Source: Frigoriglobus tundricola (lineage in GTDB: Bacteria; Planctomycetota; Planctomycetia; Gemmatales; Gemmataceae). Taken from it: 64,000 nt of DNA. Position numbers and translations under genes: made by a program. The stretch spans positions 8,308,001-8,372,000 of the forward strand of contig NZ_CP053452.2 of the NCBI RefSeq assembly GCF_013128195.2. The letters run 5' to 3'. The stretch's first letter is position 1, and each line of letters opens with the position of its first letter. Positions 1 through 64,000 of the stretch are shown in pieces. The notes beneath the pieces were generated by a model that had not been told where the DNA came from, did not search any database, and saw only the letters and a program-made list of their open reading frames with translations.

Positions 1-1725
1 GTCGATGGCGTCTCGCTGGACACGCTGGCGGCCGGGGCGTCCACGGCGCCCCCCGCGCCGCTCGGGGAGACCCGCTCCTACGCGCCCGCGGCGGACCCGT
101 CGGACGGTCCGGGGCGGGGCTACGCGGTTCCCGTTCCCGGGCCGGCGGGTGCGGCCGTCGCCCCGCTCGTCGCGCTGTCGAAATCGGACCGCGGGGCGTA
201 CTACCGCGAGATCGCCCGGCTCGGGTCGCAGGTCGCACGGGCGCTGGACCACGCCCACCAGTGCGGCGTCGTTCACCGCGACGTCAAGCCCGCGAACCTG
301 CTGCTCGACACCCACGGCCACGTCTGGGTCACCGATTTCGGGCTGGCACAGTTGGTCGATGGGCCGGCCGTCACGCACACCGGCGGCGCGGTCGGCACCC
401 TGCGGTACATGAGCCCGGAGCAGGCGGCCGGCGACCGCCGGCGCCTCGACCACCGGACCGACGTGTACTCGCTGGCGGCCACGGTCTACGAACTCGCCAC
501 CGGGCGGCCCGCGTTCCCCGCCGAGGAGCCCGCGGTGCTCCTCCGCCAGATCACCAACGACGACCCGGCGCCCCCGAGCGCCGGGGACCCGGCGTTCCCG
601 CGCGATTTCGAAACCGTGCTGCTCAAAGCGCTCCAGAAGGAGCCACGGGACCGCTACGCCACCGCGCGCGAACTGGCCGACGACCTGGACCGCTTCCTGG
701 CCGGGCGCCCCGTTCTGGCCCGGCGCCCCTCGGTTTGGGACCGGTCCAAGCGGTGGGCCGGGCGGCACCCGGCCACGGTGGCAACGGGTCTCGTTTCGCT
801 CGTGGTGGTGGTGATCGCGTCGAGCGTGGCGACCGTCCTCGTCGCGGGCGAGCAGGCCGAAACGCGGCGCACCTTCAGCGCCCTCCAGACGGCGCGCCAG
901 GAGGCCGACAAGCACGCGCGGGCCGAGGAGCAGGCGCGGACAGAAGCCGACGCCGCGGCCCGGGCCGAGCACGAGCGCGCGAACGAGGCGAACCGGCGGT
1001 TCCTCCACGCGAAAGAACTGGGCGACCTCGTTCTGCGGATCAGCGAGGAGGAAATGGGCACGGCGGGACCGCTCCAGGGGCCGCGCCGGCGGCTCCTCCT
1101 CGCGGCCCTGGAGAACTCGCGTCAGCTCCTCGCGGGCGGGCACACCGACCCCAAGGTCCGCGCGGACCTGACACGGGTTGTGGCCCGCGTCGAGAGCCTG
1201 CTCGCGGATCAGGATCTGAGGTGGGAGGCGCATTCGGCCTTTCTGATGAAAGACCCGCAGGTCCGCGCCGAGCTGAAGCTCACCCCCGACCAGGTGCGGC
1301 AGGTCGATCAGGCGTTTCCGGCCCCGCCCGAGAAAGGGCCGGGGAAGGGGCCGCCCGATAAGGGATCGGGAAAACCACCGCCCGATCGGGGGCCGCCACG
1401 GTTCTTCGATCCCAACATGGATGTAAAAATCGAACTGATCCGTTCACTGACCGCACAGCAGCGCGTCCGGCTGCACCAGATCTCGCTCCAGATTCGCCTG
1501 CCGTGGGTGTTCAACGACCCGGAGGTCCTCGAGCCGCTCAAGCTCTACCCGCTCCGCCAGCAGATCCGGCAGATCCTGGCCGATGAGCCCTGGAAGAAGC
1601 AGCCCCCCGGCGGGGACAAGGACGCGCGAGCGCGGGTGGTCGAACGGATCGTGGAGCTGTTCACTCCCGAGCAAAAGGCCGCTTGGGAGGAATTCATCGG
1701 CAAACCGTTCAACCCCAACCACTGA
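1..1725 (+). CDS. Receptor-like Ser/Thr protein kinase, 5'-truncated by the window edge
   Basis: Open from base 1 with no start in view, so the N-lobe is missing. Numbering from base 1, the catalytic loop HRDVKPAN is at residues 92-99 and DFG at 112-114, followed by a GT-rich activation segment and the MSPEQA substrate-pocket motif, all typical of Hanks-type bacterial kinases. A hydrophobic helix near 259-282 would span the membrane. Behind it is an Ala/Glu/Arg-rich coiled coil (about 283-345), then a tail with LTPDQ, LTAQQ and FTPEQ, resembling the LTxxQ repeats of Spy/CpxP-type extracytoplasmic proteins. Inference: cytoplasmic kinase, one TM helix, sensory periplasmic tail. The substrate is unknown. 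Confidence 0.9.
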   Translation, partial: VDGVSLDTLAAGASTAPPAPLGETRSYAPAADPSDGPGRGYAVPVPGPAGAAVAPLVALSKSDRGAYYREIARLGSQVARALDHAHQCGVVHRDVKPANLLLDTHGHVWVTDFGLAQLVDGPAVTHTGGAVGTLRYMSPEQAAGDRRRLDHRTDVYSLAATVYELATGRPAFPAEEPAVLLRQITNDDPAPPSAGDPAFPRDFETVLLKALQKEPRDRYATARELADDLDRFLAGRPVLARRPSVWDRSKRWAGRHPATVATGLVSLVVVVIASSVATVLVAGEQAETRRTFSALQTARQEADKHARAEEQARTEADAAARAEHERANEANRRFLHAKELGDLVLRISEEEMGTAGPLQGPRRRLLLAALENSRQLLAGGHTDPKVRADLTRVVARVESLLADQDLRWEAHSAFLMKDPQVRAELKLTPDQVRQVDQAFPAPPEKGPGKGPPDKGSGKPPPDRGPPRFFDPNMDVKIELIRSLTAQQRVRLHQISLQIRLPWVFNDPEVLEPLKLYPLRQQIRQILADEPWKKQPPGGDKDARARVVERIVELFTPEQKAAWEEFIGKPFNPNH

Positions 1726-1918
1726 CGTCGCATCGGATTGAGCGAGCGAAACACGCTCGACCGAAAAGAACGGCCCGGACTCAACGGGAGCAGGTCTGCG
1801 GGCCACGGGTGTGTGCGATATCCAACCCGGTCCGAGTCAACGTCACGAGTCTGATCGGCTATGGGAATTGGAGATGAGCGTTTGCAATCTTCGATGTGAG
1901 ATCATCTGTGCGGTTGAG

Positions 1919-1952
1919 CCGCAGAGAACGGTTTGCCGTTCTCTGCGGTTTT
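1919..1952 (+). terminator. Rho-independent terminator hairpin
   Basis: A perfect 13-bp stem (CCGCAGAGAACGG and its complement) with a TTTG loop is followed by TTTT. It lies about 195 bp after the kinase stop codon and just before the 3' end of the convergent WD40 gene, so it most likely ends kinase transcription. Confidence 0.7.
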
Positions 1953-1997
1953 GATCACGGGGCGCCTCGCGGCCGTCGGACGGCTCTGTTCCACGGA

Positions 1998-4127
1998 TCA
2001 CTTCTGCGTCCGGATGGAGGTGAGATCCCAGACAATCACGGTCGTGTCGGACGAGCCGGAGACGAGCAGTTTGCCATCGGGCGAAAAGGCGAGCGCGCTG
2101 ATCGCCCCTTTGTGTCCGGTAAAGGTGTGCAAGAGCTGGACTGTGGGCCAACTGTATAAGCGAACGGCGTACCCGTCGCCTTCACCTGCCGGCGCGCCCA
2201 CGGCGAACACCTTACCGTCCGGGCTGAACGTCGGGCAGGTGAACCGTTTGCCCCCCTGGTTGGTCTGGTCGATCGTGTCCCCGCGCCGGCCCCGTTCGTA
2301 GTTCGCCGTCCACAACTTCCCGTCTTCGGTCGCGAATACGGCCCCCGTATTGTCCGCCGCAACGGCGATCTGGACCCGATCCTGGCTCCAACCGAGCGAG
2401 TGCGCCCCCCTGAGCCCGCCCATCGCCTCCACGCACAACTCGCCCAACTTCTTGCCACTCATTACGTCCCATCCGGCCACGAACAGCAGAGCCTTCTCCC
2501 GCGGCTCGGGCCTGTTCGGCCCGTCTTCGCGCGGTTGCACCGCGGTCACGAGCCGGCTGTTGTCGGGGCTGAACGCGACCGCCGCCGTGTCAATAGAGTT
2601 GAACTGGACGGGCGGCGGGAGTTCCCATCGGTTCCTCCGGCGGCGCGTTTCGAGATCCCAGAGCTCGCAGCAGAGCGAAGTGGACGTGCGGTCCGGCGAG
2701 CGCCCGAAACCAGCGGCCAACTGGTAGTCGGCCGATGGGGATACGTACCAGACGGGCACTGTGAAGAGTTCCTCTTCGGCCTTCACGTCGTAGAGCAAAC
2801 CGTAATGCATCGCGCGGGCTCCGCCCGGCGCCAGGTGCGTCAACTGAAAGTACGGCTCGCGTAAGCGGACCGCTGTCGCACCGAGTCGTCGGCCGGTGGC
2901 GGCGTCCCAGCGCAGTACGCGGGAGTCAGTACCGAGTGTGACCAGTTCCTTTCCGCCTTCGGCGAACTGCACGCCGTTGACGGTCATCGAGTGACCGGCA
3001 AGTGAAGTGAACAACTTGCCGTTCGGCGCGGTCCAGATCCTCGTGTGATTCCCGAGCGAGTCCCATGCGACCACCCGCTCGTTGTCTGCGAACGCCAGAC
3101 CGCGTGGGTGTCCCGCGCTCCGCTCGGTGCTGACCTTTTCGGCCGCGGGGAATGGCGTCGTCGGGAGCCGTTTGCCGTCGGGCAGCGCCCACCGGTCGAT
3201 GGTCCCGCCCTTGCCCACGGCCGCGAGTGTTTTGCCGTCCGGCGAGAACGCGAGCAGCGCGCCCTGGAACGGTCGAGCGAGGATCGGGTCTTTCGGTTTG
3301 CCGGTGGCCACGTCCCAGAGCCGGATCAGCCCCGCGGGGGACTGGCCGGTGGCGGTGGCGAGGGTCTTGCCATCAGGAGAGAAGGCGACCACCCGCCCGC
3401 CGGCGTACTCGTCGAAGACATCAGGCAGCGTGGCGATCAGCTTTCCGGTGCCGACGTTCCACAGTTGCACGGCAGTATCAGGTCGCGGGTCTTTGGTGGC
3501 CGCGCCCGCGGCGAACGAATTTGAACAGTGGGTGGCAAGGGTTTTGCCATCTGGTGATAGGACCGTCGGGTGAGGGATGTTGTGGAGCAGGGGAACGCGA
3601 GCCAGTTCCTGATCCTTTTCCACGTCCCACACGACGGCATCGTACCTGACATTCTGGACTGCGGCCCGATCACGGGCACAGAACGAGATAACCCTGCCGT
3701 CAGCGGACAGGGACGTTGCGGAGTACGGCGCGTTCTCGATCACATCCGCCGGCTTCACGCTCAGGATCGGCCGGCCAGTCGCGATCTCGAACACGAGGCA
3801 TTCGTAGTTCTGCCCGGTCACGGCCCTTTTGCCGTCGGCCGAAACGGCGAGGATCGCTCCGTCCCACGGGCTCGCCTGACGGCCGTTCGCCTCGAACCCG
3901 GGCACGACGGTCGTCTTCCCGGTTCGCGCGTCCCGGAGCTGTGGCCCGTTCACCAGAAAGGTCGTGCAATCGGGGGCGAGCAGCCGCCCGTTGAACGGGA
4001 GACTGGCCGTGCCGAGCCGGTACTTCGCTCCTTTGGGTAGCGGTTCGGCTGTGTCCTTGGCTGCGGCGTGTGCCCCCGCTGCGACGAACAATAAGGCGAG
4101 CGCGAATCCCTTGTGGCGGTCCTTCAC
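1998..4127 (-). CDS. Secreted WD40-repeat protein
   Basis: 709 residues from a GTG start. The N-terminus (MKDRHKGFALALLFVAAGAH) is a Sec-type signal peptide, so the protein should be exported. The rest is a chain of WD40-like blades with recurring xFSPDGKxLA and xVxLWDxxTG segments, ending in a canonical blade (AFSPDGKLLVSGSSDTTVIV). The segment EPLPKGAKYRLGT after the signal peptide recurs in two other WD40 proteins of this window. A beta-propeller scaffold is clear; the ligand is not. It is convergent with the upstream kinase gene and divergent from the arsR-like gene. Confidence 0.88.
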   Translation of the reverse strand: MKDRHKGFALALLFVAAGAHAAAKDTAEPLPKGAKYRLGTASLPFNGRLLAPDCTTFLVNGPQLRDARTGKTTVVPGFEANGRQASPWDGAILAVSADGKRAVTGQNYECLVFEIATGRPILSVKPADVIENAPYSATSLSADGRVISFCARDRAAVQNVRYDAVVWDVEKDQELARVPLLHNIPHPTVLSPDGKTLATHCSNSFAAGAATKDPRPDTAVQLWNVGTGKLIATLPDVFDEYAGGRVVAFSPDGKTLATATGQSPAGLIRLWDVATGKPKDPILARPFQGALLAFSPDGKTLAAVGKGGTIDRWALPDGKRLPTTPFPAAEKVSTERSAGHPRGLAFADNERVVAWDSLGNHTRIWTAPNGKLFTSLAGHSMTVNGVQFAEGGKELVTLGTDSRVLRWDAATGRRLGATAVRLREPYFQLTHLAPGGARAMHYGLLYDVKAEEELFTVPVWYVSPSADYQLAAGFGRSPDRTSTSLCCELWDLETRRRRNRWELPPPVQFNSIDTAAVAFSPDNSRLVTAVQPREDGPNRPEPREKALLFVAGWDVMSGKKLGELCVEAMGGLRGAHSLGWSQDRVQIAVAADNTGAVFATEDGKLWTANYERGRRGDTIDQTNQGGKRFTCPTFSPDGKVFAVGAPAGEGDGYAVRLYSWPTVQLLHTFTGHKGAISALAFSPDGKLLVSGSSDTTVIVWDLTSIRTQK

Positions 4128-4409
4128 AGCAGTACCTCTGAGGTCGGGTGCGGGCTGTGCCCGGGTTGCCGGGTCGCGTCAGTCCGAGACCGAGCGTTGA
4201 GCCGATCGAGATCGAATGCCGTCTGAAAACCGTCGATGATTATAGACTCTCCGGTGGCAGTACTGCTCGTTTTCTTCCGTTTCAATCGTTGGCCGATCCG
4301 CATCGGCTCGCCTCTCGAACGCGACGGCGGCGCGCGGCCATCTCCTGGGGTATCTCAGCTCCATTTCCCTGGTCAAGGCGGTGATTTCCCGAATCCGCCG
4401 CGACTGTGG

Positions 4410-4437
4410 TTGACCTGCGCCAACGGGCGTGTATATT
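4410..4437 (+). promoter_or_regulatory. Sigma70-like promoter of the arsR-SRPBCC pair
   Basis: TTGACC, a 16-bp spacer and TATATT lie 36 bp before the ATG at 4473, with a weak Shine-Dalgarno (CGAGG) in between. It is in the 345-bp gap between the divergent WD40 and arsR genes; the remainder of that gap (4128-4409) shows no gene. Confidence 0.5.
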
Positions 4438-4472
4438 TCCATTCGGTTATAAAACTTCGAGGTTATGCACCG

Positions 4473-4817
4473 ATGACGACCGCCCGGCTCGACGCCACGT
4501 TCGCGGCGCTCGCCGATCCGACCCGGCGCGCGATCCTCGCCCGCCTCGCGCGGGGCGCGGCCACGGTCACGGAACTGGTCGCGCCCTTCAAGTTGAGCCA
4601 GCCGGCGATCTCCAAGCACCTGAAGGTGCTGGAAAAGGCCGGGCTGATCACACGCGGCCGGGACGCGCAGAAGCGCCCGTGCCGGATCGAGCCCGCGCCG
4701 CTCGCGGAGGCCAACGAGTGGCTGGAGAAGTACCGCGCGCTGTGGGAAGCAAATTTCGAGCGCCTCGATGACCTGCTGGACGAGCTGAAGGCCGAGAAGA
4801 GACCCAAAAAGCGCTAA
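4473..4817 (+). CDS. ArsR-family winged-helix transcriptional regulator
   Basis: 114 residues, the usual ArsR size. Residues 5-80 form the winged helix: FAALADPTRRAILARLARG, then the recognition segment LSQPAISKHLKVLEKAGLI. No CxC metal site is visible, so it is not of the arsenic-sensing type. The stop is 12 bp before the SRPBCC gene. This regulator-plus-AHSA1 pairing is common in bacteria, and the two are probably co-transcribed from the promoter at 4410. The ATG at 4473 was chosen because it follows the promoter and starts the conserved domain. The inducer is unknown. Confidence 0.88.
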   Translation: MTTARLDATFAALADPTRRAILARLARGAATVTELVAPFKLSQPAISKHLKVLEKAGLITRGRDAQKRPCRIEPAPLAEANEWLEKYRALWEANFERLDDLLDELKAEKRPKKR

Positions 4818-4829
4818 ACGGAGGAACCG

Positions 4830-5318
4830 ATGAAGAGCACGCTGAAGGTCGTCGCGAGCGGCGACCGCGAGATCGTAATCACCCGCACGTTCAACGCCCC
4901 GCGCGAGTTGGTGTGGGACACGCTGTCCCGGCCCGAGCTGCTCAAGCGGTGGCTGTTCGGACCGGCGGGCTGGGCGATGACCGTCTGTGAGGAAGATCGG
5001 CGGGTCGGCGGGACGTTCCGGTGGGCGTGGGTCGGTCCGGGGGGCGCGGCGATGACGATGACCGGCGCGTACCGCGAGATCGTTCCGCCCGAGAGGTGCG
5101 TCCGCACCGAGACGTTCGAGACCGGCTGCTTCCCCCAGATGGGGGAGCAGATCTCGACGCTCGTCCTCGGTGAGCGGGGCGAGCAAACGCTCCTGACCCT
5201 CACGGTTCTGTACCCGTCGAAGGAGGCCCGCGACGGGGCGCTCGCGTCCGGCATGGAGCACGGCATGGCAGCCGGGTACGACCGGTTGGACGAAATCCTC
5301 GCCGGGGCCGCGGGCTGA
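4830..5318 (+). CDS. SRPBCC / AHSA1-type START-like domain protein
   Basis: 162 residues spanning one SRPBCC domain. EIVITRTFNAPRELVWDTLS is the first strand and helix of the AHSA1 (Hsp90 ATPase activator homologue) fold. LLKRWLFGP, a central VGGTFRWAWVGP strand and a C-terminal helix near HGMAAGYDRLDEIL close it. ATG preceded by GGAGG. These proteins bind hydrophobic ligands in a deep pocket; the ligand here is unknown. It follows the ArsR gene by 12 bp, which suggests one regulated unit. Confidence 0.88.
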   Translation: MKSTLKVVASGDREIVITRTFNAPRELVWDTLSRPELLKRWLFGPAGWAMTVCEEDRRVGGTFRWAWVGPGGAAMTMTGAYREIVPPERCVRTETFETGCFPQMGEQISTLVLGERGEQTLLTLTVLYPSKEARDGALASGMEHGMAAGYDRLDEILAGAAG

Positions 5319-5346
5319 CAAGGGAGCGGAGCAGCCGGCCCGCGAA

Positions 5347-5739
5347 TCAGCGCGGCTTGTTCGGGCCGCCGCGGGGGCCGTTCAGGAACGAGTTGACCCG
5401 CTGCTTCAGCTTGCGGTGGGCGGCGGTGCTGCCCTTGGCCAGTTCGAGGGCGTCGCGGACGTTCAGCCCCGGGTCGGGGAAGGGCAGCTTCGCCAGCGCG
5501 TCGTCGAGTTCGCCGGCGAGCGCGTAGCGGGCCTCGTCGCTGGTGGTCGTCACCTTGATGTCCAGCGTGCGGAGCGCTTCGAGATCGCGGTAGAAGCCGC
5601 GGACGTCGAGCTTGAGGCGGCGGAGGAGGAACCCGCGGGTCTGCGGGCCGGGGCCGAGGAGCGTGAGCAGGCGGTACAGCCGTGCCGCCCGGAGCGAGGT
5701 GAGCGAGACCGCGGCGGCGTCCACCTTTTTCCTCCCCAT
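5347..5739 (-). CDS. Small helix-turn-helix protein, WYL/DeoR-type N-terminal domain only
   Basis: 130 residues from MGRKKVD. Residues about 10-75 (RAARLYRLLTLLGPGPQTRG, then FYRDLEALRTLDI) resemble the winged helix at the N-terminus of WYL-domain regulators, with a short helical tail rich in Lys/Arg. No effector domain follows. The frame stays open upstream to 5979, but that stretch is Arg/Pro-rich, runs through the palindrome at 5963-6000 and looks non-coding, so the ATG at 5739 was chosen. It may be a DNA-binding accessory protein; the function is not established. Confidence 0.65.
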   Translation of the reverse strand: MGRKKVDAAAVSLTSLRAARLYRLLTLLGPGPQTRGFLLRRLKLDVRGFYRDLEALRTLDIKVTTTSDEARYALAGELDDALAKLPFPDPGLNVRDALELAKGSTAAHRKLKQRVNSFLNGPRGGPNKPR

Positions 5740-5962
5740 CGTCGCCTCCGGCCGCCGTTGCGGGACGGGCCGGGCGTTCGGGCCGGCCACCCGCGAGCGT
5801 CGGCGGATGATCCGCGGCGCCCGTCCCCTGGGCGACCGCACCGCAGACCGGGGTGCCGTCACACGGCCGATCTGATGGGCATGATCGTAGGGGCCGCCGG
5901 CCCCGAAAGCAAGCGCCCGCCGGCCAGAATGGCCACCAGGAGGTGGCGGCGGGCGCGACCGG

Positions 5963-6000
5963 GCCGGTTCGAGTGACACCGCGGTGTCACTCGAACCGGC
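5963..6000. repeat. 38-bp perfect palindrome
   Basis: GCCGGTTCGAGTGACACCG is followed directly by its exact reverse complement, with no loop bases. It covers the stop codon of the methyltransferase gene and precedes the small HTH gene. There is no U-tract on either side, so it is not a standard terminator. It could be a cruciform-forming site or a binding site for a dimeric protein. Confidence 0.85.
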
Positions 6001-7157
6001 GGCCCACGATCACCGCGTGCGCGCCGTCGGCGCGTGTGAGGAACACCGTGCGGTGGTGCGGCCCGTCGAGCTTCAGCTTGCGCACCAGGTCGTCGGCGTC
6101 CGCCGGGGACCCGCGCTTGATGACCGTCACCCGGCCGACCTGCCGCTGGCGCAGGTACTCGCGCAGCAGCTTCGCGTGGAACGGGGCCGCGTGGTCCACC
6201 GCGAACGCGGTCGCGAACGGCGTGTGCGCGTGCCGGTCGGCGGTCAGCAGGTGGACCGTCGCATCGATTGGTCCGGCGCCGAGCCGGTCCGCCAGGTCGT
6301 GAACGAGTCCCGCCCGCGCCACGGCCGGATCGGGATCGTACAGCACCGCGCCGACGGGGGCGATCGGACCCAAATCTTGAGGGCGATCGGCGAACAGCGT
6401 CTCGCCCGCCGGGAGGACCGTCGCCCGGCGCGCGGCCGTGCGGGCCGCGCCGAACCAGAGGACGCACTCCTTCAGTTCGCCGTTCAGCGACACGAACTCG
6501 GCTTCGGCGTCGATCGCGCGGAGGTCCGCTTGCGCCACGCCGGGTGCGATCTTCACCGCCAGGGGGAAGTCCGGCCCCCACCGCGCGCACGGCCGACAGC
6601 GGCGCGCGTAGTCCTCGGGGGCCAGGTACCGGCGCCCGGCGGGCGCGGCGGTCCGGGTCCGCGAACGCGGCCCGCGCGTCCGGCAACCCGAGCGTGAGCG
6701 CGTCGCCGATGTGGGTGCGCACGCGGTCCGTCTGCCCGAGCGCCGCCGCGTTCGCTTGCGTCATGGCGGCGCGGAGCGGGTCGCTGTCCACGGCGTCCAC
6801 GGTCAGCCCGACCGCCGCCAGCGCGAGGGCGTCGCCACCGATGCCGCAACACAGGTCGGCGACGTGCCCGTACCCAGCGAATCGCGCGGCCCGGTGGCGC
6901 GCGACGGGCTCGCTCGTCGCCTGTTCGAGCGCTTCGCGTGTGAAATACATCCGGTCCGCCGCGGCGAACTTGGCGCGCGCCTTGATGCGGAGCAGGGCGG
7001 TTTCGAGTGCCGCTTTGGCCAGGGGGGCGGCGCAGACCTTGCGCAGCGCTTCAAAACAGGTCAGGAAGGTCGCATCCGTCGGGGCGAGTGCGGCGGCGGC
7101 GGCCAGGGCCGATTGCCCCGGTGCGGTGAGCAGGGCGTGGAAGTCGGAAAGCTCCAT
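5987..7157 (-). pseudogene. Class I SAM methyltransferase with THUMP-like C-terminus, frameshifted
   Basis: The first part (from 7157) reads a helical N-domain, MYFTREALEQAT, then the SAM-binding motif HVADLCCGIGGDALALA and the acidic VDAVDSD. The frame is then lost near 6620-6665, just after FADPDRR. A second frame picks up the missing sequence (RRYLAPEDYARRCRP) and runs to 5987 as a THUMP-like domain (MKIAPGV to VIVGRRFE). Together they give about 390 residues, full length for this family. One extra base, or two missing bases, accounts for the break. It may be a real frameshift or a sequencing error; the rest looks conserved, so decay would be recent. The likely substrate is a nucleic acid or protein, unproven. 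Confidence 0.75.
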
Positions 7158-7256
7158 TCAACCAGTGTAGCTACGGTGGGGGGAGCCCTCGACGTTCGAG
7201 CCCCAACTGCTAATATTAGAGTTTACGATTATCGGGAATCTGTTACGGAGCCGACC

Positions 7257-7508
7257 GTGGGCAATCCTGCAAGCGAAAAGCGAAAGAAGACCGAAAAGCG
7301 CCGCAAGCGGTACGAAGACCGACTCGGGCCGGGCGTGTACCTGCCGAAGGAACAACGCCTGCAACTGAACACCGAGTTGGAAAAGCTCGCTGTTGTGGAG
7401 AAGGAGCGGTTGGAGAAGGTGAAGAAGGAACGCGAGGAGCGGCGGGCCAAGAAAGCGGCCGACAAGAAGGCGAAGCCCGCCCCGGCCCCGGCCGCCGAAG
7501 CGAAGTAA
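7257..7508 (+). CDS. Small highly charged Lys/Arg/Glu-rich protein
   Basis: 83 residues from a GTG at 7257 preceded by CGGAG six bases upstream; a TAATAT box lies about 45 bp before the start. Composition is extreme: KRKKTEKRRKRYEDR at the N-terminus, a long Glu/Lys helix or coiled coil (ELEKLAVVEKERLEKVKKE), then a Lys/Pro/Ala tail. No family recognised. It is convergent with tsaD and separated from it by a hairpin. Nucleic-acid or ribosome association would fit the charge pattern but is a guess. Confidence 0.6.
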   Translation: MGNPASEKRKKTEKRRKRYEDRLGPGVYLPKEQRLQLNTELEKLAVVEKERLEKVKKEREERRAKKAADKKAKPAPAPAAEAK

Positions 7509-7519
7509 AACGTTCACGA

Positions 7520-7548
7520 CGAGCGGCCGGTTCAAGACCGGCCGCTCG
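7520..7548. terminator. GC hairpin between convergent genes
   Basis: A 12-bp perfect stem (CGAGCGGCCGGT and complement) with a 5-nt loop, midway between the 3' ends of the small charged-protein gene and tsaD. It lacks a U-tract, so intrinsic termination is uncertain. Confidence 0.45.
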
Positions 7549-7576
7549 CACGCCGGTGCGAGCGCCGAGCTTACAT

Positions 7577-8584
7577 CTAGTTCGGTTCCGCGTCCAAATC
7601 CGGCGGGGCGAATTCGCTCCGCTTCCACTTCTCCACCGCCAGAGCCGCCATTGCCGCGTTGTCGGTACACAGGGCCAGTGGCGGGATGAGCAGTTCCGCC
7701 CCTTCCTTCACACACATCGCTTGTAACGCGGCACGGAGCGGCTTGTTCGCGCTCACGCCGCCGCCGACCGCGAGCCGGGTCAGCCCGGTCTTCCGGAGCG
7801 CCTGTTTGCACTTCATCGTCAGCACGTCCACCACCGCGGCCTGAAAGCTCGCGGCGAGGTCCGCCCGGCGCGGCCCCGGCGGGGGCGGGGTCGCGCGCTT
7901 CACGTCCTGTCCGTGGCACGCGTACAACACCGCCGTCTTCAGCCCGCTGAAGCTGAACTCGAGTCGGCCGTCGTCGATGAACGTGCGCGGGAAGGCGTGC
8001 GCCTTCGGGTTGCCGCCCGCGGCCTCGCGTTCCACCGCCGGGCCGCCGGGGAAGCCGAGGCCCAGAATCGCCGCGACCTTGTCGAACGCTTCGCCGGCGG
8101 CGTCGTCGCGGGTGCCGCCGAGCAGCTCGAGTGACAGTGCGGTGTCGCACCGGAACAGAGCCGTGTGCCCGCCGCTGACCACGAGCCCGACGCAGGGGAA
8201 GATGTCCCGCCCGGCCGCGAGCCGGCACGCGAAAATGTGGCTCGCGACGTGGTTCACCGCGACCAGCGGCACGCCCAGCCCGAGGGCCAGCGCCTTGGCG
8301 GCGCTCACGCCGACCAGCAGCGCCCCGACGAGTCCCGGGGTGTTGTGAACGGCGACGCAACCGATGTCCCGGAGCGGCACGTTCGCCCGCCCGAGGGCTT
8401 CGTCCACGACGGGAAGCAGGTTGCGGAGGTGGGCGCGGCTGGCGATCTCCGGCACCACGCCCCCGAACCGGGCGTGCAGGTCGGTCTGGGACGCGACCAC
8501 GCTGGAGAGCACCGTCAGGTCGTCGGTGAACACGGCCGCGGCCGTTTCGTCGCAGCTCGTTTCGAGGGCAAGAAAGGTCGTCAT
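7577..8584 (-). CDS. tsaD: tRNA N6-adenosine threonylcarbamoyltransferase
   Basis: 335 residues, normal for TsaD (Kae1/YgjD). It transfers threonylcarbamoyl to A37 of ANN-decoding tRNAs, acting with TsaB/TsaE. Visible signatures: FLALETSCDETAAAVF at the N-terminus (ASKHA ATPase phosphate loop), GGVVPEIASRAH, the NHxxxH metal site (NHVASH), LVVSGGHTALF and the C-terminal LAVGGGVSANKPLR. The ATG at 8584 overlaps the stop of the upstream kinase gene (ATGA), suggesting translational coupling. The frame is open further upstream, but only the 8584 start begins the conserved fold. Confidence 0.97.
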   Translation of the reverse strand: MTTFLALETSCDETAAAVFTDDLTVLSSVVASQTDLHARFGGVVPEIASRAHLRNLLPVVDEALGRANVPLRDIGCVAVHNTPGLVGALLVGVSAAKALALGLGVPLVAVNHVASHIFACRLAAGRDIFPCVGLVVSGGHTALFRCDTALSLELLGGTRDDAAGEAFDKVAAILGLGFPGGPAVEREAAGGNPKAHAFPRTFIDDGRLEFSFSGLKTAVLYACHGQDVKRATPPPPGPRRADLAASFQAAVVDVLTMKCKQALRKTGLTRLAVGGGVSANKPLRAALQAMCVKEGAELLIPPLALCTDNAAMAALAVEKWKRSEFAPPDLDAEPN

Positions 8585-10308
8585 GAACGGATTATCGTCT
8601 CGGTCGCGTCGTTCGCAAGGGCCGCCGGTGCAGCGGTCGGTGCGGCCCACCACTGGTCCGCGTGTGCGGCGCTCCAGTCCATACTACAGGTACACGCGGC
8701 CAGCGCCGCTTCCAGTTCGAGCACGCTCTGGAACCGCTCCTTCGGGTCCTTCGCGAGGCACCTCGCCACCACGGCGGCGAGATCGGCCGGGACCCCGGCC
8801 CGGAGCGCCGAGACGTCCGGCGCGGGCTGGGTGAGGTGCGCGGTGAGCAGCTTCCCCACGCTCGACCCCTCGAACGGCGGGCGCCCGGCGAGTGCGAAGA
8901 ACGCCACCACCCCGAGGCTGTACACGTCCCCGCGCGGGTCCACCGGTTCGCCCGCGGCCTGCTCCGGGCACATGTAGCTCGGCGTGCCGAGGACGGTTCC
9001 GGCCCGCGTGATGCGGTCGCTGCTCTCGGTCGCGCTGTGGTCCTGAACGAGCCCGAAGTCGAGCAGCTTCGCCACGTCCCTCTGGCCGCCCAGCGCCACC
9101 AGCATCATGTTCCCCGGCTTCAGGTCGCGGTGGACCATGCCGGCGGCGTGGGCCTCGGCCAGCGCGCCACAAAACTGGCGGAGCAGGTACACGGCGCGGC
9201 CCGGCGTCAGCGGCCCGCGCTCCTTCACCAGCCGGTCGAGGGTGGGGCCGTCGAGGTACTCCATCACGTAGTAGAAGCTGCCGTCGTCGCTGCGCCCGTA
9301 ATCGAAAATGCGCACGGTGTTGAAGTGCGTGAGCGAGGTGACCGCGCGGACCTCGCGCTCGAACCGGGCGGCGGTGGCGGGCTCGGCCGCCAGTTCGGCG
9401 CGGATGAACTTCACCGCACACGGCCGCTTGAGGAGCCGGTGTTCGGCCAGCCACACCTCGCCCATCCCGCCCTCCCCGAGCTTCTGTTTGAGCGTGTACG
9501 CGCCGAGCTGCTGGGCCTCGCGCTTGGCCTCGTACACCTGCTGCCGCAACTCGTACGCCCGCCCCGCGCAGAAGACCGCGACCACACAGGCCATGCACAG
9601 GGGGACGAGACTGATCGGAACGATCGCGGGCAGGGCCGGTCGGACCGCGGGGTTCGTGGCCGCCGCCAGTGTGGTCGCGGCGACCGGCGCCAGGCACAGC
9701 AAGCTGGCCCCGAACAGGCTCCGGCGCCGCGTGTTCGGAATGAACACGCCGTACAGGATGATCGAGAAGACGCCCGGAAAGGTCGTCATGAGGGCGTCGA
9801 ACCGGTACAGGAGTTCGGAGTACCGCGGGTCCGGCGAGGGAGCCGCTCCCGACTCCATCACGATGAACCGGGCGACGCCCCCACCGAAACCGATGATCGC
9901 GAATTGGCTCACTTCAATGAGTCGGAGCGTTTTCAGCGGAGCTTCGGGGTAGCGGAGGAGGAACACCAGACCCGCCACGCTCTGTCCGAAGGCGATGAGC
10001 GGCAGTCCGGCCGCCCACCGCCCCAGCCCGGCCTCGACGGGCAGTGCCACGAGCCCGGTCAGGTCGCACAGGGCCATCGCCCCGGTCGCCAGTCCCAGCG
10101 CCAGGTGAGTCATGAAGAGGCGGCGCCGGAGGAGTAACCGGACCTCCTCCGCGAATCCGGCCGACCCGGACGAAGCGACCGGGGCCGGCGGCTGCGCGCC
10201 GGGCACGAGCGTTTCATCGGTCGCGCTCGGCTGCGGTCGCGCCACAGTCGCGTCGTGTGGCTCCGGCCGAGACGTGCGGATTACGGTCGGCTCATAGATT
10301 TCGGGCAT
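8581..10308 (-). CDS. Membrane Ser/Thr kinase with N-terminal multi-TM domain and C-terminal kinase domain
   Basis: 575 residues. Residues 1-60 are a Pro/Thr-rich cytoplasmic leader. About 66-250 holds roughly six hydrophobic helices. A complete Hanks-type kinase fills 268-540: glycine loop GEGGMGEVW (278-286), catalytic Lys in CAVKFI (about 299), HRDLKPGN (393-400), DFG (417-419), MCPEQAAGE and GDVYSLG. Most bacterial receptor kinases place the kinase first, so this order is reversed. The stop overlaps the tsaD start by 4 bp (ATGA), so tsaD is likely translated from the same mRNA. The TM part resembles no sensor I can name. Confidence 0.9.
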   Translation of the reverse strand: MPEIYEPTVIRTSRPEPHDATVARPQPSATDETLVPGAQPPAPVASSGSAGFAEEVRLLLRRRLFMTHLALGLATGAMALCDLTGLVALPVEAGLGRWAAGLPLIAFGQSVAGLVFLLRYPEAPLKTLRLIEVSQFAIIGFGGGVARFIVMESGAAPSPDPRYSELLYRFDALMTTFPGVFSIILYGVFIPNTRRRSLFGASLLCLAPVAATTLAAATNPAVRPALPAIVPISLVPLCMACVVAVFCAGRAYELRQQVYEAKREAQQLGAYTLKQKLGEGGMGEVWLAEHRLLKRPCAVKFIRAELAAEPATAARFEREVRAVTSLTHFNTVRIFDYGRSDDGSFYYVMEYLDGPTLDRLVKERGPLTPGRAVYLLRQFCGALAEAHAAGMVHRDLKPGNMMLVALGGQRDVAKLLDFGLVQDHSATESSDRITRAGTVLGTPSYMCPEQAAGEPVDPRGDVYSLGVVAFFALAGRPPFEGSSVGKLLTAHLTQPAPDVSALRAGVPADLAAVVARCLAKDPKERFQSVLELEAALAACTCSMDWSAAHADQWWAAPTAAPAALANDATETIIRS

Positions 10309-10568
10309 GGCGGGACTCGGTTCGGGGGATACCAGAGTCTAGCACCGCATTGGGCAATGGTATCACCGGGACCGCGCCAGCCCGCCAGCGGCGCGGCGTA
10401 AGCGCGCCGGTGCTTGGCATGGGCAACCACCGTCGGGTCTTGCGCGCGGAGCCCCCGCTCGCCCGCGACCGACAACACGCCCGCCCGGATGGGAATCCGG
10501 CTGCTCCACCGGCGTACGCTGAGGAGCGAAGAGGACCGAAGCATTGGCGCGGCCCGGTTCGTTCCGGG

Positions 10569-11318
10569 TCATCCGACCTGGCCGGCGCGCACCGCCAGTT
10601 CCCAGCGTAGCGTTCTGGGGGTCGAGGCGGGTCCCCACGCCGCGGCGAAGTCGCCGGCGAATGGCTCCAACGGATCGGTCCCGTGCTTTTTCCGATACTG
10701 CTTCGTCGCCGACCACGTCCCGAGGTAGCCGAGAAATTGTTCGAGGGTGGTTTCCAGGCTCACCTCGAACCGTGGCGCGGGTACGCTCGGGAACGGGAAC
10801 GGGATCGTGGTGTAACCGGCATCCACCCAGGCCCGCTCGGGCGTCCAGTACGGTCCGATGAAGTCCTCCCACCGGCGGAGGACCGGATCGACCGCGTCGT
10901 TCACGCTCGGCGTGTTGTAACAGCTCGCGGCGATGATCCCGCCCGGTCGGCACACGCGGCGGACTTCTGCGTAGAAGCAGTCGTGGTCGAACCAGTGGAG
11001 GGCTTGCGCGACCAGCACGAGGTCGGCGCAGTGGTCCGGGAGCGGGCACCGATCCGCGGTGGCGACGACGTATTCGACCTTCGGGTGCGGGCCCGCGTTG
11101 GCGATTTGCTCGGCGCTGGCGTCGGTGGCGCACACGCGGGTGAAGTAATCGGCGAGGGGCACCGCGGCCTGTCCGCTGCCGGTGCCGCAGTCCCAGGCCA
11201 GATCGTGCCCGGGCGCGACCGAGGCGAGAAACGCAAACAGTTCCGGCGGGTACGTCGGACGGAAGGCGCGGTAGTCGGCCGCGTGTCCCGAGAAGTGATC
11301 CTTGAACGCGGCTGACAC
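10569..11318 (-). CDS. Class I SAM-dependent methyltransferase (Methyltransf_11 type)
   Basis: 249 residues. The start MSAAFKDHFSGHAADYRAFR resembles the widespread small methyltransferases of the UbiE/TAM type. Motif I is LAWDCGTGSGQAAVPLA, motif II VCATDAS, and motif IV LVLVAQALHWFDHD, the ALHWFD segment being characteristic. The C-terminal half carries a substrate cap with several Trp residues. It ends 3 bp after the next gene's domain in a closely packed minus-strand run with the DUF4240 genes, only 3 bp from the downstream member at 11322. The substrate, probably a small molecule, is unknown. Confidence 0.88.
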   Translation of the reverse strand: MSAAFKDHFSGHAADYRAFRPTYPPELFAFLASVAPGHDLAWDCGTGSGQAAVPLADYFTRVCATDASAEQIANAGPHPKVEYVVATADRCPLPDHCADLVLVAQALHWFDHDCFYAEVRRVCRPGGIIAASCYNTPSVNDAVDPVLRRWEDFIGPYWTPERAWVDAGYTTIPFPFPSVPAPRFEVSLETTLEQFLGYLGTWSATKQYRKKHGTDPLEPFAGDFAAAWGPASTPRTLRWELAVRAGQVG

Positions 11319-11321
11319 CGT

Positions 11322-11870
11322 TCAATCTCCCTCGACGATCTCGTCCTTCTCGTCCGCCGGTACGAGGTACAGGTGGCACAGCTTCGGGAACCGCTTCTTC
11401 ATCTCGGTTTCGTCTTCGAAGTCCCAATCGGCGCCTTCGGGCGGCGGGGGCGGGGCGTCCTTCTCCTCGCGGTCGAGGCGTTCGTAGAAGTCGCTCATGC
11501 CGGTTTTCGCTTCGTACACGCGCAGCGCCGCGGCGTCGAGGCCGAAGCCGTCCACGGGGTCGCCGTCCAAAATATCGGCGAGCGTGTCGGGGGCGCGGAG
11601 CGCGGCCTCGTAAGCGTGCCGGCCGCGCCCGACCAGCCACACGCGGAAGTCGCGGAACCCGTCGTCGGAGCAGCCGCCGTTGATGAGGTACGCGGCGCCC
11701 CACAGGTCGATGTGGTTGGCCGCGGCCACCATCTCATCGAACCGCGCCTGGAACTCGATCACCTCGAACCACTTGAGCCCGTCGAGGCGCTCCTTGAGCG
11801 CCTCAAAGTGGTCGATCGGGTCGGGCCGGTACGCCTCCTCCACGATCTTCCAGAACGGTTTCCAGTCCAT
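11322..11870 (-). CDS. DUF4240 domain protein, copy 1
   Basis: 182 residues from MDWKPFWK (an in-frame ATG ten codons upstream is less likely). The family hallmarks are an N-terminal W-x-x-FW-x-I helix, the strongly conserved LWGAAYLINGGCSDDGFRDF near residue 65, and a downstream VWLVGRGRHAYEAAL helix. The middle (DALAAILDGD-like) and an acidic C-terminus are typical. DUF4240 has no established biochemical role; its members often sit near contact-dependent or polymorphic-toxin loci. The next gene downstream on the same strand is a paralogue of the same length. Confidence 0.85.
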   Translation of the reverse strand: MDWKPFWKIVEEAYRPDPIDHFEALKERLDGLKWFEVIEFQARFDEMVAAANHIDLWGAAYLINGGCSDDGFRDFRVWLVGRGRHAYEAALRAPDTLADILDGDPVDGFGLDAAALRVYEAKTGMSDFYERLDREEKDAPPPPPEGADWDFEDETEMKKRFPKLCHLYLVPADEKDEIVEGD

Positions 11871-11905
11871 CGGGCACCTCGTCTCGGTGGGGCGTGTCAT
11901 GCATA

Positions 11906-12454
11906 TTATCCGCCCGCGTCGCCGTCCGTGTAAAGTGCCGACAGTCGCGGGTACCGTTTACCCATCTCTTCCTCGTCGTCGTGGTCCCACTCGATGCCCA
12001 GGTCGGGATACGGGCGGCGCCCCGGGTGCCGGGCCTGTTCCGCGGCACCGAACGCCGCGTACCCCGCGTCGTCCGACTTCGTTTTGGTCGCGGTGAACCA
12101 CGCGTTCGCGCCCGGGTCCCAACCGCACTCGGTGAACTCGGCGTCCGGGTCGACCACATCGGCGAGCGTGTCCGGGTTCGTCACCGCGGCCTGGAACACG
12201 TCGCGGCCTTTGAGGATGAGCCAGTTGCAGAAGTAGTGGAACCCGTCGTCGGAGCAGCCGCCGTTGATGAGGTACGCGGCACCCCACAAGTTCCAGCTAT
12301 AGGCTTCGCACATCATGACGTGCCACCAGTGGCTGAAGTCCAGAATGTGATCCGGCTTCAGCTTGGCGAGCCGCGCTTCGAGCCGCTCCGCGTGGGCGTC
12401 CGGGTCCTTGCGCTTGCTCTTCTGGATGTGGTCCCAGAACTCATCGAGGGTCAT
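11906..12454 (-). CDS. DUF4240 domain protein, copy 2
   Basis: 182 residues from MTLDEFWDHIQ, the same length as its neighbour at 11322, and sharing the block LWGAAYLINGGCSDDGF exactly. Both have the order FW-helix, LWGAAY block, DTLADVVD or DTLADILD, and an acidic EEEM-KRYPRL C-terminus. They are tandem paralogues from a local duplication. The start overlaps the stop of the Uma2-type gene (ATGA at 12451-12454), so the three genes are probably one transcript. Function unknown. Confidence 0.85.
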   Translation of the reverse strand: MTLDEFWDHIQKSKRKDPDAHAERLEARLAKLKPDHILDFSHWWHVMMCEAYSWNLWGAAYLINGGCSDDGFHYFCNWLILKGRDVFQAAVTNPDTLADVVDPDAEFTECGWDPGANAWFTATKTKSDDAGYAAFGAAEQARHPGRRPYPDLGIEWDHDDEEEMGKRYPRLSALYTDGDAGG

Positions 12455-12990
12455 GCGCGTGGTTCCGTGAGCGGGAAGAGGTCGGCCGTTGCCATTCGGA
12501 AGCCGGGCACCACCGGTTCGGCCGTCAACTCGTCGGCACGCGTCAGGACGCGGACGCCTGTGGGCGAATCGAAGATGAACACCTGCTCGGTGTGTGAATA
12601 GACGTGCCACACCTGACGCACGCCGCCGGTGAAGTACTCCTGCACTTTCTCGATCACGTCGAACGCTTTGTCGGTCGGGCTGATGACTTCCACCGCGAGA
12701 TCGGGCGCGACCGGCCAGGCGTTGACACGGGGCAGCGGTCGACCCGCGGGCCACCGATCGAACGAAACGAATGCCACGTCCGGCTTACGGTCGTTCCCGC
12801 TGTTGGGAATCTCGAACAGCGTTTCCATTACTGAGCGGCCGAGTTGGTTGTCGCGACAGAACGGACCCAGACGACCGATCAGAATGTTCGCGATCACGTT
12901 CTCGACTAATCCCATCGGCTTCTCCACGCGCACACCTTTGACGACTTCATACAGAACATCGTCTGATACTTCGGCGAGGGCTTGGATCAT
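12451..12990 (-). CDS. Uma2-family (DUF820) putative restriction-endonuclease-like protein
   Basis: 179 residues. RKPDVAFVSFDRWPAG, PDLAVEVISPTDKAFDV and EYFTGGVRQVWHVYS form the PD-(D/E)xK-like core of Uma2/DUF820 proteins, with Asp, Glu and downstream Lys in the expected order. These are very numerous in cyanobacteria and planctomycetes, and nuclease activity is presumed from the fold rather than shown. The stop overlaps the start of DUF4240 copy 2 by 4 bp. Confidence 0.88.
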   Translation of the reverse strand: MIQALAEVSDDVLYEVVKGVRVEKPMGLVENVIANILIGRLGPFCRDNQLGRSVMETLFEIPNSGNDRKPDVAFVSFDRWPAGRPLPRVNAWPVAPDLAVEVISPTDKAFDVIEKVQEYFTGGVRQVWHVYSHTEQVFIFDSPTGVRVLTRADELTAEPVVPGFRMATADLFPLTEPRA

Positions 12991-13011
12991 CGCACGTCCT
13001 CCGTTGGTCGT

Positions 13012-14283
13012 TCAGATGCCGAGCAGTTTGCGGCCGGCTTTCGCGGAGCGCGTCTTCGGTGCCCGCGGGTCGTCGTTCACTTCCAGTTCCCAGCAGCAGT
13101 GGACGCCGTAGGCGTCTTCGGGGCTCATGTCGGCGGTCGTTTCGCCGCCGAGCGAGAAGGTGATGGACCCGACCAGGCCCAGCCCCGTCCTGCCGGTGTC
13201 ATTGCCGTTGCTGTCGAGGTAGGCGAATTTGAAGAGCCAGAGGCGCCGGCGGTCGTTCGTCGGCGGCCAGTCGAGTTCGCGGGTGTCGTACAGTTCGATT
13301 TCCTCGGGCGGCCGACCGTGCTCGCTCGGGTGCGCGAGCCACTGGCACATCTGCGCCATCGCCTCGAAATCCGGTTCCCGCACGGGGGCCGGGACGCGGT
13401 CCGACTGGCCCAGGTCGTCGAGGTAGCGCCGCGCGGTGAGACTGTGGCGCGGGTCTTCACACAGGCGGGCCAGAAACTTCAGCCCGGCCGTTCCGCCGAG
13501 GTAGGCGCTGGCCCAGGCCGCTTCCATTTGTACGCGAACGGCCGGGTGGTCCATCGCCAGCGCCGCGAGTGCGGTCCGGTTCTTGGCTGCGAGGAACGGC
13601 AGCGCCGCGGCGGCGCTGTGCGCGGAGTGGAAGTGCTCCTCGTCCGGGTCGGTGAGCCACGCTTCGATCCGTTGGTATCCGTCGGCCGTGTCGAACGGGT
13701 GCCGTTCGAGCCGCTTCTGGCGGCCGAGCGTGTTGGCGAGATCGAGCAGGACGACCGCGGCGAACCCGTCCGGGAGCGGATCGCGGAGTTGCTCCACCAG
13801 CGCCGGGCCGTGCGGATGATTCTCTTCACCGTACAGTCCGAACACGGTCTCCCAGATGGCCTCGTCTGGGTGCCGCCGGACGGTTTCCGCAACCCGTTGC
13901 ACGCCGGGTGCGTAAGCATAAAGCGCGAACATCTGGCACACGACGGCGAGCGGCGGGGTGGGGCAATCGGGCAGTTCCGCTGCCGCGTCGAACAGGCGTG
14001 TGAGTTCCTTCATCCCGCCGTCGCGGAGGACGCGGGTCGCGTCGTCGGTCGAATCCGCCTGGAACAGTTCGGCGAGGTACCGGAGGGCGCACTCGTCGTC
14101 GCCCACGACCAGCGGTCCCACGGCCGTTTGCTCGGCCATCACCGCGACCAGCCCTTCCGCGTCCGCTCGGGTCAGCTCCGCGCCGGCCCACTTTTCGAGC
14201 GCTTTGGCGAGGCGGTGCCCCGGTTTCCGGGCCTCCAGCGCGGCGCGGATCGTTTCGGCGAGGTCACGTTTTCGGCGGGTCAT
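13012..14283 (-). CDS. Uncharacterised 423-residue protein, HEAT-like helical repeats
   Basis: Mostly amphipathic helices with Ala/Leu periodicity, for example AAAALPFLAAKNRTALAALA followed by VRVQMEAAWASAYLGG, which resembles HEAT/armadillo repeats through about residue 300. The last 100 residues look beta-rich (RRLWLFKFAYLD, GLGLVGSITFSL). No signal peptide and no catalytic motif. It sits 22 bp upstream of the Uma2 gene's ATG side in the same direction, so it may head the Uma2-DUF4240 transcript. I do not recognise a named family. Confidence 0.75.
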   Translation of the reverse strand: MTRRKRDLAETIRAALEARKPGHRLAKALEKWAGAELTRADAEGLVAVMAEQTAVGPLVVGDDECALRYLAELFQADSTDDATRVLRDGGMKELTRLFDAAAELPDCPTPPLAVVCQMFALYAYAPGVQRVAETVRRHPDEAIWETVFGLYGEENHPHGPALVEQLRDPLPDGFAAVVLLDLANTLGRQKRLERHPFDTADGYQRIEAWLTDPDEEHFHSAHSAAAALPFLAAKNRTALAALAMDHPAVRVQMEAAWASAYLGGTAGLKFLARLCEDPRHSLTARRYLDDLGQSDRVPAPVREPDFEAMAQMCQWLAHPSEHGRPPEEIELYDTRELDWPPTNDRRRLWLFKFAYLDSNGNDTGRTGLGLVGSITFSLGGETTADMSPEDAYGVHCCWELEVNDDPRAPKTRSAKAGRKLLGI

Positions 14284-14304
14284 GTCCGGTCTCAGAGGGC
14301 GATT

Positions 14305-15168
<864 letters not shown>

Positions 15169-15472
15169 GTCGCATCTCCTTCCGGAACAATGACTTGCAA
15201 TTTCGGCCGGGACGGTAATTGGACGGAGTTCGCACCCGCCGGGTAGCTTCTATATTACCAAGTTACTCGCTCGAAAGCCCGCGGATACGTTCGGCGATGA
15301 CGGGCCGAACATGGCCGCGTACTGGAGAGCCAGTATCACACGGTGCGTGGCGACACGGGCAAGGCCCACGCCAGCTTGGTCTGCCAGCGCAGGCCGTAGA
15401 GTTGCTCGTCGACTTGGCAAAGTTCGGCGGGGGTCGGGCCTACGCTTGCCCCCAGTTGACGAACGGGTTGTG
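15169..15472. other. Intergenic region without a recognised gene
   Basis: Left part carries the promoter region of the EboB-like gene (a TAATATA-like box on the minus strand near 15250). The rest, up to the MarR stop, holds only short frames without family signatures. Confidence 0.5.
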
Positions 15473-15997
15473 TTACTCCGATGCGGCCGGTCTCGAGTCT
15501 TTGTTCGGCTTCGCGCCCCCGCCCGTGTCCCGCAGCGTTCGAATCTGCTCGTAAGCCACCCGCTGGATGCCGGCGATGAAGTCGCGGATGACGGCGAGAT
15601 CGTGGGCGCTGTAGCCCGCACAGAGTTCGACCATTGCGGGCGCCAGTGATTTGAACAACGGAGCGATCTCCTGCTCGATCCGCTCGGGGAACGGTTCGAT
15701 CACGACCCGCCGTCGGTCCTCGGGGTCCTTGACCCGTTGCACAAACCCCGCTTTTTCTAGCCGGTCGATCACACCAGTGATCGCCCCCGTCGTCAACCCT
15801 GTCACCTCCGCCAATTCGCCCGCGGTCATGCGCCCGGCGCGGGCCAGGAGTTCCAGACACCGGTGGTCCGTGGCGTGCATGCCGAGGCGATCCGCGATCG
15901 CCTGGTTCACCAGGACGGTCGCCGTGGCGAACTGCCGGAGTTCACCTCCCAGGGCAGCGATCAGGTCGGCGCGGTCGTCGGTACTTTTCTTGGGCAT
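15473..15997 (-). CDS. MarR-family transcriptional regulator
   Basis: 174 residues. The winged helix reads HATDHRCLELLARAGRMTAG, LAEVTGLTTGAITGVIDRLEK and the wing VKDPEDRRRVVIEP, a textbook MarR sequence. Long terminal helices would form the dimer interface. It is divergent from the small gene at 16094, and a perfect TTGCCT-N4-AGGCAA palindrome lies 51 bp before its start, a plausible operator for autoregulation. The ligand is unknown. Confidence 0.93.
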   Translation of the reverse strand: MPKKSTDDRADLIAALGGELRQFATATVLVNQAIADRLGMHATDHRCLELLARAGRMTAGELAEVTGLTTGAITGVIDRLEKAGFVQRVKDPEDRRRVVIEPFPERIEQEIAPLFKSLAPAMVELCAGYSAHDLAVIRDFIAGIQRVAYEQIRTLRDTGGGAKPNKDSRPAASE

Positions 15998-16047
15998 GGC
16001 CTTGATTTCTTCTCAGTCGCTATTTATCTTAGTGGAAGAGATATTTA

Positions 16048-16063
16048 TTGCCTAAGAAGGCAA
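16048..16063. promoter_or_regulatory. Probable MarR operator
   Basis: TTGCCTAAGAAGGCAA is a perfect 6-bp inverted repeat with a 4-bp spacer, the size and symmetry of MarR half-sites. It lies in the short divergent region, 51 bp from the marR start and 31 bp from the ATG at 16094, and could control both. Confidence 0.55.
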
Positions 16064-16093
16064 GTCGGCAAAGTATTATAGCCGGCGGGTGAA

Positions 16094-16327
16094 ATGACCG
16101 CAACCGTGCAGACCTTCTGGACCTACGGGTTGTCCGTTTCGCCCGTCGCGCTTCCGAGCCTGGCTGGCGTCCTCGGACTGATCGGGTGCGCGGCCCGCGC
16201 CCACAGGCGGTGGCGGGAAGCATGGGAGCGTTATGCAGCCCGCGAAGAGGCGAACGGATTTCCGCCCGCGAGCGTTGCCCAGGGTCTCGTTGACGGGTCG
16301 ATCTCCACACAGACGGCGGGCAGCTAG
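16094..16327 (+). CDS. Small putative membrane protein
   Basis: 77 residues with one hydrophobic stretch (LSVSPVALPSLAGVLGLIG, about 12-31) followed by a basic amphipathic segment (RAHRRWREAWERYAAREE) and a polar tail. The ribosome site is weak. It is divergent from marR with the palindrome between, which supports a regulated small membrane protein, but codon evidence is limited and no homologue is recognised. Confidence 0.45.
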   Translation: MTATVQTFWTYGLSVSPVALPSLAGVLGLIGCAARAHRRWREAWERYAAREEANGFPPASVAQGLVDGSISTQTAGS

Positions 16328-16435
16328 GAACAACGGCCGGTCTGTGTCGCCGGGCGGGTGACGGGGCCCGGCGCCAACGACCGGACGGTTGAGGAGGATT
16401 CCCTGTCACACAAAACGTTCGGAGGGTTCTGAGCC

Positions 16436-17062
16436 ATGACAACGTCCCACGACAGGAACGCAACAGCAGGGGTGGTACGGCGCGTCTCGCTGGCCGGGTG
16501 CCTGATGCTGGCCGGGGCGAGCCTGCTACTCGGTATCGACTCCGCGCGGACGTCCGCGCAGCCCCCGGCGCCAAAGGCCGAGCCGCCGGCCGCCAAGGCC
16601 CAGAAGGCGACCGGGATGCGGCTCAACCACGTCGACCTCGCCGTCCCCGACGTGAAGACGGACCGGGAGTTCTTCGAGAAGCACTTCGGGTTCAAGTGCC
16701 TCGTGACCGTCGGCGACGACCTCGCGGTGCTGACCGACGGCTCGGACTTCTCGCTGGTCCTGAGCGGCCCCGAGGTCGGGGCGGACGTGGAGAAGTTGCA
16801 GCGGGGCGGCAAGACGGACGCGAAAAACAAGGGGACGGGCACCGACGCCAAGAAGAAGATCGAGTACCCGGCCGGGTTCCACGTCGGGTTCCACCAGGAC
16901 AGCAAGGAGTCGGTGGACGCGATGTACAAGAAGCTCAAGGACGCCGGCGTCACCGTGGACCAACCGCAGGACTATCACGGGGCGTGGACGTTCTACGTGA
17001 AAGCGCCGGGCGGCTACTTCGTCGAGGTCTTCCACCAACCCCGGCGCGGGGGCGGACGGTAA
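16436..17062 (+). CDS. Exported VOC (glyoxalase-fold) protein
   Basis: 208 residues. The signal region VRRVSLAGCLMLAGASLLLG precedes a Pro/Ala linker, then one vicinal-oxygen-chelate domain (residues about 58-200): MRLNHVDLAVPDVKTDREFF, a His near the first strand, FHVGFHQDSKESVDAMYKKL and a terminal APGGYFVEVFHQP with Glu. Metal ligands His and Glu are in place. An enzyme or binding protein of the periplasm is inferred; the substrate is unknown. A GGAGG motif lies upstream of the ATG. Confidence 0.82.
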   Translation: MTTSHDRNATAGVVRRVSLAGCLMLAGASLLLGIDSARTSAQPPAPKAEPPAAKAQKATGMRLNHVDLAVPDVKTDREFFEKHFGFKCLVTVGDDLAVLTDGSDFSLVLSGPEVGADVEKLQRGGKTDAKNKGTGTDAKKKIEYPAGFHVGFHQDSKESVDAMYKKLKDAGVTVDQPQDYHGAWTFYVKAPGGYFVEVFHQPRRGGGR

Positions 17063-17575
17063 ACGGTGAGTCTGGTCGAGGGTCACGGCACCGGCGGGCG
17101 GCGGGAGACTGGTGGTCTCGGCTCATCACGCCATCGATTGGCTGGGTCGACTACCTTCAACCGCCGCCCCGCTTGTTCCTCTTGCCCGGTCGCCGCTGTT
17201 GTGACCTCCGCCTTGCCCGATAGCCCGTCTCAAACATCTTGTGGACTGCGACCTCGTGAGCAAAAACAGGTTTGCAAGTGGCGGACCTCGGCTAGACTGG
17301 TGTCGGACCGAAGCGCGCACAGCACCTTGTGAATGGTAGAAGTTCGGCAAGTCGGTATTCGGAGAGTCTGTGGGCGAGCCGAACAGCCACGATCTGTGAG
17401 TCCGGTCGCGCCTCGCATTGGCCCATGGCCGTGCGAATGAATCCGGTGCGTACGTCGCAAGAGAGAATGGATTCAGGCGGGAAACACGGCACCGGACCGC
17501 TCACCCTCCCCTGAATACGAGGGGAGAGAAGCAGGCAGCGCGCAACGGCGGGAACGCACGCCCCGGATCACGCGG
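17063..17575. other. Intergenic region, no gene seen
   Basis: 513 bp between the 3' ends of the convergent VOC and SRPBCC genes. Only short frames with stop-rich alternatives. The stretch CCCTCCCCTGAATACGAGGG near 17508 resembles GC-rich intergenic repeats seen elsewhere in the window. Confidence 0.5.
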
Positions 17576-18400
17576 TCACGCGCTCTTGCCCGGCTCCGAC
17601 AGCACCGGGAAGCGTTCTTGAAACCACGCGTCCCAGAGCGGCGTCGTGCGGGCGGCGGTTTCGTCTGCCCGGTCGCCGTACAGGTACACATTCAGCCCGA
17701 CCATGATCGCGTCGCCACAGTTGACGGCTCCAAAGGCGGCTACGGCCGGCTCGGGCTTGTCGAGCCGTAGCAGGATGTCGAACGGACTGTGGTTGACGTA
17801 CTCTACCACTCCGCTCAGCGGCGGGACGCCCGCGGGTGACGTGTAGCGCTGCCCGACTCTCACGCCGTTCAGTCCCAGTGCCGTGGTCAGTGCTTCCCAC
17901 GCCTCCGCTTCCGTACCCCGGGCGGGAACCATCCACTTCATCGACTGCGAGCGTAGCCCGCGGAAGTGTGTGAGGTAGATCTGCAGGGTGCGTAAAAACG
18001 CAGCAAACGCGGCTCCGCTGCACCCCAACTGGTCGTCCCAATCGTCCGTGCTGGCGAACAGGCTTTGGACAATGCGGAGGACACAGGTGCCACCCGCTCG
18101 CGCTTCAACGGTCCACTCGCTAGCGATGGGTGGCGAACCGGGCACGAACCCGTCGGCCGTCGTGGCGTACATCCGGGGCGGCTCCCAGGCCGTCACCTCG
18201 GAGCGCGGCTCGATACCCGGCCCGAAGTTCAACTTCAGCGCGACGGGCGTCCCGTCGCGCTCTTCGAACTCGGCCGGCACCAACCAGGACGAAATGCCCG
18301 CCCCGGTGGCAATGGCCTGCCAGACTTCCTCCGGCGTGCCCGGAACCTCGATTTCGATCTGGACGGAGCGGCGTCCCGAGGGCTCTTTCTTGATGCTCAC
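17576..18400 (-). CDS. SRPBCC (AHSA1-like) protein with C-terminal extension
   Basis: 274 residues from the GTG at 18400, chosen because AAGGAG lies 6 bases upstream; an ATG 14 codons earlier lacks one. The N-terminal half is a START-like domain (VQIEIEVPGTPEEVWQAIA, GISSWLVPAEFE, SEVTAWEPPRMY). The C-terminal half (from about 150) is a second, less clear domain ending in PLWDAWFQERFPVL that may be another SRPBCC copy. It is the last gene of a probable arsR - hydrolase - SRPBCC transcript. Confidence 0.85.
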   Translation of the reverse strand: MSIKKEPSGRRSVQIEIEVPGTPEEVWQAIATGAGISSWLVPAEFEERDGTPVALKLNFGPGIEPRSEVTAWEPPRMYATTADGFVPGSPPIASEWTVEARAGGTCVLRIVQSLFASTDDWDDQLGCSGAAFAAFLRTLQIYLTHFRGLRSQSMKWMVPARGTEAEAWEALTTALGLNGVRVGQRYTSPAGVPPLSGVVEYVNHSPFDILLRLDKPEPAVAAFGAVNCGDAIMVGLNVYLYGDRADETAARTTPLWDAWFQERFPVLSEPGKSA

Positions 18401-18477
18401 GATGGCTCCTTGGAATGGCGCGGTAAGAATTGATCGGTTCATTGTCTAGCGCAAAGGACTCACGTTCTACCTCGCGC

Positions 18478-19326
18478 TCATTTATGCTTGGCGTCGAGAA
18501 AGTCATTCACCATCGGGACGATGATGGACATGCGTTTCATCAGCGTGACGTGCGTGGTGTGGGGCAATATGGCCAGTCGCGATTCCGAGCGTGCCCTCAT
18601 GTCGCCGTGAGCCCCGCCACCTTTCAGGCGGTACATTTCCGCAACGTGTTCGAGCCGTATGCCATCGGCGTCGCCGTGGATGAAGAACATCGGCGCCGGG
18701 GTGGCCTTGAGCTTGTCAGCGCCGAGGTCGTACCCGCTCGAAGCCGAGGCAAGGAGCCGCTTGACGAACTTCGGGAAGTCGTCCGGCGTCGGGCTCAGCT
18801 TCTTGTATTCGACCTCAATGGGGGAGCCTTTGAAGGCGTCCGCCGTGAGTTTCGGGAACGCGTCGATCGCTTCCTGGACCATGCCGTCTCGTCGGAACAC
18901 GGACGAAATGACGACCACCTTTCGCACCTTGTCCGGATGGCGGATCGCGCACTGCATCGCCACGGTGCCGCCCATGCTGTAGCCGATGAGGTCCGCCCGC
19001 GGGATCTCGAGCTCCTTGAGCAGCGCCGCCACGTCGTCGGCGAGGTTCTCGTAGGTGATGTCACGTTTGGTGTCCGCCGTGCGCCCGTGGCCCTGCATTT
19101 CGATGGCAATCACCTTGCGCGTTTTGGACAGCTCGCCGATCCACCCGTCCCAGTTGTTGGTGATGGTCATGAACGCGCCGTGGAGCAGCACCACGGGTGC
19201 GCCGGTGCCATGAACCTCGTAGTACATTTTGACTCCGTTGACCGGGGCGTAGCCCGTCGTCGGTTTTTGCTGCGCCGAGACGTCGCCCGTCGCGAGCATC
19301 ATCAAAAGGAAAGCAGTCGTCCGCAC
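18478..19326 (-). CDS. Exported alpha/beta-hydrolase
   Basis: 282 residues from a GTG. A short signal peptide ([18 protein letters not shown]) leads into the fold: [20 protein letters not shown], oxyanion [14 protein letters not shown], nucleophile elbow GYSMGG, then FIHGDADGI (acid) and [10 protein letters not shown] (His). The catalytic triad is complete. It could be an esterase or haloperoxidase-like enzyme; the substrate is not evident. It lies between the ArsR regulator and the SRPBCC gene on the same strand. Confidence 0.88.
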
Positions 19327-19367
19327 GTTTGGTGTACCGTCGTTGTGGGGAAACGCTTCTTACCAAC

Positions 19368-20003
19368 TCACCCGCTATGGGGGCCTTGGACCGCCTCCCC
19401 GATGGGAGAAGGAGGCGTGTCCGATTTCTGCGGCAGCGGGTGCGCCACGACCACCAGGCGATGCGCGCGGCCGCCGGGGGCGGATGCATCGTGGTACTTC
19501 GACACGAGTTTCGTGACGGCCTCGGCGAGTTCGTTGCTGAACGCCGCCCGGTCCGTCGGAGACCGGAAGCGAACCTCGGTATCCACCGCGAGGGTCGCCA
19601 AGCGTTTGTCCGCCTCTTTCGCACGACGAATGAGGTCACTCACCTCGCGGACGACGCGCGCCCCCAGGGCGATGAGATAGCTCGCGGACAGCCGGTCGAA
19701 CTCCCGACCCGGATCGACGGCGACCGGACCCAACGCGCTGGGCGAAACGACGTAGGACGCCGCCGTCGCCACGAGTAGCCGTTCCTTCAGCCCACCCCAC
19801 TTGCGTTCCTGGGCCAACCGCACCAGTCCGTGTGCCTCGAGCGCGCGGAGATGGTAGTTGATTTTCTGCCGAGCCAGGCCGACCCGCGTGGCCAGCGTCG
19901 CCGCCGAGGCGGGCGTGGCCAGCTCGGAGAGGAGCCGACTCCGCGTGGGCTCCAGGGCCACCGTTGCCGCCGCCGGATCATCGATGACGTGGATGTCGAG
20001 CAT
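19368..20003 (-). CDS. ArsR-type helix-turn-helix regulator with C-terminal domain
   Basis: 211 residues. The N-terminal half is a winged helix: EPTRSRLLSELATPASAATL, VGLARQKINYHLRALEAHGL and the basic wing ERKWGGLKERLL. The C-terminal half is helical and may bind a ligand. The last residues (PPSPIGEAVQGPHSG) are read from a low-complexity intergenic-type sequence, so the end of the protein looks extended. A perfect inverted repeat at 20015-20042 directly precedes the ATG, suggesting autoregulation of this gene and the two genes after it. Confidence 0.85.
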   Translation of the reverse strand: MLDIHVIDDPAAATVALEPTRSRLLSELATPASAATLATRVGLARQKINYHLRALEAHGLVRLAQERKWGGLKERLLVATAASYVVSPSALGPVAVDPGREFDRLSASYLIALGARVVREVSDLIRRAKEADKRLATLAVDTEVRFRSPTDRAAFSNELAEAVTKLVSKYHDASAPGGRAHRLVVVAHPLPQKSDTPPSPIGEAVQGPHSG

Positions 20004-20014
20004 GTCGAGATGGT

Positions 20015-20042
20015 AGCCTTGACAACTTTTATTGTCAAGGCT
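20015..20042 (-). promoter_or_regulatory. ArsR operator overlapping the promoter
   Basis: AGCCTTGACAA and its exact reverse complement are separated by 6 bp. On the minus strand the left arm contains TTGACA, followed 17 bp later by TACCAT, a promoter that would start transcription at or within a base or two of the arsR ATG (leaderless). Repressor binding here would block that promoter. Confidence 0.6.
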
Positions 20043-20317
20043 GCCTCAAGGCTGTTCCAGCCGAATTCGCAGAGCCGATGGTGCGCGGTCGAATTGTCGA
20101 GCTGCGGTGCGGTCTCTGCATGGACCCGTCACACAAGCGGGTCAGAAGTGGCTGATCGAAGCGGGTGACCACGCGGTCGTGTTCTGGGTAAACCACCGTG
20201 CCGCGGCGCAAGCCGAACGGAAAGCCTCGCGTATCGCGCGGTGTTACGCGCCGCGGTTAATTCCCGTGCGCGTCCGTGTACACTACCCGTGTACCTGCTC
20301 GCGTGAGGGGAATCACG

Positions 20318-21061
20318 ATGCGAACCGTGTCTCTTGTCGTCCTGGGTGCCCTCTCCTTGTGCGCTCCGGCGGTTGCTGTGGAGCCGCGGCTCCCCAAAGC
20401 GGGCGCTGTGCTGGTCGATGAGGACCGCGGCGAAGTGATTCTGTCAGCGACCGTGCAGTTCCCGGAAGGCAAAGAGTGCATCGATTCTTACGGCGAGCGG
20501 ATTCAGGCGTTCGTCGGCTGCGCGAGGGCGGCCGGCGGGGACGCCAAGATGGCCGGCTACTTCGTGTTCCTGGTGGACGTTCCCACCGAGGACGTTCACG
20601 CCGCCATGACCAAGCTCGGGTGCAAACCGCGCGTCCATTACAGCATGACCGAGGGGCGCAAGCGAGTCGGGTGGAAACCGACCACCACCGCCGCCGACTT
20701 CCTCCAGGGCGATCCGGTCGCGCTCTCGGTGTTCTGGAAGAAGGGCGAGAGGACGGAGGAACCCGCCGCCAAATGGGTGGAACGGCCTTATCAGGACTTC
20801 GTGACCGAACGCGTGATGGTTGAAGGCAAGCCGGTCGAGAAGCCGTGGACGCCGCACTTCGTGTACCACGGCAGCGGCGCCATCCACAAGTCGGGGACGG
20901 GGTGCATCGCCTGCCCCTGCGACTGCGCGGGTGGCCTCATCGCCGACAACCGCAACCCGCTCTACGAACCGAAGCCGCTGGTCAAGTTCGATACGAGCAA
21001 GGCACCCAAAGCCGGCACGCAAGTCTACATCCGCATTCGGCCCACGATCACCCGGGAATGA
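20318..21061 (+). CDS. Secreted YdjY-domain-like protein
   Basis: 247 residues with a Sec signal peptide (TVSLVVLGALSLCAPAVAVE). The body has the features of YdjY-type proteins: GYFVFLVDVPTEDVHAAMTK, a Lys/Trp-rich middle, and HKSGTGCIACPCDCAGGLIA near the C-terminus with four Cys, a possible metal or Fe-S/disulfide site. A GAGGGG ribosome site precedes the ATG at 20318. The stop overlaps the start of the next WD40 gene (ATGA), so they are probably a translationally coupled pair. Function unknown. Confidence 0.78.
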   Translation: MRTVSLVVLGALSLCAPAVAVEPRLPKAGAVLVDEDRGEVILSATVQFPEGKECIDSYGERIQAFVGCARAAGGDAKMAGYFVFLVDVPTEDVHAAMTKLGCKPRVHYSMTEGRKRVGWKPTTTAADFLQGDPVALSVFWKKGERTEEPAAKWVERPYQDFVTERVMVEGKPVEKPWTPHFVYHGSGAIHKSGTGCIACPCDCAGGLIADNRNPLYEPKPLVKFDTSKAPKAGTQVYIRIRPTITRE

Positions 21062-22020
21062 CGAACCGCAGTGGGAAACCGATGACACGGCGCGGCTGGC
21101 TCACGATCCTCGCTGCCATCGGTCTGTCGGCCGGTGCCGGCGTGCCCGCGGACGTTCCCCGTGGGCATCAGGACAACGTGTACGCTGTGGCGGTGTCGCC
21201 CGATGGCAAGCTACTCGTGACCGGTTCTGAGGATAACACCGCGGTCGTGTGGGATGCGGCGAAACTCACCCCGCGCCGGAGCCTCGAGCACTCGTCTCCG
21301 GTTTACGACGCCGTGTTCGACGCGAGCGGCAAAGGAATTCTCACCGCCGACGGGAGCGGGGCCGTGACCGTTTGGGAGGTGGCGAGCGGAAAGAGCCTCC
21401 GTCGGCTCACGGGCCACAAAGGGGCCCTGCATTGCGTGGCCAGTTCCGCTGATGGCAAGTGGATCGCGGCCGGTGGCGGGGAGGGCGATCCGACGGTCCG
21501 CGTGTGGGACGCCGCAACGGGCAAGTCGGCCGCAACCTTCGAGGGACACACGGGGCCGGTGTACAGCGTCGCGTTCCACCCGACGAGACCCGTTCTCGCG
21601 TCGTCATCGAGTGACAAAACCGTGCGGCTGTGGGATCTGAAAGACGGCCCGCACCGGACACTCCGCGGCCACACCAGCCACGTTTACCGGTGTGCGTTTT
21701 CGCCGGACGGGAAGTGGCTCGCCACGGCCGGGCACGACAAGACGGTTCGGGTGTGGGACGCGGCGACCGGGGCCGAGAAAGCGGTCCTGAAGGGAACGAA
21801 GGACCCCGTTTATGCGGTCGCGTTCTCGCCGGACGGAAAGCGGCTCGCGGCCGGTGGCGAAGATCGGTCGGTGCGGTGCTGGGCGGTGCCCGAGTTCGTG
21901 GCGGGTGGGACGATCGAGGTGCCCGGGCGCAAGCCGGTTTTCGCGGTCGTGTTTACATCACACGGCCGGCAAATCATCGCCGGAGGTGGAGACCACAAGA
22001 TCCACCGTGTTGAAGAATGA
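21058..22020 (+). CDS. Secreted seven-bladed WD40 beta-propeller protein
   Basis: 320 residues. After a signal peptide (TRRGWLTILAAIGLSAGAG) there are seven well-formed WD40 units, for example VYAVAVSPDGKLLVTGSEDN, VYSVAFHPTRPVLASSSSDK and VYRCAFSPDGKWLATAGHDK, which is exactly one closed propeller with little else. The ATG at 21058 overlaps the preceding stop; an in-frame ATG at 21082 is an alternative. Unlike the long WD40 proteins of this window it has no extra domain. A binding scaffold for the YdjY-like partner is a reasonable guess. Confidence 0.88.
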   Translation: MTNRSGKPMTRRGWLTILAAIGLSAGAGVPADVPRGHQDNVYAVAVSPDGKLLVTGSEDNTAVVWDAAKLTPRRSLEHSSPVYDAVFDASGKGILTADGSGAVTVWEVASGKSLRRLTGHKGALHCVASSADGKWIAAGGGEGDPTVRVWDAATGKSAATFEGHTGPVYSVAFHPTRPVLASSSSDKTVRLWDLKDGPHRTLRGHTSHVYRCAFSPDGKWLATAGHDKTVRVWDAATGAEKAVLKGTKDPVYAVAFSPDGKRLAAGGEDRSVRCWAVPEFVAGGTIEVPGRKPVFAVVFTSHGRQIIAGGGDHKIHRVEE

Positions 22021-22064
22021 ACGGGAATTGTTGGGTTTCGACGTTCCAGGTTGAAGAGACGGAT

Positions 22065-23003
22065 ATGTCCACGTTCGCACGCTTCACGCCACGCCGCCCA
22101 CTCGGCCGGACCGGATTCGCGGCCACGCTTCTGGGGATCGGAGACCTCGCGGACCGGAGCCTTCCCCTCGACACCTGCGTGGCGACCGCGCGCCGCGCGA
22201 TCGACGCCGGGCTCAACGTGATCGACACGGCCCCGAACTACGAAGACGGGTACTCCGAGGAGATCGTCGGCCGGGTGGTGCGGGGCACCGAGCGCGATTC
22301 CGTGTTCGTGATCGACAAGATCGACCACCACGCTGATCCGGTCGGCCCGCAGATCGAGGGCTCGCTCGGTCGGCTCGCGCTCGGTCACACCGATGCGTTC
22401 GTGTTCCACAATCTGTCGTCGCTCGACGTGTTCGGCCGGTTGTGTGAAACCGGTGGCGGGTTCGATCAGCTCGCCGACGCGGTCCGAAGCGGGAAGTGTC
22501 GGTTCCGCGGCATCTCCTCACACAATCCGGACGTTCTGCGTGCCGCTCTCCGCGCGGGCGTTTGCGATCTGGTCCTGTTCCCGGTCGGGCCGTTTGTGGA
22601 ACCCCGGTACGTCACCGAGATCCTGCCGCTGGCGAAGGCGCTTGGCGTCGGAACGGTGTGCTTCAAAACGTTCGGAGCCGGCAAGTTGGTCGGCGACACG
22701 AGCGGTTACAACCAGCCGCTGAAAACGCGCCCGCGGGGCAAGGTTTCGAGCGGCGGGTCGGATGATACCGCCGCCGTCCTCCCCCGGCTCTCGGTCGCCG
22801 AGTGCCTGCACTACACGCTCACCCTGGACCCGGACGTCGCCCTTCTGGGGCTGAGTTACCCGAACGAGCAGGACGCGGCCTTCGCCGCCGCCCGGTCCTT
22901 CCGGCCGCTGACCGCCGACCGGATGGAAGACATTCGCCAGCGGGCCGTCGAGGCCCGGCGCGACAAGGGGCCGTGCTGGTGGAACCCCGATCCCGCGGCG
23001 TAA
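22065..23003 (+). CDS. Aldo/keto reductase family protein
   Basis: 312 residues, TIM barrel. PLGRTGFAATLLGIGDLADR opens the fold; NVIDTAPNYEDGYSEEIVG holds the catalytic Asp and Tyr; FVIDKID the Lys; DAFVFHNL the His. GKCRFRGISSHNPDVLRAAL is typical of the AKR family, but the NADPH-binding C-terminus (LLGLSYPNEQDAAFAAA) is modified. Start ATG 22065 follows GAGACGG. It is 45 bp after the WD40 gene on the same strand and convergent with the VOC gene, leaving 2 bp between stops. The substrate is unknown. Confidence 0.88.
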   Translation: MSTFARFTPRRPLGRTGFAATLLGIGDLADRSLPLDTCVATARRAIDAGLNVIDTAPNYEDGYSEEIVGRVVRGTERDSVFVIDKIDHHADPVGPQIEGSLGRLALGHTDAFVFHNLSSLDVFGRLCETGGGFDQLADAVRSGKCRFRGISSHNPDVLRAALRAGVCDLVLFPVGPFVEPRYVTEILPLAKALGVGTVCFKTFGAGKLVGDTSGYNQPLKTRPRGKVSSGGSDDTAAVLPRLSVAECLHYTLTLDPDVALLGLSYPNEQDAAFAAARSFRPLTADRMEDIRQRAVEARRDKGPCWWNPDPAA

Positions 23004-23005
23004 GG

Positions 23006-23392
23006 TTATCGCTCGTAGAGTTCGAGCGGTAACCCGTCCGGGTCGGCGAAGAAGGTGAACCGCTTGCCCGTGAACTCGTCCACGCGCACCGGTTCGACTC
23101 TCACCCCGTGCGCCTCCAGATGGGTGATCGCGGCCGAGACGTCGCTCACCTCCAGCGCGAGGTGGCGCAGGCCGCAGGCCTCGGGATAGCTCGGTCGCGC
23201 CGGCGGGTTCGGGAAGCTGAACAGTTCGATCTGCGTCCCGTCCGGCAAGCGGAGGTCGAGTTTGTACGAATCGCGTGCGGCCCGGTACACCTCGGCGATC
23301 ACTTCCAGACCGAGGACCTCGGTGTAAAACCGTTTGGATCGCGCGTAGTCCGAACAGATGACCGCGACGTGGTGCGTGCGGATGATGTTCAT
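23006..23392 (-). CDS. YaeR-type VOC metalloprotein (glyoxalase I-like)
   Basis: 128 residues, one full VOC domain, matching the SMU1112c/YaeR subgroup throughout: HHVAVICSDYARSKRFYTEV, IELFSFPNPPARPSYPEACG, LRHLALEVSDV and TGKRFTFFADPDGLPLELYE. Metal ligands His, Glu, His and Glu are at the expected places. The biological substrate of this subgroup is not established. Convergent with the aldo/keto reductase. Confidence 0.93.
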   Translation of the reverse strand: MNIIRTHHVAVICSDYARSKRFYTEVLGLEVIAEVYRAARDSYKLDLRLPDGTQIELFSFPNPPARPSYPEACGLRHLALEVSDVSAAITHLEAHGVRVEPVRVDEFTGKRFTFFADPDGLPLELYER

Positions 23393-23510
23393 GTGTGCTT
23401 GTCACTCTGCGCGGGCGAAACCCCGGTTGCGGGTGGTTCGGAACAGTCGTCACTCCCGTTGCCACTGGTTGCCCAAGTCACGTAATCAAGCCGACCATCC
23501 GATCCATCAC

Positions 23511-25016
23511 CCAGGCCATTCACGGTGAGCGGTTCCAATCATAAGCCATCCCCACCCTTTTGTTTAGGCCGATTCAGCGGCAGAGGACGCCGTGATTCAG
23601 AGTCCGATATTCGATCAGTTTGTGAACCACAGCCCGCTCAGCGTGATGTCGCGTGCGACGATCGAGCGGGTGTTCTCGACGTCGTCCCTCGACGCGTTGT
23701 TTGACCGCGTCGCCGATGCGGGTTACACCCGCGAGCTCTTATTCTCGACCGTCGTGGATCTGATGAGCCGGGTTGTGTTCCGGAAGGCTCCGCATGTCCA
23801 ATCGGCCTACCAGCAGCGGGCCGAGCAGATCCCGGTCACGCTCAAGAGCGTCTATGAGAAGCTCCAGAACATCGAACCGGTCGTCTCCGCCGAGTTGGTG
23901 CGCCACGTCACCGGACGGTGTTACGACGTGATTGCCGAGATGGGCGGGACCCGCACGCCTCTGCTGGCCGGTCGGCGGGTCCGCATCCTCGACGGCAACC
24001 ACTTGGCGGCCACACAGAAAAGGCTCCAGGTTACCCGCGGGCACACGGCCGGGCCACTCCCGGGGCAGGCTCTGGCCATCCTCGATCCGCAGGCGATGGT
24101 CATCGCCGATCTGATCCCCTGTGAGGACGCCCACACCCAAGAACGCGCCCTGCTCGGCCAAGTTCTCGCCAAGGTGGATATTGGCGAAGTGTGGGTCGGC
24201 GACCGGAACTTCTGCACGCTCGAGTTCCTCTGCGAACTCGAGCAGAAGGAGGCGTTCTTCGTCATCCGCCGGCACGGGAACACGACCATCGAGGCGGAGC
24301 CGGGGGTTGATTGGGGGGCGGAGGTCGAGACCGAAACGGGGTGGGTCCGCGAGCGTCGGGTGTGGTTGTGTGTGGGTGGGCGGCGGGTGTTGGAGGTGCG
24401 TTGCGTCCGCGTGCGGTTGAGGCGGCCGACCGAGGACGGGGATGTCGCGATCGAGGTGCTCACGAACCTACCGGTCGAGGAGGCCGACGCGGCGGCGATT
24501 GCGAACCTCTACAGGAACCGGTGGACGATCGAAGGCGCGTTCCACGAATTGACGATGTCACTGCGTTGTGAGGTGGAGACGCTGGGGTATCCGAAGGCGG
24601 CGCTGTTCGGAGTTGCGGTGGCGGTTTCGGCGTACAACGTGCTGTCGGTGCTGAAGGCGGCGTTGCGTGTGGCGCACGGCGAGGAGACGGTCGCAAACGA
24701 GGTGTCGAGTTACTACCTGGTGCTGGAGTTGTCGGCGGTCTACGCGGGCATGATGATCGCGCGGCCCGCCCCGCTGTGGTCGGGCTTCGGATCGATGCCC
24801 GTCGCGGAGTTCGCCGGCCACTTGGGTCGCTGGGCCACCCAGGTCAACATGGAGCGGATCAGGAAGTCGCCTCGCAAGCCGACCAAGAATCCGACCCCAC
24901 GCATTCAAGATCCGGGACCACACGTTGCAACGGCTCGCCTACTGAACGACGCCAAGAAGAATAAAAAATCTGCGAAGAAATAGATCGCACAGCGATACCC
25001 ACCGTGAATGGCCTGG
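23511..25016 (+). mobile_element. IS4-family insertion sequence
   Basis: 1506 bp bounded by perfect 17-bp inverted repeats (CCAGGCCATTCACGGTG at 23511 and its complement ending at 25016) around one transposase gene. Flanking bases show no convincing target duplication, so it may be old, rearranged, or its target repeat has mutated. It lies between the YaeR-type gene and a small secreted-protein gene without visibly breaking either. Confidence 0.88.
23592..24983 (+). CDS. IS4-family DDE transposase
   Basis: 463 residues, apparently intact, from a GTG preceded by AGAGGA. The DDE triad is readable: Asp in VRILDGNHLAAT, Asp in VWVGDRNFCTLEF, and Glu in the YREK-like signature YRNRWTIEGAFHEL. It cuts and rejoins the terminal repeats of its own element. 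The C-terminus is strongly basic (Lys-rich after NDAKKNKKS). Confidence 0.93.
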   Translation: MIQSPIFDQFVNHSPLSVMSRATIERVFSTSSLDALFDRVADAGYTRELLFSTVVDLMSRVVFRKAPHVQSAYQQRAEQIPVTLKSVYEKLQNIEPVVSAELVRHVTGRCYDVIAEMGGTRTPLLAGRRVRILDGNHLAATQKRLQVTRGHTAGPLPGQALAILDPQAMVIADLIPCEDAHTQERALLGQVLAKVDIGEVWVGDRNFCTLEFLCELEQKEAFFVIRRHGNTTIEAEPGVDWGAEVETETGWVRERRVWLCVGGRRVLEVRCVRVRLRRPTEDGDVAIEVLTNLPVEEADAAAIANLYRNRWTIEGAFHELTMSLRCEVETLGYPKAALFGVAVAVSAYNVLSVLKAALRVAHGEETVANEVSSYYLVLELSAVYAGMMIARPAPLWSGFGSMPVAEFAGHLGRWATQVNMERIRKSPRKPTKNPTPRIQDPGPHVATARLLNDAKKNKKSAKK

Positions 25017-25237
25017 TCCCTCCCTGCAGACGTGAAGATACAGAAAATGCGAGGATCTCCTCGGGCAGCGAGTACATTTTACCCACTCAAGAAAGGAGAC
25101 GGCTCGCGCGCCGCTGCACCTTTCACCGTGCCCGTTTTGTGGGCGATTGAGCCTACCGCTCTCGCGTGGGACGTTGGTCTTGGGCCGCAGCCGCGGCCGG
25201 ACATTCTCTTGCGGTTCGAATCCGCTAGCGGTGCGGG

Positions 25238-25690
25238 TCACGGTACTCGCCGCTTGAACAACATGCGAGTCATGAGCACCCGCGCGGCGGCGCCCCCTCC
25301 GGGGCCGCCGAACCCGCCTGGCTGTGCGATCGGCGCTTGTAGGTCCACGACCTCCCACCCGGCGGCCCCGAGGCCGTTGAGCACCTGGATCTTCTGGCTC
25401 ACCGCCGACGAATCCTTTTTGAGCTCGACCTTCAGCTTTTTGGCCAGCTCGTCCCACCCCTTGACGGAGAGGTCCTCGTCCCCCGTCGTCCAGTGGATGG
25501 CGAGCGTCCCCTCAGTTGCGGGGACCTCGTTGCCGTCCTTGTCTTTCCCCGCGGGTCGGGCGGGGGCGCCCCGGAACGACAGTTCGGCGTACTCCCACTT
25601 CACGGCGGCTTTCTCCTGTGCGGAGGCCGTGCCTTCGGGGGTGACGAGCCAGACGGCGGCTGACATGGCGACGGCGGCAAACATTCGCAT
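25238..25690 (-). CDS. Small secreted protein of unknown function
   Basis: 150 residues. Signal peptide FAAVAMSAAVWLVTPEGTAS, then a compact domain with VKWEYAELSFRG, LAIHWTTGDEDLSVKGWDEL, KKLKVELKKDS and a final LNGLGAAGWEVVDL that resembles the DUF4177-type GWE-x-V fold. A Gly/Pro-rich linker precedes the basic C-terminus. ATG at 25690 preceded by AAGGAG. Function not known. Confidence 0.7.
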   Translation of the reverse strand: MRMFAAVAMSAAVWLVTPEGTASAQEKAAVKWEYAELSFRGAPARPAGKDKDGNEVPATEGTLAIHWTTGDEDLSVKGWDELAKKLKVELKKDSSAVSQKIQVLNGLGAAGWEVVDLQAPIAQPGGFGGPGGGAAARVLMTRMLFKRRVP

Positions 25691-26475
25691 GGTGCTCTCC
25701 TTGTGGTCAGGACGGTTCAGCGTACCGCGCGTGGGAAGCGTGAGGGAATGAGATCGCAATGAGCCTTTGCTGTCCGGACCGTGTCCTCAAAGGCCGGAGC
25801 ACACTCACGGCGTGGCGCCGGTCCGGGGCCGCCCCGCCCGCTATGATCGTTTGGGTTACGGGGAGCCGGCCGGCTTGCGACTTGTGCCCGGTCGGTTGCT
25901 TGTGATCGCCGGAAGCAAACCGTGCGTCTTGCATCAGAAATACACACGGACAGACTATTGGCAAATCGTTAGGCCGCGCATTCGTCCGGACCCGCGCTGC
26001 CCGCTTCGGTCCGAAAGGGCGCGAACACGGTCCGCCGGACGCCGAAGATCACCAATAACGGACACGACCGGCGAATCGCGTCATCGACAGGCCGGCGGGT
26101 GGTTCGCCGGGCCGGGAACCGGGCGATGCCACGGCCACTTTTGGACGACGATCGGGGAAGCGGTTCGGGGCAACGGCCAGACGACGGCCCCGTTCAGCCG
26201 CACCCGCCCCTCACGGAGCTGGTGCCGCTCTGCTGCCTCGCCCCCCCGCTTCCCGGAGACCGATCTGAAGTGGGCCACGAAGAGGGTGAACGTCACGACC
26301 AGCGCTGTCGCGACGAGTTCGTGCAGACGACCTACCGCAAGGGCTTCGAAGTGGAAGGGCCATGACCTTCGGCCGCACCTATCCCCTGACAGTGCAGACG
26401 GTCTGCCGGACCTCGCCCGCGTGAGCACTGCGCCGGCCCTGGCGGTGGGACGTGCGGCTCGTATTCAACAAGACG
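25691..26475. other. Intergenic region without a recognised gene
   Basis: 785 bp between the start of the small secreted-protein gene and the stop of the next WD40 gene. Short frames on both strands lack ribosome sites and recognisable domains; the upstream part must contain the promoter of the secreted-protein gene. Confidence 0.5.
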
Positions 26476-28590
26476 TCACTTCCCACCAGGAACCTTGCTC
26501 AGATCCCATAGTAGCACGCTCGTGTCTTGCGAGCCCGATGCGAGGAACTTGCCGTCGGGGGTGAACATCATTGTACTCACCGCCGCGGCGTGACCAATGT
26601 ATGTCCGCGCCCGCTTCCCGCCGGGCCAGTCGTACACGCGCACGCCGAAGGTCTCGAACGGCTCGCCCTGAATGCCGGTCGCGAACTGCTTCCCGTCCGG
26701 GCTAAACACCACCGGGCCGTACACGGCGATCTCGCGCCGCGTCGGCAACTTGTCGATGTCCTTGCCCGCGGTGCCCGCCACGTAATCGACCGACCACAGG
26801 CGCCCCAAGCGCCCGACGAGTACCGCGGAATCTTCACCGGCCGCGGTCACGTACACGGTGTCGGGCTCGATCGGTTCGGTCACCGAGCCGAGTTTTTTGC
26901 GGGTCTTGGTGTCCCACCCGGTCACCTGCACGGCCGCCTTCCCCGTGTCGGCGTCGCGCGTGTGGGTGAGGACCACGAGCCTGCTACCGTCCGCACTGAG
27001 AGAGGCCTGCGGGACCGTGGTCGAGGGCGGCACTTCCAACTCCAGGACGCGCCGCTCGGTCAACAGGTCCCACACCTCGCACGTCCCGGTCCGCTTCGCA
27101 CTGGGCGGGGAACACACGGCGACCACTTTCAGGCCGTCGGGCGTGCGAAAGTACGAGTGATTTGCCGCCGCCACCGGCGGCGGCGGGACCACGAACAGGT
27201 CGGCGCCGCTGGCCACGTCGAACACCTCCAGCGGCACCTGCCCGGAAATCGCCCGCGTCGCGTCGGCCGACAGGGTGACGACCGGGCGCAGCAGCGGCGC
27301 GCCGGGAAGCACCGCGGGGCGGAGCGTAATCGTCTCGGTCGGCAGACCGGTGGCGTAGTCCCAGCGGTACTGGCGGCCGTCGATACCGGACGTGTAAAGG
27401 TCTTTCAAATCGGCCGGGATGGCGATGCTCATCACCCCCGCCACGTGGTCGCTGAGCGGCGTGAGGAGGTTGCCGGTCGGCGCCTCCCACGCGACCGCGA
27501 ACTGCGCGGCGGTCAGCCACGCGACCACCCGCTCGTCGTCCGCGAACTGCAAGCCGCTGAGCTGCGCGACCAACACCCCCGGCGGCGGGGCGGTGACGCC
27601 CAGCGCCTTCCCGTCCGCGGTCCAGCGCTGGATCCGGAAGTCCGCGGCGACCGCGGCGACCGTCTTGCCGTCGGGGGCGACCGCGACCTTCACGCCCTGG
27701 CCCTTGCGCCCGAGGAGGGTCTGCGTGCGCGTGCCGGTTTTCACGTCGAACAGCTCGACCGGCCCGTCACCGGCGGACGCGGCGAAGAACGAGCCGTCGG
27801 CGGAGAACGCCGCGCTCACCACGTGCCCGCCCAGGCCGGAGACGCGCGCCTGGAACAGTTCCGCCGCGCGCGCCACGTCCCACACCCGGGCCGTGCGCGC
27901 CGCCACGGGATCGGCGGCCGGTTTCGGCGCCGGCGGCGCGCCCGGTTCCGCTCGCGCGACCGTCGGGGCCGGCGCCGGCGGGCCGTGGGTCACCAGCGTC
28001 TTTCCGTCCGGCGAGAGGACGGGGACCAGCGGCGCGGGCTGGGCCGTTACGATGCGGGCGAGCACGGCGTTCTCGTCCACGTCCAGCACGACGATTTCGC
28101 CCTTCCCGTCCTTGCCCGTACCGCCGTAAGCGAGCCGCTCGCCCTTTGCGGACAGCGAAACGCCCGGCGTGCCGACGAGTTTCACGCCCTCCGGCGCCTT
28201 CACGGCGAGGAGCAGTTGGCCCGTGGCGACGTCCACAACCGAGAGCTGAGCCGGTCGCGCCACCGCCGCCCGCCGCCCGTCCGCGGAGACCACGACCTGG
28301 CCGGCACCGACCGAACCGATGTTGAGGGGGCGGCCGGTGCCGAGGTTGTAGCGCCGCGTGCGGCCGTCGAGCGTCGGGGCGAGGAACTCGGTGAACTTCG
28401 GGCCGATGAGCCCGACGTGCGGGGCGTCCCGTAAAATCGGTCGCGTCGTTCCGAACCGGAGCTTCGCCCCTTCGGGCAGCGGATCGTCGGCCGGGTCGGC
28501 CGGCTTGGGCTGCGGCCGCGCGGGCGCGGGGGACAGCACGAGCAGCAGCACGGGTCCGACGAACGCGTAACGAACGGGGCTCACAGCCAT
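26476..28590 (-). CDS. Secreted WD40-repeat protein
   Basis: 704 residues from MAVSPVRYAFVGP; the signal peptide continues with VLLLVLSPAPARPQ. The segment DPLPEGAKLRFGTTRP right after it matches the same position in the proteins at 1998 and 35261. WD40-type blades follow to the end (final blade TMMFTPDGKFLASGSQDTSV). Several loops are Ala/Pro-rich insertions, as near 27900. An upstream extension of the frame is Arg/Ala-rich and not credible. Ligand unknown. Confidence 0.87.
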   Translation of the reverse strand: MAVSPVRYAFVGPVLLLVLSPAPARPQPKPADPADDPLPEGAKLRFGTTRPILRDAPHVGLIGPKFTEFLAPTLDGRTRRYNLGTGRPLNIGSVGAGQVVVSADGRRAAVARPAQLSVVDVATGQLLLAVKAPEGVKLVGTPGVSLSAKGERLAYGGTGKDGKGEIVVLDVDENAVLARIVTAQPAPLVPVLSPDGKTLVTHGPPAPAPTVARAEPGAPPAPKPAADPVAARTARVWDVARAAELFQARVSGLGGHVVSAAFSADGSFFAASAGDGPVELFDVKTGTRTQTLLGRKGQGVKVAVAPDGKTVAAVAADFRIQRWTADGKALGVTAPPPGVLVAQLSGLQFADDERVVAWLTAAQFAVAWEAPTGNLLTPLSDHVAGVMSIAIPADLKDLYTSGIDGRQYRWDYATGLPTETITLRPAVLPGAPLLRPVVTLSADATRAISGQVPLEVFDVASGADLFVVPPPPVAAANHSYFRTPDGLKVVAVCSPPSAKRTGTCEVWDLLTERRVLELEVPPSTTVPQASLSADGSRLVVLTHTRDADTGKAAVQVTGWDTKTRKKLGSVTEPIEPDTVYVTAAGEDSAVLVGRLGRLWSVDYVAGTAGKDIDKLPTRREIAVYGPVVFSPDGKQFATGIQGEPFETFGVRVYDWPGGKRARTYIGHAAAVSTMMFTPDGKFLASGSQDTSVLLWDLSKVPGGK

Positions 28591-29413
28591 CGAGTTGCTC
28601 CTCGAACAAGCGAGACGGAGGCGACACTTTACCGGCGCCGCTCGTGCGCGTACTCGGCCGCGCACACGGGCCGCCGCGCGCTGCGGCCGAGCGACGACCC
28701 GGGCCGCTGGGCCGATCCGGAACGGCACCCGCGAACCCTTTACCGGAAAGCCCCCGGTCGGAGCACGGCGAGCGAGATGATCGCGTCGGATCGGCCCGCG
28801 GCCCGACCGCTCCCGGGCACCCGAGTGCGGGCGGGGAGCGGCCCGGACCGGTGGCGGAGTTCGACCCGGATCTCACGGCCGCTCGCGATCGGCTGCTCCC
28901 GTTCTTCTCCTCACACGGTTGCTACCGGGGTTCGCGCCTTAGTGTCGCACGGACAGATCACATTGTCAAATAACCGGTGGTGGAAAGATCGGGTGTATGA
29001 AGTCTTTGATCGTAGGCATTACGCTCCACATGATAACTGGTAAGCTCGGCCGTGTGTCGCATCCCCCCGAACCGCGTGAAGTCGGTCACTCGCGGACCGC
29101 GCGACACCCGCTACCTTCGCCGAATGGTGAGGGCGCCGCTCGCGGAGCGAGTGGCCTCTTTTCCCGAACGGGACAGAAAGTCGGTCACCCGCGGAGGGAG
29201 GGACACCCACCACGGATTCCAAATGGGGGCGTGCGACTGGCGGAGCGAGTGGCCGACTGTGCGGAACCGAACGTTCGGCGCGGCCCGGCCCCGATCTGTA
29301 ACGAAGACTTGGTGCGAACGCCTGGGCTGAGGGGGCGGGGAGCCGCTCGAAAACGCGGGTCAATTATTTTCCCGCAGGTACCCAAACCCCGGACGTGCGG
29401 TGCCGGCCCGCGG
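28591..29413. other. Intergenic region with a diverged tandem repeat
   Basis: 823 bp. It carries the promoter side of the WD40 gene and, at 29079-29275, two imperfect copies of a roughly 98-bp unit. No gene is supported. Confidence 0.5.
29079..29275. repeat. Two imperfect tandem copies, about 98 bp each
   Basis: AAGTCGGTCAC begins at 29079 and again at 29178; GCGGAGCGAGTGG recurs at 29142 and 29240. The two units share conserved starts and ends with diverged middles. It is a non-coding intergenic repeat. Confidence 0.65.
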
Positions 29414-30142
29414 TCAGAGGTAGCGGGCCACCATCGGCCGCCACGCGGCCGCCTTGTGGGCGCGGCCGGGCCAGACGTGCAGGTCGTGGGTCACCCCCTT
29501 GACCCGTAGGGTGTCACTCAGGTGACGGTTGCTCCCCAGGAACGGGTCCGCCTCCCCGACCGCCAGCGTCACCCCCGCCCGCCGCAGCGACCCGAGCCGT
29601 TCCTCGTCCTCCAGAGCCGGCAGGAAGTGCGCCGGGGTGTGGTAGTACACCCCGAGGTCGTAGTGCCCGTCCAGCAGGTCGCGGAACGGGCCGATCGGCG
29701 CGGTCAGATCGTACCGCCCGCTCAGGGCGACGACCCGGCCGACGACGCCCGGGTGCCGCGCCGTCAGGTTGACCGCGTGGTACGCCCCCATGCTGCACCC
29801 GTGGGCGGTGACGACCGGGTGCGGGTTCAACAGGCGGGTCAGCGGCAGCACCTCGTCCAGGATGTACGCCTCGTACGCCTCGTGGCGCCGCACCCGGTCG
29901 GGCGGGCTCCGCCAGGGACAGTAGAAGGACTCGGCGTCCACGCTGTCCAGGCAGTAAAGTTGGACCTCCCCGGCGCCGATCCGGCCGCGGGCGGCGTCCA
30001 CCAGGCCCCAGTCCTCGAAGTCGTAGAACCGGCCGGCCCGGGTGGGGAACACCAGCACCCGCTCGCCCGCGTGCCCGAAGACGAGCAGCTCCATGTCCCG
30101 CTCGAGGCGGGGGCTGTGCCAGCGGTGGTACTCGCGGTTCAC
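29414..30142 (-). CDS. Esterase-family alpha/beta-hydrolase
   Basis: 242 residues from a GTG (VNREYHRWHSPRLERDMELL). MELLVFGHAGERVLVFPTRA, then the elbow GCSMGAY with the Ser nucleophile, VVALSGRYDLTAPIGPF, GEADPFLGSNR (acid) and WPGRAHKAAAW (His) follow the esterase D / PF00756 pattern. The upstream part of the open frame is a low-complexity Arg/Pro stretch and was excluded. It runs in the same direction as, and 95 bp after, the SGNH hydrolase gene, hence two predicted ester hydrolases side by side. Confidence 0.85.
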   Translation of the reverse strand: MNREYHRWHSPRLERDMELLVFGHAGERVLVFPTRAGRFYDFEDWGLVDAARGRIGAGEVQLYCLDSVDAESFYCPWRSPPDRVRRHEAYEAYILDEVLPLTRLLNPHPVVTAHGCSMGAYHAVNLTARHPGVVGRVVALSGRYDLTAPIGPFRDLLDGHYDLGVYYHTPAHFLPALEDEERLGSLRRAGVTLAVGEADPFLGSNRHLSDTLRVKGVTHDLHVWPGRAHKAAAWRPMVARYL

Positions 30143-30237
30143 GGCGGTGCCCCGGCGGGTTCCGGCCGTCCGTGGGCCTGCCTGCGGTCCTTTAATAAAC
30201 CATGCGCGTTGCCGATGGAGGTCGTCAGAAGGTCCGG

Positions 30238-30837
30238 TTAAGACCGGGCGAAGATCCACTCGGTCCGGCCGACGATGTCGGCCCAAACCCGGTAACCGGC
30301 CGGGCTGAGGTGCAACCCGTCGGGGGCGTACAGGGCGGGCCGGGGCCGGCCGTCCGCGAGCATCGGGGCGTGAACGTCCACGAAGCGGGTGGCCGGGCGG
30401 AGGGCCAGTTCGGCCGCGAACCGCCGGTTGGTCTCTTCGATCCGGGGTTGCAGGTGCCACCGGGCCGGGCTCGGCTTGATCGCGAGGAGCGCCAACCGGG
30501 CGGCCGGCAGGGCGCTCCCGAACCGGTCGAGTACCGACCGCAGGGCGGCCACCACGTCGTCCGGGGACCGGCCGTCACCGAGGTCGTTGTCCCCGGCGTA
30601 CAGGACGACGGCCCGGGGCCGGCACGGCGGAACGAGTCGGGCGAAGAAGTGGGCGCACGCGGCCAGGGTGGACCCGCCGAACCCGAGGTTGACGACGGCG
30701 TGGCCGGGGAAGTCGGCGGCCAGGGTGTCCCACAGGCGGATCGACGAGCTGCCGTAGAAGGCGACCGCGGCGGGCGGCGGGGGGCGGTCCCGGAGCGCGG
30801 CTTCCAGTCCGCGGACCTCGTCTTCGTACCAGTCCAT
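30238..30837 (-). CDS. SGNH/GDSL-family hydrolase
   Basis: 199 residues from [10 protein letters not shown]. Block I is [16 protein letters not shown] (Ser nucleophile), block [12 protein letters not shown] (Gly), block [16 protein letters not shown] (Asn) and block [17 protein letters not shown] (Asp and His). All catalytic elements are present. No signal peptide. The frame is open far upstream but without the fold, so the ATG at 30837 was chosen. Probably hydrolyses an ester or acyl group; the substrate is unknown. Confidence 0.9.
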
Positions 30838-31072
30838 CGCGGGCACCTCGGCGGGCGGGGCGGGGGAAGGGGATCTTACGCCGCACCGCGTGCGCCCGGC
30901 AACCGTCGCGACCCGGCGCCGGGTCGTCAGCAGGAACGCCGAGGGGAAGGGCGTCCTCCTCGGATCGCTCGCGGCGCTGAAGCGGATGAGGAAATCGAGC
31001 CCATTCGGGCGATACTGGTCGCGCCACGGTATACAAAAGACTCGGCCTCCCATCACCCCATCGGAGCCCCCC

Positions 31073-31975
31073 ATGCTGACTCGTCGCGACTTTCTTGCCA
31101 CCTCTGCCGCCGCCGCCGGAGCGGCGCTCCTGCCGGCCGGCGCCCGCGCCGCCGAGCCGACCGACCTGTTCAAGATCTCGCTCGCCCAGTGGTCGCTGCA
31201 CCGCGCGTTCTTCGGCAACAAGGCCGACCCGCTCAAGTTCGCGGAGGTCGCCACGAAGGACTACGGCATCGCCGCCGTCGAGTACGTCAATCAGTTCTAC
31301 AGTTCGAAGAAGAAGGACGGCGCGTACCTCGCCGACCTGAAGAAGGTCGCCGACGACAACCAGGTGACCAGCGTTCTGATCATGTGCGACGGCGAGGGCG
31401 CGCTGGGCGACCCGGACGAGAAGAAGCGGACCAAGGCCGTCGAGAACCACTACCGCTGGGTGGAGTGGGCGAAGTTCCTGGGCTGCCACTCGATCCGCGT
31501 CAACGCCCAGACCGGCGGCGACGGCACCCGCGACGAGAAGGCCAAGACCGTGGCCGACGGGCTCCGCAAGCTGAGCGAGTTCGGGGAGAAGCACAAGATC
31601 GCGGTGATCGTCGAGAACCACGGCGGGCTGTCGTCCGACGGGGCGTGGCTCGCGGGCGTCATGAAGCTGGTGGACAGCAAGTTCTGCGGCACGCTCCCCG
31701 ACTTCGGGAACTTCGGCAGCTACGACCGCTACAAGGGCGTGGACGAGCTGATGCCGTTCGCCAAGGGCGTGTCGGCCAAGACCCACGACTTCGACGACAA
31801 GGGCAACGAGACCCACACCGACTACCGCAAGATGCTCGACATCGTGGTGAAGAAGCACAAGTACCACGGGTTCATCGGGATCGAATACGAGGGCGGTAAG
31901 GCGAGCGAGCCCGAGGGCATCAAGGCGACGAAGAAGCTGCTGGAAACCGTTCGCGGCGAGCTCGCGAAGGGGTGA
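31073..31975 (+). CDS. Tat-exported sugar phosphate isomerase/epimerase-like TIM barrel protein
   Basis: 300 residues. [20 protein letters not shown] is a twin-arginine signal. The mature part is a xylose-isomerase-like TIM barrel (AP endonuclease 2 superfamily): [40 protein letters not shown] with Glu and His, [20 protein letters not shown] and FIGIEYEGG. The Glu, Asp, His and Glu metal ligands are recognisable. Exported members of this family are abundant in planctomycetes. A perfect bidirectional terminator follows. Confidence 0.9.
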
Positions 31976-31996
31976 GATGGAGCCGTCCGCGGCTAC

Positions 31997-32034
31997 AAAT
32001 GAAAAACCCGCCTGTGAAGGCGGGTTTTTCATTT
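31997..32034. terminator. Bidirectional Rho-independent terminator
   Basis: A perfect 17-bp inverted repeat (AAATGAAAAACCCGCCT and complement) with a GTGA loop puts U-tracts on both strands. It serves the isomerase-like gene on the plus strand and the convergent Gly/Tyr-rich gene on the minus strand. Confidence 0.92.
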
Positions 32035-32049
32035 GGGTGGTGGCGAAGA

Positions 32050-32394
32050 CTACCGGCGGAACCCGAAGGGACGGTATCCGTAGCTCGGGTAACCGTAGGT
32101 CGGATAGCTGTAGCCCAAATAAGGGTAACCGTACACGCCATATCCGCCCAGTCCGTACCCGCCGTAACTCGAGTACCCGCCGCCGTAGTACCCGCCGCCG
32201 TATCCCCGGTATCCGCCGCCGTAAACCCCGCCGTAGCCACCCACGTGACCGCCGCCGTGGGCGTACCCGCCGGCGTGCCCACCGCCCCCGTGCCCGCCCC
32301 CTCCGTGCCCGCCGCCGTGACCAGCCGCGGATGCGATGCCCGCGAAGCCGAAGGTCGCCAGGCCCACGCCGAGGGCCAAAATGATGCGTTTCAT
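32050..32394 (-). CDS. Secreted Gly/His/Tyr-rich low-complexity protein
   Basis: 114 residues. A signal peptide (KRIILALGVGLATFGFAGIA) is followed by a His/Gly block (GHGGGHGGGGHGGGGHAGGY), then a Gly/Tyr block (GGYGGVYGGGYRGYGGGYYG) and a Tyr/Pro tail. Such repeats form flexible, often adhesive or cell-surface material; the His-rich half could bind metal. No catalytic residues. It shares the terminator at 31997 with the convergent gene. Confidence 0.82.
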   Translation of the reverse strand: MKRIILALGVGLATFGFAGIASAAGHGGGHGGGGHGGGGHAGGYAHGGGHVGGYGGVYGGGYRGYGGGYYGGGYSSYGGYGLGGYGVYGYPYLGYSYPTYGYPSYGYRPFGFRR

Positions 32395-32730
32395 GGTGCT
32401 GTACTTTCGTGTTGGGCGATACCGGTATTGTACGCTGCACGCCCTCCCACTTGCGCCGAACACTTCAAGAATTGGACATGGTTGCAATTCGAAAGATAAG
32501 GTCACATTTGAATTGATTTGAGGGGCGGCCGCTGAGAAACGGTTCACGAAAAACCATGAAAAAGCGCCTGGGTGGTGCCCGTCTGGCCGAACGAGTCCAG
32601 CGTGCCATAACTGGGAATTCACGACCGAACGTCAGAATTCAGTCGCTCCCCGGCGTCGCGGCGCCGCGGATCACCGATCTGACACCCCATTCAAACGCTC
32701 GGCCCGGATCGGGAGCGCCCGGTCGGGGGA
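32395..32730. other. Intergenic region, no gene seen
   Basis: 336 bp between the start of the Gly/Tyr-rich gene and the stop of the SRAP gene. It should hold the Gly/Tyr-rich gene promoter in a relatively AT-richer stretch near 32400-32520; nothing else is recognisable. Confidence 0.45.
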
Positions 32731-33393
32731 TCACGCGGCCGGGTCGAGCAGGTGTGGCCCTTCGTTCTTCGGGCTGTTCACCAGCGGGTTCGCTTCGACC
32801 GCTTCCATCAGCTCCGTCGGGTACGGCCTTAGCAGCGCGTGAGCGGCCTTCGGCAGGGTGCCCGCGTCGAGCCACGTTGCGTAGTCGTCTGGCGCCAGGA
32901 TCGCGGGCATCCGGTCGTGAAACGGCCGCACCAGGTCGTTCGCGGCCGTGGTGATGAGACAGCAGGTGAACAGGGCCGGCGTGTCCCGCACCTTCCACTT
33001 CGACCACAGGCCGGCGAACCCCATGACCCCGCCGCCCTTGAGCCGGAACCGGTGCGGGCGCTTTTTCCCTTCGGCCACGCTCCACTCGTAGAACCCCGTG
33101 GCCGGTAGGACGCACCGGCGGTCCCGGAACGAGTCCGCGAAGGTGGGCAGCCCGGCGACGGTCTCGGCGCGGGCGTTGATCGGGCCGGGCCGGCCGTCGT
33201 TCGACCAGTACGGCACCAGCCCCCACTTCAGGAGCGCGAGCCCCCGTTTCGTAGGGTCCGCTTTCGGGGCGACGACGGCGACGAGTTGGGCCGGCGCGAT
33301 GTTGTACCGGGCGGTCAGGTCCGGTGCCTGTTCGAGCCCGAAGTGCCCGACCAGGTCCGCCGGGGAGGCGGCGAGAACGAAGCGACCGCACAT
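32731..33393 (-). CDS. SRAP domain protein (HMCES/YedK-type abasic-site DNA-protein crosslinker), copy 1
   Basis: 220 residues. The catalytic Cys2 in MCGRFVLAASPADL becomes N-terminal after Met removal and forms a thiazolidine link to abasic sites in single-stranded DNA. Also visible: ARYNIAPAQLVAVVAP, GPINARAETVAG (Asn), ATGFYEWSV (Glu), PHRFRLKGGGVMGFAGLW and RPFHDRMPAIL (His). A second, interrupted copy of exactly the same length lies at 47640 on the tRNA-linked element. Role: protection of abasic sites during replication. Confidence 0.94.
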   Translation of the reverse strand: MCGRFVLAASPADLVGHFGLEQAPDLTARYNIAPAQLVAVVAPKADPTKRGLALLKWGLVPYWSNDGRPGPINARAETVAGLPTFADSFRDRRCVLPATGFYEWSVAEGKKRPHRFRLKGGGVMGFAGLWSKWKVRDTPALFTCCLITTAANDLVRPFHDRMPAILAPDDYATWLDAGTLPKAAHALLRPYPTELMEAVEANPLVNSPKNEGPHLLDPAA

Positions 33394-33729
33394 GGGAGCG
33401 GCTCCGAGCTGGCGACCCGCGGGTTCGGCACTCCCTATAGTTTCCCGCGTGCCCGCGCCACGAGCTGCGCACCCGGCCGGTTCGTTCGCCGGCCGCTGCC
33501 CGCGGCGCACGTCCATTCGGAATTGTCGCTACCCTCGGCGCAGCGGAGGTACTCACTGGAGTGGTACGCGTGTCCGATCCGGACGAGTGGCGGCGGCAGC
33601 GGATTGGACCTCAGTCGGAATCATCGGTGCGGGCACGCGGGAAAACCGGCCCGGGGCCACGCGATAGCGTCTGAAATGTCGAATGTTGCACGGTACCATT
33701 GAGATCAAAGATGCGGAGGCGCCACAACC
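33394..33729. other. Divergent intergenic region, no gene seen
   Basis: 336 bp between the divergent SRAP and LRR genes. A CTATAG box near 33437 on the SRAP side may be a minus-10 element. No other structure recognised. Confidence 0.4.
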
Positions 33730-34956
33730 ATGACGAATCGAACGGCCCTATTCCTGGCCCTGGCGGTGCTCTCCTTTTCATGCCGGCGGCCCGACCCCGG
33801 TCGGCGCGACGCTCCCCCGGCCCCGGCCGACGGCGACCTCGCGCTGCTGGTCGGCAAATGGAAGATCGAGCGGGCCGTGGCTGACGGCAAGAACTATTCG
33901 GTTTCCTACCGGCAGGCGAAGCTCGAGATCGCAGCCGGAGGCAAATACACGTTCGTCATGCCCGGGCTGGTCGAAGAGGGGGGTACGATAACCATCGACC
34001 CGAAAAAAAGTCCGAAAGAAATGGACCTGAAGGCCGACGGGCAGGCCTTGAACCGGTTGCAGCCCACGATCGATCTGCTCCAGGACGCGCTCGGGCACGC
34101 CCGTCCCGCTGACGGCCGCCGCGGAAATCCGGTACAGTCGGCGATCTATCAGCTCGACGGCGACGACCTGACGATTTGCTTGAGCATGATCGAGGACCGG
34201 CGCCCGACGGCCTTCGAGACCACTGCGGACTCCTGGCGGGTCCTCATGACCTGTAAGCGGAAGAAACCTACCGACAAACCGAAGAACGAGATCGCCAAGG
34301 GCCCGGCGCCTCCCCCGCTGCCCGAGGGCGTCCGGCACGAGTGGGCGCGGGCGGGAGCCGAAGTCGGCTGGATGGGAACACTGAGCGAGCCCGTCACATT
34401 GGACTTTCGGACCACACCCGAGGCGCTGAACGACGCGGTTCCCGCGTTTCGGTTCGAGGTCTGGAAAACGGGTGCGGTGGGTCAGCTCCCGGTTCCGAAA
34501 GCGCCGTTCGGACTGTACCTCGTGGGCACAGAGGCGACCGATGCGGAACTGAAGGGGCTGGCGGCGCTCGAGTCCCTGAGCGCGCTCGATCTGGCGTTTA
34601 CCAAGCTGACGGACGATGGATTGAGGAACCTGTCCGGCCTGAAATCTCTAAATTCATTAAATATTTTTGCCACCAAGGTGACGGATAATGGCTTGAAAGA
34701 ATTAGCAAACATGAAATCGCTGCACACTTTGGACCTGCGGGTCCTTGACGTAACCGATGCGGGCCTGAAGGAACTGGCCGGGCTGAAAAATCTGAAAACC
34801 CTGGATCTCGTGGGAACGAAAGTCACGGACGCCGGTTTGAAGGAGCTGGCCGGGTTGAGTGCCTTGCGGTATCTCGACCTGACGGACACGCGGGTGACAA
34901 GCGCGGGCGTGCAGGAGCTGAAGCGGGCGCTGCCCAACTGCCAGATTCTCGACTGA
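33730..34956 (+). CDS. Lipoprotein with TIGR03067-like domain and leucine-rich repeats
   Basis: 408 residues. The N-terminus FLALAVLSFSCRR has a lipobox-like Cys, suggesting membrane anchoring. Residues about 38-175 (LLVGKWKIERAVADGKNYSV, AIYQLDGDDLTICLSMIED, RPTAFETTADS) match the planctomycete TIGR03067 domain. From about 265, short LRRs of the x-L-x-x-L-D-L-x-x-T-K-V-T-D-x-G-L type run to the C-terminus (six or so). The stretch 34640-34720 is AT-richer than its surroundings, with rare codons, possibly an imported or recombined repeat. A protein-binding surface lipoprotein is inferred. Confidence 0.85.
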   Translation: MTNRTALFLALAVLSFSCRRPDPGRRDAPPAPADGDLALLVGKWKIERAVADGKNYSVSYRQAKLEIAAGGKYTFVMPGLVEEGGTITIDPKKSPKEMDLKADGQALNRLQPTIDLLQDALGHARPADGRRGNPVQSAIYQLDGDDLTICLSMIEDRRPTAFETTADSWRVLMTCKRKKPTDKPKNEIAKGPAPPPLPEGVRHEWARAGAEVGWMGTLSEPVTLDFRTTPEALNDAVPAFRFEVWKTGAVGQLPVPKAPFGLYLVGTEATDAELKGLAALESLSALDLAFTKLTDDGLRNLSGLKSLNSLNIFATKVTDNGLKELANMKSLHTLDLRVLDVTDAGLKELAGLKNLKTLDLVGTKVTDAGLKELAGLSALRYLDLTDTRVTSAGVQELKRALPNCQILD

Positions 34957-35260
34957 AGAACCCGATACGCGGTACGGCGCCACGGCCCGCGTGCAACACG
35001 TCGAAACGGTGTTCTCGGTTTCGGTCCTCTTCCTCGGTCTTGTTCTCCTCGCCGTGCCCTCTCCCCCCCGCTGTGCGGGGCCCCTCTCTCTGGTGAGTCC
35101 ACTTTTTCTTCTGGCTTCAGAACCGAGAGCCCAAACGATTTGTGCGTGCCGAGGTGACTCGAGAGACCCGTGTCCGATCGAAAAAATCTTGCGTTTTCAG
35201 GCCGCCTCTCCGTCGGCGGGCAATAGAGGGGAAAATACCCACCCGTTGGAGGGCCGCGGC
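34957..35260. other. Leader region before the sigma-WD40 gene
   Basis: 304 bp. It contains a CCCGC-TGT-GCGGG hairpin in a C/T-rich repeat near 35055-35090 and ends with GGAGG nine bases before the GTG at 35261. The frame is open through it, but the composition argues against coding. Confidence 0.5.
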
Positions 35261-38200
35261 GTGACTCACCCCGTCCTTGTTCGCCAGCTCCAGTGCGCGT
35301 CCTGGGTCGATGTGCCCGATGCGGATCTGTTGGACGCTTACACGCTGCGCCGCGATTCCGACGCGTTCGCGGCCCTGGTCCGGCGCTACGGGCCGCTGGT
35401 GTGGAGCGTGTGCCGGCGGCAGTTGCGCGACCCGGCGACCGCGGACGATGCCACCCAGGCCACGTTCCTGATGCTGGTTCGCCGCGCCCGGCGGGTGCGG
35501 GCCGGCACTCTGGCCGCGTGGCTGGTCACGGTCGCGCGCCGGACCTGCCGGAAGATGCAACTCAGCGACCTCCGCCGCCGGCGCCGCGAGACGGCCGCGC
35601 CGCCATCGGCGGTCATTCCGCCCGATGCGGAAATGAGCGTGCGGGAACTCCTGGTGCTGCTCGATGAGGAACTGGCGCGGTTACCGCTCCGGTACCGCTC
35701 GGTGCTCCTGGCGTGCTACTGGCAAGGCCGGACACAAGCTGAAGCCGCCCACCAGCTCGGGCTCTCGCCGTCCGCGGTTAAGGGCTTGTTGGAGCGCGGC
35801 CGCGCCAAGCTGCTCGACCGCCTGCGCCACCGCGGTGTGACAGCAGACGTGGCCCTGCGCGGCCTGGTGGCCGCACCGCTGGTCCTGGCGGCGCTGCCGG
35901 ACGGTCTCCGGTCGCAAATGACGGCCCTGGCCCTGACCGCCGGTGCGGCAACCGGGTGGGCATCGGCTGTGCTCATCGGGCTCGTGGCCGGAGTCGCCGC
36001 GACCATCGTGGGGGTGACGCTGGCGCAATCGGAAGGTGCGCCGCCCCCGCCCGACCCGGTCGCTCCTTCCGCTGTTGCGGCCCGGTGGACCGCGCCGCCA
36101 GTGGCGACCGACGCGGACGATGACCCCCTGCCCAAGGGCGCCCTCTTGCGGCTCGGCACGACCCGGTTCAAGCACCCTGGCGATGCGAGCGAATTGATTC
36201 TATCACCCGACGGCAAAACGGTGGTCACGTATGGCGGCATGTGTGCCGCAGCCTGGGGCACCTCGACAGGAAAAACTCTCTGGACGGCGCATACCGCCAA
36301 TTTCGAAGGGAGCAGCTATGCGGGCGAACGACTACTGGCGGTGAGCCCGGACGGAAGGCGAGTGCTCTGGACGTGTGGCGGACAGACCTTTTTCGAAATT
36401 GCTGACATGGCGTCCGGCAAGAGCAACCGTATTTCCATCAATGGTGAAAAGGATCTCAGGTTTACGGCCATCGACGTTTCACCCGATGGCACCTCACTCG
36501 CCGTCGGCACTTCGATCGGAGTGTACCTGACCGACCTCACGGGGACAGTTCGCCACAAGATTGCCAATCCCGGGGTCAAGCCCGCCCCCGGCGCCAAGAG
36601 CGACCGGCTGTTGTTCCACGGGAACTACAGCTTCGTTCGGTACTCGCCGGACGGCAAGCGGCTCGCGGTTGTCACGAACGATACCCCCAAGAGCCTGCGG
36701 TTCTGCGACCCGGACACGCTCCAGGAACAGAGCCGGATCGAACTCACGGCCTATCTGGTGCGGCTGGCGTTCTCGCCCGACGGCGCACGGGTTGCGGTGA
36801 CGGAGCGGGACAACGCCGTCCGCGTGTACGAGGTGGCCGGGGGTAAGCGAGTACACGAGTGGGTCGTCAAGCTCGACAACCCCTCCGAGAATTACACTTC
36901 AGCCGTGGCCTGGTCGCCGGACGGGAAGTGGCTGGCTGCGGGGGCAACCGACCACGCCATTTACCTGTGGGATGCGGCCACCGGAAAAGGCGCCGGTCGG
37001 CTCACGGGGTCGGGCTGGTACCCGTGGGGGTTGGCCTTCTCGTCCGATAGCAAGACGCTGTTCTCCACCGGCTGGGACGGCGTCGTGCGGCGCTGGGACG
37101 TGGCCGCAGCCAAACAACTGCCGCTCCCCAACGGCGCGGTTCGGGGCTCCTCTGTCGTCGCGGCATCGCGGGACGGGGGCCGGGTGGCGTTCGCGGCTGA
37201 TACCGACGAGGTTCACATCGTTGATGTCAAGACGGGAAAGGGCGTGCAGCGGCTCAAGGCGGCCGACAGCGGCGTGAGCCGCATCGTCTTCTCGCCCGAC
37301 GGCAAGCGGCTGGCGATCGGTGGCAGTCACGGGACCCGAGTCAACGTGGTCCTCTGGGACCTGGCGACCGGCACGGTCGCCCACCGCTGGGACTGGGAGA
37401 AGGGACGCGACCCCCATTCGGCCGTGAAAGACATAGTGTTTTCGGCCGATGGCACCCAGATCGCGGCGGCGGTGTTTCGCCAAAACGCGGCTCATGTTCT
37501 GACCGTTCGCGGGGGCGCCCGTCAGGTTCTCCCGCACGAACACATCTATGGTCTCGACTTCGCGCCGGACGGGACGACGCTCGCGACGGCCGGATGGGAC
37601 CGGGTGATTCGACTCTGGGACCCGAAGACGGGCCAGGTGGCGCGCCAGGTGGAGGTTCCCAGCAAAGACAAGCGCGACGACGTGCGTATGTACTCCGTCC
37701 GTTTTTCACCGGACGGCCGGACGCTCGCCACCGCGCATATGAATGCCCATGTCTCCCTTTGGGATGTCAAGTCGCTCCAGAACAAGAACCGTTTCGAGAC
37801 CGGTGGCTTCACTTTTAACGCGCTGGCCTATTCTTCCGACGGCTTGCGATTGGCCACAGGCACCGGCCACGGTGTCGTGGTTTGGGACGCCCACACCGGG
37901 GCCAAGCTCTGGGACCGCGGCAACATGGGGGACTCCGTTTACACGGTGGAATTCGGCCGCGACGGGCGGAACGTGCTCGCCGGCGGTAACGGCCTGGGTT
38001 ACCTCTGGGACGCGCGGCCGAGCGACCTGCCGCGCAAGGAAGTGCCCGACCTCTGGAGCGACCTGACCGGCGACGAGCCCGTGGCCGCCGACCGCGCGTT
38101 CTGGGCGCTCGCCGAAAACCCGTCTGAGGTTGTGAAGCTCCTCGCGACGAAAACAACGGTCCGAACCGAGCGCGATGTGAACGCGGACCAGGTGGCGAAA

Positions 38201-38533
38201 CTGATTGCGAAGCTGGGGGATGGTGATTTCAAGACGCGTGAGGCCGCTGAAGCCGAACTGGCGAAACTCGGCCCCGCGGCTCAGCCGCAGATGGCGAAGG
38301 CGCTCGCCGCGAGCGATTCGCCCGAGGCGCGGCAGCGGCTGGTGCGGTTGGTGGCCCGCACCGCGGACACCGATGCCACGCGCCGCCGCTATCAGCGGCT
38401 CACGGCTCTGCTGGCGCAGATCGACACGCCCGAAGCGCGAAAGTTGCTCCGCACGTGGGCCGACACGGCCGTCGATAGCCTCGCGGAGTATGCCGCCGCG
38501 GCGTTGAAGCGGTGTGGTTCCAGCCCGCCTTGA
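35261..38533 (+). CDS. ECF-type sigma factor fused to a TM segment and WD40 repeats
   Basis: 1090 residues from GTG 35261. Residues 25-100 form sigma region 2 (DAFAALVRRYGPLVWSVC, then DDATQATFLMLVRR); 134-188 form region 4 (LPLRYRSVLLACYWQGRTQA, SPSAVKGLLERGRAKL). A hydrophobic helix follows at about 235-256 (VLIGLVAGVAATIVGVTLA). The rest, presumably outside the membrane, starts with DDPLPKGALLRLGTTRF and carries WD40-like blades to about 965, then a helical domain (LGDGDFKTREAAEAELAKLG). Known in planctomycetes as an unusual class; how the sigma part is released to bind polymerase is not known. Confidence 0.93.
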   Translation: MTHPVLVRQLQCASWVDVPDADLLDAYTLRRDSDAFAALVRRYGPLVWSVCRRQLRDPATADDATQATFLMLVRRARRVRAGTLAAWLVTVARRTCRKMQLSDLRRRRRETAAPPSAVIPPDAEMSVRELLVLLDEELARLPLRYRSVLLACYWQGRTQAEAAHQLGLSPSAVKGLLERGRAKLLDRLRHRGVTADVALRGLVAAPLVLAALPDGLRSQMTALALTAGAATGWASAVLIGLVAGVAATIVGVTLAQSEGAPPPPDPVAPSAVAARWTAPPVATDADDDPLPKGALLRLGTTRFKHPGDASELILSPDGKTVVTYGGMCAAAWGTSTGKTLWTAHTANFEGSSYAGERLLAVSPDGRRVLWTCGGQTFFEIADMASGKSNRISINGEKDLRFTAIDVSPDGTSLAVGTSIGVYLTDLTGTVRHKIANPGVKPAPGAKSDRLLFHGNYSFVRYSPDGKRLAVVTNDTPKSLRFCDPDTLQEQSRIELTAYLVRLAFSPDGARVAVTERDNAVRVYEVAGGKRVHEWVVKLDNPSENYTSAVAWSPDGKWLAAGATDHAIYLWDAATGKGAGRLTGSGWYPWGLAFSSDSKTLFSTGWDGVVRRWDVAAAKQLPLPNGAVRGSSVVAASRDGGRVAFAADTDEVHIVDVKTGKGVQRLKAADSGVSRIVFSPDGKRLAIGGSHGTRVNVVLWDLATGTVAHRWDWEKGRDPHSAVKDIVFSADGTQIAAAVFRQNAAHVLTVRGGARQVLPHEHIYGLDFAPDGTTLATAGWDRVIRLWDPKTGQVARQVEVPSKDKRDDVRMYSVRFSPDGRTLATAHMNAHVSLWDVKSLQNKNRFETGGFTFNALAYSSDGLRLATGTGHGVVVWDAHTGAKLWDRGNMGDSVYTVEFGRDGRNVLAGGNGLGYLWDARPSDLPRKEVPDLWSDLTGDEPVAADRAFWALAENPSEVVKLLATKTTVRTERDVNADQVAKLIAKLGDGDFKTREAAEAELAKLGPAAQPQMAKALAASDSPEARQRLVRLVARTADTDATRRRYQRLTALLAQIDTPEARKLLRTWADTAVDSLAEYAAAALKRCGSSPP

Positions 38534-38742
38534 ACGCTATCCGGCGAGAGCCGTTCCTTATCGAACAGTCTCGGCGTTGTGGGACGCCGGGGCCAATTGG
38601 CCAGCCCGTAGTCCTTCTTGTCTTCCGGGCTGCCCCCACGGCCGTCCGATCCGCCCGCGCTTTCGCCACCGTCTCCCGAACCCGCTCCACGGTGCCCTGC
38701 TTGTACCCCGCCCGGCGGCCCATGGAGCCCGACCGGTTGAGG

Positions 38743-39507
38743 TCAGTTTTTCTTGAAGCGGAGCCCGCCCGACAGGGTGCCGCCGTTATCGGCGGAAGCG
38801 GTGATCTGGAGAACGTCCTTCACCCACTTGCCCTCGACTTGGCCCAGTCCGGGTACCTCGCCCTTGTACTTCAGCCCCTGCGGCGTGATCTCGCCGTCGA
38901 TGTCGTAAAGTGCCTTGCGCTTGGGGTCGCCGGACGGCCCGTAGTCGAGCCGCGCCACGCCCCGGAAGCCCTTTCCCGTGCGCTCGGTGACAACGATCAG
39001 GTAGCTGTGGTCGCCGGGGTCGCCGTTCCATCTCAACTGCCCGCTGAGGATCGTGCCCACCGGGTAGGCGTCCTTCGCGTCCGCTTTGGCATCCGGTCGG
39101 GTCGCCCGGAACTGCTTCAGCTCGATCTCCATCCCGGCCGCGGCGGCGTCGTCCTTTGCTATCAGGTACTCCTTCACCGCGAGCTGGTAGGCGGCTTCCA
39201 GCGCCTTGTTCGCGGCCGCGGCCTGCTGCGGGATGGCCGCCGGCACGGCCTTCGGCAGCGCCCCGGACCCTTCGAACGTCGCCCGCTCCGCCTTCACCTG
39301 ATCCACGAGCTTCTTGTTCCCGTCGTTCCGCGCGGCGCCCTCGCGCTTGTCGAACCACTCCTCGGCCGCTTTCCGGTACAGCTTCATCTCGGCGTCGTAG
39401 GCCTTCTTCGCCGCGAACAGCTTGTCCTTCACCGGGTCTTTGTCGTCGCACGACGCGGCGCAGCACGCCACGAGCAGCCCGGCCAACGCGACGGCGTAGC
39501 GGATCAT
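38743..39507 (-). CDS. Putative lipoprotein of unknown function
   Basis: 254 residues. IRYAVALAGLLVACCAASCD is a lipoprotein-type signal with Cys at the cleavage region. Next comes a Lys/Ala/Glu-rich helical segment (about 25-135: DKLFAAKKAYDAEMKLYRKA), then a beta-rich C-terminal domain (YPVGTILSGQLRWNGDPGDH, FRGVARLDYGPSGDPKRKAL, VEGKWVKDVLQITA). ATG 39507 begins the signal. No catalytic motif or family recognised. Convergent with the sigma-WD40 gene. Confidence 0.72.
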   Translation of the reverse strand: MIRYAVALAGLLVACCAASCDDKDPVKDKLFAAKKAYDAEMKLYRKAAEEWFDKREGAARNDGNKKLVDQVKAERATFEGSGALPKAVPAAIPQQAAAANKALEAAYQLAVKEYLIAKDDAAAAGMEIELKQFRATRPDAKADAKDAYPVGTILSGQLRWNGDPGDHSYLIVVTERTGKGFRGVARLDYGPSGDPKRKALYDIDGEITPQGLKYKGEVPGLGQVEGKWVKDVLQITASADNGGTLSGGLRFKKN

Positions 39508-39845
39508 CGCTGGACTCCAACAGGAAGGTGTTTCGAACCGGCTCGTTCCGGCCAACATAAACTCCGCCGCCCGCGCCGGCAACTCTCATCCGCCCTCGCG
39601 TGCCCATGGACCCCCGGCTCATCCGACGCCCGCCCCGCGGAAATTTCGCTCCCCTTGGCGCCGCGGTCGGGCCGGGCAAGCGCCGATTGTTCTTCAATCG
39701 TGCGAATTCGGCTCGGACGCAAGATCCGCAGCGCTCGCGACCGGCCGAACGTGACACACTCATGAGAATCGCAGCCGGGCCGTTGCGGTCGCCCCGCGGG
39801 TCGGCTAGCCTCGAACCGCCGATCCACTCCGTGAGGTAGCAACCC
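39508..39845. other. Divergent intergenic region, no gene seen
   Basis: 338 bp between the lipoprotein gene and the secretin-like gene. It should hold both promoters; I cannot assign either with confidence. Confidence 0.4.
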
Positions 39846-40655
39846 ATGAAACGCGTCGCGGCCTTGGCCCTGTTCTGCGGCCTTCTCCTTCTTCACTCCG
39901 GCACCGCGCAGGACCGCTCGGGCGCGCCGGCCGACCCGGTGCCGCCCAAAGTTCAACGCGCAGAATACGTCGTCAGGAACGGTGACGCGGCCGCTCTGGC
40001 GGAGACCGTGGGGCAGCACTTCCGGCGCGACGCGGTCGTCATCGCGGCGAACGGTACGGTCCTCATTAGCGCCACACCGACGCTCGTGCCCGACGTGGTG
40101 AAGGTGCTCGAGCTGTTGGACCGCAAGCCGCGCACGATCGAGGTGGAGGTCACCCTTGCGGAACTCCCGGCGCCCAAAGCGGGCGCCGAGCCGTCTGCCG
40201 ACGCCGTACTTAAAGACCTCGCGGGGAAAACGGCAGGGCAGCGCATCAAGCTGGCCGCGGTCGAGGGACAACCGGTGACCAGCGTGACCGGCGGGAACAA
40301 GCCGTACGTGAGTGGGACGGCCACCGGGTTCGGGAAGGGCGCCGCACAGAAATCGATCGCGTATCAGCCGGTGGGGACGACGGTCAAACTCACCGCGCGC
40401 GTCGGGCCGGACGACAGCGTCGCGCTGGACCTCGATCTCAGGGACAGCCGCATCAAGGCGCCCGAGACGGGTGACGAGAGCGGCGCGCCGACGTTCGAGA
40501 ACGCGACCCTGACCACGAGACTGAGTGTCCCGGCGGGCAAAGCGGTCGTGGCCCAGGCTGTGCGAGCGGAAGGGAAGGCGGGCGTGACCCTCACGGCTGT
40601 TATCGTCACCGCACGGGTTGTTGTGTCAAACGACCCAGCGCCCCGGGACAAATGA
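39846..40655 (+). CDS. Exported secretin-like domain protein
   Basis: 269 residues with signal peptide (RVAALALFCGLLLLHSGTAQ). AEYVVRNGDAAALAETVGQH and the segment ending in VKVLELLDRKPRTIEVEVTL form a secretin N1/NolW-type unit. The remainder (VGTTVKLTARVGPDDSVALD, TLTTRLSVPAGKAVVAQAV) resembles the beta-strand core of the secretin domain, but the protein is much shorter than a pore-forming secretin (usually over 400 residues) and has no clear lipid or pilotin signal. Either a degenerate or a stand-alone member, as often seen in Gemmata relatives. Confidence 0.72.
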   Translation: MKRVAALALFCGLLLLHSGTAQDRSGAPADPVPPKVQRAEYVVRNGDAAALAETVGQHFRRDAVVIAANGTVLISATPTLVPDVVKVLELLDRKPRTIEVEVTLAELPAPKAGAEPSADAVLKDLAGKTAGQRIKLAAVEGQPVTSVTGGNKPYVSGTATGFGKGAAQKSIAYQPVGTTVKLTARVGPDDSVALDLDLRDSRIKAPETGDESGAPTFENATLTTRLSVPAGKAVVAQAVRAEGKAGVTLTAVIVTARVVVSNDPAPRDK

Positions 40656-40917
40656 CCCGTTCGGGTGGCCGAATGACTCCGACAGTCGGGGTCGCACCCC
40701 CAAAGTCGTGACCCGATTCTCGGAGAGCTGACTGCACTCCACCACCGTCGCTGCCGGGGACCGCGGCTCACCCGAAAGAACCGGCCCGGATGGCGTGACG
40801 CGGTTCTCGGTGAGTCTCGGCGTCCCCGGGAGCGCCACCAGCCGGACGACCCACAACTTCCTGACGAGGAAGAATGTGTCACTCTCGAACGCGTCAAGAA
40901 TAACTTGAAAAACCTGT

Positions 40918-41853
40918 CTACACGACCGGACCCGTCAGGGGGGCCGGGCTGACGCACGGGTCTCGGTGCTTGACGAGGGTCACGCGGTTGCCGGTCGAGT
41001 TGTACCGCACCTCGTCCATGAACGCGCGCATCAGGACGACGCCGCGGCCGAGCGGGCGCTCCAGGTTGCTCGGGGCGGTCGGGTCCGGGAGGCCCGCCAC
41101 GTCGAACCCCCGCCCCTCGTCGGCGATCACGAACGTCGCCTCGAACGGCGTCAACTCGGCGGTCACGGACACCCGGCGGTCGCGGTACGGGGCCTCGCCG
41201 CGGCGCACCGCCACCGCCCGCTCGAACGCCCCGTCGTCGCCCAACTTGAGGTTCGAGCTGACTTCCAGGTTGCCGTGGTACACGGCGTTCAGGAGCGCCT
41301 CCTCCAGTGCGATCCCGGTCCGGGTCGCGCCGGTCGCGTCGCACAGTTCGAACGCGATCAGCTCCTCCCGGAGGACGTGCACCAGCGCGCTCACGAGCGC
41401 CGGGTCGTTCGTGAGGGTGTACTGCGACACCCGCTCGCTCAGGGCGCTCAGCACGCGGGCCCGGCGGTCGGCCGCCTGGGACACGGAGAGCACCTGCTCG
41501 ACCACCGCAACGAGTTCGGTCACGATCCGCGGTTTGGGCACGTAACTGGCCGCGCCGGCCCGGAGCGCGGCCACGGCGATCTGCTCGCTCCCCTGCCGGG
41601 TCATGAGGATCACCGGCACCCGGGGGAACCGCTCCCGCACCTGCTCGACCAGGGCCAGTCCGTTCAACCCGGGCATTTGGAGGTCCGTGACCACCGCGGC
41701 CGGGGCCGCGCGTGCGATCACGGCGAGCGCCTCGGCCCCGCCGGCGGCCTGGGCCACGCACCACCCCCCGTGCTTCTCAAGGACCCGCCGGACGACGGTG
41801 CGATCCACCGCCGAATCGTCAACAACAAGAATCGTGATGTCGCCGTCGTTCAT
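40918..41853 (-). CDS. Response regulator fused to an anti-sigma-type (RsbW/SpoIIAB-like) ATPase domain
   Basis: 311 residues. Receiver domain 1-125: ILVVDDSAVDR, phospho-acceptor Asp57 in AAVVTDLQMPGLNG, and Lys in SYVPKPRIVTELV. Then a helical linker, and a GHKL ATPase from about 165: N-box GIALEEALLNAVYHGNLE, G1 FVIADEGRGFD and G2 LGRGVVLMRAFMDEV. The combination suggests phosphorylation controls a partner-switching or kinase-like output. Asp57 and the ATP-site residues are intact. No cognate sensor kinase is adjacent. Confidence 0.9.
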   Translation of the reverse strand: MNDGDITILVVDDSAVDRTVVRRVLEKHGGWCVAQAAGGAEALAVIARAAPAAVVTDLQMPGLNGLALVEQVRERFPRVPVILMTRQGSEQIAVAALRAGAASYVPKPRIVTELVAVVEQVLSVSQAADRRARVLSALSERVSQYTLTNDPALVSALVHVLREELIAFELCDATGATRTGIALEEALLNAVYHGNLEVSSNLKLGDDGAFERAVAVRRGEAPYRDRRVSVTAELTPFEATFVIADEGRGFDVAGLPDPTAPSNLERPLGRGVVLMRAFMDEVRYNSTGNRVTLVKHRDPCVSPAPLTGPVV

Positions 41854-42779
41854 GAGCTGATATCCGTTAACTGATATGGATCAAGCGGCCCCAGTGGGGC
41901 GTTCGTTGAGCGCGGCGGTCGGCCGCTCGATCCGGTGCGCCAGAACTGCGGGCGCCGGGGTCACCGGCGGTGCCGGACGGATCGAGTACCGTTGCGGTCG
42001 TCCCGTCGGCACACCGGCCCCCTTGAGCCCTGTGCCGCCCGTTGCACCCCCGGTTCGTCTCCGGCCCGCGACCGCGCACCGGAGTTCGGGCCGTGCTCGA
42101 CGCCCGCCCGAGTCGCGCCCCAGAGAAGGGCCGTATCGGACAGCACCGCACGGTTCGCGGCGTTTACACGGGATAATAGTTCAACAATAAACAAATGGTC
42201 GGCGTGATGGGTGAATTACGTCGGCCGCACAATGTTACGCCCGGGGTACGAACGACATCGGGTCGCACGAGCGGGGTCGCAAACGAAGGCCGCCAGTCGG
42301 CCGGGCGTGACAGGGAGCTGGGCTCAGGCCCTGTTCTGCGTTTTCGCCGGGGATTTCGCGAGGAGCCATCTGCGACGGTCGGAGATGCTCCCGTCCCGGC
42401 GGGGCCGTATCTGCTGTCGCGGGTCCGTCGGGTCCGAATTGTGATTCCGTGCCGCAGCGAACGGGGCGCTGTGGCCGACGCCGGCGGGAACACCTCGCGG
42501 GTGTTGTTTCATTTCTGGCACCGCGCCACAACTGCCGACTGTTCCGGCACGAAAAAAGATGACGGTGTGAAGATCTCGTTTGTGCTCTCTTCTAAAAGTT
42601 AAACGGGGGTTGAAGGCGATAACCCTCGGCCTATCCTGTGCCACACAGGTCGCGTAACTGTCCGCGCGGCCCGACGCCGGCGAGGAATGACTCCTCGCCG
42701 GCGTCGCGCATTCCGGTCCTCGACCGACCCAGGCCCCGCAACAGTTCTGGCTCGCGCACCGGGTCGCGCGTGCCTCTGT
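41854..42779. other. Gene-poor stretch before the small-RNA candidate
   Basis: 926 bp without a supported gene. It holds the promoter side of the response-regulator gene, a perfect hairpin at 42672-42706 and unassigned AT-richer patches (for example 42170-42200). It may be a decayed part of an older integrated element. Confidence 0.45.
42672..42706. other. Perfect 15-bp hairpin
   Basis: CGACGCCGGCGAGGA pairs perfectly with its complement across a 5-nt loop (ATGAC). There is no U-tract on either side. It is about 75 bp upstream of the small-RNA candidate promoter. Confidence 0.7.
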
Positions 42780-42813
42780 TTGACTCGCGCCAGACTCTTG
42801 TTATGATGGGTAA

Positions 42814-42881
42814 GTCAAGTAGGTGCTCGGTACATCGGGCACCCGGCCAGCGGGTTTGGACAGTACCCGCTGGCCGTTTTT
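42814..42881 (+). ncRNA. Candidate small RNA with own promoter and terminator
   Basis: TTGACT (42780-42785) and TATGAT (42802-42807), 16 bp apart, make a strong sigma70-like promoter; transcription should start near 42814. The first hairpin is 42822-42843 (GGTGC/GCACC outer stem, TACA loop). The second is a classic terminator: CGGCCAGCGGGT (42844-42855) pairs perfectly with 42865-42876 and is followed by TTTTT (42877-42881). No coding frame or Shine-Dalgarno is found in the roughly 68-nt transcript and no gene follows for a riboswitch to control. Similarity to a known RNA family was not seen. Confidence 0.55.
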
Positions 42882-43039
42882 ATTTACCCACACCACATTT
42901 GCCGCTTCTGCCGGCCGCGACCACGGACCCGACCTCGATCCCACCGTGCGCACGATGCTAGGCCACCTGCGTCGTCCGGAGCGGGATCAACGCCTCGGGC
43001 ACCCGGCGGGTGCTGGCGATGGTCGGGAGGGACCGGTCG

Positions 43040-43079
<40 letters not shown>

Positions 43080-43125
43080 TGCGGGACGCACTCGCGCGCG
43101 GGCATCGGACCGACGTCCTCGCCTC

Positions 43126-43368
43126 CTATCGGGTCGAGATCCACGACCGCCGCCCGGATCGCAGTTCAGCGAGGATACGTTCGAACTCGACTTTAGATTC
43201 GGGCGAGCCGAACTTGCCAAGGCCGACCCACTTGCCGTTGGCCCAGCAGCGTGCGAGGTCAGCGGACTTGTGGAGCTTGTAGGTGGGGACTTCGTTCTTG
43301 GGGCGGGCATATGCGGGGTCTCGGGGGCGTTTACGGAACCCTCCCGTAAACTCGGCCGTTTCGACCAC
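43126..43368 (-). pseudogene. Tyrosine-recombinase N-terminal fragment (left copy)
   Basis: Identical over its first 69 or so codons to the start of the recombinase at 56140: VVETAEFTGGFRKRPRDPAY, then LARCWANGKWVGLGKFGSPE and VEFERILAELRSG. Homology ends after RSG, where unrelated sequence reads to a stop at 43126. In this copy the reading frame at ELRSG is intact, unlike the right copy. It is a remnant of an earlier integrated element, not a working gene. Confidence 0.8.
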
Positions 43369-43474
43369 GGACCCCGGAATGTCCTGACGTGAGCGAACCG
43401 CTTGGATCTGCGTGATGTACGTCGAGTGGGCGTGGAGGGACTCGAACCCCCGACTTCCTCCTTGTAAGGGAGGC
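43162..43474. repeat. Left 313-bp direct repeat of the tRNA-Val element
   Basis: Identical base for base to 55934-56246. It spans the start of the recombinase gene and tRNA-Val nucleotides 26-73. Homology continues a few bases further left (CCCGGATCG) after a 2-bp indel. It marks the left end of the integrative element or a tandem duplication boundary. Confidence 0.95.
43427..43474 (-). pseudogene. tRNA-Val 3' fragment (attachment-site remnant)
   Basis: 48 bp identical to the anticodon arm, T arm and acceptor 3' strand of the tRNA-Val gene at 56199-56271 (tRNA positions 26-73). The D arm and 5' acceptor strand are missing and replaced by unrelated sequence from 43475. This is the standard footprint of integration into a tRNA 3' end. 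Confidence 0.9.
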
Positions 43475-43618
43475 CCAAAACAAACGAACTGTGTCACGAA
43501 ACGACTGCAATTCCAGGACTTTACCACATCTCGCTGCCGTTGCAAGGCCGTGCATCCTCTGCGAGAATACCCAAGGATTTGCGGTACTACCGCAGGTTGT
43601 GCGGTAGAACTGCGGTAG

Positions 43619-45209
43619 GTAGCCGTTCACAGGTGAGACGTCGGCATATCAGCGAATTGATATGCCGACGCCGTGAGGGAATTCGGATTAGGCCGGGAGC
43701 AGTGTCGGTGCCGGCTCGCCATTGCGGTGTGCGCGGATGGCGTCGGTGAGGAATGCCAATACGTTGCGGTTCTGCCGGCGGCACGAGGCGAGGACCGTCA
43801 AGATGCGTTCCACGAATCGGCTCCCGCGTTCGCTGTCGGTCCCGAAGCTGGTTTTGCGCCAGCACACCGCGTGGCGCACCTCGCGCTCGGCCGCGTTGTT
43901 GGTCGGTTCCACACCGACGACCCGCGCGAACGTCCACAACGACGCCTCGACGGCCAACAGGTCGCCGCAGGTGGCGGCGGTCTTGGCGCAGCCGCACGCA
44001 GCCCCGGTTCGCAGGTGCTCGCCGATCTGGTGACGCAATTCGGGGACGTAGTTCGATCGGAATGTGGACCGCGCGAGGGTTCCGTCCCGGACCCGATACC
44101 AATGCTCGAACAAGGCGTCCGAACTCGCCAACAGAGCCGCACCGATCGCCGTCCCGGAACCGCCGCGGTCGATCATCGCCTGGAAATCGCGACGCAGGTG
44201 CGCCCAGCACAGCTGGCGCGTGTGCTTGGAAAGGTGCGTGTACACCGGATACCGGTCGGTCGTGTGGACGGCCGTCGAGCCCGCTCGCAGATCATCGAAG
44301 GCGCTTCGGCCCCGGGTCTTTCGGATCAGGAAGGCCACCACGAACGTGGTCACGGCCACCCACAACCAGGCCCGCTTGCGGCCTTGGGTCCAGCCGGTCT
44401 CGTCCACGTTGGCCGGTTGTCCGCGGGTGTAGATCAGGGCGTCCTCGGCCACCGGCTTCAACGCCTCCGCGGTTCGGTGCTGGAGCTTGCACACCATCGC
44501 CGGGCTCAGGGGCAGGCCGAACAGGTCGGCGAACAATTGGCTCGTGCCGCGCTTGCCCAGGCGGCACGAGCCGGTGAGCACCGCGGCCACCGCCTGAGCC
44601 CGGGGTCCGTATCCGGTCGCCGCCTCGGCCGGCACCGTCGCCGCGGTCGTCGTGCCGCAGTGCGGGCACCGGAGCCGGTGGCACCGATACTCGGTGACGT
44701 GAGGCGTGATGACGGGGATCTCGTGGACCTGATGAACGGCCGGTTGTGGGTCGTCCCCGGTCAACGGGTGCGCACAGTCCCGGCACGTGGACGGCTTAAG
44801 TGCCCGGATCTCATCGGGCGGCAGCAGGGTGCGTTCGGCTTTGGGGTGCCCCGGTTGCCCGCCTCGTCTCTTGCCCGAGGGCGGCTTGGGCGGGGCCGGT
44901 TTCACGTGCGGGGCGTCGGACGAAGGGGGCTTGGACGAGTTGGTGGAGTTCTGGTTGAGACGGGCCTCGAGTTCCGCGACGCGGGTGGTGAGCCCGGTGA
45001 CCTGGGCGGTGAGTTCGGCAATCGTGGCCTCAAGAATGCGGATATACGCCACGACCTGTGGGGGCAGGTCGCTCGGGAGTTCCGGCGGTTGAGGGACAGG
45101 CGTCATCGCGTCCGTTCAATTACGGAAGACGGGTATGTGAGGCAACCACTCACGGACCTCATGCAAAAAGCCCTGAAAAACGCAGGGCCAGTCTCCTGTG
45201 AACGGTTAC
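43619..45209 (-). mobile_element. IS66-family single-gene element (ISBst12-like)
   Basis: 1591 bp. Ends are GTAGCCGTTCACAGG at the left and the inverse of GTAACCGTTCACAGG at the right, and it is flanked by a perfect 8-bp target duplication TGCGGTAG (43611-43618 and 45210-45217), the IS66 family length. A 13-bp stem hairpin at 43639-43670 lies just past the transposase stop. The target region itself is rich in GCGGTAG and its complement. Confidence 0.9.
43688..45106 (-). CDS. IS66-family transposase (single-ORF type)
   Basis: 472 residues, apparently intact. N-terminal coiled coil (ATIAELTAQVTGLTTRVAEL), the linker NSSKPPSSDAP, basic GKRRGGQPGHP, a zinc-binding pair STCRDCAHPL and RCPHCGTTT, then the DDE core: ANVDETGWTQGRKRAWLWVA (Asp), TDRYPVY (Asp) and VEPTNNAAEREVRHAV with the catalytic Glu. 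No tnpA or tnpB partner lies within the element ends, as in the ISBst12 subgroup. Confidence 0.93.
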   Translation of the reverse strand: MTPVPQPPELPSDLPPQVVAYIRILEATIAELTAQVTGLTTRVAELEARLNQNSTNSSKPPSSDAPHVKPAPPKPPSGKRRGGQPGHPKAERTLLPPDEIRALKPSTCRDCAHPLTGDDPQPAVHQVHEIPVITPHVTEYRCHRLRCPHCGTTTAATVPAEAATGYGPRAQAVAAVLTGSCRLGKRGTSQLFADLFGLPLSPAMVCKLQHRTAEALKPVAEDALIYTRGQPANVDETGWTQGRKRAWLWVAVTTFVVAFLIRKTRGRSAFDDLRAGSTAVHTTDRYPVYTHLSKHTRQLCWAHLRRDFQAMIDRGGSGTAIGAALLASSDALFEHWYRVRDGTLARSTFRSNYVPELRHQIGEHLRTGAACGCAKTAATCGDLLAVEASLWTFARVVGVEPTNNAAEREVRHAVCWRKTSFGTDSERGSRFVERILTVLASCRRQNRNVLAFLTDAIRAHRNGEPAPTLLPA

Positions 45210-45234
45210 TGCGGTAGTAACCTGGAGGATGTCC

Positions 45235-45654
45235 GTGGGAACTAAGATTAACCTCCAAGGAGTTCCCCACGTCTTTTGGCTGACGCTCGTAGTCAGCCTG
45301 ATTTGGAACGTAATGTGCGCGGGTTGCTGGCTGGCATTTATTTTCGCCGACTGCAATGAAGGGGCGCTGGCGGTCGTGTCCGCATTCACTGTCTTTACCG
45401 GCCCGATGCTCGTGGGCACCATTCTCATTCTCCGCCGGCGTGAGAGCGGGATGAGGTGGCTGCGGTTCGGCTCCGTCGTGTTCCTCTGCGAACCCGGCAC
45501 GCTTGTGCAGATATGGAAACTGAAAGACGACCCGGCGTACCTCGCGTTCATGCGCGGCGCGGGTCCGCTCAGCGCGACCGGGCCTCCCGCGCCGCAGCGC
45601 CCAGAAAGACCCTGGGATCGCGGCTGCGCGTCCGGCCCGCCCTCAGACAGGTGA
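45235..45654 (+). CDS. Small membrane protein of unknown function
   Basis: 139 residues from the GTG at 45235, chosen because GGAGG lies 5-6 bases upstream; the in-frame ATG at 45229 abuts the GGAGG. Two hydrophobic helices: VFWLTLVVSLIWNVMCAGCW (about 13-35) and LAVVSAFTVFTGPMLVGTIL (about 46-66), then a third weaker one near LRFGSVVFLC and a Pro-rich tail. It begins right after the IS66 target duplication, so the IS sits where its promoter would be. No family recognised. Confidence 0.6.
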   Translation: MGTKINLQGVPHVFWLTLVVSLIWNVMCAGCWLAFIFADCNEGALAVVSAFTVFTGPMLVGTILILRRRESGMRWLRFGSVVFLCEPGTLVQIWKLKDDPAYLAFMRGAGPLSATGPPAPQRPERPWDRGCASGPPSDR

Positions 45655-45739
45655 AGGCGGCGCGCCATTTCTTCATCAGCTTGAGTACGCCACCCGGCCG
45701 CTGTTGCCCGCTTGTGCCCGCCCAGATTCGCCATGCCGT

Positions 45740-46165
45740 TCAGTCCGGCAGCCCGCGGACCGGTCCTTGCTCTTCGGGATCCGCAATCCGGCGCCGCCTC
45801 ACCCGCGACGGCCGGCCGATGACGTGAACCGGCACGCCCCTGCGTTCGACCAGCTCAAGCAATCGTCTGACACCCGGATCGCGCCCGTCCCACACCACTA
45901 GCGCCGCGTCCGCTTCGGCTGACAGGTACGCGTCTCGGCGCTCCTCGGCGTCACCGGGGAACCGGCGGTAGTCCGGAACGAACGTCGTCAGTTTCAGCCC
46001 GCGGACCGTGGCGTAGCTGGCCACAAGCATGGGGACGCCCCGGCCGCCGATCGTCAGCAGTTCGACGTCGGGCAGCCGCTGTGCGAGAAGGGCGTCGAGG
46101 GTGGCGCGCAGGTGGGGGTAATCGGTGAAGTGCCGCCCGCCGGCGATGAGGACGCGGAACGCCAT
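45740..46165 (-). CDS. DUF2493 / SLOG-like nucleotide-sensing family protein
   Basis: 141 residues from MAFRVLIAGGR. The Rossmann-like first strand FRVLIAGGRHFTDY, a second Gly-rich VELLTIGGRGVPMLVASYAT, FVPDYRRFPGDAEERRDAYL and ADAALVVWDGRDPGVRRLLE match DUF2493 (YspA, cpYpsA-related SLOG) proteins, which are proposed to bind nucleotides or nucleotide-derived signals. It runs in the same direction as, and downstream of, a DNA-binding gene and a SLATT-like gene. Confidence 0.8.
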   Translation of the reverse strand: MAFRVLIAGGRHFTDYPHLRATLDALLAQRLPDVELLTIGGRGVPMLVASYATVRGLKLTTFVPDYRRFPGDAEERRDAYLSAEADAALVVWDGRDPGVRRLLELVERRGVPVHVIGRPSRVRRRRIADPEEQGPVRGLPD

Positions 46166-46214
46166 GCGCTCCAGTATTGGCGACCGGATGGGAAGTGCGA
46201 CGTCGGTTGAGGGG

Positions 46215-46967
46215 TCATAGCTTTGGTCGCCTCCGTCGGTCCACCTTCGGAATCCCCAGCGCGAACCGCTTCTGTGCGACCGCGTTCCGCGTCCGGCCGA
46301 TGGCACGTGCGGCCGCGTCGTCCGCGTCCGTGTCGAGCAATCGGATCTCCTTCTACGTCCAGGCGGGGGCGCTGCCCGGCCAGCCCGAGAAGGCGGGTAT
46401 TTTACGCTGCACACGCTTCGACGTGACCGCGCCGCGTGTGCGCCCGATCTTCTTCGCGATCGCCTCGTCGTGATCGGTGCCCAGTAGCGCCAGTTCCTTC
46501 TTCGTCCACCCGCCGCGGCCCGGCGTCCAGCGCGGGGGCGGGCGCAACCCCAGGCGCTTCGACAGCGCGGCCCTTCGGCCCAGCTCTTCGTCGGTCCACT
46601 CCTTCGCCTTCACCGCGGCCCCGCCTCGCTCCGCTGCGGCCCGGATCGCCCGCGTGCTCCCTTTCGTCGTGGCCCGGCCGCCGACGCCGAACGCCTTGCG
46701 CCACTTCCACACCACGCCGGTGCTGACCCCGAACCAGTGCTTCAGGGCCGTCGCGCTCTCGGTGCGGATCGCCCGCACCAGGTCCGCGTTGACCCACAGC
46801 CCGCTCCCGCCCTGTTCGCCCCGCGGTTGGACCCGGGGCCAGGGGATGCGGGCGGCGCTCAGGGTGGTGACGGTGCAATCGCGGTCGCGGTACAGGCAGG
46901 TGACCACTTCGCCGCGCCGGACGGCCGGCACGGAGTAGGTGCCGATGAGGGGCGGGGCGGCGGGCAT
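46215..46967 (-). pseudogene. Repeat helix-turn-helix (SANT/Myb-like) DNA-binding protein with an in-frame amber codon
   Basis: Reads MPAAPPLIGTYSVPAVRRGE from 46967; a stop (TAG, 46353-46355) breaks it after residue 204, yet the same frame continues for 46 further conserved residues. The modules WTKKELALLGTDHDEAIAKK-IGRTRGAV and, past the stop, KEIRLLDTDADDAAARAIGR-TRNAVAQKR are repeats of one helix-turn-helix unit; the amber replaces the AAG Lys of the WTKKE consensus. Earlier, a WTDEEL unit is a third copy. Either a recent nonsense mutation, readthrough, or a sequencing error. Probable regulator of the SLATT/SLOG cassette. Confidence 0.7.
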
Positions 46968-46976
46968 AACGGGAGT

Positions 46977-47480
46977 TTACTTGGCCGGGTCCGGTGCAGC
47001 TGCGGGTTTGGCGGTTTCGTGTATTGGATACACCGTCGGTGTTATTCTTGCGCGACCCCAACCCAACTTCTCATCTTCGGCAATCCTCTCCATCGTTAAG
47101 ACAAAGTGCTCCAAGGCTGCCTCGGGAGTTGTATTGCCCCCATAGCACTGGCCCGCTGTGGTCAGATACTTCACTTTTTCACTCTCCAGCGCAGCTGCGG
47201 CCGTTGAGCGACGAACCCAGTGCTCGTTGAATCGGAAGACACTAAGTAGCCCGGCCAAAGCTGAAGCGACAGCAGCCGGAGTTGCCTGAAGCAGCTTGGA
47301 GTCTGTTGTGAGGATCAAGAGCGGAGTGAGACCACTGAGCACAATGACCAGGGTCTGAAACAGATAAAACGGTAGTCTGCAACTCGTTCTGGCGCGCAAG
47401 TATTTCGCATAGAGAAACTCGTACCTTTCCAAGGCTTTAGCCTTCTTCTCCGCAAGATCAGGACTCGCAGTTAAAGACAT
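46977..47480 (-). CDS. SLATT-like (DUF4231) two-helix membrane protein
   Basis: 167 residues. Cytoplasmic helix AEKKAKALERYEFLYAKYLR, TM1 about 36-58 (PFYLFQTLVIVLSGLTPLLI), short loop, TM2 about 64-84 (ATPAAVASALAGLLSVFRFN), then EHWVRRSTAAAALESEKVKY, the W-x-x-R-x-x-A-x-x-LE pattern of the SLATT/DUF4231 fold. SLATT proteins are proposed membrane effectors fed by SLOG or nucleotidyltransferase sensors. Ten bases upstream of the DNA-binding gene, so one transcript with it and the SLOG-like gene is likely. Confidence 0.78.
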   Translation of the reverse strand: MSLTASPDLAEKKAKALERYEFLYAKYLRARTSCRLPFYLFQTLVIVLSGLTPLLILTTDSKLLQATPAAVASALAGLLSVFRFNEHWVRRSTAAAALESEKVKYLTTAGQCYGGNTTPEAALEHFVLTMERIAEDEKLGWGRARITPTVYPIHETAKPAAAPDPAK

Positions 47481-47639
47481 AAAATAGAACCCCGTGTTTG
47501 GCTTTGCCGCCGAGTTCAGAATTAGCCAGTGCCGACTGTGTCCCTAGCACACTCGCAAGTGTCGAAGGATAACCGATCCGGTTCCACGGTCAAGCGCGCA
47601 AATTGCTGTAGCGGATTTTTTTGTGTTCCAACGTTTTTC

Positions 47640-48302
47640 TCACGCGGCCGGGTCGAGCAGGTGTGGCCCTTCGTTCTTCGGGCTGTTGACCAGCGGGTTC
47701 GCTTCGACCGCTTCCATCCGCTCTGCCGGGTACGGCCGCAGCAGCGCGTGCGCGGCCTTCGGCGCGGTGCCCGCCTCCAGCCACGCCGCGTAGTCGGCCG
47801 GCGCCAGGATCGCGGGCATCCGGTCGTGAAACGGCCGCACCACGTCGTTCGCGGTCGTTGTGATGAGACAGCAGGTGAACAGGGCCGGCTTGTCCTCCAC
47901 CTTCCAGTTCGACCACAGCCCGGCAATACCCATCACCCCGCCGCCCTAGAGCCGGAACCGGTGCGGTACTTTCTTCCCGCCCTGGACGCACCACTCATAG
48001 AAGCCTGATGCCGGGAGAATGCACCGGCGGTCCCGGAAGGAGTTCGAGAACGTGGCCAACCCGGCGACGGTCTCGGCACGGGCGTTGATGGGGCCGGGCT
48101 GACCGTCGTTCGACCAGTACGGCACCAGACCCCACTTGAGCAGCGCCAGGCCTCGCTTCGCCGGGTCCGCTTTCGGGGCGACGACGGCAACCAGTTGGGA
48201 CGGGGCAATGTTGTACCGGGCGGTGAGGGCCGGCACCTGGTCGAGGCCGAAGTGCCCGGCCAGCTCCTCCGGGGATGCGGCGAGAACGAAGCGACCGCAC
48301 AT
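47640..48302 (-). pseudogene. SRAP domain protein, copy 2, with an in-frame amber codon
   Basis: Same length (220 codons) and nearly the same sequence as copy 1 at 32731: MCGRFVLAASPEELAGHFGL, ARYNIAPSQLVAVVAP, ASGFYEWCVQGGKKVPHRFR, then TAG (47946-47948) in place of the AAG Lys of copy 1 (RFRLKGGG), then GGGVMGIAGLWSNWKV and HDRMPAILAPADYAAW to the same C-terminus. All catalytic residues are present, but translation should stop after about 118 residues. Likely a duplicate carried on the element. Confidence 0.85.
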
Positions 48303-48487
48303 GGGATCGGGTCCGAGGGAGGGCGGGTCTTTCCGTTCAGTGTTCCCGCGCCGCTCCGCCCCGTCCCGTCGGTGCATCACCTTGGCCCGTCCGCCCCGGG
48401 ACGCGGCGCCGTCCGGACCGAACGGCCGTTACAACCGATCCACGGCGGGGGGTATACTCGTGGTGATGACCCGCTCCGAGATGTCCC

Positions 48488-48658
48488 GTGGACGAACGCA
48501 CCGCCCTGCTCGCCAACGTGCTCAACGCACCCGCCGACGATACCCCGCGCCTCGTTCTGGCCGACTGGATCGAGGAGCACGACGAGGAGGCGTTCAGCCC
48601 ATGTGCACCCGTGCCGGGCCGGCACAGACCCGATCCGCACGCGACGGGTGGTCTCTAA
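48488..48658 (+). CDS. Short TIGR02996-domain protein
   Basis: 56 residues from a GTG. ERTALLANVLNAPADDTPRL-VLADWIEEHDEEAF is the TIGR02996 repeat-companion domain, typical of Gemmata and myxobacteria, where it usually precedes LRR or other repeat domains. Here the frame ends soon after (stop at 48658), so it is a truncated stub or a stand-alone domain. No adjacent repeat region continues it. Confidence 0.5.
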   Translation: MDERTALLANVLNAPADDTPRLVLADWIEEHDEEAFSPCAPVPGRHRPDPHATGGL

Positions 48659-48803
48659 ACGGGAGAAACGTCACAGCCGCAGAGGTCGCCCCGCGTCTCG
48701 GGCACTGCCGAGGGCGGGCGAAGGGCACCAGAGGGCCGGGCGACTTGACATCCCTCTATAAAATCGGATCGTAAACGAGACACTCTTTCACCCCGGAGCC
48801 CGC

Positions 48804-51164
48804 ATGCCATCGCCCGCACCCCAACTCGAGTTGCTCGAACGACGCGACGTGCCGGTGACCACCTTCGTTTGGAACGGCGGGGGAGCGAACCAACTGTGGA
48901 GCACCAGCGCCAACTGGGTTGGTGGAGTTGCCCCGACGGCTTCGACCGCCGACCCGACCGGCGTCGTGATCCAGTTAAACGGCAACACACAGTCCACAAT
49001 GGACGTCAACGGCCTGACAGTCGATCAGATCGACTTCGTGGGCAACGACAACGAGGTGACGATCGCGACCGGCACGGCTTTGGGTCTCAACGGCGGCGTT
49101 TTGGCCGACAACGTGGTGAGCGGCGGCACCGGCAACCGATTGGACAACCAGGACGGCTCGCCCACTTCGACGAGCGAACTGGACATGGTCGGTTCCGCGC
49201 CCGTTTTCCGCGCCGACCTCGGCGACGACCTGACCGTTCAAGCCTTCATCACCGGAACTCAAGGGCTCACCAAGCTCGGCGCCGGGGAGTTCGATTTGCG
49301 CAACCTGACGGTCGGCCGAAGCTTTTCCGGTTCCGTTGACCTGATGGAGGGGACCACTTATCTGGGGAGCCGGGCCCCGGACTACCCGTACGGCTTCGGC
49401 ATCACCGTCCAAGACAGTCTGACCGTGGGCGACGACGCTCGCGTGGTCGTTGAGGCGGGCGGGTTCAACGAACTCGGCCCGAGCGGGCAGAAGTACAACG
49501 GACAGGCGGTCCGCGAGGGGACCGCGACAGTGAGCCTGGGGGCCGGGGCCAGCCTCGAGTTTCCGGAGGGGGGCTTCCAATCAATCAAGTCGCTCTCGGG
49601 ACGGGCCGGGAGCCAAGTGGTTCTCGGTAACAACTCGGGGATCTACGTCGGCTTCCCGCTCGATCCGGCGGAGGACGTCGAATTCGACGGGTCGTTCACG
49701 GGCGCCGGCTCCGTTTACTACGCGAACCTCGGCACCTGGACGCTGGGCGGCTCCAACACGTTCGACGGCACCGTCTCCGTGATCGCCGGCACCCTCCGCG
49801 CCGGTGCGACCGACGCCCTGTCCGCCCGGTCGCAGATATTCCTGTACGACACCACGCTCGACCTAAACAACTTCGATCAGACCGTGGGCGGGGTGTCCAA
49901 CATGGAGGTCGCGGGCACCTCCGTCGACAACTCCCGCGTGCTACTCGGCAGCGCGACGCTGACCATCGATTCGGTCCAGCCCGACGCGGTCTTCATCGGT
50001 ACGATCAGCGGCACGGGCGGCCTGACGCTGAGCGGCCCCGGCCGCTTGTCTCTGAGCGGGGCGAACGACTACACCGGTCCCACGGTCGTCAGGGACGGCG
50101 CGGTTCTGAATCTCAACGGCACCGAGTACACCGACATCACGCTCGACGACTCGACCCTCGACGGGAACGGGACGACGGGCGACGTTGATTCCAGCGGCGG
50201 CGGCCTCGTGAGCCCGGGGAACAGCCCCGGCCGAATCACCGTCGGTGCGCTGACACTCGGGGCCACCGACGCGCTCACGATGCAGTTGTACGGAACCGCC
50301 GCCGGCACCGAATACGACCAGATCGTGGCGCACGGTCCGGTTTCACTCGCCGGCACTCAACTCAACATCGAGCTCGGGTTTACCCCGGCCCCGGGGACGA
50401 GTTTCACCATCCTGAGCAACCAGTCCGGCGTCGCCATCGCCGGCGGGTTCGCGGGGTTACCAGAAGGGGCCGAGTTCATCACCGGCGGGGTCACCTTCCG
50501 CATCACCTACCACGGCGGGGTCGGCAACGACGTGGTGCTGACGGTCCCGGCCGAACCGCCGCCCGCCGTGCCGTCCGTCACGCGGGCCGGGTCCGTCAGC
50601 GTGGCATTCGGTCCCCAGGGAGAGGTGCTGGAGGTGATCGATTCGACGGGCACCCTGACCCAGTACGACGCGGCCGGCGCGCACGCCATTATCGGCGGGG
50701 TGGCCGACGCCAGCGTGGCGTTCGGGCCGAACGGCCAGGTGTTCCTGATTACTTACCAGGACGGCTCCCTCGTTCAATACGATGCCGCCGGCACGCACGT
50801 CTTGATCGCGAGCGGGGTGTCGTCCGCGACGTTGGCATTCGGTCCCCAGGGAGAGGTACTGGAGGTGATCGATTCGACGGGCCTGCTCACCCAGTACTCC
50901 GCGACCGGGGCGCTCGCGCTGGCTGGTGGGGTAGCGTCGGCCAGTGCGACGTTCGGGCCGAACGGGGAGCACCTGCTCGTCACCAGCCGAGACGGGACGC
51001 TGACCCTGTACACCGCGACCGGCGCGCTCGCGCTGGCGGGTGGGGTGGCGTCGGCCAGTGCGACGGTTGGGCCGAACGGGGAGACGTACTTGCTGCTGCA
51101 CTTTGACGGGTCGCTAGTGCAATACGACCCGTCCGGTGTTCATCCCCTCGGTACTGTCGTCTGA
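48804..51164 (+). CDS. Large surface protein with autotransporter-type beta repeats and a five-repeat C-terminus
   Basis: 786 residues. The start PSPAPQLELLERRDVPVTTF holds the LExRxxP-type N-terminal signature of planctomycete exported proteins. Residues about 20-590 are beta-helical, with PATR-like turns such as GTWTLGGSNTFDGTVSVIAG-TLRAG, GRLSLSGANDYTGPTVVRDG and GGGLVSPGNSPGRITVG. From about 595, five repeats of 38-40 residues, each with V-x-F-GP-x-G-x-x-L and DSTGxLTQY, form a beta-sheet or small propeller. Two DNA units (50600 and 50832) are nearly identical. Probable adhesin or cell-envelope component, here cargo of the mobile element. Confidence 0.85.
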   Translation: MPSPAPQLELLERRDVPVTTFVWNGGGANQLWSTSANWVGGVAPTASTADPTGVVIQLNGNTQSTMDVNGLTVDQIDFVGNDNEVTIATGTALGLNGGVLADNVVSGGTGNRLDNQDGSPTSTSELDMVGSAPVFRADLGDDLTVQAFITGTQGLTKLGAGEFDLRNLTVGRSFSGSVDLMEGTTYLGSRAPDYPYGFGITVQDSLTVGDDARVVVEAGGFNELGPSGQKYNGQAVREGTATVSLGAGASLEFPEGGFQSIKSLSGRAGSQVVLGNNSGIYVGFPLDPAEDVEFDGSFTGAGSVYYANLGTWTLGGSNTFDGTVSVIAGTLRAGATDALSARSQIFLYDTTLDLNNFDQTVGGVSNMEVAGTSVDNSRVLLGSATLTIDSVQPDAVFIGTISGTGGLTLSGPGRLSLSGANDYTGPTVVRDGAVLNLNGTEYTDITLDDSTLDGNGTTGDVDSSGGGLVSPGNSPGRITVGALTLGATDALTMQLYGTAAGTEYDQIVAHGPVSLAGTQLNIELGFTPAPGTSFTILSNQSGVAIAGGFAGLPEGAEFITGGVTFRITYHGGVGNDVVLTVPAEPPPAVPSVTRAGSVSVAFGPQGEVLEVIDSTGTLTQYDAAGAHAIIGGVADASVAFGPNGQVFLITYQDGSLVQYDAAGTHVLIASGVSSATLAFGPQGEVLEVIDSTGLLTQYSATGALALAGGVASASATFGPNGEHLLVTSRDGTLTLYTATGALALAGGVASASATVGPNGETYLLLHFDGSLVQYDPSGVHPLGTVV

Positions 51165-51259
51165 GCCGGGGTTGTCGAGCCGGTCCGCGTACCCCAGCCG
51201 CGGCGTGTCGTCATCGGGGGTCGCGCGGATCGCTGCGACCAGAGCGGCGCCATCGCTAC

Positions 51260-51559
51260 TCACTTCTTCCCGCCCTTCTTCTTCGGCGCCGGCTTCTCTT
51301 CCGCGGCCGGCTGTTCATCGGCCGGCGCCGCGTTGAACGCGGTGCAGTCCACCCCGAGAGCCTGCGCCAGCGCTAGCACCATCGGCCAACTCGGCTCAAT
51401 CTCACTGCGTTCCATCTTCGCAACTGTATTTGGGTGAACGCCTGCCGTGTCACCCACTCGTTTTTGAGTGAGCCCCTTCTCCTCGCGAATACGCCTCAAC
51501 ACGGGGCCGAAACCGGACGGCAACAGCCCACCCGTCTGCTTCTCAGGCTCTTTCGCCAT
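51260..51559 (-). CDS. XRE-family helix-turn-helix repressor
   Basis: 99 residues from MAKEPEKQTGG. LRRIREEKGLTQKRVGDTAG-VHPNTVAKMER is a clear cro/cI-type helix-turn-helix (about 20-55), followed by SWPMVLALAQALGVDCTAFN and a Lys/Ala/Pro tail (KPAPKKKGGKK). Divergent from the SWIM gene with three operators between them. Probably autoregulates and represses its partner. Confidence 0.9.
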   Translation of the reverse strand: MAKEPEKQTGGLLPSGFGPVLRRIREEKGLTQKRVGDTAGVHPNTVAKMERSEIEPSWPMVLALAQALGVDCTAFNAAPADEQPAAEEKPAPKKKGGKK

Positions 51560-51580
51560 CTTCGGTTCCCCGGGAATAAC

Positions 51581-51643
51581 TATCCCAACTGGGTTGACAG
51601 AATATCCCAACTGGGATAATATCCGTGTGTCCCAACAGGGATA
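51581..51643. promoter_or_regulatory. Triple operator and promoter between xre and SWIM genes
   Basis: Three related palindromes: O1 TATCCCAACTGGGT (51581, right half degenerate), O2 TATCCCAACTGGGATA (51603-51618, perfect) and O3 TGTCCCAACAGGGATA (51628-51643). A plus-strand promoter TTGACA (51594-51599), 17 bp, TAATAT (51617-51622) is overlapped by O2, so repressor binding there blocks the SWIM promoter. Spacing 22 and 25 bp suggests cooperative binding along one DNA face. Confidence 0.78.
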
Positions 51644-51684
51644 GCTTAACCGATCCGCAAACCGAGTCAACCGGAGCCCGACCC

Positions 51685-52029
51685 ATGTCCGCCACCTTCA
51701 CGGAACTGCTGACGCCGACCAAGAGTGAGAAGCGCGGGGCGATCATCTGGGACCGGGCGACCGACAACGCGGCGTCGCCCGTGGCCGGCACGCCGACGAT
51801 CACCGGCACGCGGGACCACTGCCGGTACCGGGTAGAGGAATTCGTCGCGGACGACGGCCGCGGGTTCATGCTGTTCGAGCTCGACGCCGGAACCGACCGG
51901 ACCGAGGAGCGGTACGCGTGCCTGGTCGGAACGCGGGCCAAAGGCTGCGAGTGCCGCGGGTACGCGTCCACCGGCAAGTGTAAGCACCTGGCGGCCCTCC
52001 TGACGCTCGTCGAGGCGGGCAAGCTCTGA
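51685..52029 (+). CDS. SWIM-type zinc-finger protein
   Basis: 114 residues. The C-terminal CECRGYASTGKCKHLAALL (C88, C90, C99, H101) is a C-x-C-x8-C-x-H SWIM motif, a zinc fold for DNA or protein binding. The N-terminal half is beta-rich (DHCRYRVEEFVADDGRGFML). ATG 51685 lies behind the operator-controlled promoter. With the divergent XRE gene it forms a self-contained repressor/target pair; whether the SWIM protein acts as toxin, defence or DNA-processing factor is unknown. Confidence 0.8.
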   Translation: MSATFTELLTPTKSEKRGAIIWDRATDNAASPVAGTPTITGTRDHCRYRVEEFVADDGRGFMLFELDAGTDRTEERYACLVGTRAKGCECRGYASTGKCKHLAALLTLVEAGKL

Positions 52030-52261
52030 GTGCCACGTAGGAGCCGAATGGAATTGATTCCGGTCGAGGGTTCCGAGCCAAACTCCCAGATATAAACAAT
52101 CCCATGAATATGTTCCGTGGGTTCGTCGCGGCATCTCAATCGCACGCGAACAGGCATTTCGCCATGGGAAGGCTGTTCTTGCAATCCTTCCTCGTGGCGT
52201 TCCGCTTATGAAAAGACATCTTTGAAACTTTTCCGGTTCGCGCCATCACAAAGCAACTAAC

Positions 52262-52445
52262 CTATCTCAGCCGCCACCTTCGCGGCGAGTGCGCGTCGCG
52301 TTGGGCGTAGGTTTCGGTGACACTCGCCTTCGCGTGGCCGAGCGTGACCTGTGCGGCCTCCAGGCCGAACCGCTTCCGCACTTCTGTTCCGTGCGCGTGG
52401 CGCAGTTGGTTCGGGTGCCATCGGTGCGCATCGCGCCACTTCTTC
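52262..52445 (-). pseudogene. Tyrosine-recombinase C-terminal fragment (cut off by IS66 insertion)
   Basis: Reads KKWRDAHRWHPNQLRHAHGT-EVRKRF, LEAAQVTLGHAKASVTETYA and a stop at 52262. HPNQLRH is the H-x-x-R box, LGHA the H/W site and TETYAQ carries the nucleophilic Tyr. It continues the N-terminal part at 55059-56140 across the IS: joining the target-repeat edges gives an unbroken QNEEVKKWRDAHRWH. Confidence 0.88.
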
Positions 52446-52521
52446 GTACACGACCGGCGAACGGCGTCATTGACAGGTAAGGTAAGTTCGATGGCATCCG
52501 TTTTCCCTGGAGGATGCCGCT

Positions 52522-52869
52522 GTGCCTGCTGTCCCTGCTGCCTCTCGCCGTGACCCGGCCGCCACCCGTCGCCGGTGGGCCGAACGACTCGAACGGTTCC
52601 GCCGGTCGGGGCAGACGATCGCTCAGTTCTGTGCCGCCGAGGGCGTCTCACCGCCGTCCTTTTATGTGTGGCGGCGAACCCTCGCGGACCACGCCCCATC
52701 ACCCGTACCGGTCACTCCGACGCTCGTCCCCATCCGCCTGACCCCGTCGCCCGCCGGACCGCCGATCGAGGTGGTGTTCCCGTCGGGAACCGTCCTGCGG
52801 TTCCCGGTCGATGCCCGACCGGAGGTCATCGCCGCCCTCGTGCATGCGGTGGAGGGGCGCCCGTGCTGA
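52522..52869 (+). CDS. IS66 TnpA-like accessory protein
   Basis: 115 residues. DPAATRRRWAERLERFRRSG, FCAAEGVSPPSFYVWRRTLA is the HTH-type TnpA (OrfA) of IS66 elements. The C-terminal part (IEVVFPSGTVLRFPVDARPE) matches the short beta-hairpin seen in many TnpA proteins. Overlaps tnpB by 7 bp. Accessory role in transposition. Confidence 0.82.
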   Translation: MPAVPAASRRDPAATRRRWAERLERFRRSGQTIAQFCAAEGVSPPSFYVWRRTLADHAPSPVPVTPTLVPIRLTPSPAGPPIEVVFPSGTVLRFPVDARPEVIAALVHAVEGRPC

Positions 52870-53240
52870 GCATTCCACCCACCACCCAGCTCTGGTACGG
52901 CGGGGCCGTCGATCTGCGCCTCGGGTTCGACGGCCTGTACCGCCACGTCCAATCCACGCTTCAGGCCGATCCCTTGAGCGGGCATCTGTTCATTTTCACC
53001 AATCGCTCGGCCAACCGGCTCAAGGCCCTGTACTGGACCCGCCACGGGCTCTGCTTGTGGTGCCAGCGACTCGAGCGCGGGCGGTACCACTTCCCCACCC
53101 CGACCGACCGCAAACTCGAACTCACCGCCACCGAGTTCGCCATGATCCTCGACGGCATCGACTACTCGTCGGCCAAACGTTTCACCCGTTATTGTCGCCC
53201 GAAAGCGTCCGAATCCGACTTGCGCACCCGCACGTCCTGA
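52863..53240 (+). CDS. tnpB: IS66 TnpB (IS66 Orf2-like) protein
   Basis: 125 residues from GTG 52863. QLWYGGAVDLRLGFDGLYRH, LSGHLFIFTNRSANRLKALY, WTRHGLCLWCQRLERGRYHF and LDGIDYSSAKRF are the standard TnpB (IS66 Orf2, PF05717) sequence. GTG overlaps the tnpA stop (seven bases), consistent with translational coupling. Required for transposition with TnpC. Confidence 0.93.
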   Translation: MLSIPPTTQLWYGGAVDLRLGFDGLYRHVQSTLQADPLSGHLFIFTNRSANRLKALYWTRHGLCLWCQRLERGRYHFPTPTDRKLELTATEFAMILDGIDYSSAKRFTRYCRPKASESDLRTRTS

Positions 53241-53253
53241 CCCATCTTTCGGC

Positions 53254-54810
53254 ATGGACTCCGACGCCCCGCTGCCGACCGACGTGCTGACCCTCCAAGG
53301 GATGGTGCGTGCCCTCCAGGCCGAAAACGCCGACCTCCGCACGCAGCTCCAACGCCAGGCCGAGCAGTTCCAACGGACCATCGACGACCTGCGTGCCGAG
53401 GTCGCGGCCTTGAAGGCGAAGTTGGACCGGGCCACGACGCACCGGTTCGGCCGGCGGTCCGAACGCACACCGAAGCCACCGAAGGTCCCCGGCGACGGAC
53501 CCGCGAAGCGGCGCCACGACCACGGCCGTTCGCCACTCCCGGCGCACCTCGAACGCCGCGACACGGTCCTCGATCTGACCCCCGACGAGCGCCGCTGCTC
53601 GGGCTGTGGTGGCGACCGCGTGTGCATCGGCCAGACCCAGACCGAGCAACTCGATTGCGACCCGACCCCGTACTTCGTGCGGCGCACGATCCGCAAGACG
53701 TACGCGTGCCAACAGTGCCCCCCGACGGTCCGGGCCGAGGACCGGATCCGGACCGCCACGCCGAGTACCGTCGGACCGATCGACAAGGGACTGTGTGGTC
53801 CGGGCTTGTTGGCCGAGGTTCTCGTCGGGAAGTTCCTCGACCACCTGCCGCTGCACCGCCAAGTCGCCCGGATCGGGCGCGCGGGGGTGACGGTGTCCGA
53901 GAGTACCTTGGGCGATTGGGTGAAACAGTCCGCGGTGTTACTGACGTCGCTGTACCAGTTGATGCTCGAGCGGGTGCGCACGTGTCCGGTCCTCTGGTCC
54001 GATGACACCCGCTCGCGGTTCGCCCAGCCCGGTGAGCGAACGATGCCGCACGGCCACTTCTGGGTGGGGATCGGAGATCCGACGGCCCCGTACACGGCGT
54101 TCCACTTCACGACCGGTTACGACGCCGCGAGCGGACCGGACCAGTTCTTAGGCGGCTTCCGGGGCCACGTGCATGCCGATTGCCTCGCACAGTACAACGG
54201 CCTGTTCGCCGCCGGAGCCAAGCACGTCGCCTGTTGGTCCCACGCGCGCCGCAAGTTCCTCGGCGCCGGGGACCCCGGGGCCAAGGCGGTCGAACGCATC
54301 AACCGGTTGTACCACATCGAGCACACGCTTCCGGCGCCGGACTCACCGGAGCACATCGTCGCCCGTCGCGCGACGCGGCAAGCAAGGGCGCTCCCGATCC
54401 TGAACGACCTGAAGGCGTGGCTCGACGCGGCACTCGGGACGGCGTTGCCCAAGTCGGCCCTGGGGGCCGCGATCCGGTACGTGGCGAATCACTGGGCCGC
54501 GTTCGTCCGGTACACCGAGGACGGGCGACTCTCGATCGATAATAACCTGAGCGAGCGAACGCTCCGGCTGATCGCCGTGGGTCGGAGCAATTGGAAGTTC
54601 GTGGGCAGTGCGAAGGCCGGTGCGCACGCCGCGGTTCACTTCTCGGTGGTGGGCACGTGTCGGCACTTGGGTCTCGATGCGACGGCATACCTGCGTGAGG
54701 TTCTTCCGGCCCTTCATGCGTTGGGCGAGAAGCCGACGGCGGACCAACTCGCACCTCTTCTGCCCGACGTGTGGGCGAAGCGTCAACAATCCCGACTCCT
54801 CGTCGCGTAA
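53254..54810 (+). CDS. tnpC: IS66 TnpC transposase
   Basis: 518 residues. N-terminal coiled coil (LQGMVRALQAENADLRTQLQ), basic linker RRSERTPKPPKVPGDGPAKR, a zinc-binding CSGCGG and CQQCPPTV pair, then the DDE core: VLWSDDTRSRFAQPGERTMP (Asp), GGFRGHVHADCLAQYNGLFA (Asp) and LSIDNNLSERTLRLIAVGRS (Glu). Apparently intact; the stop lies within the first 180-bp end repeat. Confidence 0.94.
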   Translation: MDSDAPLPTDVLTLQGMVRALQAENADLRTQLQRQAEQFQRTIDDLRAEVAALKAKLDRATTHRFGRRSERTPKPPKVPGDGPAKRRHDHGRSPLPAHLERRDTVLDLTPDERRCSGCGGDRVCIGQTQTEQLDCDPTPYFVRRTIRKTYACQQCPPTVRAEDRIRTATPSTVGPIDKGLCGPGLLAEVLVGKFLDHLPLHRQVARIGRAGVTVSESTLGDWVKQSAVLLTSLYQLMLERVRTCPVLWSDDTRSRFAQPGERTMPHGHFWVGIGDPTAPYTAFHFTTGYDAASGPDQFLGGFRGHVHADCLAQYNGLFAAGAKHVACWSHARRKFLGAGDPGAKAVERINRLYHIEHTLPAPDSPEHIVARRATRQARALPILNDLKAWLDAALGTALPKSALGAAIRYVANHWAAFVRYTEDGRLSIDNNLSERTLRLIAVGRSNWKFVGSAKAGAHAAVHFSVVGTCRHLGLDATAYLREVLPALHALGEKPTADQLAPLLPDVWAKRQQSRLLVA

Positions 54811-55058
54811 GCCCATCCCACACCGAACCCCGCCGATCCCGGCTGTCGCTCACCGACCGTCTTTGGCCGGGTGTGTACGGTTCTTCCGGCCCTTCATGCG
54901 TTGGGCGAGAAGCCGACGGCGGACCAACTCGCACCTCTTCTGCCCGACGTGTGGGCGAAGCGTCAACAATCCCGACTCCTCGTCGCGTAAGCCCATCCCA
55001 CACCGAACCCCGCCGATCCCGGCTGTCGCTCACCGACCGTCTTTGGCCGGGTGTGTAC
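54699..55058. repeat. Two 180-bp tandem copies of the IS66 right end
   Basis: 54699-54878 and 54879-55058 are identical as far as I could read. Each copy includes the last 112 bp of tnpC and the end repeat ending GTGTGTAC. Only the outer copy adjoins the target repeat ACTTCTTC. Confidence 0.93.
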
Positions 55059-56140
55059 ACTTCTTCACTTCTTCGTTCTGTACCTTGGTCAGGCGGGCTT
55101 TCGACTTCTTCTGCGCCTCACCCTTCTTCCGCGCGAGGGCCGCGGGCAGCGGGAACGCTCGGTCGCACGCGCGGATGATCGCGTTGAGATACGCTTGCCG
55201 CTTGTACCGGTTCGTGAGTTTCACGCCGGGCTTCTCGACCGCGCGACGGGGGGGAGAACACGTAATCGGTCTCGTCATCGGGGAGGTATGCTTTGTGCAG
55301 TTCCTGCCCCTCGGGCCGGTCGCGATGACCCGCGACTTCCTTGTACTTGGTCTTGTGGTGGACCGGGCGGAAGAACCACACGTCTCCGCTCGTGTCGATG
55401 TTGCACTGACGAAGCGCGCACGCTTCACCCGGTCGGCAACCGGTGAATTGCTGGAACCGCACCAGTCCCGCGACCTGGCGGTTCAGTTGCGCCACCGTGG
55501 CATCGACCACTGCGGGGGGCCACCGGTGCGATCGGCTCTGACTCACGGGCTTCCGTGCGCCCTTCCTGTAGCCCCGTTACGGTAGTCAATGCGGTGTAGG
55601 TGGTGACGGGCACCAACTCGTTCGCGGCCGCCCACTTCCAGATACGTTTGATTTTTCCGATCCGGCTGTTGATGATGGTGCGGCAGATCCCGGCCTTCAC
55701 GAACTCCGAGCGAACGGTCTTAAGTGCGAGTGGGCCGAACTCCGCTGCGGCAGTGTGGCTGTACAGGCGGTGCAGGGGTCTCCCCGCCACCTTGAACTCC
55801 CCGGTCTGAGCGGAGGGGGTTCCGTCAGACCGGCGGTGAAAGTGCTGTTCGGCGTATTTCATGAACGCCACGAGCAGCTCATCCACTGTGACGCCGGGAG
55901 CAGCCTTGGTGGCGACTGGCGCCCCGGATCGCACAGTTCAGCGAGGATACGTTCGAACTCGACTTTAGATTCGGGCGAGCCGAACTTGCCAAGGCCGACC
56001 CACTTGCCGTTGGCCCAGCAGCGTGCGAGGTCAGCGGACTTGTGGAGCTTGTAGGTGGGGACTTCGTTCTTGGGGCGGGCATATGCGGGGTCTCGGGGGC
56101 GTTTACGGAACCCTCCCGTAAACTCGGCCGTTTCGACCAC
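55059..56140 (-). pseudogene. Tyrosine recombinase, N-terminal two thirds, frameshifted
   Basis: Start GTG at 56140 (VVETAEFTGGFRKRPRDPAY), directly beside tRNA-Val, reading into the element. It passes KAAPGVTVDELLVAFMKYAE, core-binding ICRTIINSRIGKIKRIWKWA, the catalytic Arg region FQQFTGCRPGEACALRQCNI, and VKLTNRYKRQAYLNAIIRAC up to the IS66 insertion at 55059. Three indels break the frame: 2 extra bases at about 55932-55935 (the left copy lacks them), +1 in a G6 run at 55514-55519 and +1 in a G7 run near 55248-55254. The last two are in homopolymers and could be sequencing errors. The C-terminal part is at 52262-52445. Confidence 0.85.
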
Positions 56141-56246
56141 GGACCCCGGAATGTCCTGACGTGAGCGAACCGCTTGGATCTGCGTGATGTACGTCGAGTG
56201 GGCGTGGAGGGACTCGAACCCCCGACTTCCTCCTTGTAAGGGAGGC
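55934..56246. repeat. Right 313-bp direct repeat of the tRNA-Val element
   Basis: Identical to 43162-43474; includes the recombinase start and tRNA-Val positions 26-73. See the left copy. Confidence 0.95.
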
Positions 56247-56271
56247 ACTCTAACCGCTGAGTTACACGCCC
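56199..56271 (-). tRNA. tRNA-Val (anticodon UAC)
   Basis: 73 nt, minus strand. Acceptor GGGCGTG pairs with CACGCCC, discriminator A, no encoded CCA. Anticodon stem CCTCC/GGAGG with loop CTTACAA, anticodon TAC. T loop TTCGAGT. All arms fold with one G-U in the T stem. The recombinase gene lies at its 3' side and a duplicated 3' fragment lies at 43427-43474, so it is the integration target. Confidence 0.95.
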
Positions 56272-56294
56272 CAATTCTTTCGCTCGTCGCCCGC

Positions 56295-56594
56295 TCAGAT
56301 GGCGTGCGTTGCGTGGGTGATCGCGGCGCCCGCCCGGAGAGACGCGGCCACCACGGCGACCTCGGCAATTTCCGCGTCGGTACAGCCCGCGGCTCGCGCC
56401 GCCTTCGCGTGGACCTCGATGCAGTACGGGCACTGGGTCGTGAACGCGACCGCCAGCGCCATCAGTTCCTTGTACTTTCGCGGAACGGCCCCGTCCTTCA
56501 TTGCCACGTCGTTGAGGGCCAGGTACGCGGCCATGCCCTCGGGGGCCAATTGAGTGAGCGTTTTCACCTTCTTGAGGTTCGCCATATCGTACAT
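56295..56594 (-). CDS. Carboxymuconolactone decarboxylase / AhpD-like protein
   Basis: 99 residues. ALAVAFTTQCPYCIEVHAKA-ARAAGC carries the C-x-x-C and following His of the AhpD-like redox fold; EIAEVAVVAASLRAGAAITH closes it. It probably acts as a thiol peroxidase-like or alkyl-hydroperoxidase partner. It follows hscB on the same strand by about 10 bp, so may be the last gene of the isc transcript, linking Fe-S assembly with oxidant defence. Confidence 0.9.
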   Translation of the reverse strand: MYDMANLKKVKTLTQLAPEGMAAYLALNDVAMKDGAVPRKYKELMALAVAFTTQCPYCIEVHAKAARAAGCTDAEIAEVAVVAASLRAGAAITHATHAI

Positions 56595-56603
56595 CGGAAA
56601 TCC

Positions 56604-57128
56604 TCAATCAGCGTGAAGGTCGCGGATCAGCCCGCGGACGTACTTGGCCGCGTTCAACAGCCCCCGGATCCGCAGCCGGATGTTCGCCCGGGCCGGGTCG
56701 TCCGCCGATAGCGCCTCGAGTTTCGCGAACAGGTCGGCCACTTCGTTCATCAGGCCGTCGGAGCGGCCCGCGAACGTTCGCGCCAGGCGCTCCGTCGCGG
56801 CCGGTTCGCCGCGGGTCTGCTCGATCTCCTCGCGGGCCTCGAGCATTTCTGCGAGGAACGCCGGCGGCATCTGCTTGTGTTCGGCCGCGGACGGACCACC
56901 CACCAGCGCGAGCAGGTGTTCGGCGCGGGTGAACGGGTCGCGAAGAGTGTTGTATGCCTCGTTCACCGCCGCCGACAGTTCCAAACTGGCGTCCAGGTCC
57001 GCCGACGAACCGGCGAGGTGATAATCGGGGTGAACGGCCCGCGAGTGCGTCAGGTACGCGCGCTCGAGTTCACCCGCGTCAAGAACAAACCGCCTCGGGA
57101 AGCCGAGGCGGTGGAAGTGGTCGTGCAT
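56604..57128 (-). CDS. hscB: Fe-S cluster co-chaperone HscB (J-domain protein)
   Basis: 174 residues, HscB size. HDHFHRLGFPRRFVLDAGEL, then the J-domain HPD in SRAVHPDYHLAG, EAYNTLRDPFTRAEHLLALV and a C-terminal helical domain (LARTFAGRSDGLMNEVADLF). It hands IscU to HscA and stimulates its ATPase. HscA is not seen in this window. Downstream of iscA in the same direction. Confidence 0.9.
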   Translation of the reverse strand: MHDHFHRLGFPRRFVLDAGELERAYLTHSRAVHPDYHLAGSSADLDASLELSAAVNEAYNTLRDPFTRAEHLLALVGGPSAAEHKQMPPAFLAEMLEAREEIEQTRGEPAATERLARTFAGRSDGLMNEVADLFAKLEALSADDPARANIRLRIRGLLNAAKYVRGLIRDLHAD

Positions 57129-57217
57129 GAGTGGGCAGCGGGCAGTGGACGCTGGGCGGAGGGCAGAAAGCGCGTGTTCTGTCTGCCCACGGCCCACCGT
57201 CCACTGCCCACTTCTCC

Positions 57218-57631
57218 TTACATCGAGTACGAACTGCCGCAGCCGCAGGTGCTCTTGGCCGACGGGTTCGAGATCGTGAACCCGCGCTTGTTCAGGTCGT
57301 CGTGGAAGTCCACCACGGCGCCGGCCAGGTACAGCATCGAGCGCTTGTCCACCACGACCTCGATGCCGTGGAACTCGAGCTTGTGGTCGGTCTTCTCGTC
57401 GTACTTGGCGTCGAGGTCGAGCTTGTTCTGGAACCCGCTGCACCCGCCGCCCTGCACGCGGACGCGGAGGTACAGCTTCGAGCCGGGCTCGATCTCGTTG
57501 CGGCCGGCCATGTCCGCGATGTGGCGCTTCACTTCGAGCGCGGCCTTTTCGGTGACGGTCAGCGGCGGGGCGGCCGGGGGAGCGTCCTTCACACCCAGCG
57601 CCTGCGGTTCGGTCGCGACGGCGGTCGACAT
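57218..57631 (-). CDS. iscA: Iron-sulfur assembly A-type carrier (IscA/ErpA/HesB family)
   Basis: 137 residues from ATG 57631 (AAAGG eight bases upstream; a GTG three codons earlier is an alternative). After a 25-residue leader, LTVTEKAALEVKRHIADMAG, LRVRVQGGGCSGFQNKLDLD, and the C-terminal pair in KSTCGCGSSYSM give the three conserved Cys of A-type carriers. It probably receives clusters from IscU and passes them to target proteins. Confidence 0.93.
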   Translation of the reverse strand: MSTAVATEPQALGVKDAPPAAPPLTVTEKAALEVKRHIADMAGRNEIEPGSKLYLRVRVQGGGCSGFQNKLDLDAKYDEKTDHKLEFHGIEVVVDKRSMLYLAGAVVDFHDDLNKRGFTISNPSAKSTCGCGSSYSM

Positions 57632-57709
57632 GGGGTTCACCTTTCGTATGAGTGGAGCGGGGTCGTTCGGGTCGGGTACGTCACAGTATACGGGCGCGGC
57701 GCGCGGAGT

Positions 57710-58144
57710 TTAAACGCCGGCCGGTTCCGGTTCGGCCCGGCGGCTCTCGGCGCCGTCGCCGGCGTCCTGCTTGTCCTGGTAGTTCTTGAGCGCGGCCTTG
57801 ATCGCGTCCTCGGCCAGAACCGAGCAGTGGACCTTCACCGGCGGCAGCGCCAGCTCCTCGACGATCTCGGTGTTCTTGATCGCCAGCGCCTCGTCCACCG
57901 TCTTGCCCTTGAGCCACTCGGTCGCGAGGCTGCTGGACGCGATGGCCGAGCCGCACCCGAAGGTCTTGAACTTGGCGTCCTCGATGACGCCGGTGTCCGG
58001 GTTCACCTTGATCTGGAGCTTCATCACGTCGCCGCACTCCGGCGCGCCGACGAGGCCGGTGCCCACGGTCGGGTCCTTGGCGTCGAAGCTCCCCACGTTC
58101 CGCGGGTTGCTGTAGTGGTCGAGCACTTTATCGCTGTACGGCAT
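57710..58144 (-). CDS. iscU: Fe-S cluster scaffold protein IscU
   Basis: 144 residues. Ligands are visible: C37 and D39 (GAPECGDVMK), C64 (KTFGCGSAIASS) and C107 in the motif LPPVKVHCSVLAED, which includes the HscA-recognised LPPVK. It assembles [2Fe-2S] clusters with sulfur from IscS. The C-terminus is extended by a Glu/Ala-rich tail. Lies between iscS and iscA. Confidence 0.96.
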   Translation of the reverse strand: MPYSDKVLDHYSNPRNVGSFDAKDPTVGTGLVGAPECGDVMKLQIKVNPDTGVIEDAKFKTFGCGSAIASSSLATEWLKGKTVDEALAIKNTEIVEELALPPVKVHCSVLAEDAIKAALKNYQDKQDAGDGAESRRAEPEPAGV

Positions 58145-58259
58145 TATTAGTCTCCAGGAGCTATTGGCTAATGGCTGTTCGCTATTAGCCCGGCGATTGA
58201 TCGGGAACGGTTGCTCAGTTGCTGGGCAACAGCTAGTGGCCCGGTGCTAACGGCGCGCC

Positions 58260-59477
58260 TCAGTGGTGCGCCCACTCGATCTTCTTGATGTCGATACCCG
58301 CTTGCACCATCTCGTACAGCGGGGACATTTCGCGGAGCCGGTTGACCTCGCGGACGACCAGATCGACGACGAAATCGACGTCCGCCTCGGTGTTGAAACG
58401 GCCGAGGCCGAAGCGGATGCTGGAGTGCGCGAGTTCGTCACCCACGCCGAGCGCCCGCAGCACGTAGCTCGGTTCCAGGCTCGCACTGGTGCAGGCCGAG
58501 CCGGACGACACGGCCACGTCCTTGATGCCCATCATCAGCCCCTCGCCCTCGACGTAGGCGAAGCTGATGTTCGCGTTGCCGGGGAGCCGCTCGGTCGGGT
58601 GCCCGTTCAGGTACGACTCCGGCAGCTTCGACATGATGCCGTCGCGGAGCCGCTCGCGGAGGGCGTAGGTGCGCTTCGTCTCCTCCGGCATCTCGGACCG
58701 GGCGATCGCACAGGCGGTCCCCATGCCGACGATCAGCGGGACCGCCAGGGTCCCCGAGCGCATCCCGCGCTCGTGCCCGCCGCCGTCGATCTGCGGCTCC
58801 AGCCGCACCCGTGGGTTCTTCTTGCGGACGTACAGCGCCCCAATGCCCTTCGGCCCGTACATCTTGTGAGCGGTCAGGCTCAAGAGGTCGATGCCCATGT
58901 CTTCCACATCAAGCGGGACCTTGCCGACAGCCTGCACGGCGTCCGTGTGGAACAGGACGCCCTTTTCCTTGCACAGGCGGCCGATGTCCCGGATCGGCTG
59001 GACGGTGCCGATCTCGTTGTTCGCCGCCATGATCGAGACGAGGACGGTCTTATCCGTGAGCGCCTCGCGGACCTGATCGGCATGAACCTGGCCGTACTTG
59101 TCCACGGGCAGATAGGTGACCTGGAACCCGTCGCGTTCGAGGCGCTTGCACGTGTCGAGCGTGGCCTTGTGCTCGGTCGCCTGGGTGACGACGTGCGTCC
59201 CCTTCTTCTTGTACATCGCCGCAACGCCCTTGATCGCCAGGTTGTTGCTCTCGGTCGCGCCGCTCGTGAAGATCACCTCCTTGGCGGTCGCACCGATGAT
59301 CGCGCCGATCTGCTCGCGGGCCGCCTCGACCGCCTCCTCCGCCTCCCACCCGAACGGGTGGTTGCGGCTGGCGGCGTTGCCGTACTTCTCGGTGAAGTAC
59401 GGGAGCATCGCCTCCACCACCCGCGGGTCGGTCCGGGTGGTCGCGTTGTTGTCCATGTAAACGGGCATCTTCGTCAT
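58260..59477 (-). CDS. iscS: Cysteine desulfurase IscS
   Basis: 405 residues from ATG 59477. [20 protein letters not shown] starts the NifS/IscS fold. [55 protein letters not shown] with the PLP Lys, and the flexible loop [20 protein letters not shown] with the persulfide Cys are all present. Supplies sulfur to IscU. 44 bp after iscR. Confidence 0.97.
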
Positions 59478-59521
59478 GATCGTGTCCGAGTCCGGGAGGC
59501 GAGTCTCTGAGGGTGTAACCG

Positions 59522-60025
59522 TCACGCCGTGACCGTATCAACGGCCGCAGTCGAGCAGCAGCTCTTCGCCCCGAGCAGCGGGAGCGCGTGCAGGGCGGAC
59601 GGTTTGGCTTTCGGGTCGAACAGTTCCAGCAGCGTGACCCCGTGGAGGACGCCCATCAGGCGCTGGTGGACCTCCGCCATCGGGCCTTTTACGGTGCAGG
59701 TGCCCGCGTGCGAGCAGGCGTCCGCGGTCGCCGCCGCGGCGTGGGCGTTGTTGCATACCGTCAGCCGGAAGCCTTCTTCCACTGCTTCGAGCAGTTCGGC
59801 GAGGGTGATCGTCGCGGCGTCGCGGGCGAGGGCGTATCCGCCCTTCACCCCGCGGTGACTGGTAATGAACCCGTTTTGGCAAAGTTCTTTGAGGATGTTG
59901 GCGACGAACGGCCGCGAGAGGCCGAACTGTTCGGCGATCGCGCGGGCCGTCCCACCCGTCTTATTCTGGTGCAGATAAGATAGTATCAGGAGGGCGTAAT
60001 CGGCCTTGCGACTCAGCAGTGTCAC
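59522..60025 (-). CDS. iscR: Rrf2-family Fe-S sensing repressor (IscR)
   Basis: 167 residues from GTG 60025, preceded by [47 protein letters not shown] and [20 protein letters not shown] make up the Rrf2 winged helix. C91, C104 and C110 (spacing 12 and 5) are the cluster ligands of the IscR type. First gene of the minus-strand isc run, so it likely represses the operon when clusters are plentiful. Divergent from the glycosyltransferase genes. Confidence 0.93.
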
Positions 60026-60217
60026 AGCTCGCCCTCCTCGTGGGTTCCGAATCAGCACTACCGCTATTCCATTTGTAGTCCGGGGCATGTGTATCTGGCA
60101 AGTGCTATTTCCCGGCAAACGGGATTGTCGGGTCTCCGGCTCTTGGTGTCTAATTCCACCGCCCGAGGCGCATCAACCGAACCTACCCAGGTTTTCGTTC
60201 CAGCGGACCTTTCTGAA

Positions 60218-61555
60218 ATGCCAGGTGTTCTTCCCCGCCTTGTTCCTCGACTTGCCAGGCGGAACGCGTTGCCGGCGTCGGTCGTCTCGTTCTGGCTCCC
60301 GGCGGCGGCGATCTTCGTCGTGGCGGCGGTGCTGCGGTTCGCGTGGGTGTCGGACATCGAGTTCAAGACCGACGAGCGGTGGACATTCGAGCGCGTGGTC
60401 GCCGCGCGGGCCGGGGAGGCGTGGCCCCGGTTCGGGATGCCCACGAGCCAGAACGCCAACAATCCGGGGATGTCCGTTTGGGTGTTCATCGTCCTCGGGT
60501 GGGTCACGGGCGTCGAAACGCCCACCGATCTGGCGCGGGCGTGTCAGTGGACGAACGTACTCGCGATCCTGGGGCTTCTGGCGTTCACCCGGCGGTGCGT
60601 GCCGCCGGAAACGCGGGCGGTGTGGCTCTGGGCCGCGGCGCTGGCCGCGGTGAACCCGGTCGTCGTCCTGCTGCACCGGAAGATCTGGCCGCCGTCGGTG
60701 TGTCCGTTGATTCTCGTGGGCGTGCTCGTGGGGTACTGGCACCGCGACCGGCGGTGGGGGGCGGCGCTCTGGGGTGCGGGCGTCATGATCGTCGCGCAAA
60801 TCAGTTTGGCGGGGTTGTTCCTGGCCGCCGGAATGGCCGGCTGGGCGGCGCTTGCGGACCGGCGCGGGGTCCGCTGGCGCGGGTGGGTGCTGGGGTCGGC
60901 GGTAGGTGGCGCACCGCTCGTTCCGTGGGCGCTGACCGTTTATACGGACGTGATCGGCCGGCCGACCGGGCAGACGAAGTTCGGCAACATCTTCACGCTG
61001 AACTACTGGGTCCGGTGGTTCACCGAGCCGTTCGGGCTGAGCGTGAAGTACAGCCTGGAAGACGATTTCGATGACTTCCTGCGCTACCCGCTGGTCGGTG
61101 AGCAGCCGACCTATCTCATGGCGGTCGTCCACGCCGCGCTGATCGTAGCGGCGGTTTACGTGGTCGTTGCGGGCATGGCGCGGGCGTGGCCGAACCGGAC
61201 GCGCCTCGGGGACTGGCTGACCGGGACCGACCGCCGCACCTGGGTCGCGCTCGGCGCGGTCATGGGCGGGTTCGGGCTGGCGCTGACCGTTACGACCCTG
61301 CCGATTCACCGCCATTACATGCTGCTGACGTTCCCGTTCATGCACGTGTGGCTCGCGGCCGTGGCACTGACGGACCGCCGACCGGGGTGGTTCGGGGCCG
61401 CGCGCGGACAGGCTTTACTTCTCGTGATCCTGTCGCTACAAGTCGTCGCGACCGCGGGGTTCCTGGGCTACATTCACACGAACCAGAGAACCATACGCGG
61501 CGACTACGGGACGCCCTACGCGGCCCAGGTGCAGCTCGGCTTGCCGCCGAGGTGA
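60218..61555 (+). CDS. Polytopic membrane glycosyltransferase (GT39/ArnT-like)
   Basis: 445 residues, about ten hydrophobic helices (first SVVSFWLPAAAIFVVAAVLR). After TM1, FAWVSDIEFKTDERWTFERV carries the acidic pair expected in the first outer loop of GT-C enzymes (GT39/GT83). NYWVRWFTEPFGLSVKY and IHRHYMLLTFPFMHVWLA are internal loops and helices. GT-C proteins use polyprenyl-phosphate sugars as donors at the outer face of the membrane. The next gene is a DPM1-type GT2 on the same strand, a likely donor-synthesis partner. Confidence 0.8.
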   Translation: MPGVLPRLVPRLARRNALPASVVSFWLPAAAIFVVAAVLRFAWVSDIEFKTDERWTFERVVAARAGEAWPRFGMPTSQNANNPGMSVWVFIVLGWVTGVETPTDLARACQWTNVLAILGLLAFTRRCVPPETRAVWLWAAALAAVNPVVVLLHRKIWPPSVCPLILVGVLVGYWHRDRRWGAALWGAGVMIVAQISLAGLFLAAGMAGWAALADRRGVRWRGWVLGSAVGGAPLVPWALTVYTDVIGRPTGQTKFGNIFTLNYWVRWFTEPFGLSVKYSLEDDFDDFLRYPLVGEQPTYLMAVVHAALIVAAVYVVVAGMARAWPNRTRLGDWLTGTDRRTWVALGAVMGGFGLALTVTTLPIHRHYMLLTFPFMHVWLAAVALTDRRPGWFGAARGQALLLVILSLQVVATAGFLGYIHTNQRTIRGDYGTPYAAQVQLGLPPR

Positions 61556-61582
61556 GCCGGGGCGCGGGCGCATTGTGCGACC

Positions 61583-62443
61583 ATGAACACGGCAGTCCGA
61601 CCCGGCCTGAGTCTCGTGATCCCGGCGTACAACGAAGGCGCGGTGATCGGCCGCGCGATCGCCGAGGCGGAAGCGGCCCTCTCCCCGCACTTCGACCGCT
61701 TCGAGGTCCTCGTGGTCGATGACGGCAGCGCCGACGCGACCGCCCGCATCGTGCACGAGGCCCGCACCGGGGCGCCCCACACGCGGGTGCTCCGGCACGA
61801 GGTGAACCGCGGCTACGGGGCCGCGCTCCGAACGGGTTTCGAGGCGGCCCGGTACGATCTGGTCGCCTTTACCGACGCCGACTGTCAGTTCGATCTGACC
61901 GATCTCGCCCGACTGGTGCCGCTCGCGGCGGACGCGCCCGTGGTCGTCGGCTACCGCGCGGACCGCAAGGACCCGTGGCGGCGACGGTTCCTTTCTAAAG
62001 GCTACAACCTGATGGCCCGCACGCTGCTCGGCACGCGCGTGCGGGACGTGGACTGTGCCCTGAAGGTGTTCCGGCGCGACGTGATCGGCGGGCTGCTTCC
62101 GGAGTCGCGCGGGTTCTTCGTGAACACGGAAATGCTGACCCGCGCGCGACAACTCGGCCTGGAGGTCGTTGAGTTGCCCGTGACGCACCGCCCGCGGGCC
62201 GCCGGGGCGAGTAAGGTGTCGCTCCGCGAGGTGCCGCGCACCGCCCGCACGCTTCTTACGTTCTGGTGGCGGGAAGTCGTGTGGGGGGCAGCGCCCGCGG
62301 TCACTCCGACGGTGCTTCAGGGGCGGGTGGAGGTTCCTGCGCCCACTCCCGAAGCAACTCCTCAACAAGCTCCAATCCCTCTTCCTTCGTCCGCACGCGG
62401 CCCTCAAGCTGCGCCTCCCGCACGGCGTCGAGCAGCCGCTTGA
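61583..62443 (+). CDS. GT2 family glycosyltransferase (polyprenyl-phosphate mannosyl/glucosyltransferase-like)
   Basis: 286 residues. LSLVIPAYNEGAVIGRAIAE, EVLVVDDGSADATARIV, NRGYGAALRTGFEAARYDLV, AFTDADCQFDLTDL with the DxD site, and VDCALKVFRRDVI are the DPM1/GtrB-type GT2 pattern. No C-terminal TM segments. The last 48 residues (Pro/Ala/Arg-rich) are read through sequence antisense to the CCA-adding enzyme gene. It follows the GT-C gene by 27 bp, so they probably act together. Confidence 0.9.
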   Translation: MNTAVRPGLSLVIPAYNEGAVIGRAIAEAEAALSPHFDRFEVLVVDDGSADATARIVHEARTGAPHTRVLRHEVNRGYGAALRTGFEAARYDLVAFTDADCQFDLTDLARLVPLAADAPVVVGYRADRKDPWRRRFLSKGYNLMARTLLGTRVRDVDCALKVFRRDVIGGLLPESRGFFVNTEMLTRARQLGLEVVELPVTHRPRAAGASKVSLREVPRTARTLLTFWWREVVWGAAPAVTPTVLQGRVEVPAPTPEATPQQAPIPLPSSARGPQAAPPARRRAAA

Positions 62444-63770
62444 ACTGCGGACCGGGCTTCAGCCCCACCGCGATCAGGTGTTCGCCGGTGACGGCCGGGG
62501 GCGGGTTCAGTTCCTCCGGCGGCATTTCGCGCAGCACGCGCTCGCAGAACTCGACGTGTTCGAGGCTCTTGCCGCTGGCCCGGGCGTCGGCGCGGTGGAG
62601 CGCGAGCAGTTCGCCGATCCCGGGGTGAACCAGGATCGGCTTGAGCCGGCTCATCCGCATCGTCGGCGCGTCGGCGAGGTACTGGTGCTTATCGACGAGC
62701 CAGCACAGCCGGGCCGTTTCGGTGTTGGACAGCTTCAATCGGTCCGCAATGCGTGAAGTCATCTCCGCGCCGACCCGCTCGTGCCCGTGGAACGTGTAGC
62801 GATCGGCGGTGCGCCCGAACACGCGCGGCTTGCCGACGTCGTGCAGCACCGCCGCAAACGCGAGGGGGAAGGAGACGGAGGAAGCGTGGAGCGCGGAGTG
62901 CGGAGCGCGGAGTGGAAGACCGAAGAACCCCGTTGGCTCCGGGCCTTCACTCCGCGTTCCGGGTTCCGCGTTCCGCGCTTCTCCGAGGCACTCCATCACG
63001 CGAACGATGTGGTCCCACAGCGTCCCGGTGGGCGCGGCCGGCAGCCCTTGCGGGAGGGTGAAGGTCGGCACCAGTTCCGGCAGAATCGGCCCGATCAGCT
63101 CCAACTCGCGCAGCAGCCGGAGCCCGCGTGCGCGGTTCGGGTGAACGAGCAACTTCCGCAGCTCCTCCGCGATGCGCTCGGCGGACACCACGCGAATCTC
63201 GGGGGCCATCCGCTCCGCGGCGGCGTGGGTGGCCGGGTCGATGGCGAGCGCGAACCGCGTCGCCATGCGGGCGGCGCGGAGGACGCGGAGCTTGTCCTCG
63301 GTGAAGCGCGCGACCGGGTCGCCGATGGCGCGGAGCACCTTCGCGTCGAGGTCGGCGCGGCCGCCGACGTAGTCGATCAGCTCGTTCTTGACCGGGTCGA
63401 AGAACATGCCGTTGACCGTGAAGTCGCGGCGCTTGGCGTCTTCTTCGGGCGTGGAGAACGTGACGGCGTCGGGGCGGCGGCCGTCGATGTACGCGCCGTC
63501 GGTGCGGAACGTGGCGACTTCGACGGTGAGCCACTCGCCGTCGTCGCCGCGCGGGCCGATGACCTGCACCACGCCGAAGTGCGCGCCGATCTCGTTGCGG
63601 CGGCGGAACAGCGGGCGGAGTTGCTCCGGGCGGGCGGACGTGGCGACGTCGTAGTCCTGCGGCGCCAGCCCGAGTAGTTCATCGCGCACACACCCGCCGG
63701 CCCAGAGTGCCGTGTACCCGGCGTTCTGGAGCGTGCGGACCACACCCAATGCGAACTCGCGCTCGGTCAT
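62301..63770 (-). CDS. cca: CCA-adding tRNA nucleotidyltransferase with HD domain
   Basis: 489 residues. Class II fold: LWAGGCVRDELLG (GG-x-x-VRD), DYDVATSARPEQLRPLF with DxD, KRRDFTVNGMFFDP (RRDFT-NG), YVGGRADLDAKVLRAIGDP and RFTEDKLRVLRAARMATRFA (ERxxxE region). The HD domain follows with VLHDVGKPRVF and FHGHERVGAEMT. Adds or repairs the 3' CCA of tRNAs, essential here because the tRNA-Val gene does not encode it. Residues about 264-298 are a low-complexity insertion. The 3' end overlaps the GT2 gene antisense for 143 bp. Confidence 0.93.
   Translation of the reverse strand: MTEREFALGVVRTLQNAGYTALWAGGCVRDELLGLAPQDYDVATSARPEQLRPLFRRRNEIGAHFGVVQVIGPRGDDGEWLTVEVATFRTDGAYIDGRRPDAVTFSTPEEDAKRRDFTVNGMFFDPVKNELIDYVGGRADLDAKVLRAIGDPVARFTEDKLRVLRAARMATRFALAIDPATHAAAERMAPEIRVVSAERIAEELRKLLVHPNRARGLRLLRELELIGPILPELVPTFTLPQGLPAAPTGTLWDHIVRVMECLGEARNAEPGTRSEGPEPTGFFGLPLRAPHSALHASSVSFPLAFAAVLHDVGKPRVFGRTADRYTFHGHERVGAEMTSRIADRLKLSNTETARLCWLVDKHQYLADAPTMRMSRLKPILVHPGIGELLALHRADARASGKSLEHVEFCERVLREMPPEELNPPPAVTGEHLIAVGLKPGPQFKRLLDAVREAQLEGRVRTKEEGLELVEELLREWAQEPPPAPEAPSE
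62889..62981. repeat. Inverted low-complexity repeat inserted in the cca gene
   Basis: Arms built of GCGGAGTG/GCGGAGCG (62889-62918) and CACTCCGCG/TTCCGCG (62946-62981) can fold back on each other. It reads in frame as about 35 residues within the HD-proximal loop of the CCA enzyme. Confidence 0.7.
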
Positions 63771-64000
63771 ACGAGACAGGATAGTGGAAGTGTGGCGTGG
63801 GTTCGCCGGTCGGGTGGCTGAGTCTCGTCGCCGAAGCGAAGGGTGTTACGGGGGTAACACCTTCATCCTCACCATCACCGGGGCCGAGCGGTACAGTGGT
63901 GCGCACGTAACGATCTGCCGCAAAAGGAGTTGGCGCGATTCAATCTCCTCTGGGGAGCGACAAACGCGCGCCGAGCCGTGGGGCCAACATCTCGTCCCGC
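63771..64000. other. Region upstream of cca, end of window
   Basis: 230 bp without a supported gene. AAAAGGAG at about 63922 followed by an open plus-strand frame to the window edge may be the start of another gene, but too little is visible. Confidence 0.35.

What the first reader, a model, noticed from the sequence alone, without database searches (positions are those of the whole stretch)
42780..42881. Candidate stand-alone small RNA with promoter, two hairpins and terminator
A near-consensus promoter (TTGACT-16-TATGAT), a 22-nt hairpin and a 12-bp perfect terminator with a U-tract fit in 102 bp with no frame or downstream gene. That is the layout of an independent small RNA of about 68 nt, in an otherwise empty region next to the integrative element.
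Basis: partly seen in the sequence, partly recalled or inferred. Interest (0 to 1): 0.6.

Follow-up and report, generated by a model that had tools for sequence, protein, structure and literature searches.

The report
Lineage-specific candidate small RNA gene
A near-consensus promoter, a short hairpin and a strong terminator lie close together in an empty stretch of a Gemmata-type bacterium's genome, so a roughly 70-letter RNA is probably made there, but no other genome searched carries it and its job is unknown.

Summary
In detail: TTGACT-16-TATGAT with an extended -10 (42780-42807), an 8-bp hairpin (42822-42843), and a perfect 12-bp terminator stem followed by TTTTTATTT (42844-42885), with no credible gene. 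The promoter is the only exact TTGAC-N14-TGNTATNAT in the 9.86-Mb genome. In random sequence of the same composition, promoter plus strong terminator at this spacing is expected about 8e-5 times per window of this size. An RNA of about 65-71 nt is therefore likely, but not shown. It has no Rfam match. BLASTN (own genome plus 59 relatives) and a covariance model (95 family and 39 class-wide genomes) found no homolog; the weak hits are bare terminators. It sits on the variable side of a tRNA-Val integration site and the nearest relatives are distant, so missing conservation is weak evidence against function. Verdict: probable lineage-specific sRNA gene, of a known kind, with low to moderate interest. 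A genome-wide search for the same layout gave something better, outside the window: a multicopy sRNA-like family with a near-constant AAUGGGCGA loop and strong covariation, found in 42 of 102 genomes of the order, without an Rfam match. The unit here is not a member. A conserved leader before deoxyhypusine synthase also appeared.

The parts
42780..42807 (+). sigma-70-type promoter, TTGACT-16-TATGAT with extended -10 (TGT)
   Evidence: only exact TTGAC-N14-TGNTATNAT in the 9.86-Mb genome
42813..42884 (+). predicted small RNA, about 65-71 nt (start inferred 6-7 nt after the -10; end in the T-run)
   Evidence: inferred from promoter and terminator; fold -40.8 kcal/mol, z -6.6
42822..42843 (+). 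hairpin 1, 8 bp, 6-nt loop GUACAU
42844..42885 (+). intrinsic terminator: 12-bp perfect stem, 9-nt loop UUGGACAGU, then TTTTTATTT
   Evidence: one of the strongest stem-plus-T-run sites in the window
42669..42709 (.). separate near-perfect palindrome (stem about 15 bp, no T-run) upstream of the promoter; not part of the RNA, role unknown
43144..43474 (-). context: left copy of the element-flanking direct repeat (3' part of tRNA-Val(TAC) plus integrase-like N-terminal remnant)
   Evidence: 98.5% identical to 55913-56246
40918..41853 (-). context: neighbouring gene transcribed away from the unit, response-regulator plus HATPase_c_2 protein
   Evidence: Pfam

Best explanation
It is a small stand-alone RNA gene. 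The housekeeping sigma factor starts transcription about 6-7 nt after TATGAT, and RNA polymerase stops about 70 nt later at the 12-bp hairpin and U-tract. This leaves an RNA with a short single-stranded 5' end (AGUCAAGUA), a small hairpin and a stable terminator hairpin. Its most likely action is base-pairing through the 5' end or the loops with one or a few mRNAs in this lineage. Shown: the promoter and terminator sequences, their joint improbability, the absence of a credible gene, and the absence of homologs in what was searched. Inferred: that it is transcribed. Not shown: any target or function.
For: Near-consensus extended -10 promoter, unique in the genome; exact and one-mismatch matches to the same pattern (9 against 1 in the reversed control) mostly lie just upstream of apparent gene starts, so the pattern means something in this organism. 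Strong terminator at the right spacing, composite improbable by chance. Genome-wide, the promoter plus T-run pattern occurs 5 times against 0 in the control, and two of those five are members of a clearly conserved, covarying RNA family, so this layout marks real RNA genes here. No coding signal; no credible downstream gene on the strand.
Against: No homolog in the own genome, in 59 relatives by BLASTN, or in 95 family and 39 class-wide genomes by covariance model; none in plasmids, phages, genome contigs or viral contigs; no Rfam match. No covariation test is possible with one sequence. No expression data. It lies in lineage-specific DNA next to a mobile element, where relics are common.
Confidence: 0.6

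Rival explanations
1. A relic: the promoter and terminator (attenuator) leader of a gene that once lay downstream and was lost when the tRNA-Val site was invaded or rearranged. The RNA may still be made but does nothing.
For: It lies 260 bp from the truncated integrase-like repeat (43144-43474) on the variable side of tRNA-Val: the other side (56.2-57.8 kb) is conserved in the genus genomes compared, while the 42-43 kb side has no counterpart beside tRNA-Val in any of them. A comparable promoter, structured leader and terminator does sit before deoxyhypusine synthase in this genome.
Against: No recognisable remnant of a coding gene directly downstream on the + strand. The 12-bp stem offers no obvious competing antiterminator; minimum-energy fold and centroid agree.
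Confidence: 0.22
2. No functional unit: promoter-like and terminator-like sequence that happen to lie together and are not used.
For: No conservation; promoter-like matches of 9-10/12 do arise by chance (2 found, 0.9 expected in 14 kb).
Against: The composite is expected about 8e-5 times per 64 kb on both strands and about 0.01 times per genome; the exact extended promoter is unique in the genome.
Confidence: 0.13
3. A diverged member of the AAUGGGCGA-loop RNA family that is multicopy in this genome and genus.
For: Similar size, own promoter, terminal hairpin with a 9-nt loop.
Against: Best model score is 10.1 bits and covers only the outer stem and U-tail, against 24-99 bits for members. The loop UUGGACAGU lacks the near-constant AAUGGGCGA, and there are two separate hairpins instead of one interrupted hairpin.
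Confidence: 0.02
4. Element-borne control RNA (plasmid-like antisense RNA or toxin-antitoxin antisense) left by the integrated element.
For: Short, stable, own promoter, beside an integrative element.
Against: No credible opposite-strand gene overlaps it; no match in the plasmid or phage collections; it lies outside the repeat-bounded element.
Confidence: 0.03

Closest known systems
Stand-alone intergenic trans-acting sRNAs of bacteria with an intrinsic terminator, of the kind that genome-wide predictors search for (for example PMC2527527, listed, not read in full)
   Same: Intergenic, own sigma-70 promoter, 50-150 nt, structured, ends in an intrinsic terminator.
   Different: No known target, no conserved seed, no expression data, no homolog.
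AAUGGGCGA-loop RNA family of the Gemmata group
   Same: Promoter directly upstream, short length, terminal hairpin with T-run, same genome.
   Different: The focal RNA lacks the near-constant loop, the two-part interrupted stem and any sequence similarity; it is single-copy and found only in this genome.
Attenuator-type leaders (for example the candidate leader before deoxyhypusine synthase at G000:C1:9109110)
   Same: Promoter, structured RNA, intrinsic terminator within about 115 nt.
   Different: No credible gene follows the focal terminator on its strand, and no alternative fold is evident.

Membership tests
Stand-alone intergenic small RNA gene | own promoter | tested here: met
   TTGACT-16-TATGAT, extended -10, unique exact match in the genome; by sequence only
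Stand-alone intergenic small RNA gene | own transcription terminator | tested here: met
   12-bp perfect stem and TTTTTATTT; by sequence only
Stand-alone intergenic small RNA gene | no coding frame and no downstream gene | tested here: met
Stand-alone intergenic small RNA gene | conservation or covariation in relatives | tested here: not met
   supporting rather than strictly required, and no close relative is held
Stand-alone intergenic small RNA gene | a discrete transcript | not testable with these tools
   needs RNA-seq or northern blot
Any Rfam 15 family | gathering-score match | tested here: not met
   (nothing overlaps the unit except a 14-bit chance match on the other strand)
   loop is UUGGACAGU
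   10.1 bits, U-tail and outer stem only
Attenuator leader of a downstream gene | gene on the same strand after the terminator | tested here: not met

The most novel reading that the evidence does not exclude
A newly arisen, lineage-specific regulatory RNA gene at a tRNA-Val integration hotspot of a Gemmata-type planctomycete, pairing with chromosomal mRNAs through its 5' tail or loops.
Probability: 0.2. Interest if true: 0.4.

Novelty: new member of a known kind. Interest (0 to 1): 0.3.

Why it matters
Searches of the paper library found no study of small RNAs in Gemmata-type planctomycetes. If transcribed, this would be an sRNA gene proposed there with a clear promoter and terminator. By itself it is ordinary. 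The genome-wide search it prompted matters more: it exposed a multicopy RNA family, strongly supported by covariation, across the Gemmata group, and a conserved leader before deoxyhypusine synthase, neither with an Rfam match.

Tried and rejected
BLASTN hits of the promoter half in G008, G010 and G013 share TTTGACTCGCGCC by chance; the surrounding sequence continues as ordinary, apparently coding sequence with no promoter or RNA. Covariance hits to R1 in G011, G076, G018 and others match mainly the terminator stem; hairpin 1 is missing or replaced and no comparable promoter was found upstream. Synteny by the response-regulator gene: the best relative (66% identity, G013) shares only that gene. 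Pxr (23 bits, gathering 80) at 42601-42713 is a chance hairpin match upstream of the unit. A 19/20 complementarity to window 16488-16507, near the start of an ORF at 16436-17062, uses residues buried in both stems and has E 0.19 genome-wide: not claimed as a target. My first count of pairs in the side family was out of register and was redone. The first composite scan excluded the focal stem through a loop limit and was corrected.

Full report
Observation. The promoter TTGACT-16-TATGAT (42780-42807) carries a TGT before the -10. Hairpin 1 is 42822-42843. The terminator stem pairs 42844-42855 with 42865-42876 and is followed by TTTTTATTT. RNA folding gives the two hairpins back to back at -40.8 kcal/mol, with no shuffle folding as well. 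In this GC-rich window, however, about 1% of 72-nt stretches fold that well, so folding energy alone is not evidence. The combination is. One promoter-terminator composite of this quality occurs in 64 kb and none in 36 Mb of simulated sequence; the product expectation, with the composition of the intergenic region, is about 0.0006 per Mb per strand. That is about 8e-5 per window and 0.01 per genome. The exact extended-promoter pattern occurs once in 9.86 Mb; eight further one-mismatch matches, most of them just upstream of apparent gene starts, compare with one match for the reversed pattern.

Surroundings. The unit lies in a gap between a response-regulator/HATPase gene transcribed away from it (40918-41853, minus) and an integrative element. 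The element is bounded by a repeat: 43144-43474 matches 55913-56246 at 98.5%, and holds the 3' part of tRNA-Val(TAC) plus the N-terminal part of an integrase-like frame (recognised by eye; no Pfam match). The intact tRNA is at 56198-56271. In the genus genomes compared, the sequence on the 5' side of this tRNA is conserved, while the other side, where the unit lies, has no counterpart there. The unit is outside the repeat-bounded element but in lineage-specific DNA. Overlapping frames lack the codon-position bias of real genes, and the nearest gene on the far side is an IS66 transposase on the opposite strand (43688-45106).

Conservation. BLASTN against the own genome and 59 relatives gave only short chance matches. 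A covariance model of the unit, searched in the own genome, 95 family genomes and 39 class-wide genomes (overlapping sets), found only itself and bare terminators. Plasmid, phage, genome and viral collections gave nothing (the genome and viral scans were exact-pattern searches). Rfam gave nothing. Since the best ortholog of the neighbouring gene in the genus is only 66% identical and not syntenic, a rapidly evolving or recently acquired sRNA would not be expected in these genomes. The result is negative but weak.

Interpretation. The most likely reading is a genuine short transcription unit with no conserved partner: a lineage-specific sRNA gene (0.6). A relic leader is the main rival (0.22). 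The base-pairing mechanism is inferred from the general behaviour of such RNAs; no target was established.

Following the layout through the genome. The pattern TTGAC-N16-18-TANNAT-N50-80-TTTTT occurs five times in the own genome and not at all in the reversed control. Across the 19 genus genomes there are about 23 distinct places, against at most 8 for the control. Two of the five own-genome hits proved homologous to each other. A model built from them found about 59 copies in 17 of 19 genus genomes and matches in 42 of 102 genomes of the order, in 17 genera. Copy number reaches 12-13 in one genome; the own genome has 6-7. Across 35 distinct inner stems the loop is AAUGGGCGA in 28, and the stem changes freely while staying paired. 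On the model alignment 17 of 19 pairs show changes on both sides; the covariation score is 0.51 against 0.20 in shuffles and 0.03-0.10 when the partner is slid (the alignment is fitted to the model and includes a few opposite-strand matches of the same hairpins). Many copies have a recognisable promoter directly upstream: scores of 9-10/12 in 19 of 59, against 2 of 59 for shuffled upstreams. One subfamily (stem GUCCCGCCGG) was found at most once per genome, and in the loci compared it lies beside the same metallophosphoesterase gene, in some also beside a DUF2461 gene. Rfam has no match at one tested copy. The focal unit is not a member.

The same scan also recovered a leader of about 75 nt, with promoter and terminator, before a deoxyhypusine synthase gene (PF01916, E 5e-87) in the own genome. 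The leader itself is conserved in four other genus genomes. It has no Rfam match. Its structure is supported by conservation but not yet by covariation.

Noticed in passing
G000:C1:292471-292545 (-), 1101494-1101568 (+), 4085579-4085652 (+), 6384637-6384711 (-), 8592089-8592161 (+), 9343719-9343793 (-), weak 5609670 (+); relatives L164-L219: Multicopy sRNA-like family: one interrupted hairpin with near-constant loop AAUGGGCGA, strongly covarying stems, T-run, promoters upstream of many copies; in 42 of 102 genomes of the order, no Rfam match. Function unknown; the constant loop points to one shared partner.
   Followed up: partly
G000:C1:9109110 (L066:1501-1610); L103, L104, L105, L108: Conserved promoter, structured leader and terminator; in the own genome it precedes a deoxyhypusine synthase gene (PF01916). 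Possible attenuator or metabolite-sensing leader, no Rfam match.
   Followed up: partly
window 43144-43474 and 55913-56246: 331-334-bp direct repeat (98.5%) of tRNA-Val 3' end plus integrase-like remnant bounds the element; longer than a usual att core, suggesting tandem elements with one mostly deleted.
   Followed up: partly
window 42669-42709: Near-perfect palindrome GACGCCGGCGAGGA..TCCTCGCCGGCGTC with no T-run, about 70 bp upstream of the promoter; a weak TTGAAG-TATCCT pair lies before it.
   Followed up: no
window 42807-42813 and 42884-42890: A 7-bp outer inverted repeat TGGGTAA/TTACCCA encloses the whole predicted RNA; may be chance.
   Followed up: no
L110, L118, L123-L126 (G006): Promoter plus terminator-like pattern found six times in one relative, several with the similar sequence GCGCCGCGTGCCGG..AGGG.CTTTCG; possibly another repeated RNA family.
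   Followed up: no
L112 (G016) and L116 (G007): A promoter plus T-run unit (GCCGGTGGGTCG..TTGCCCCGTCCGG) is shared by two genus relatives.
   Followed up: no
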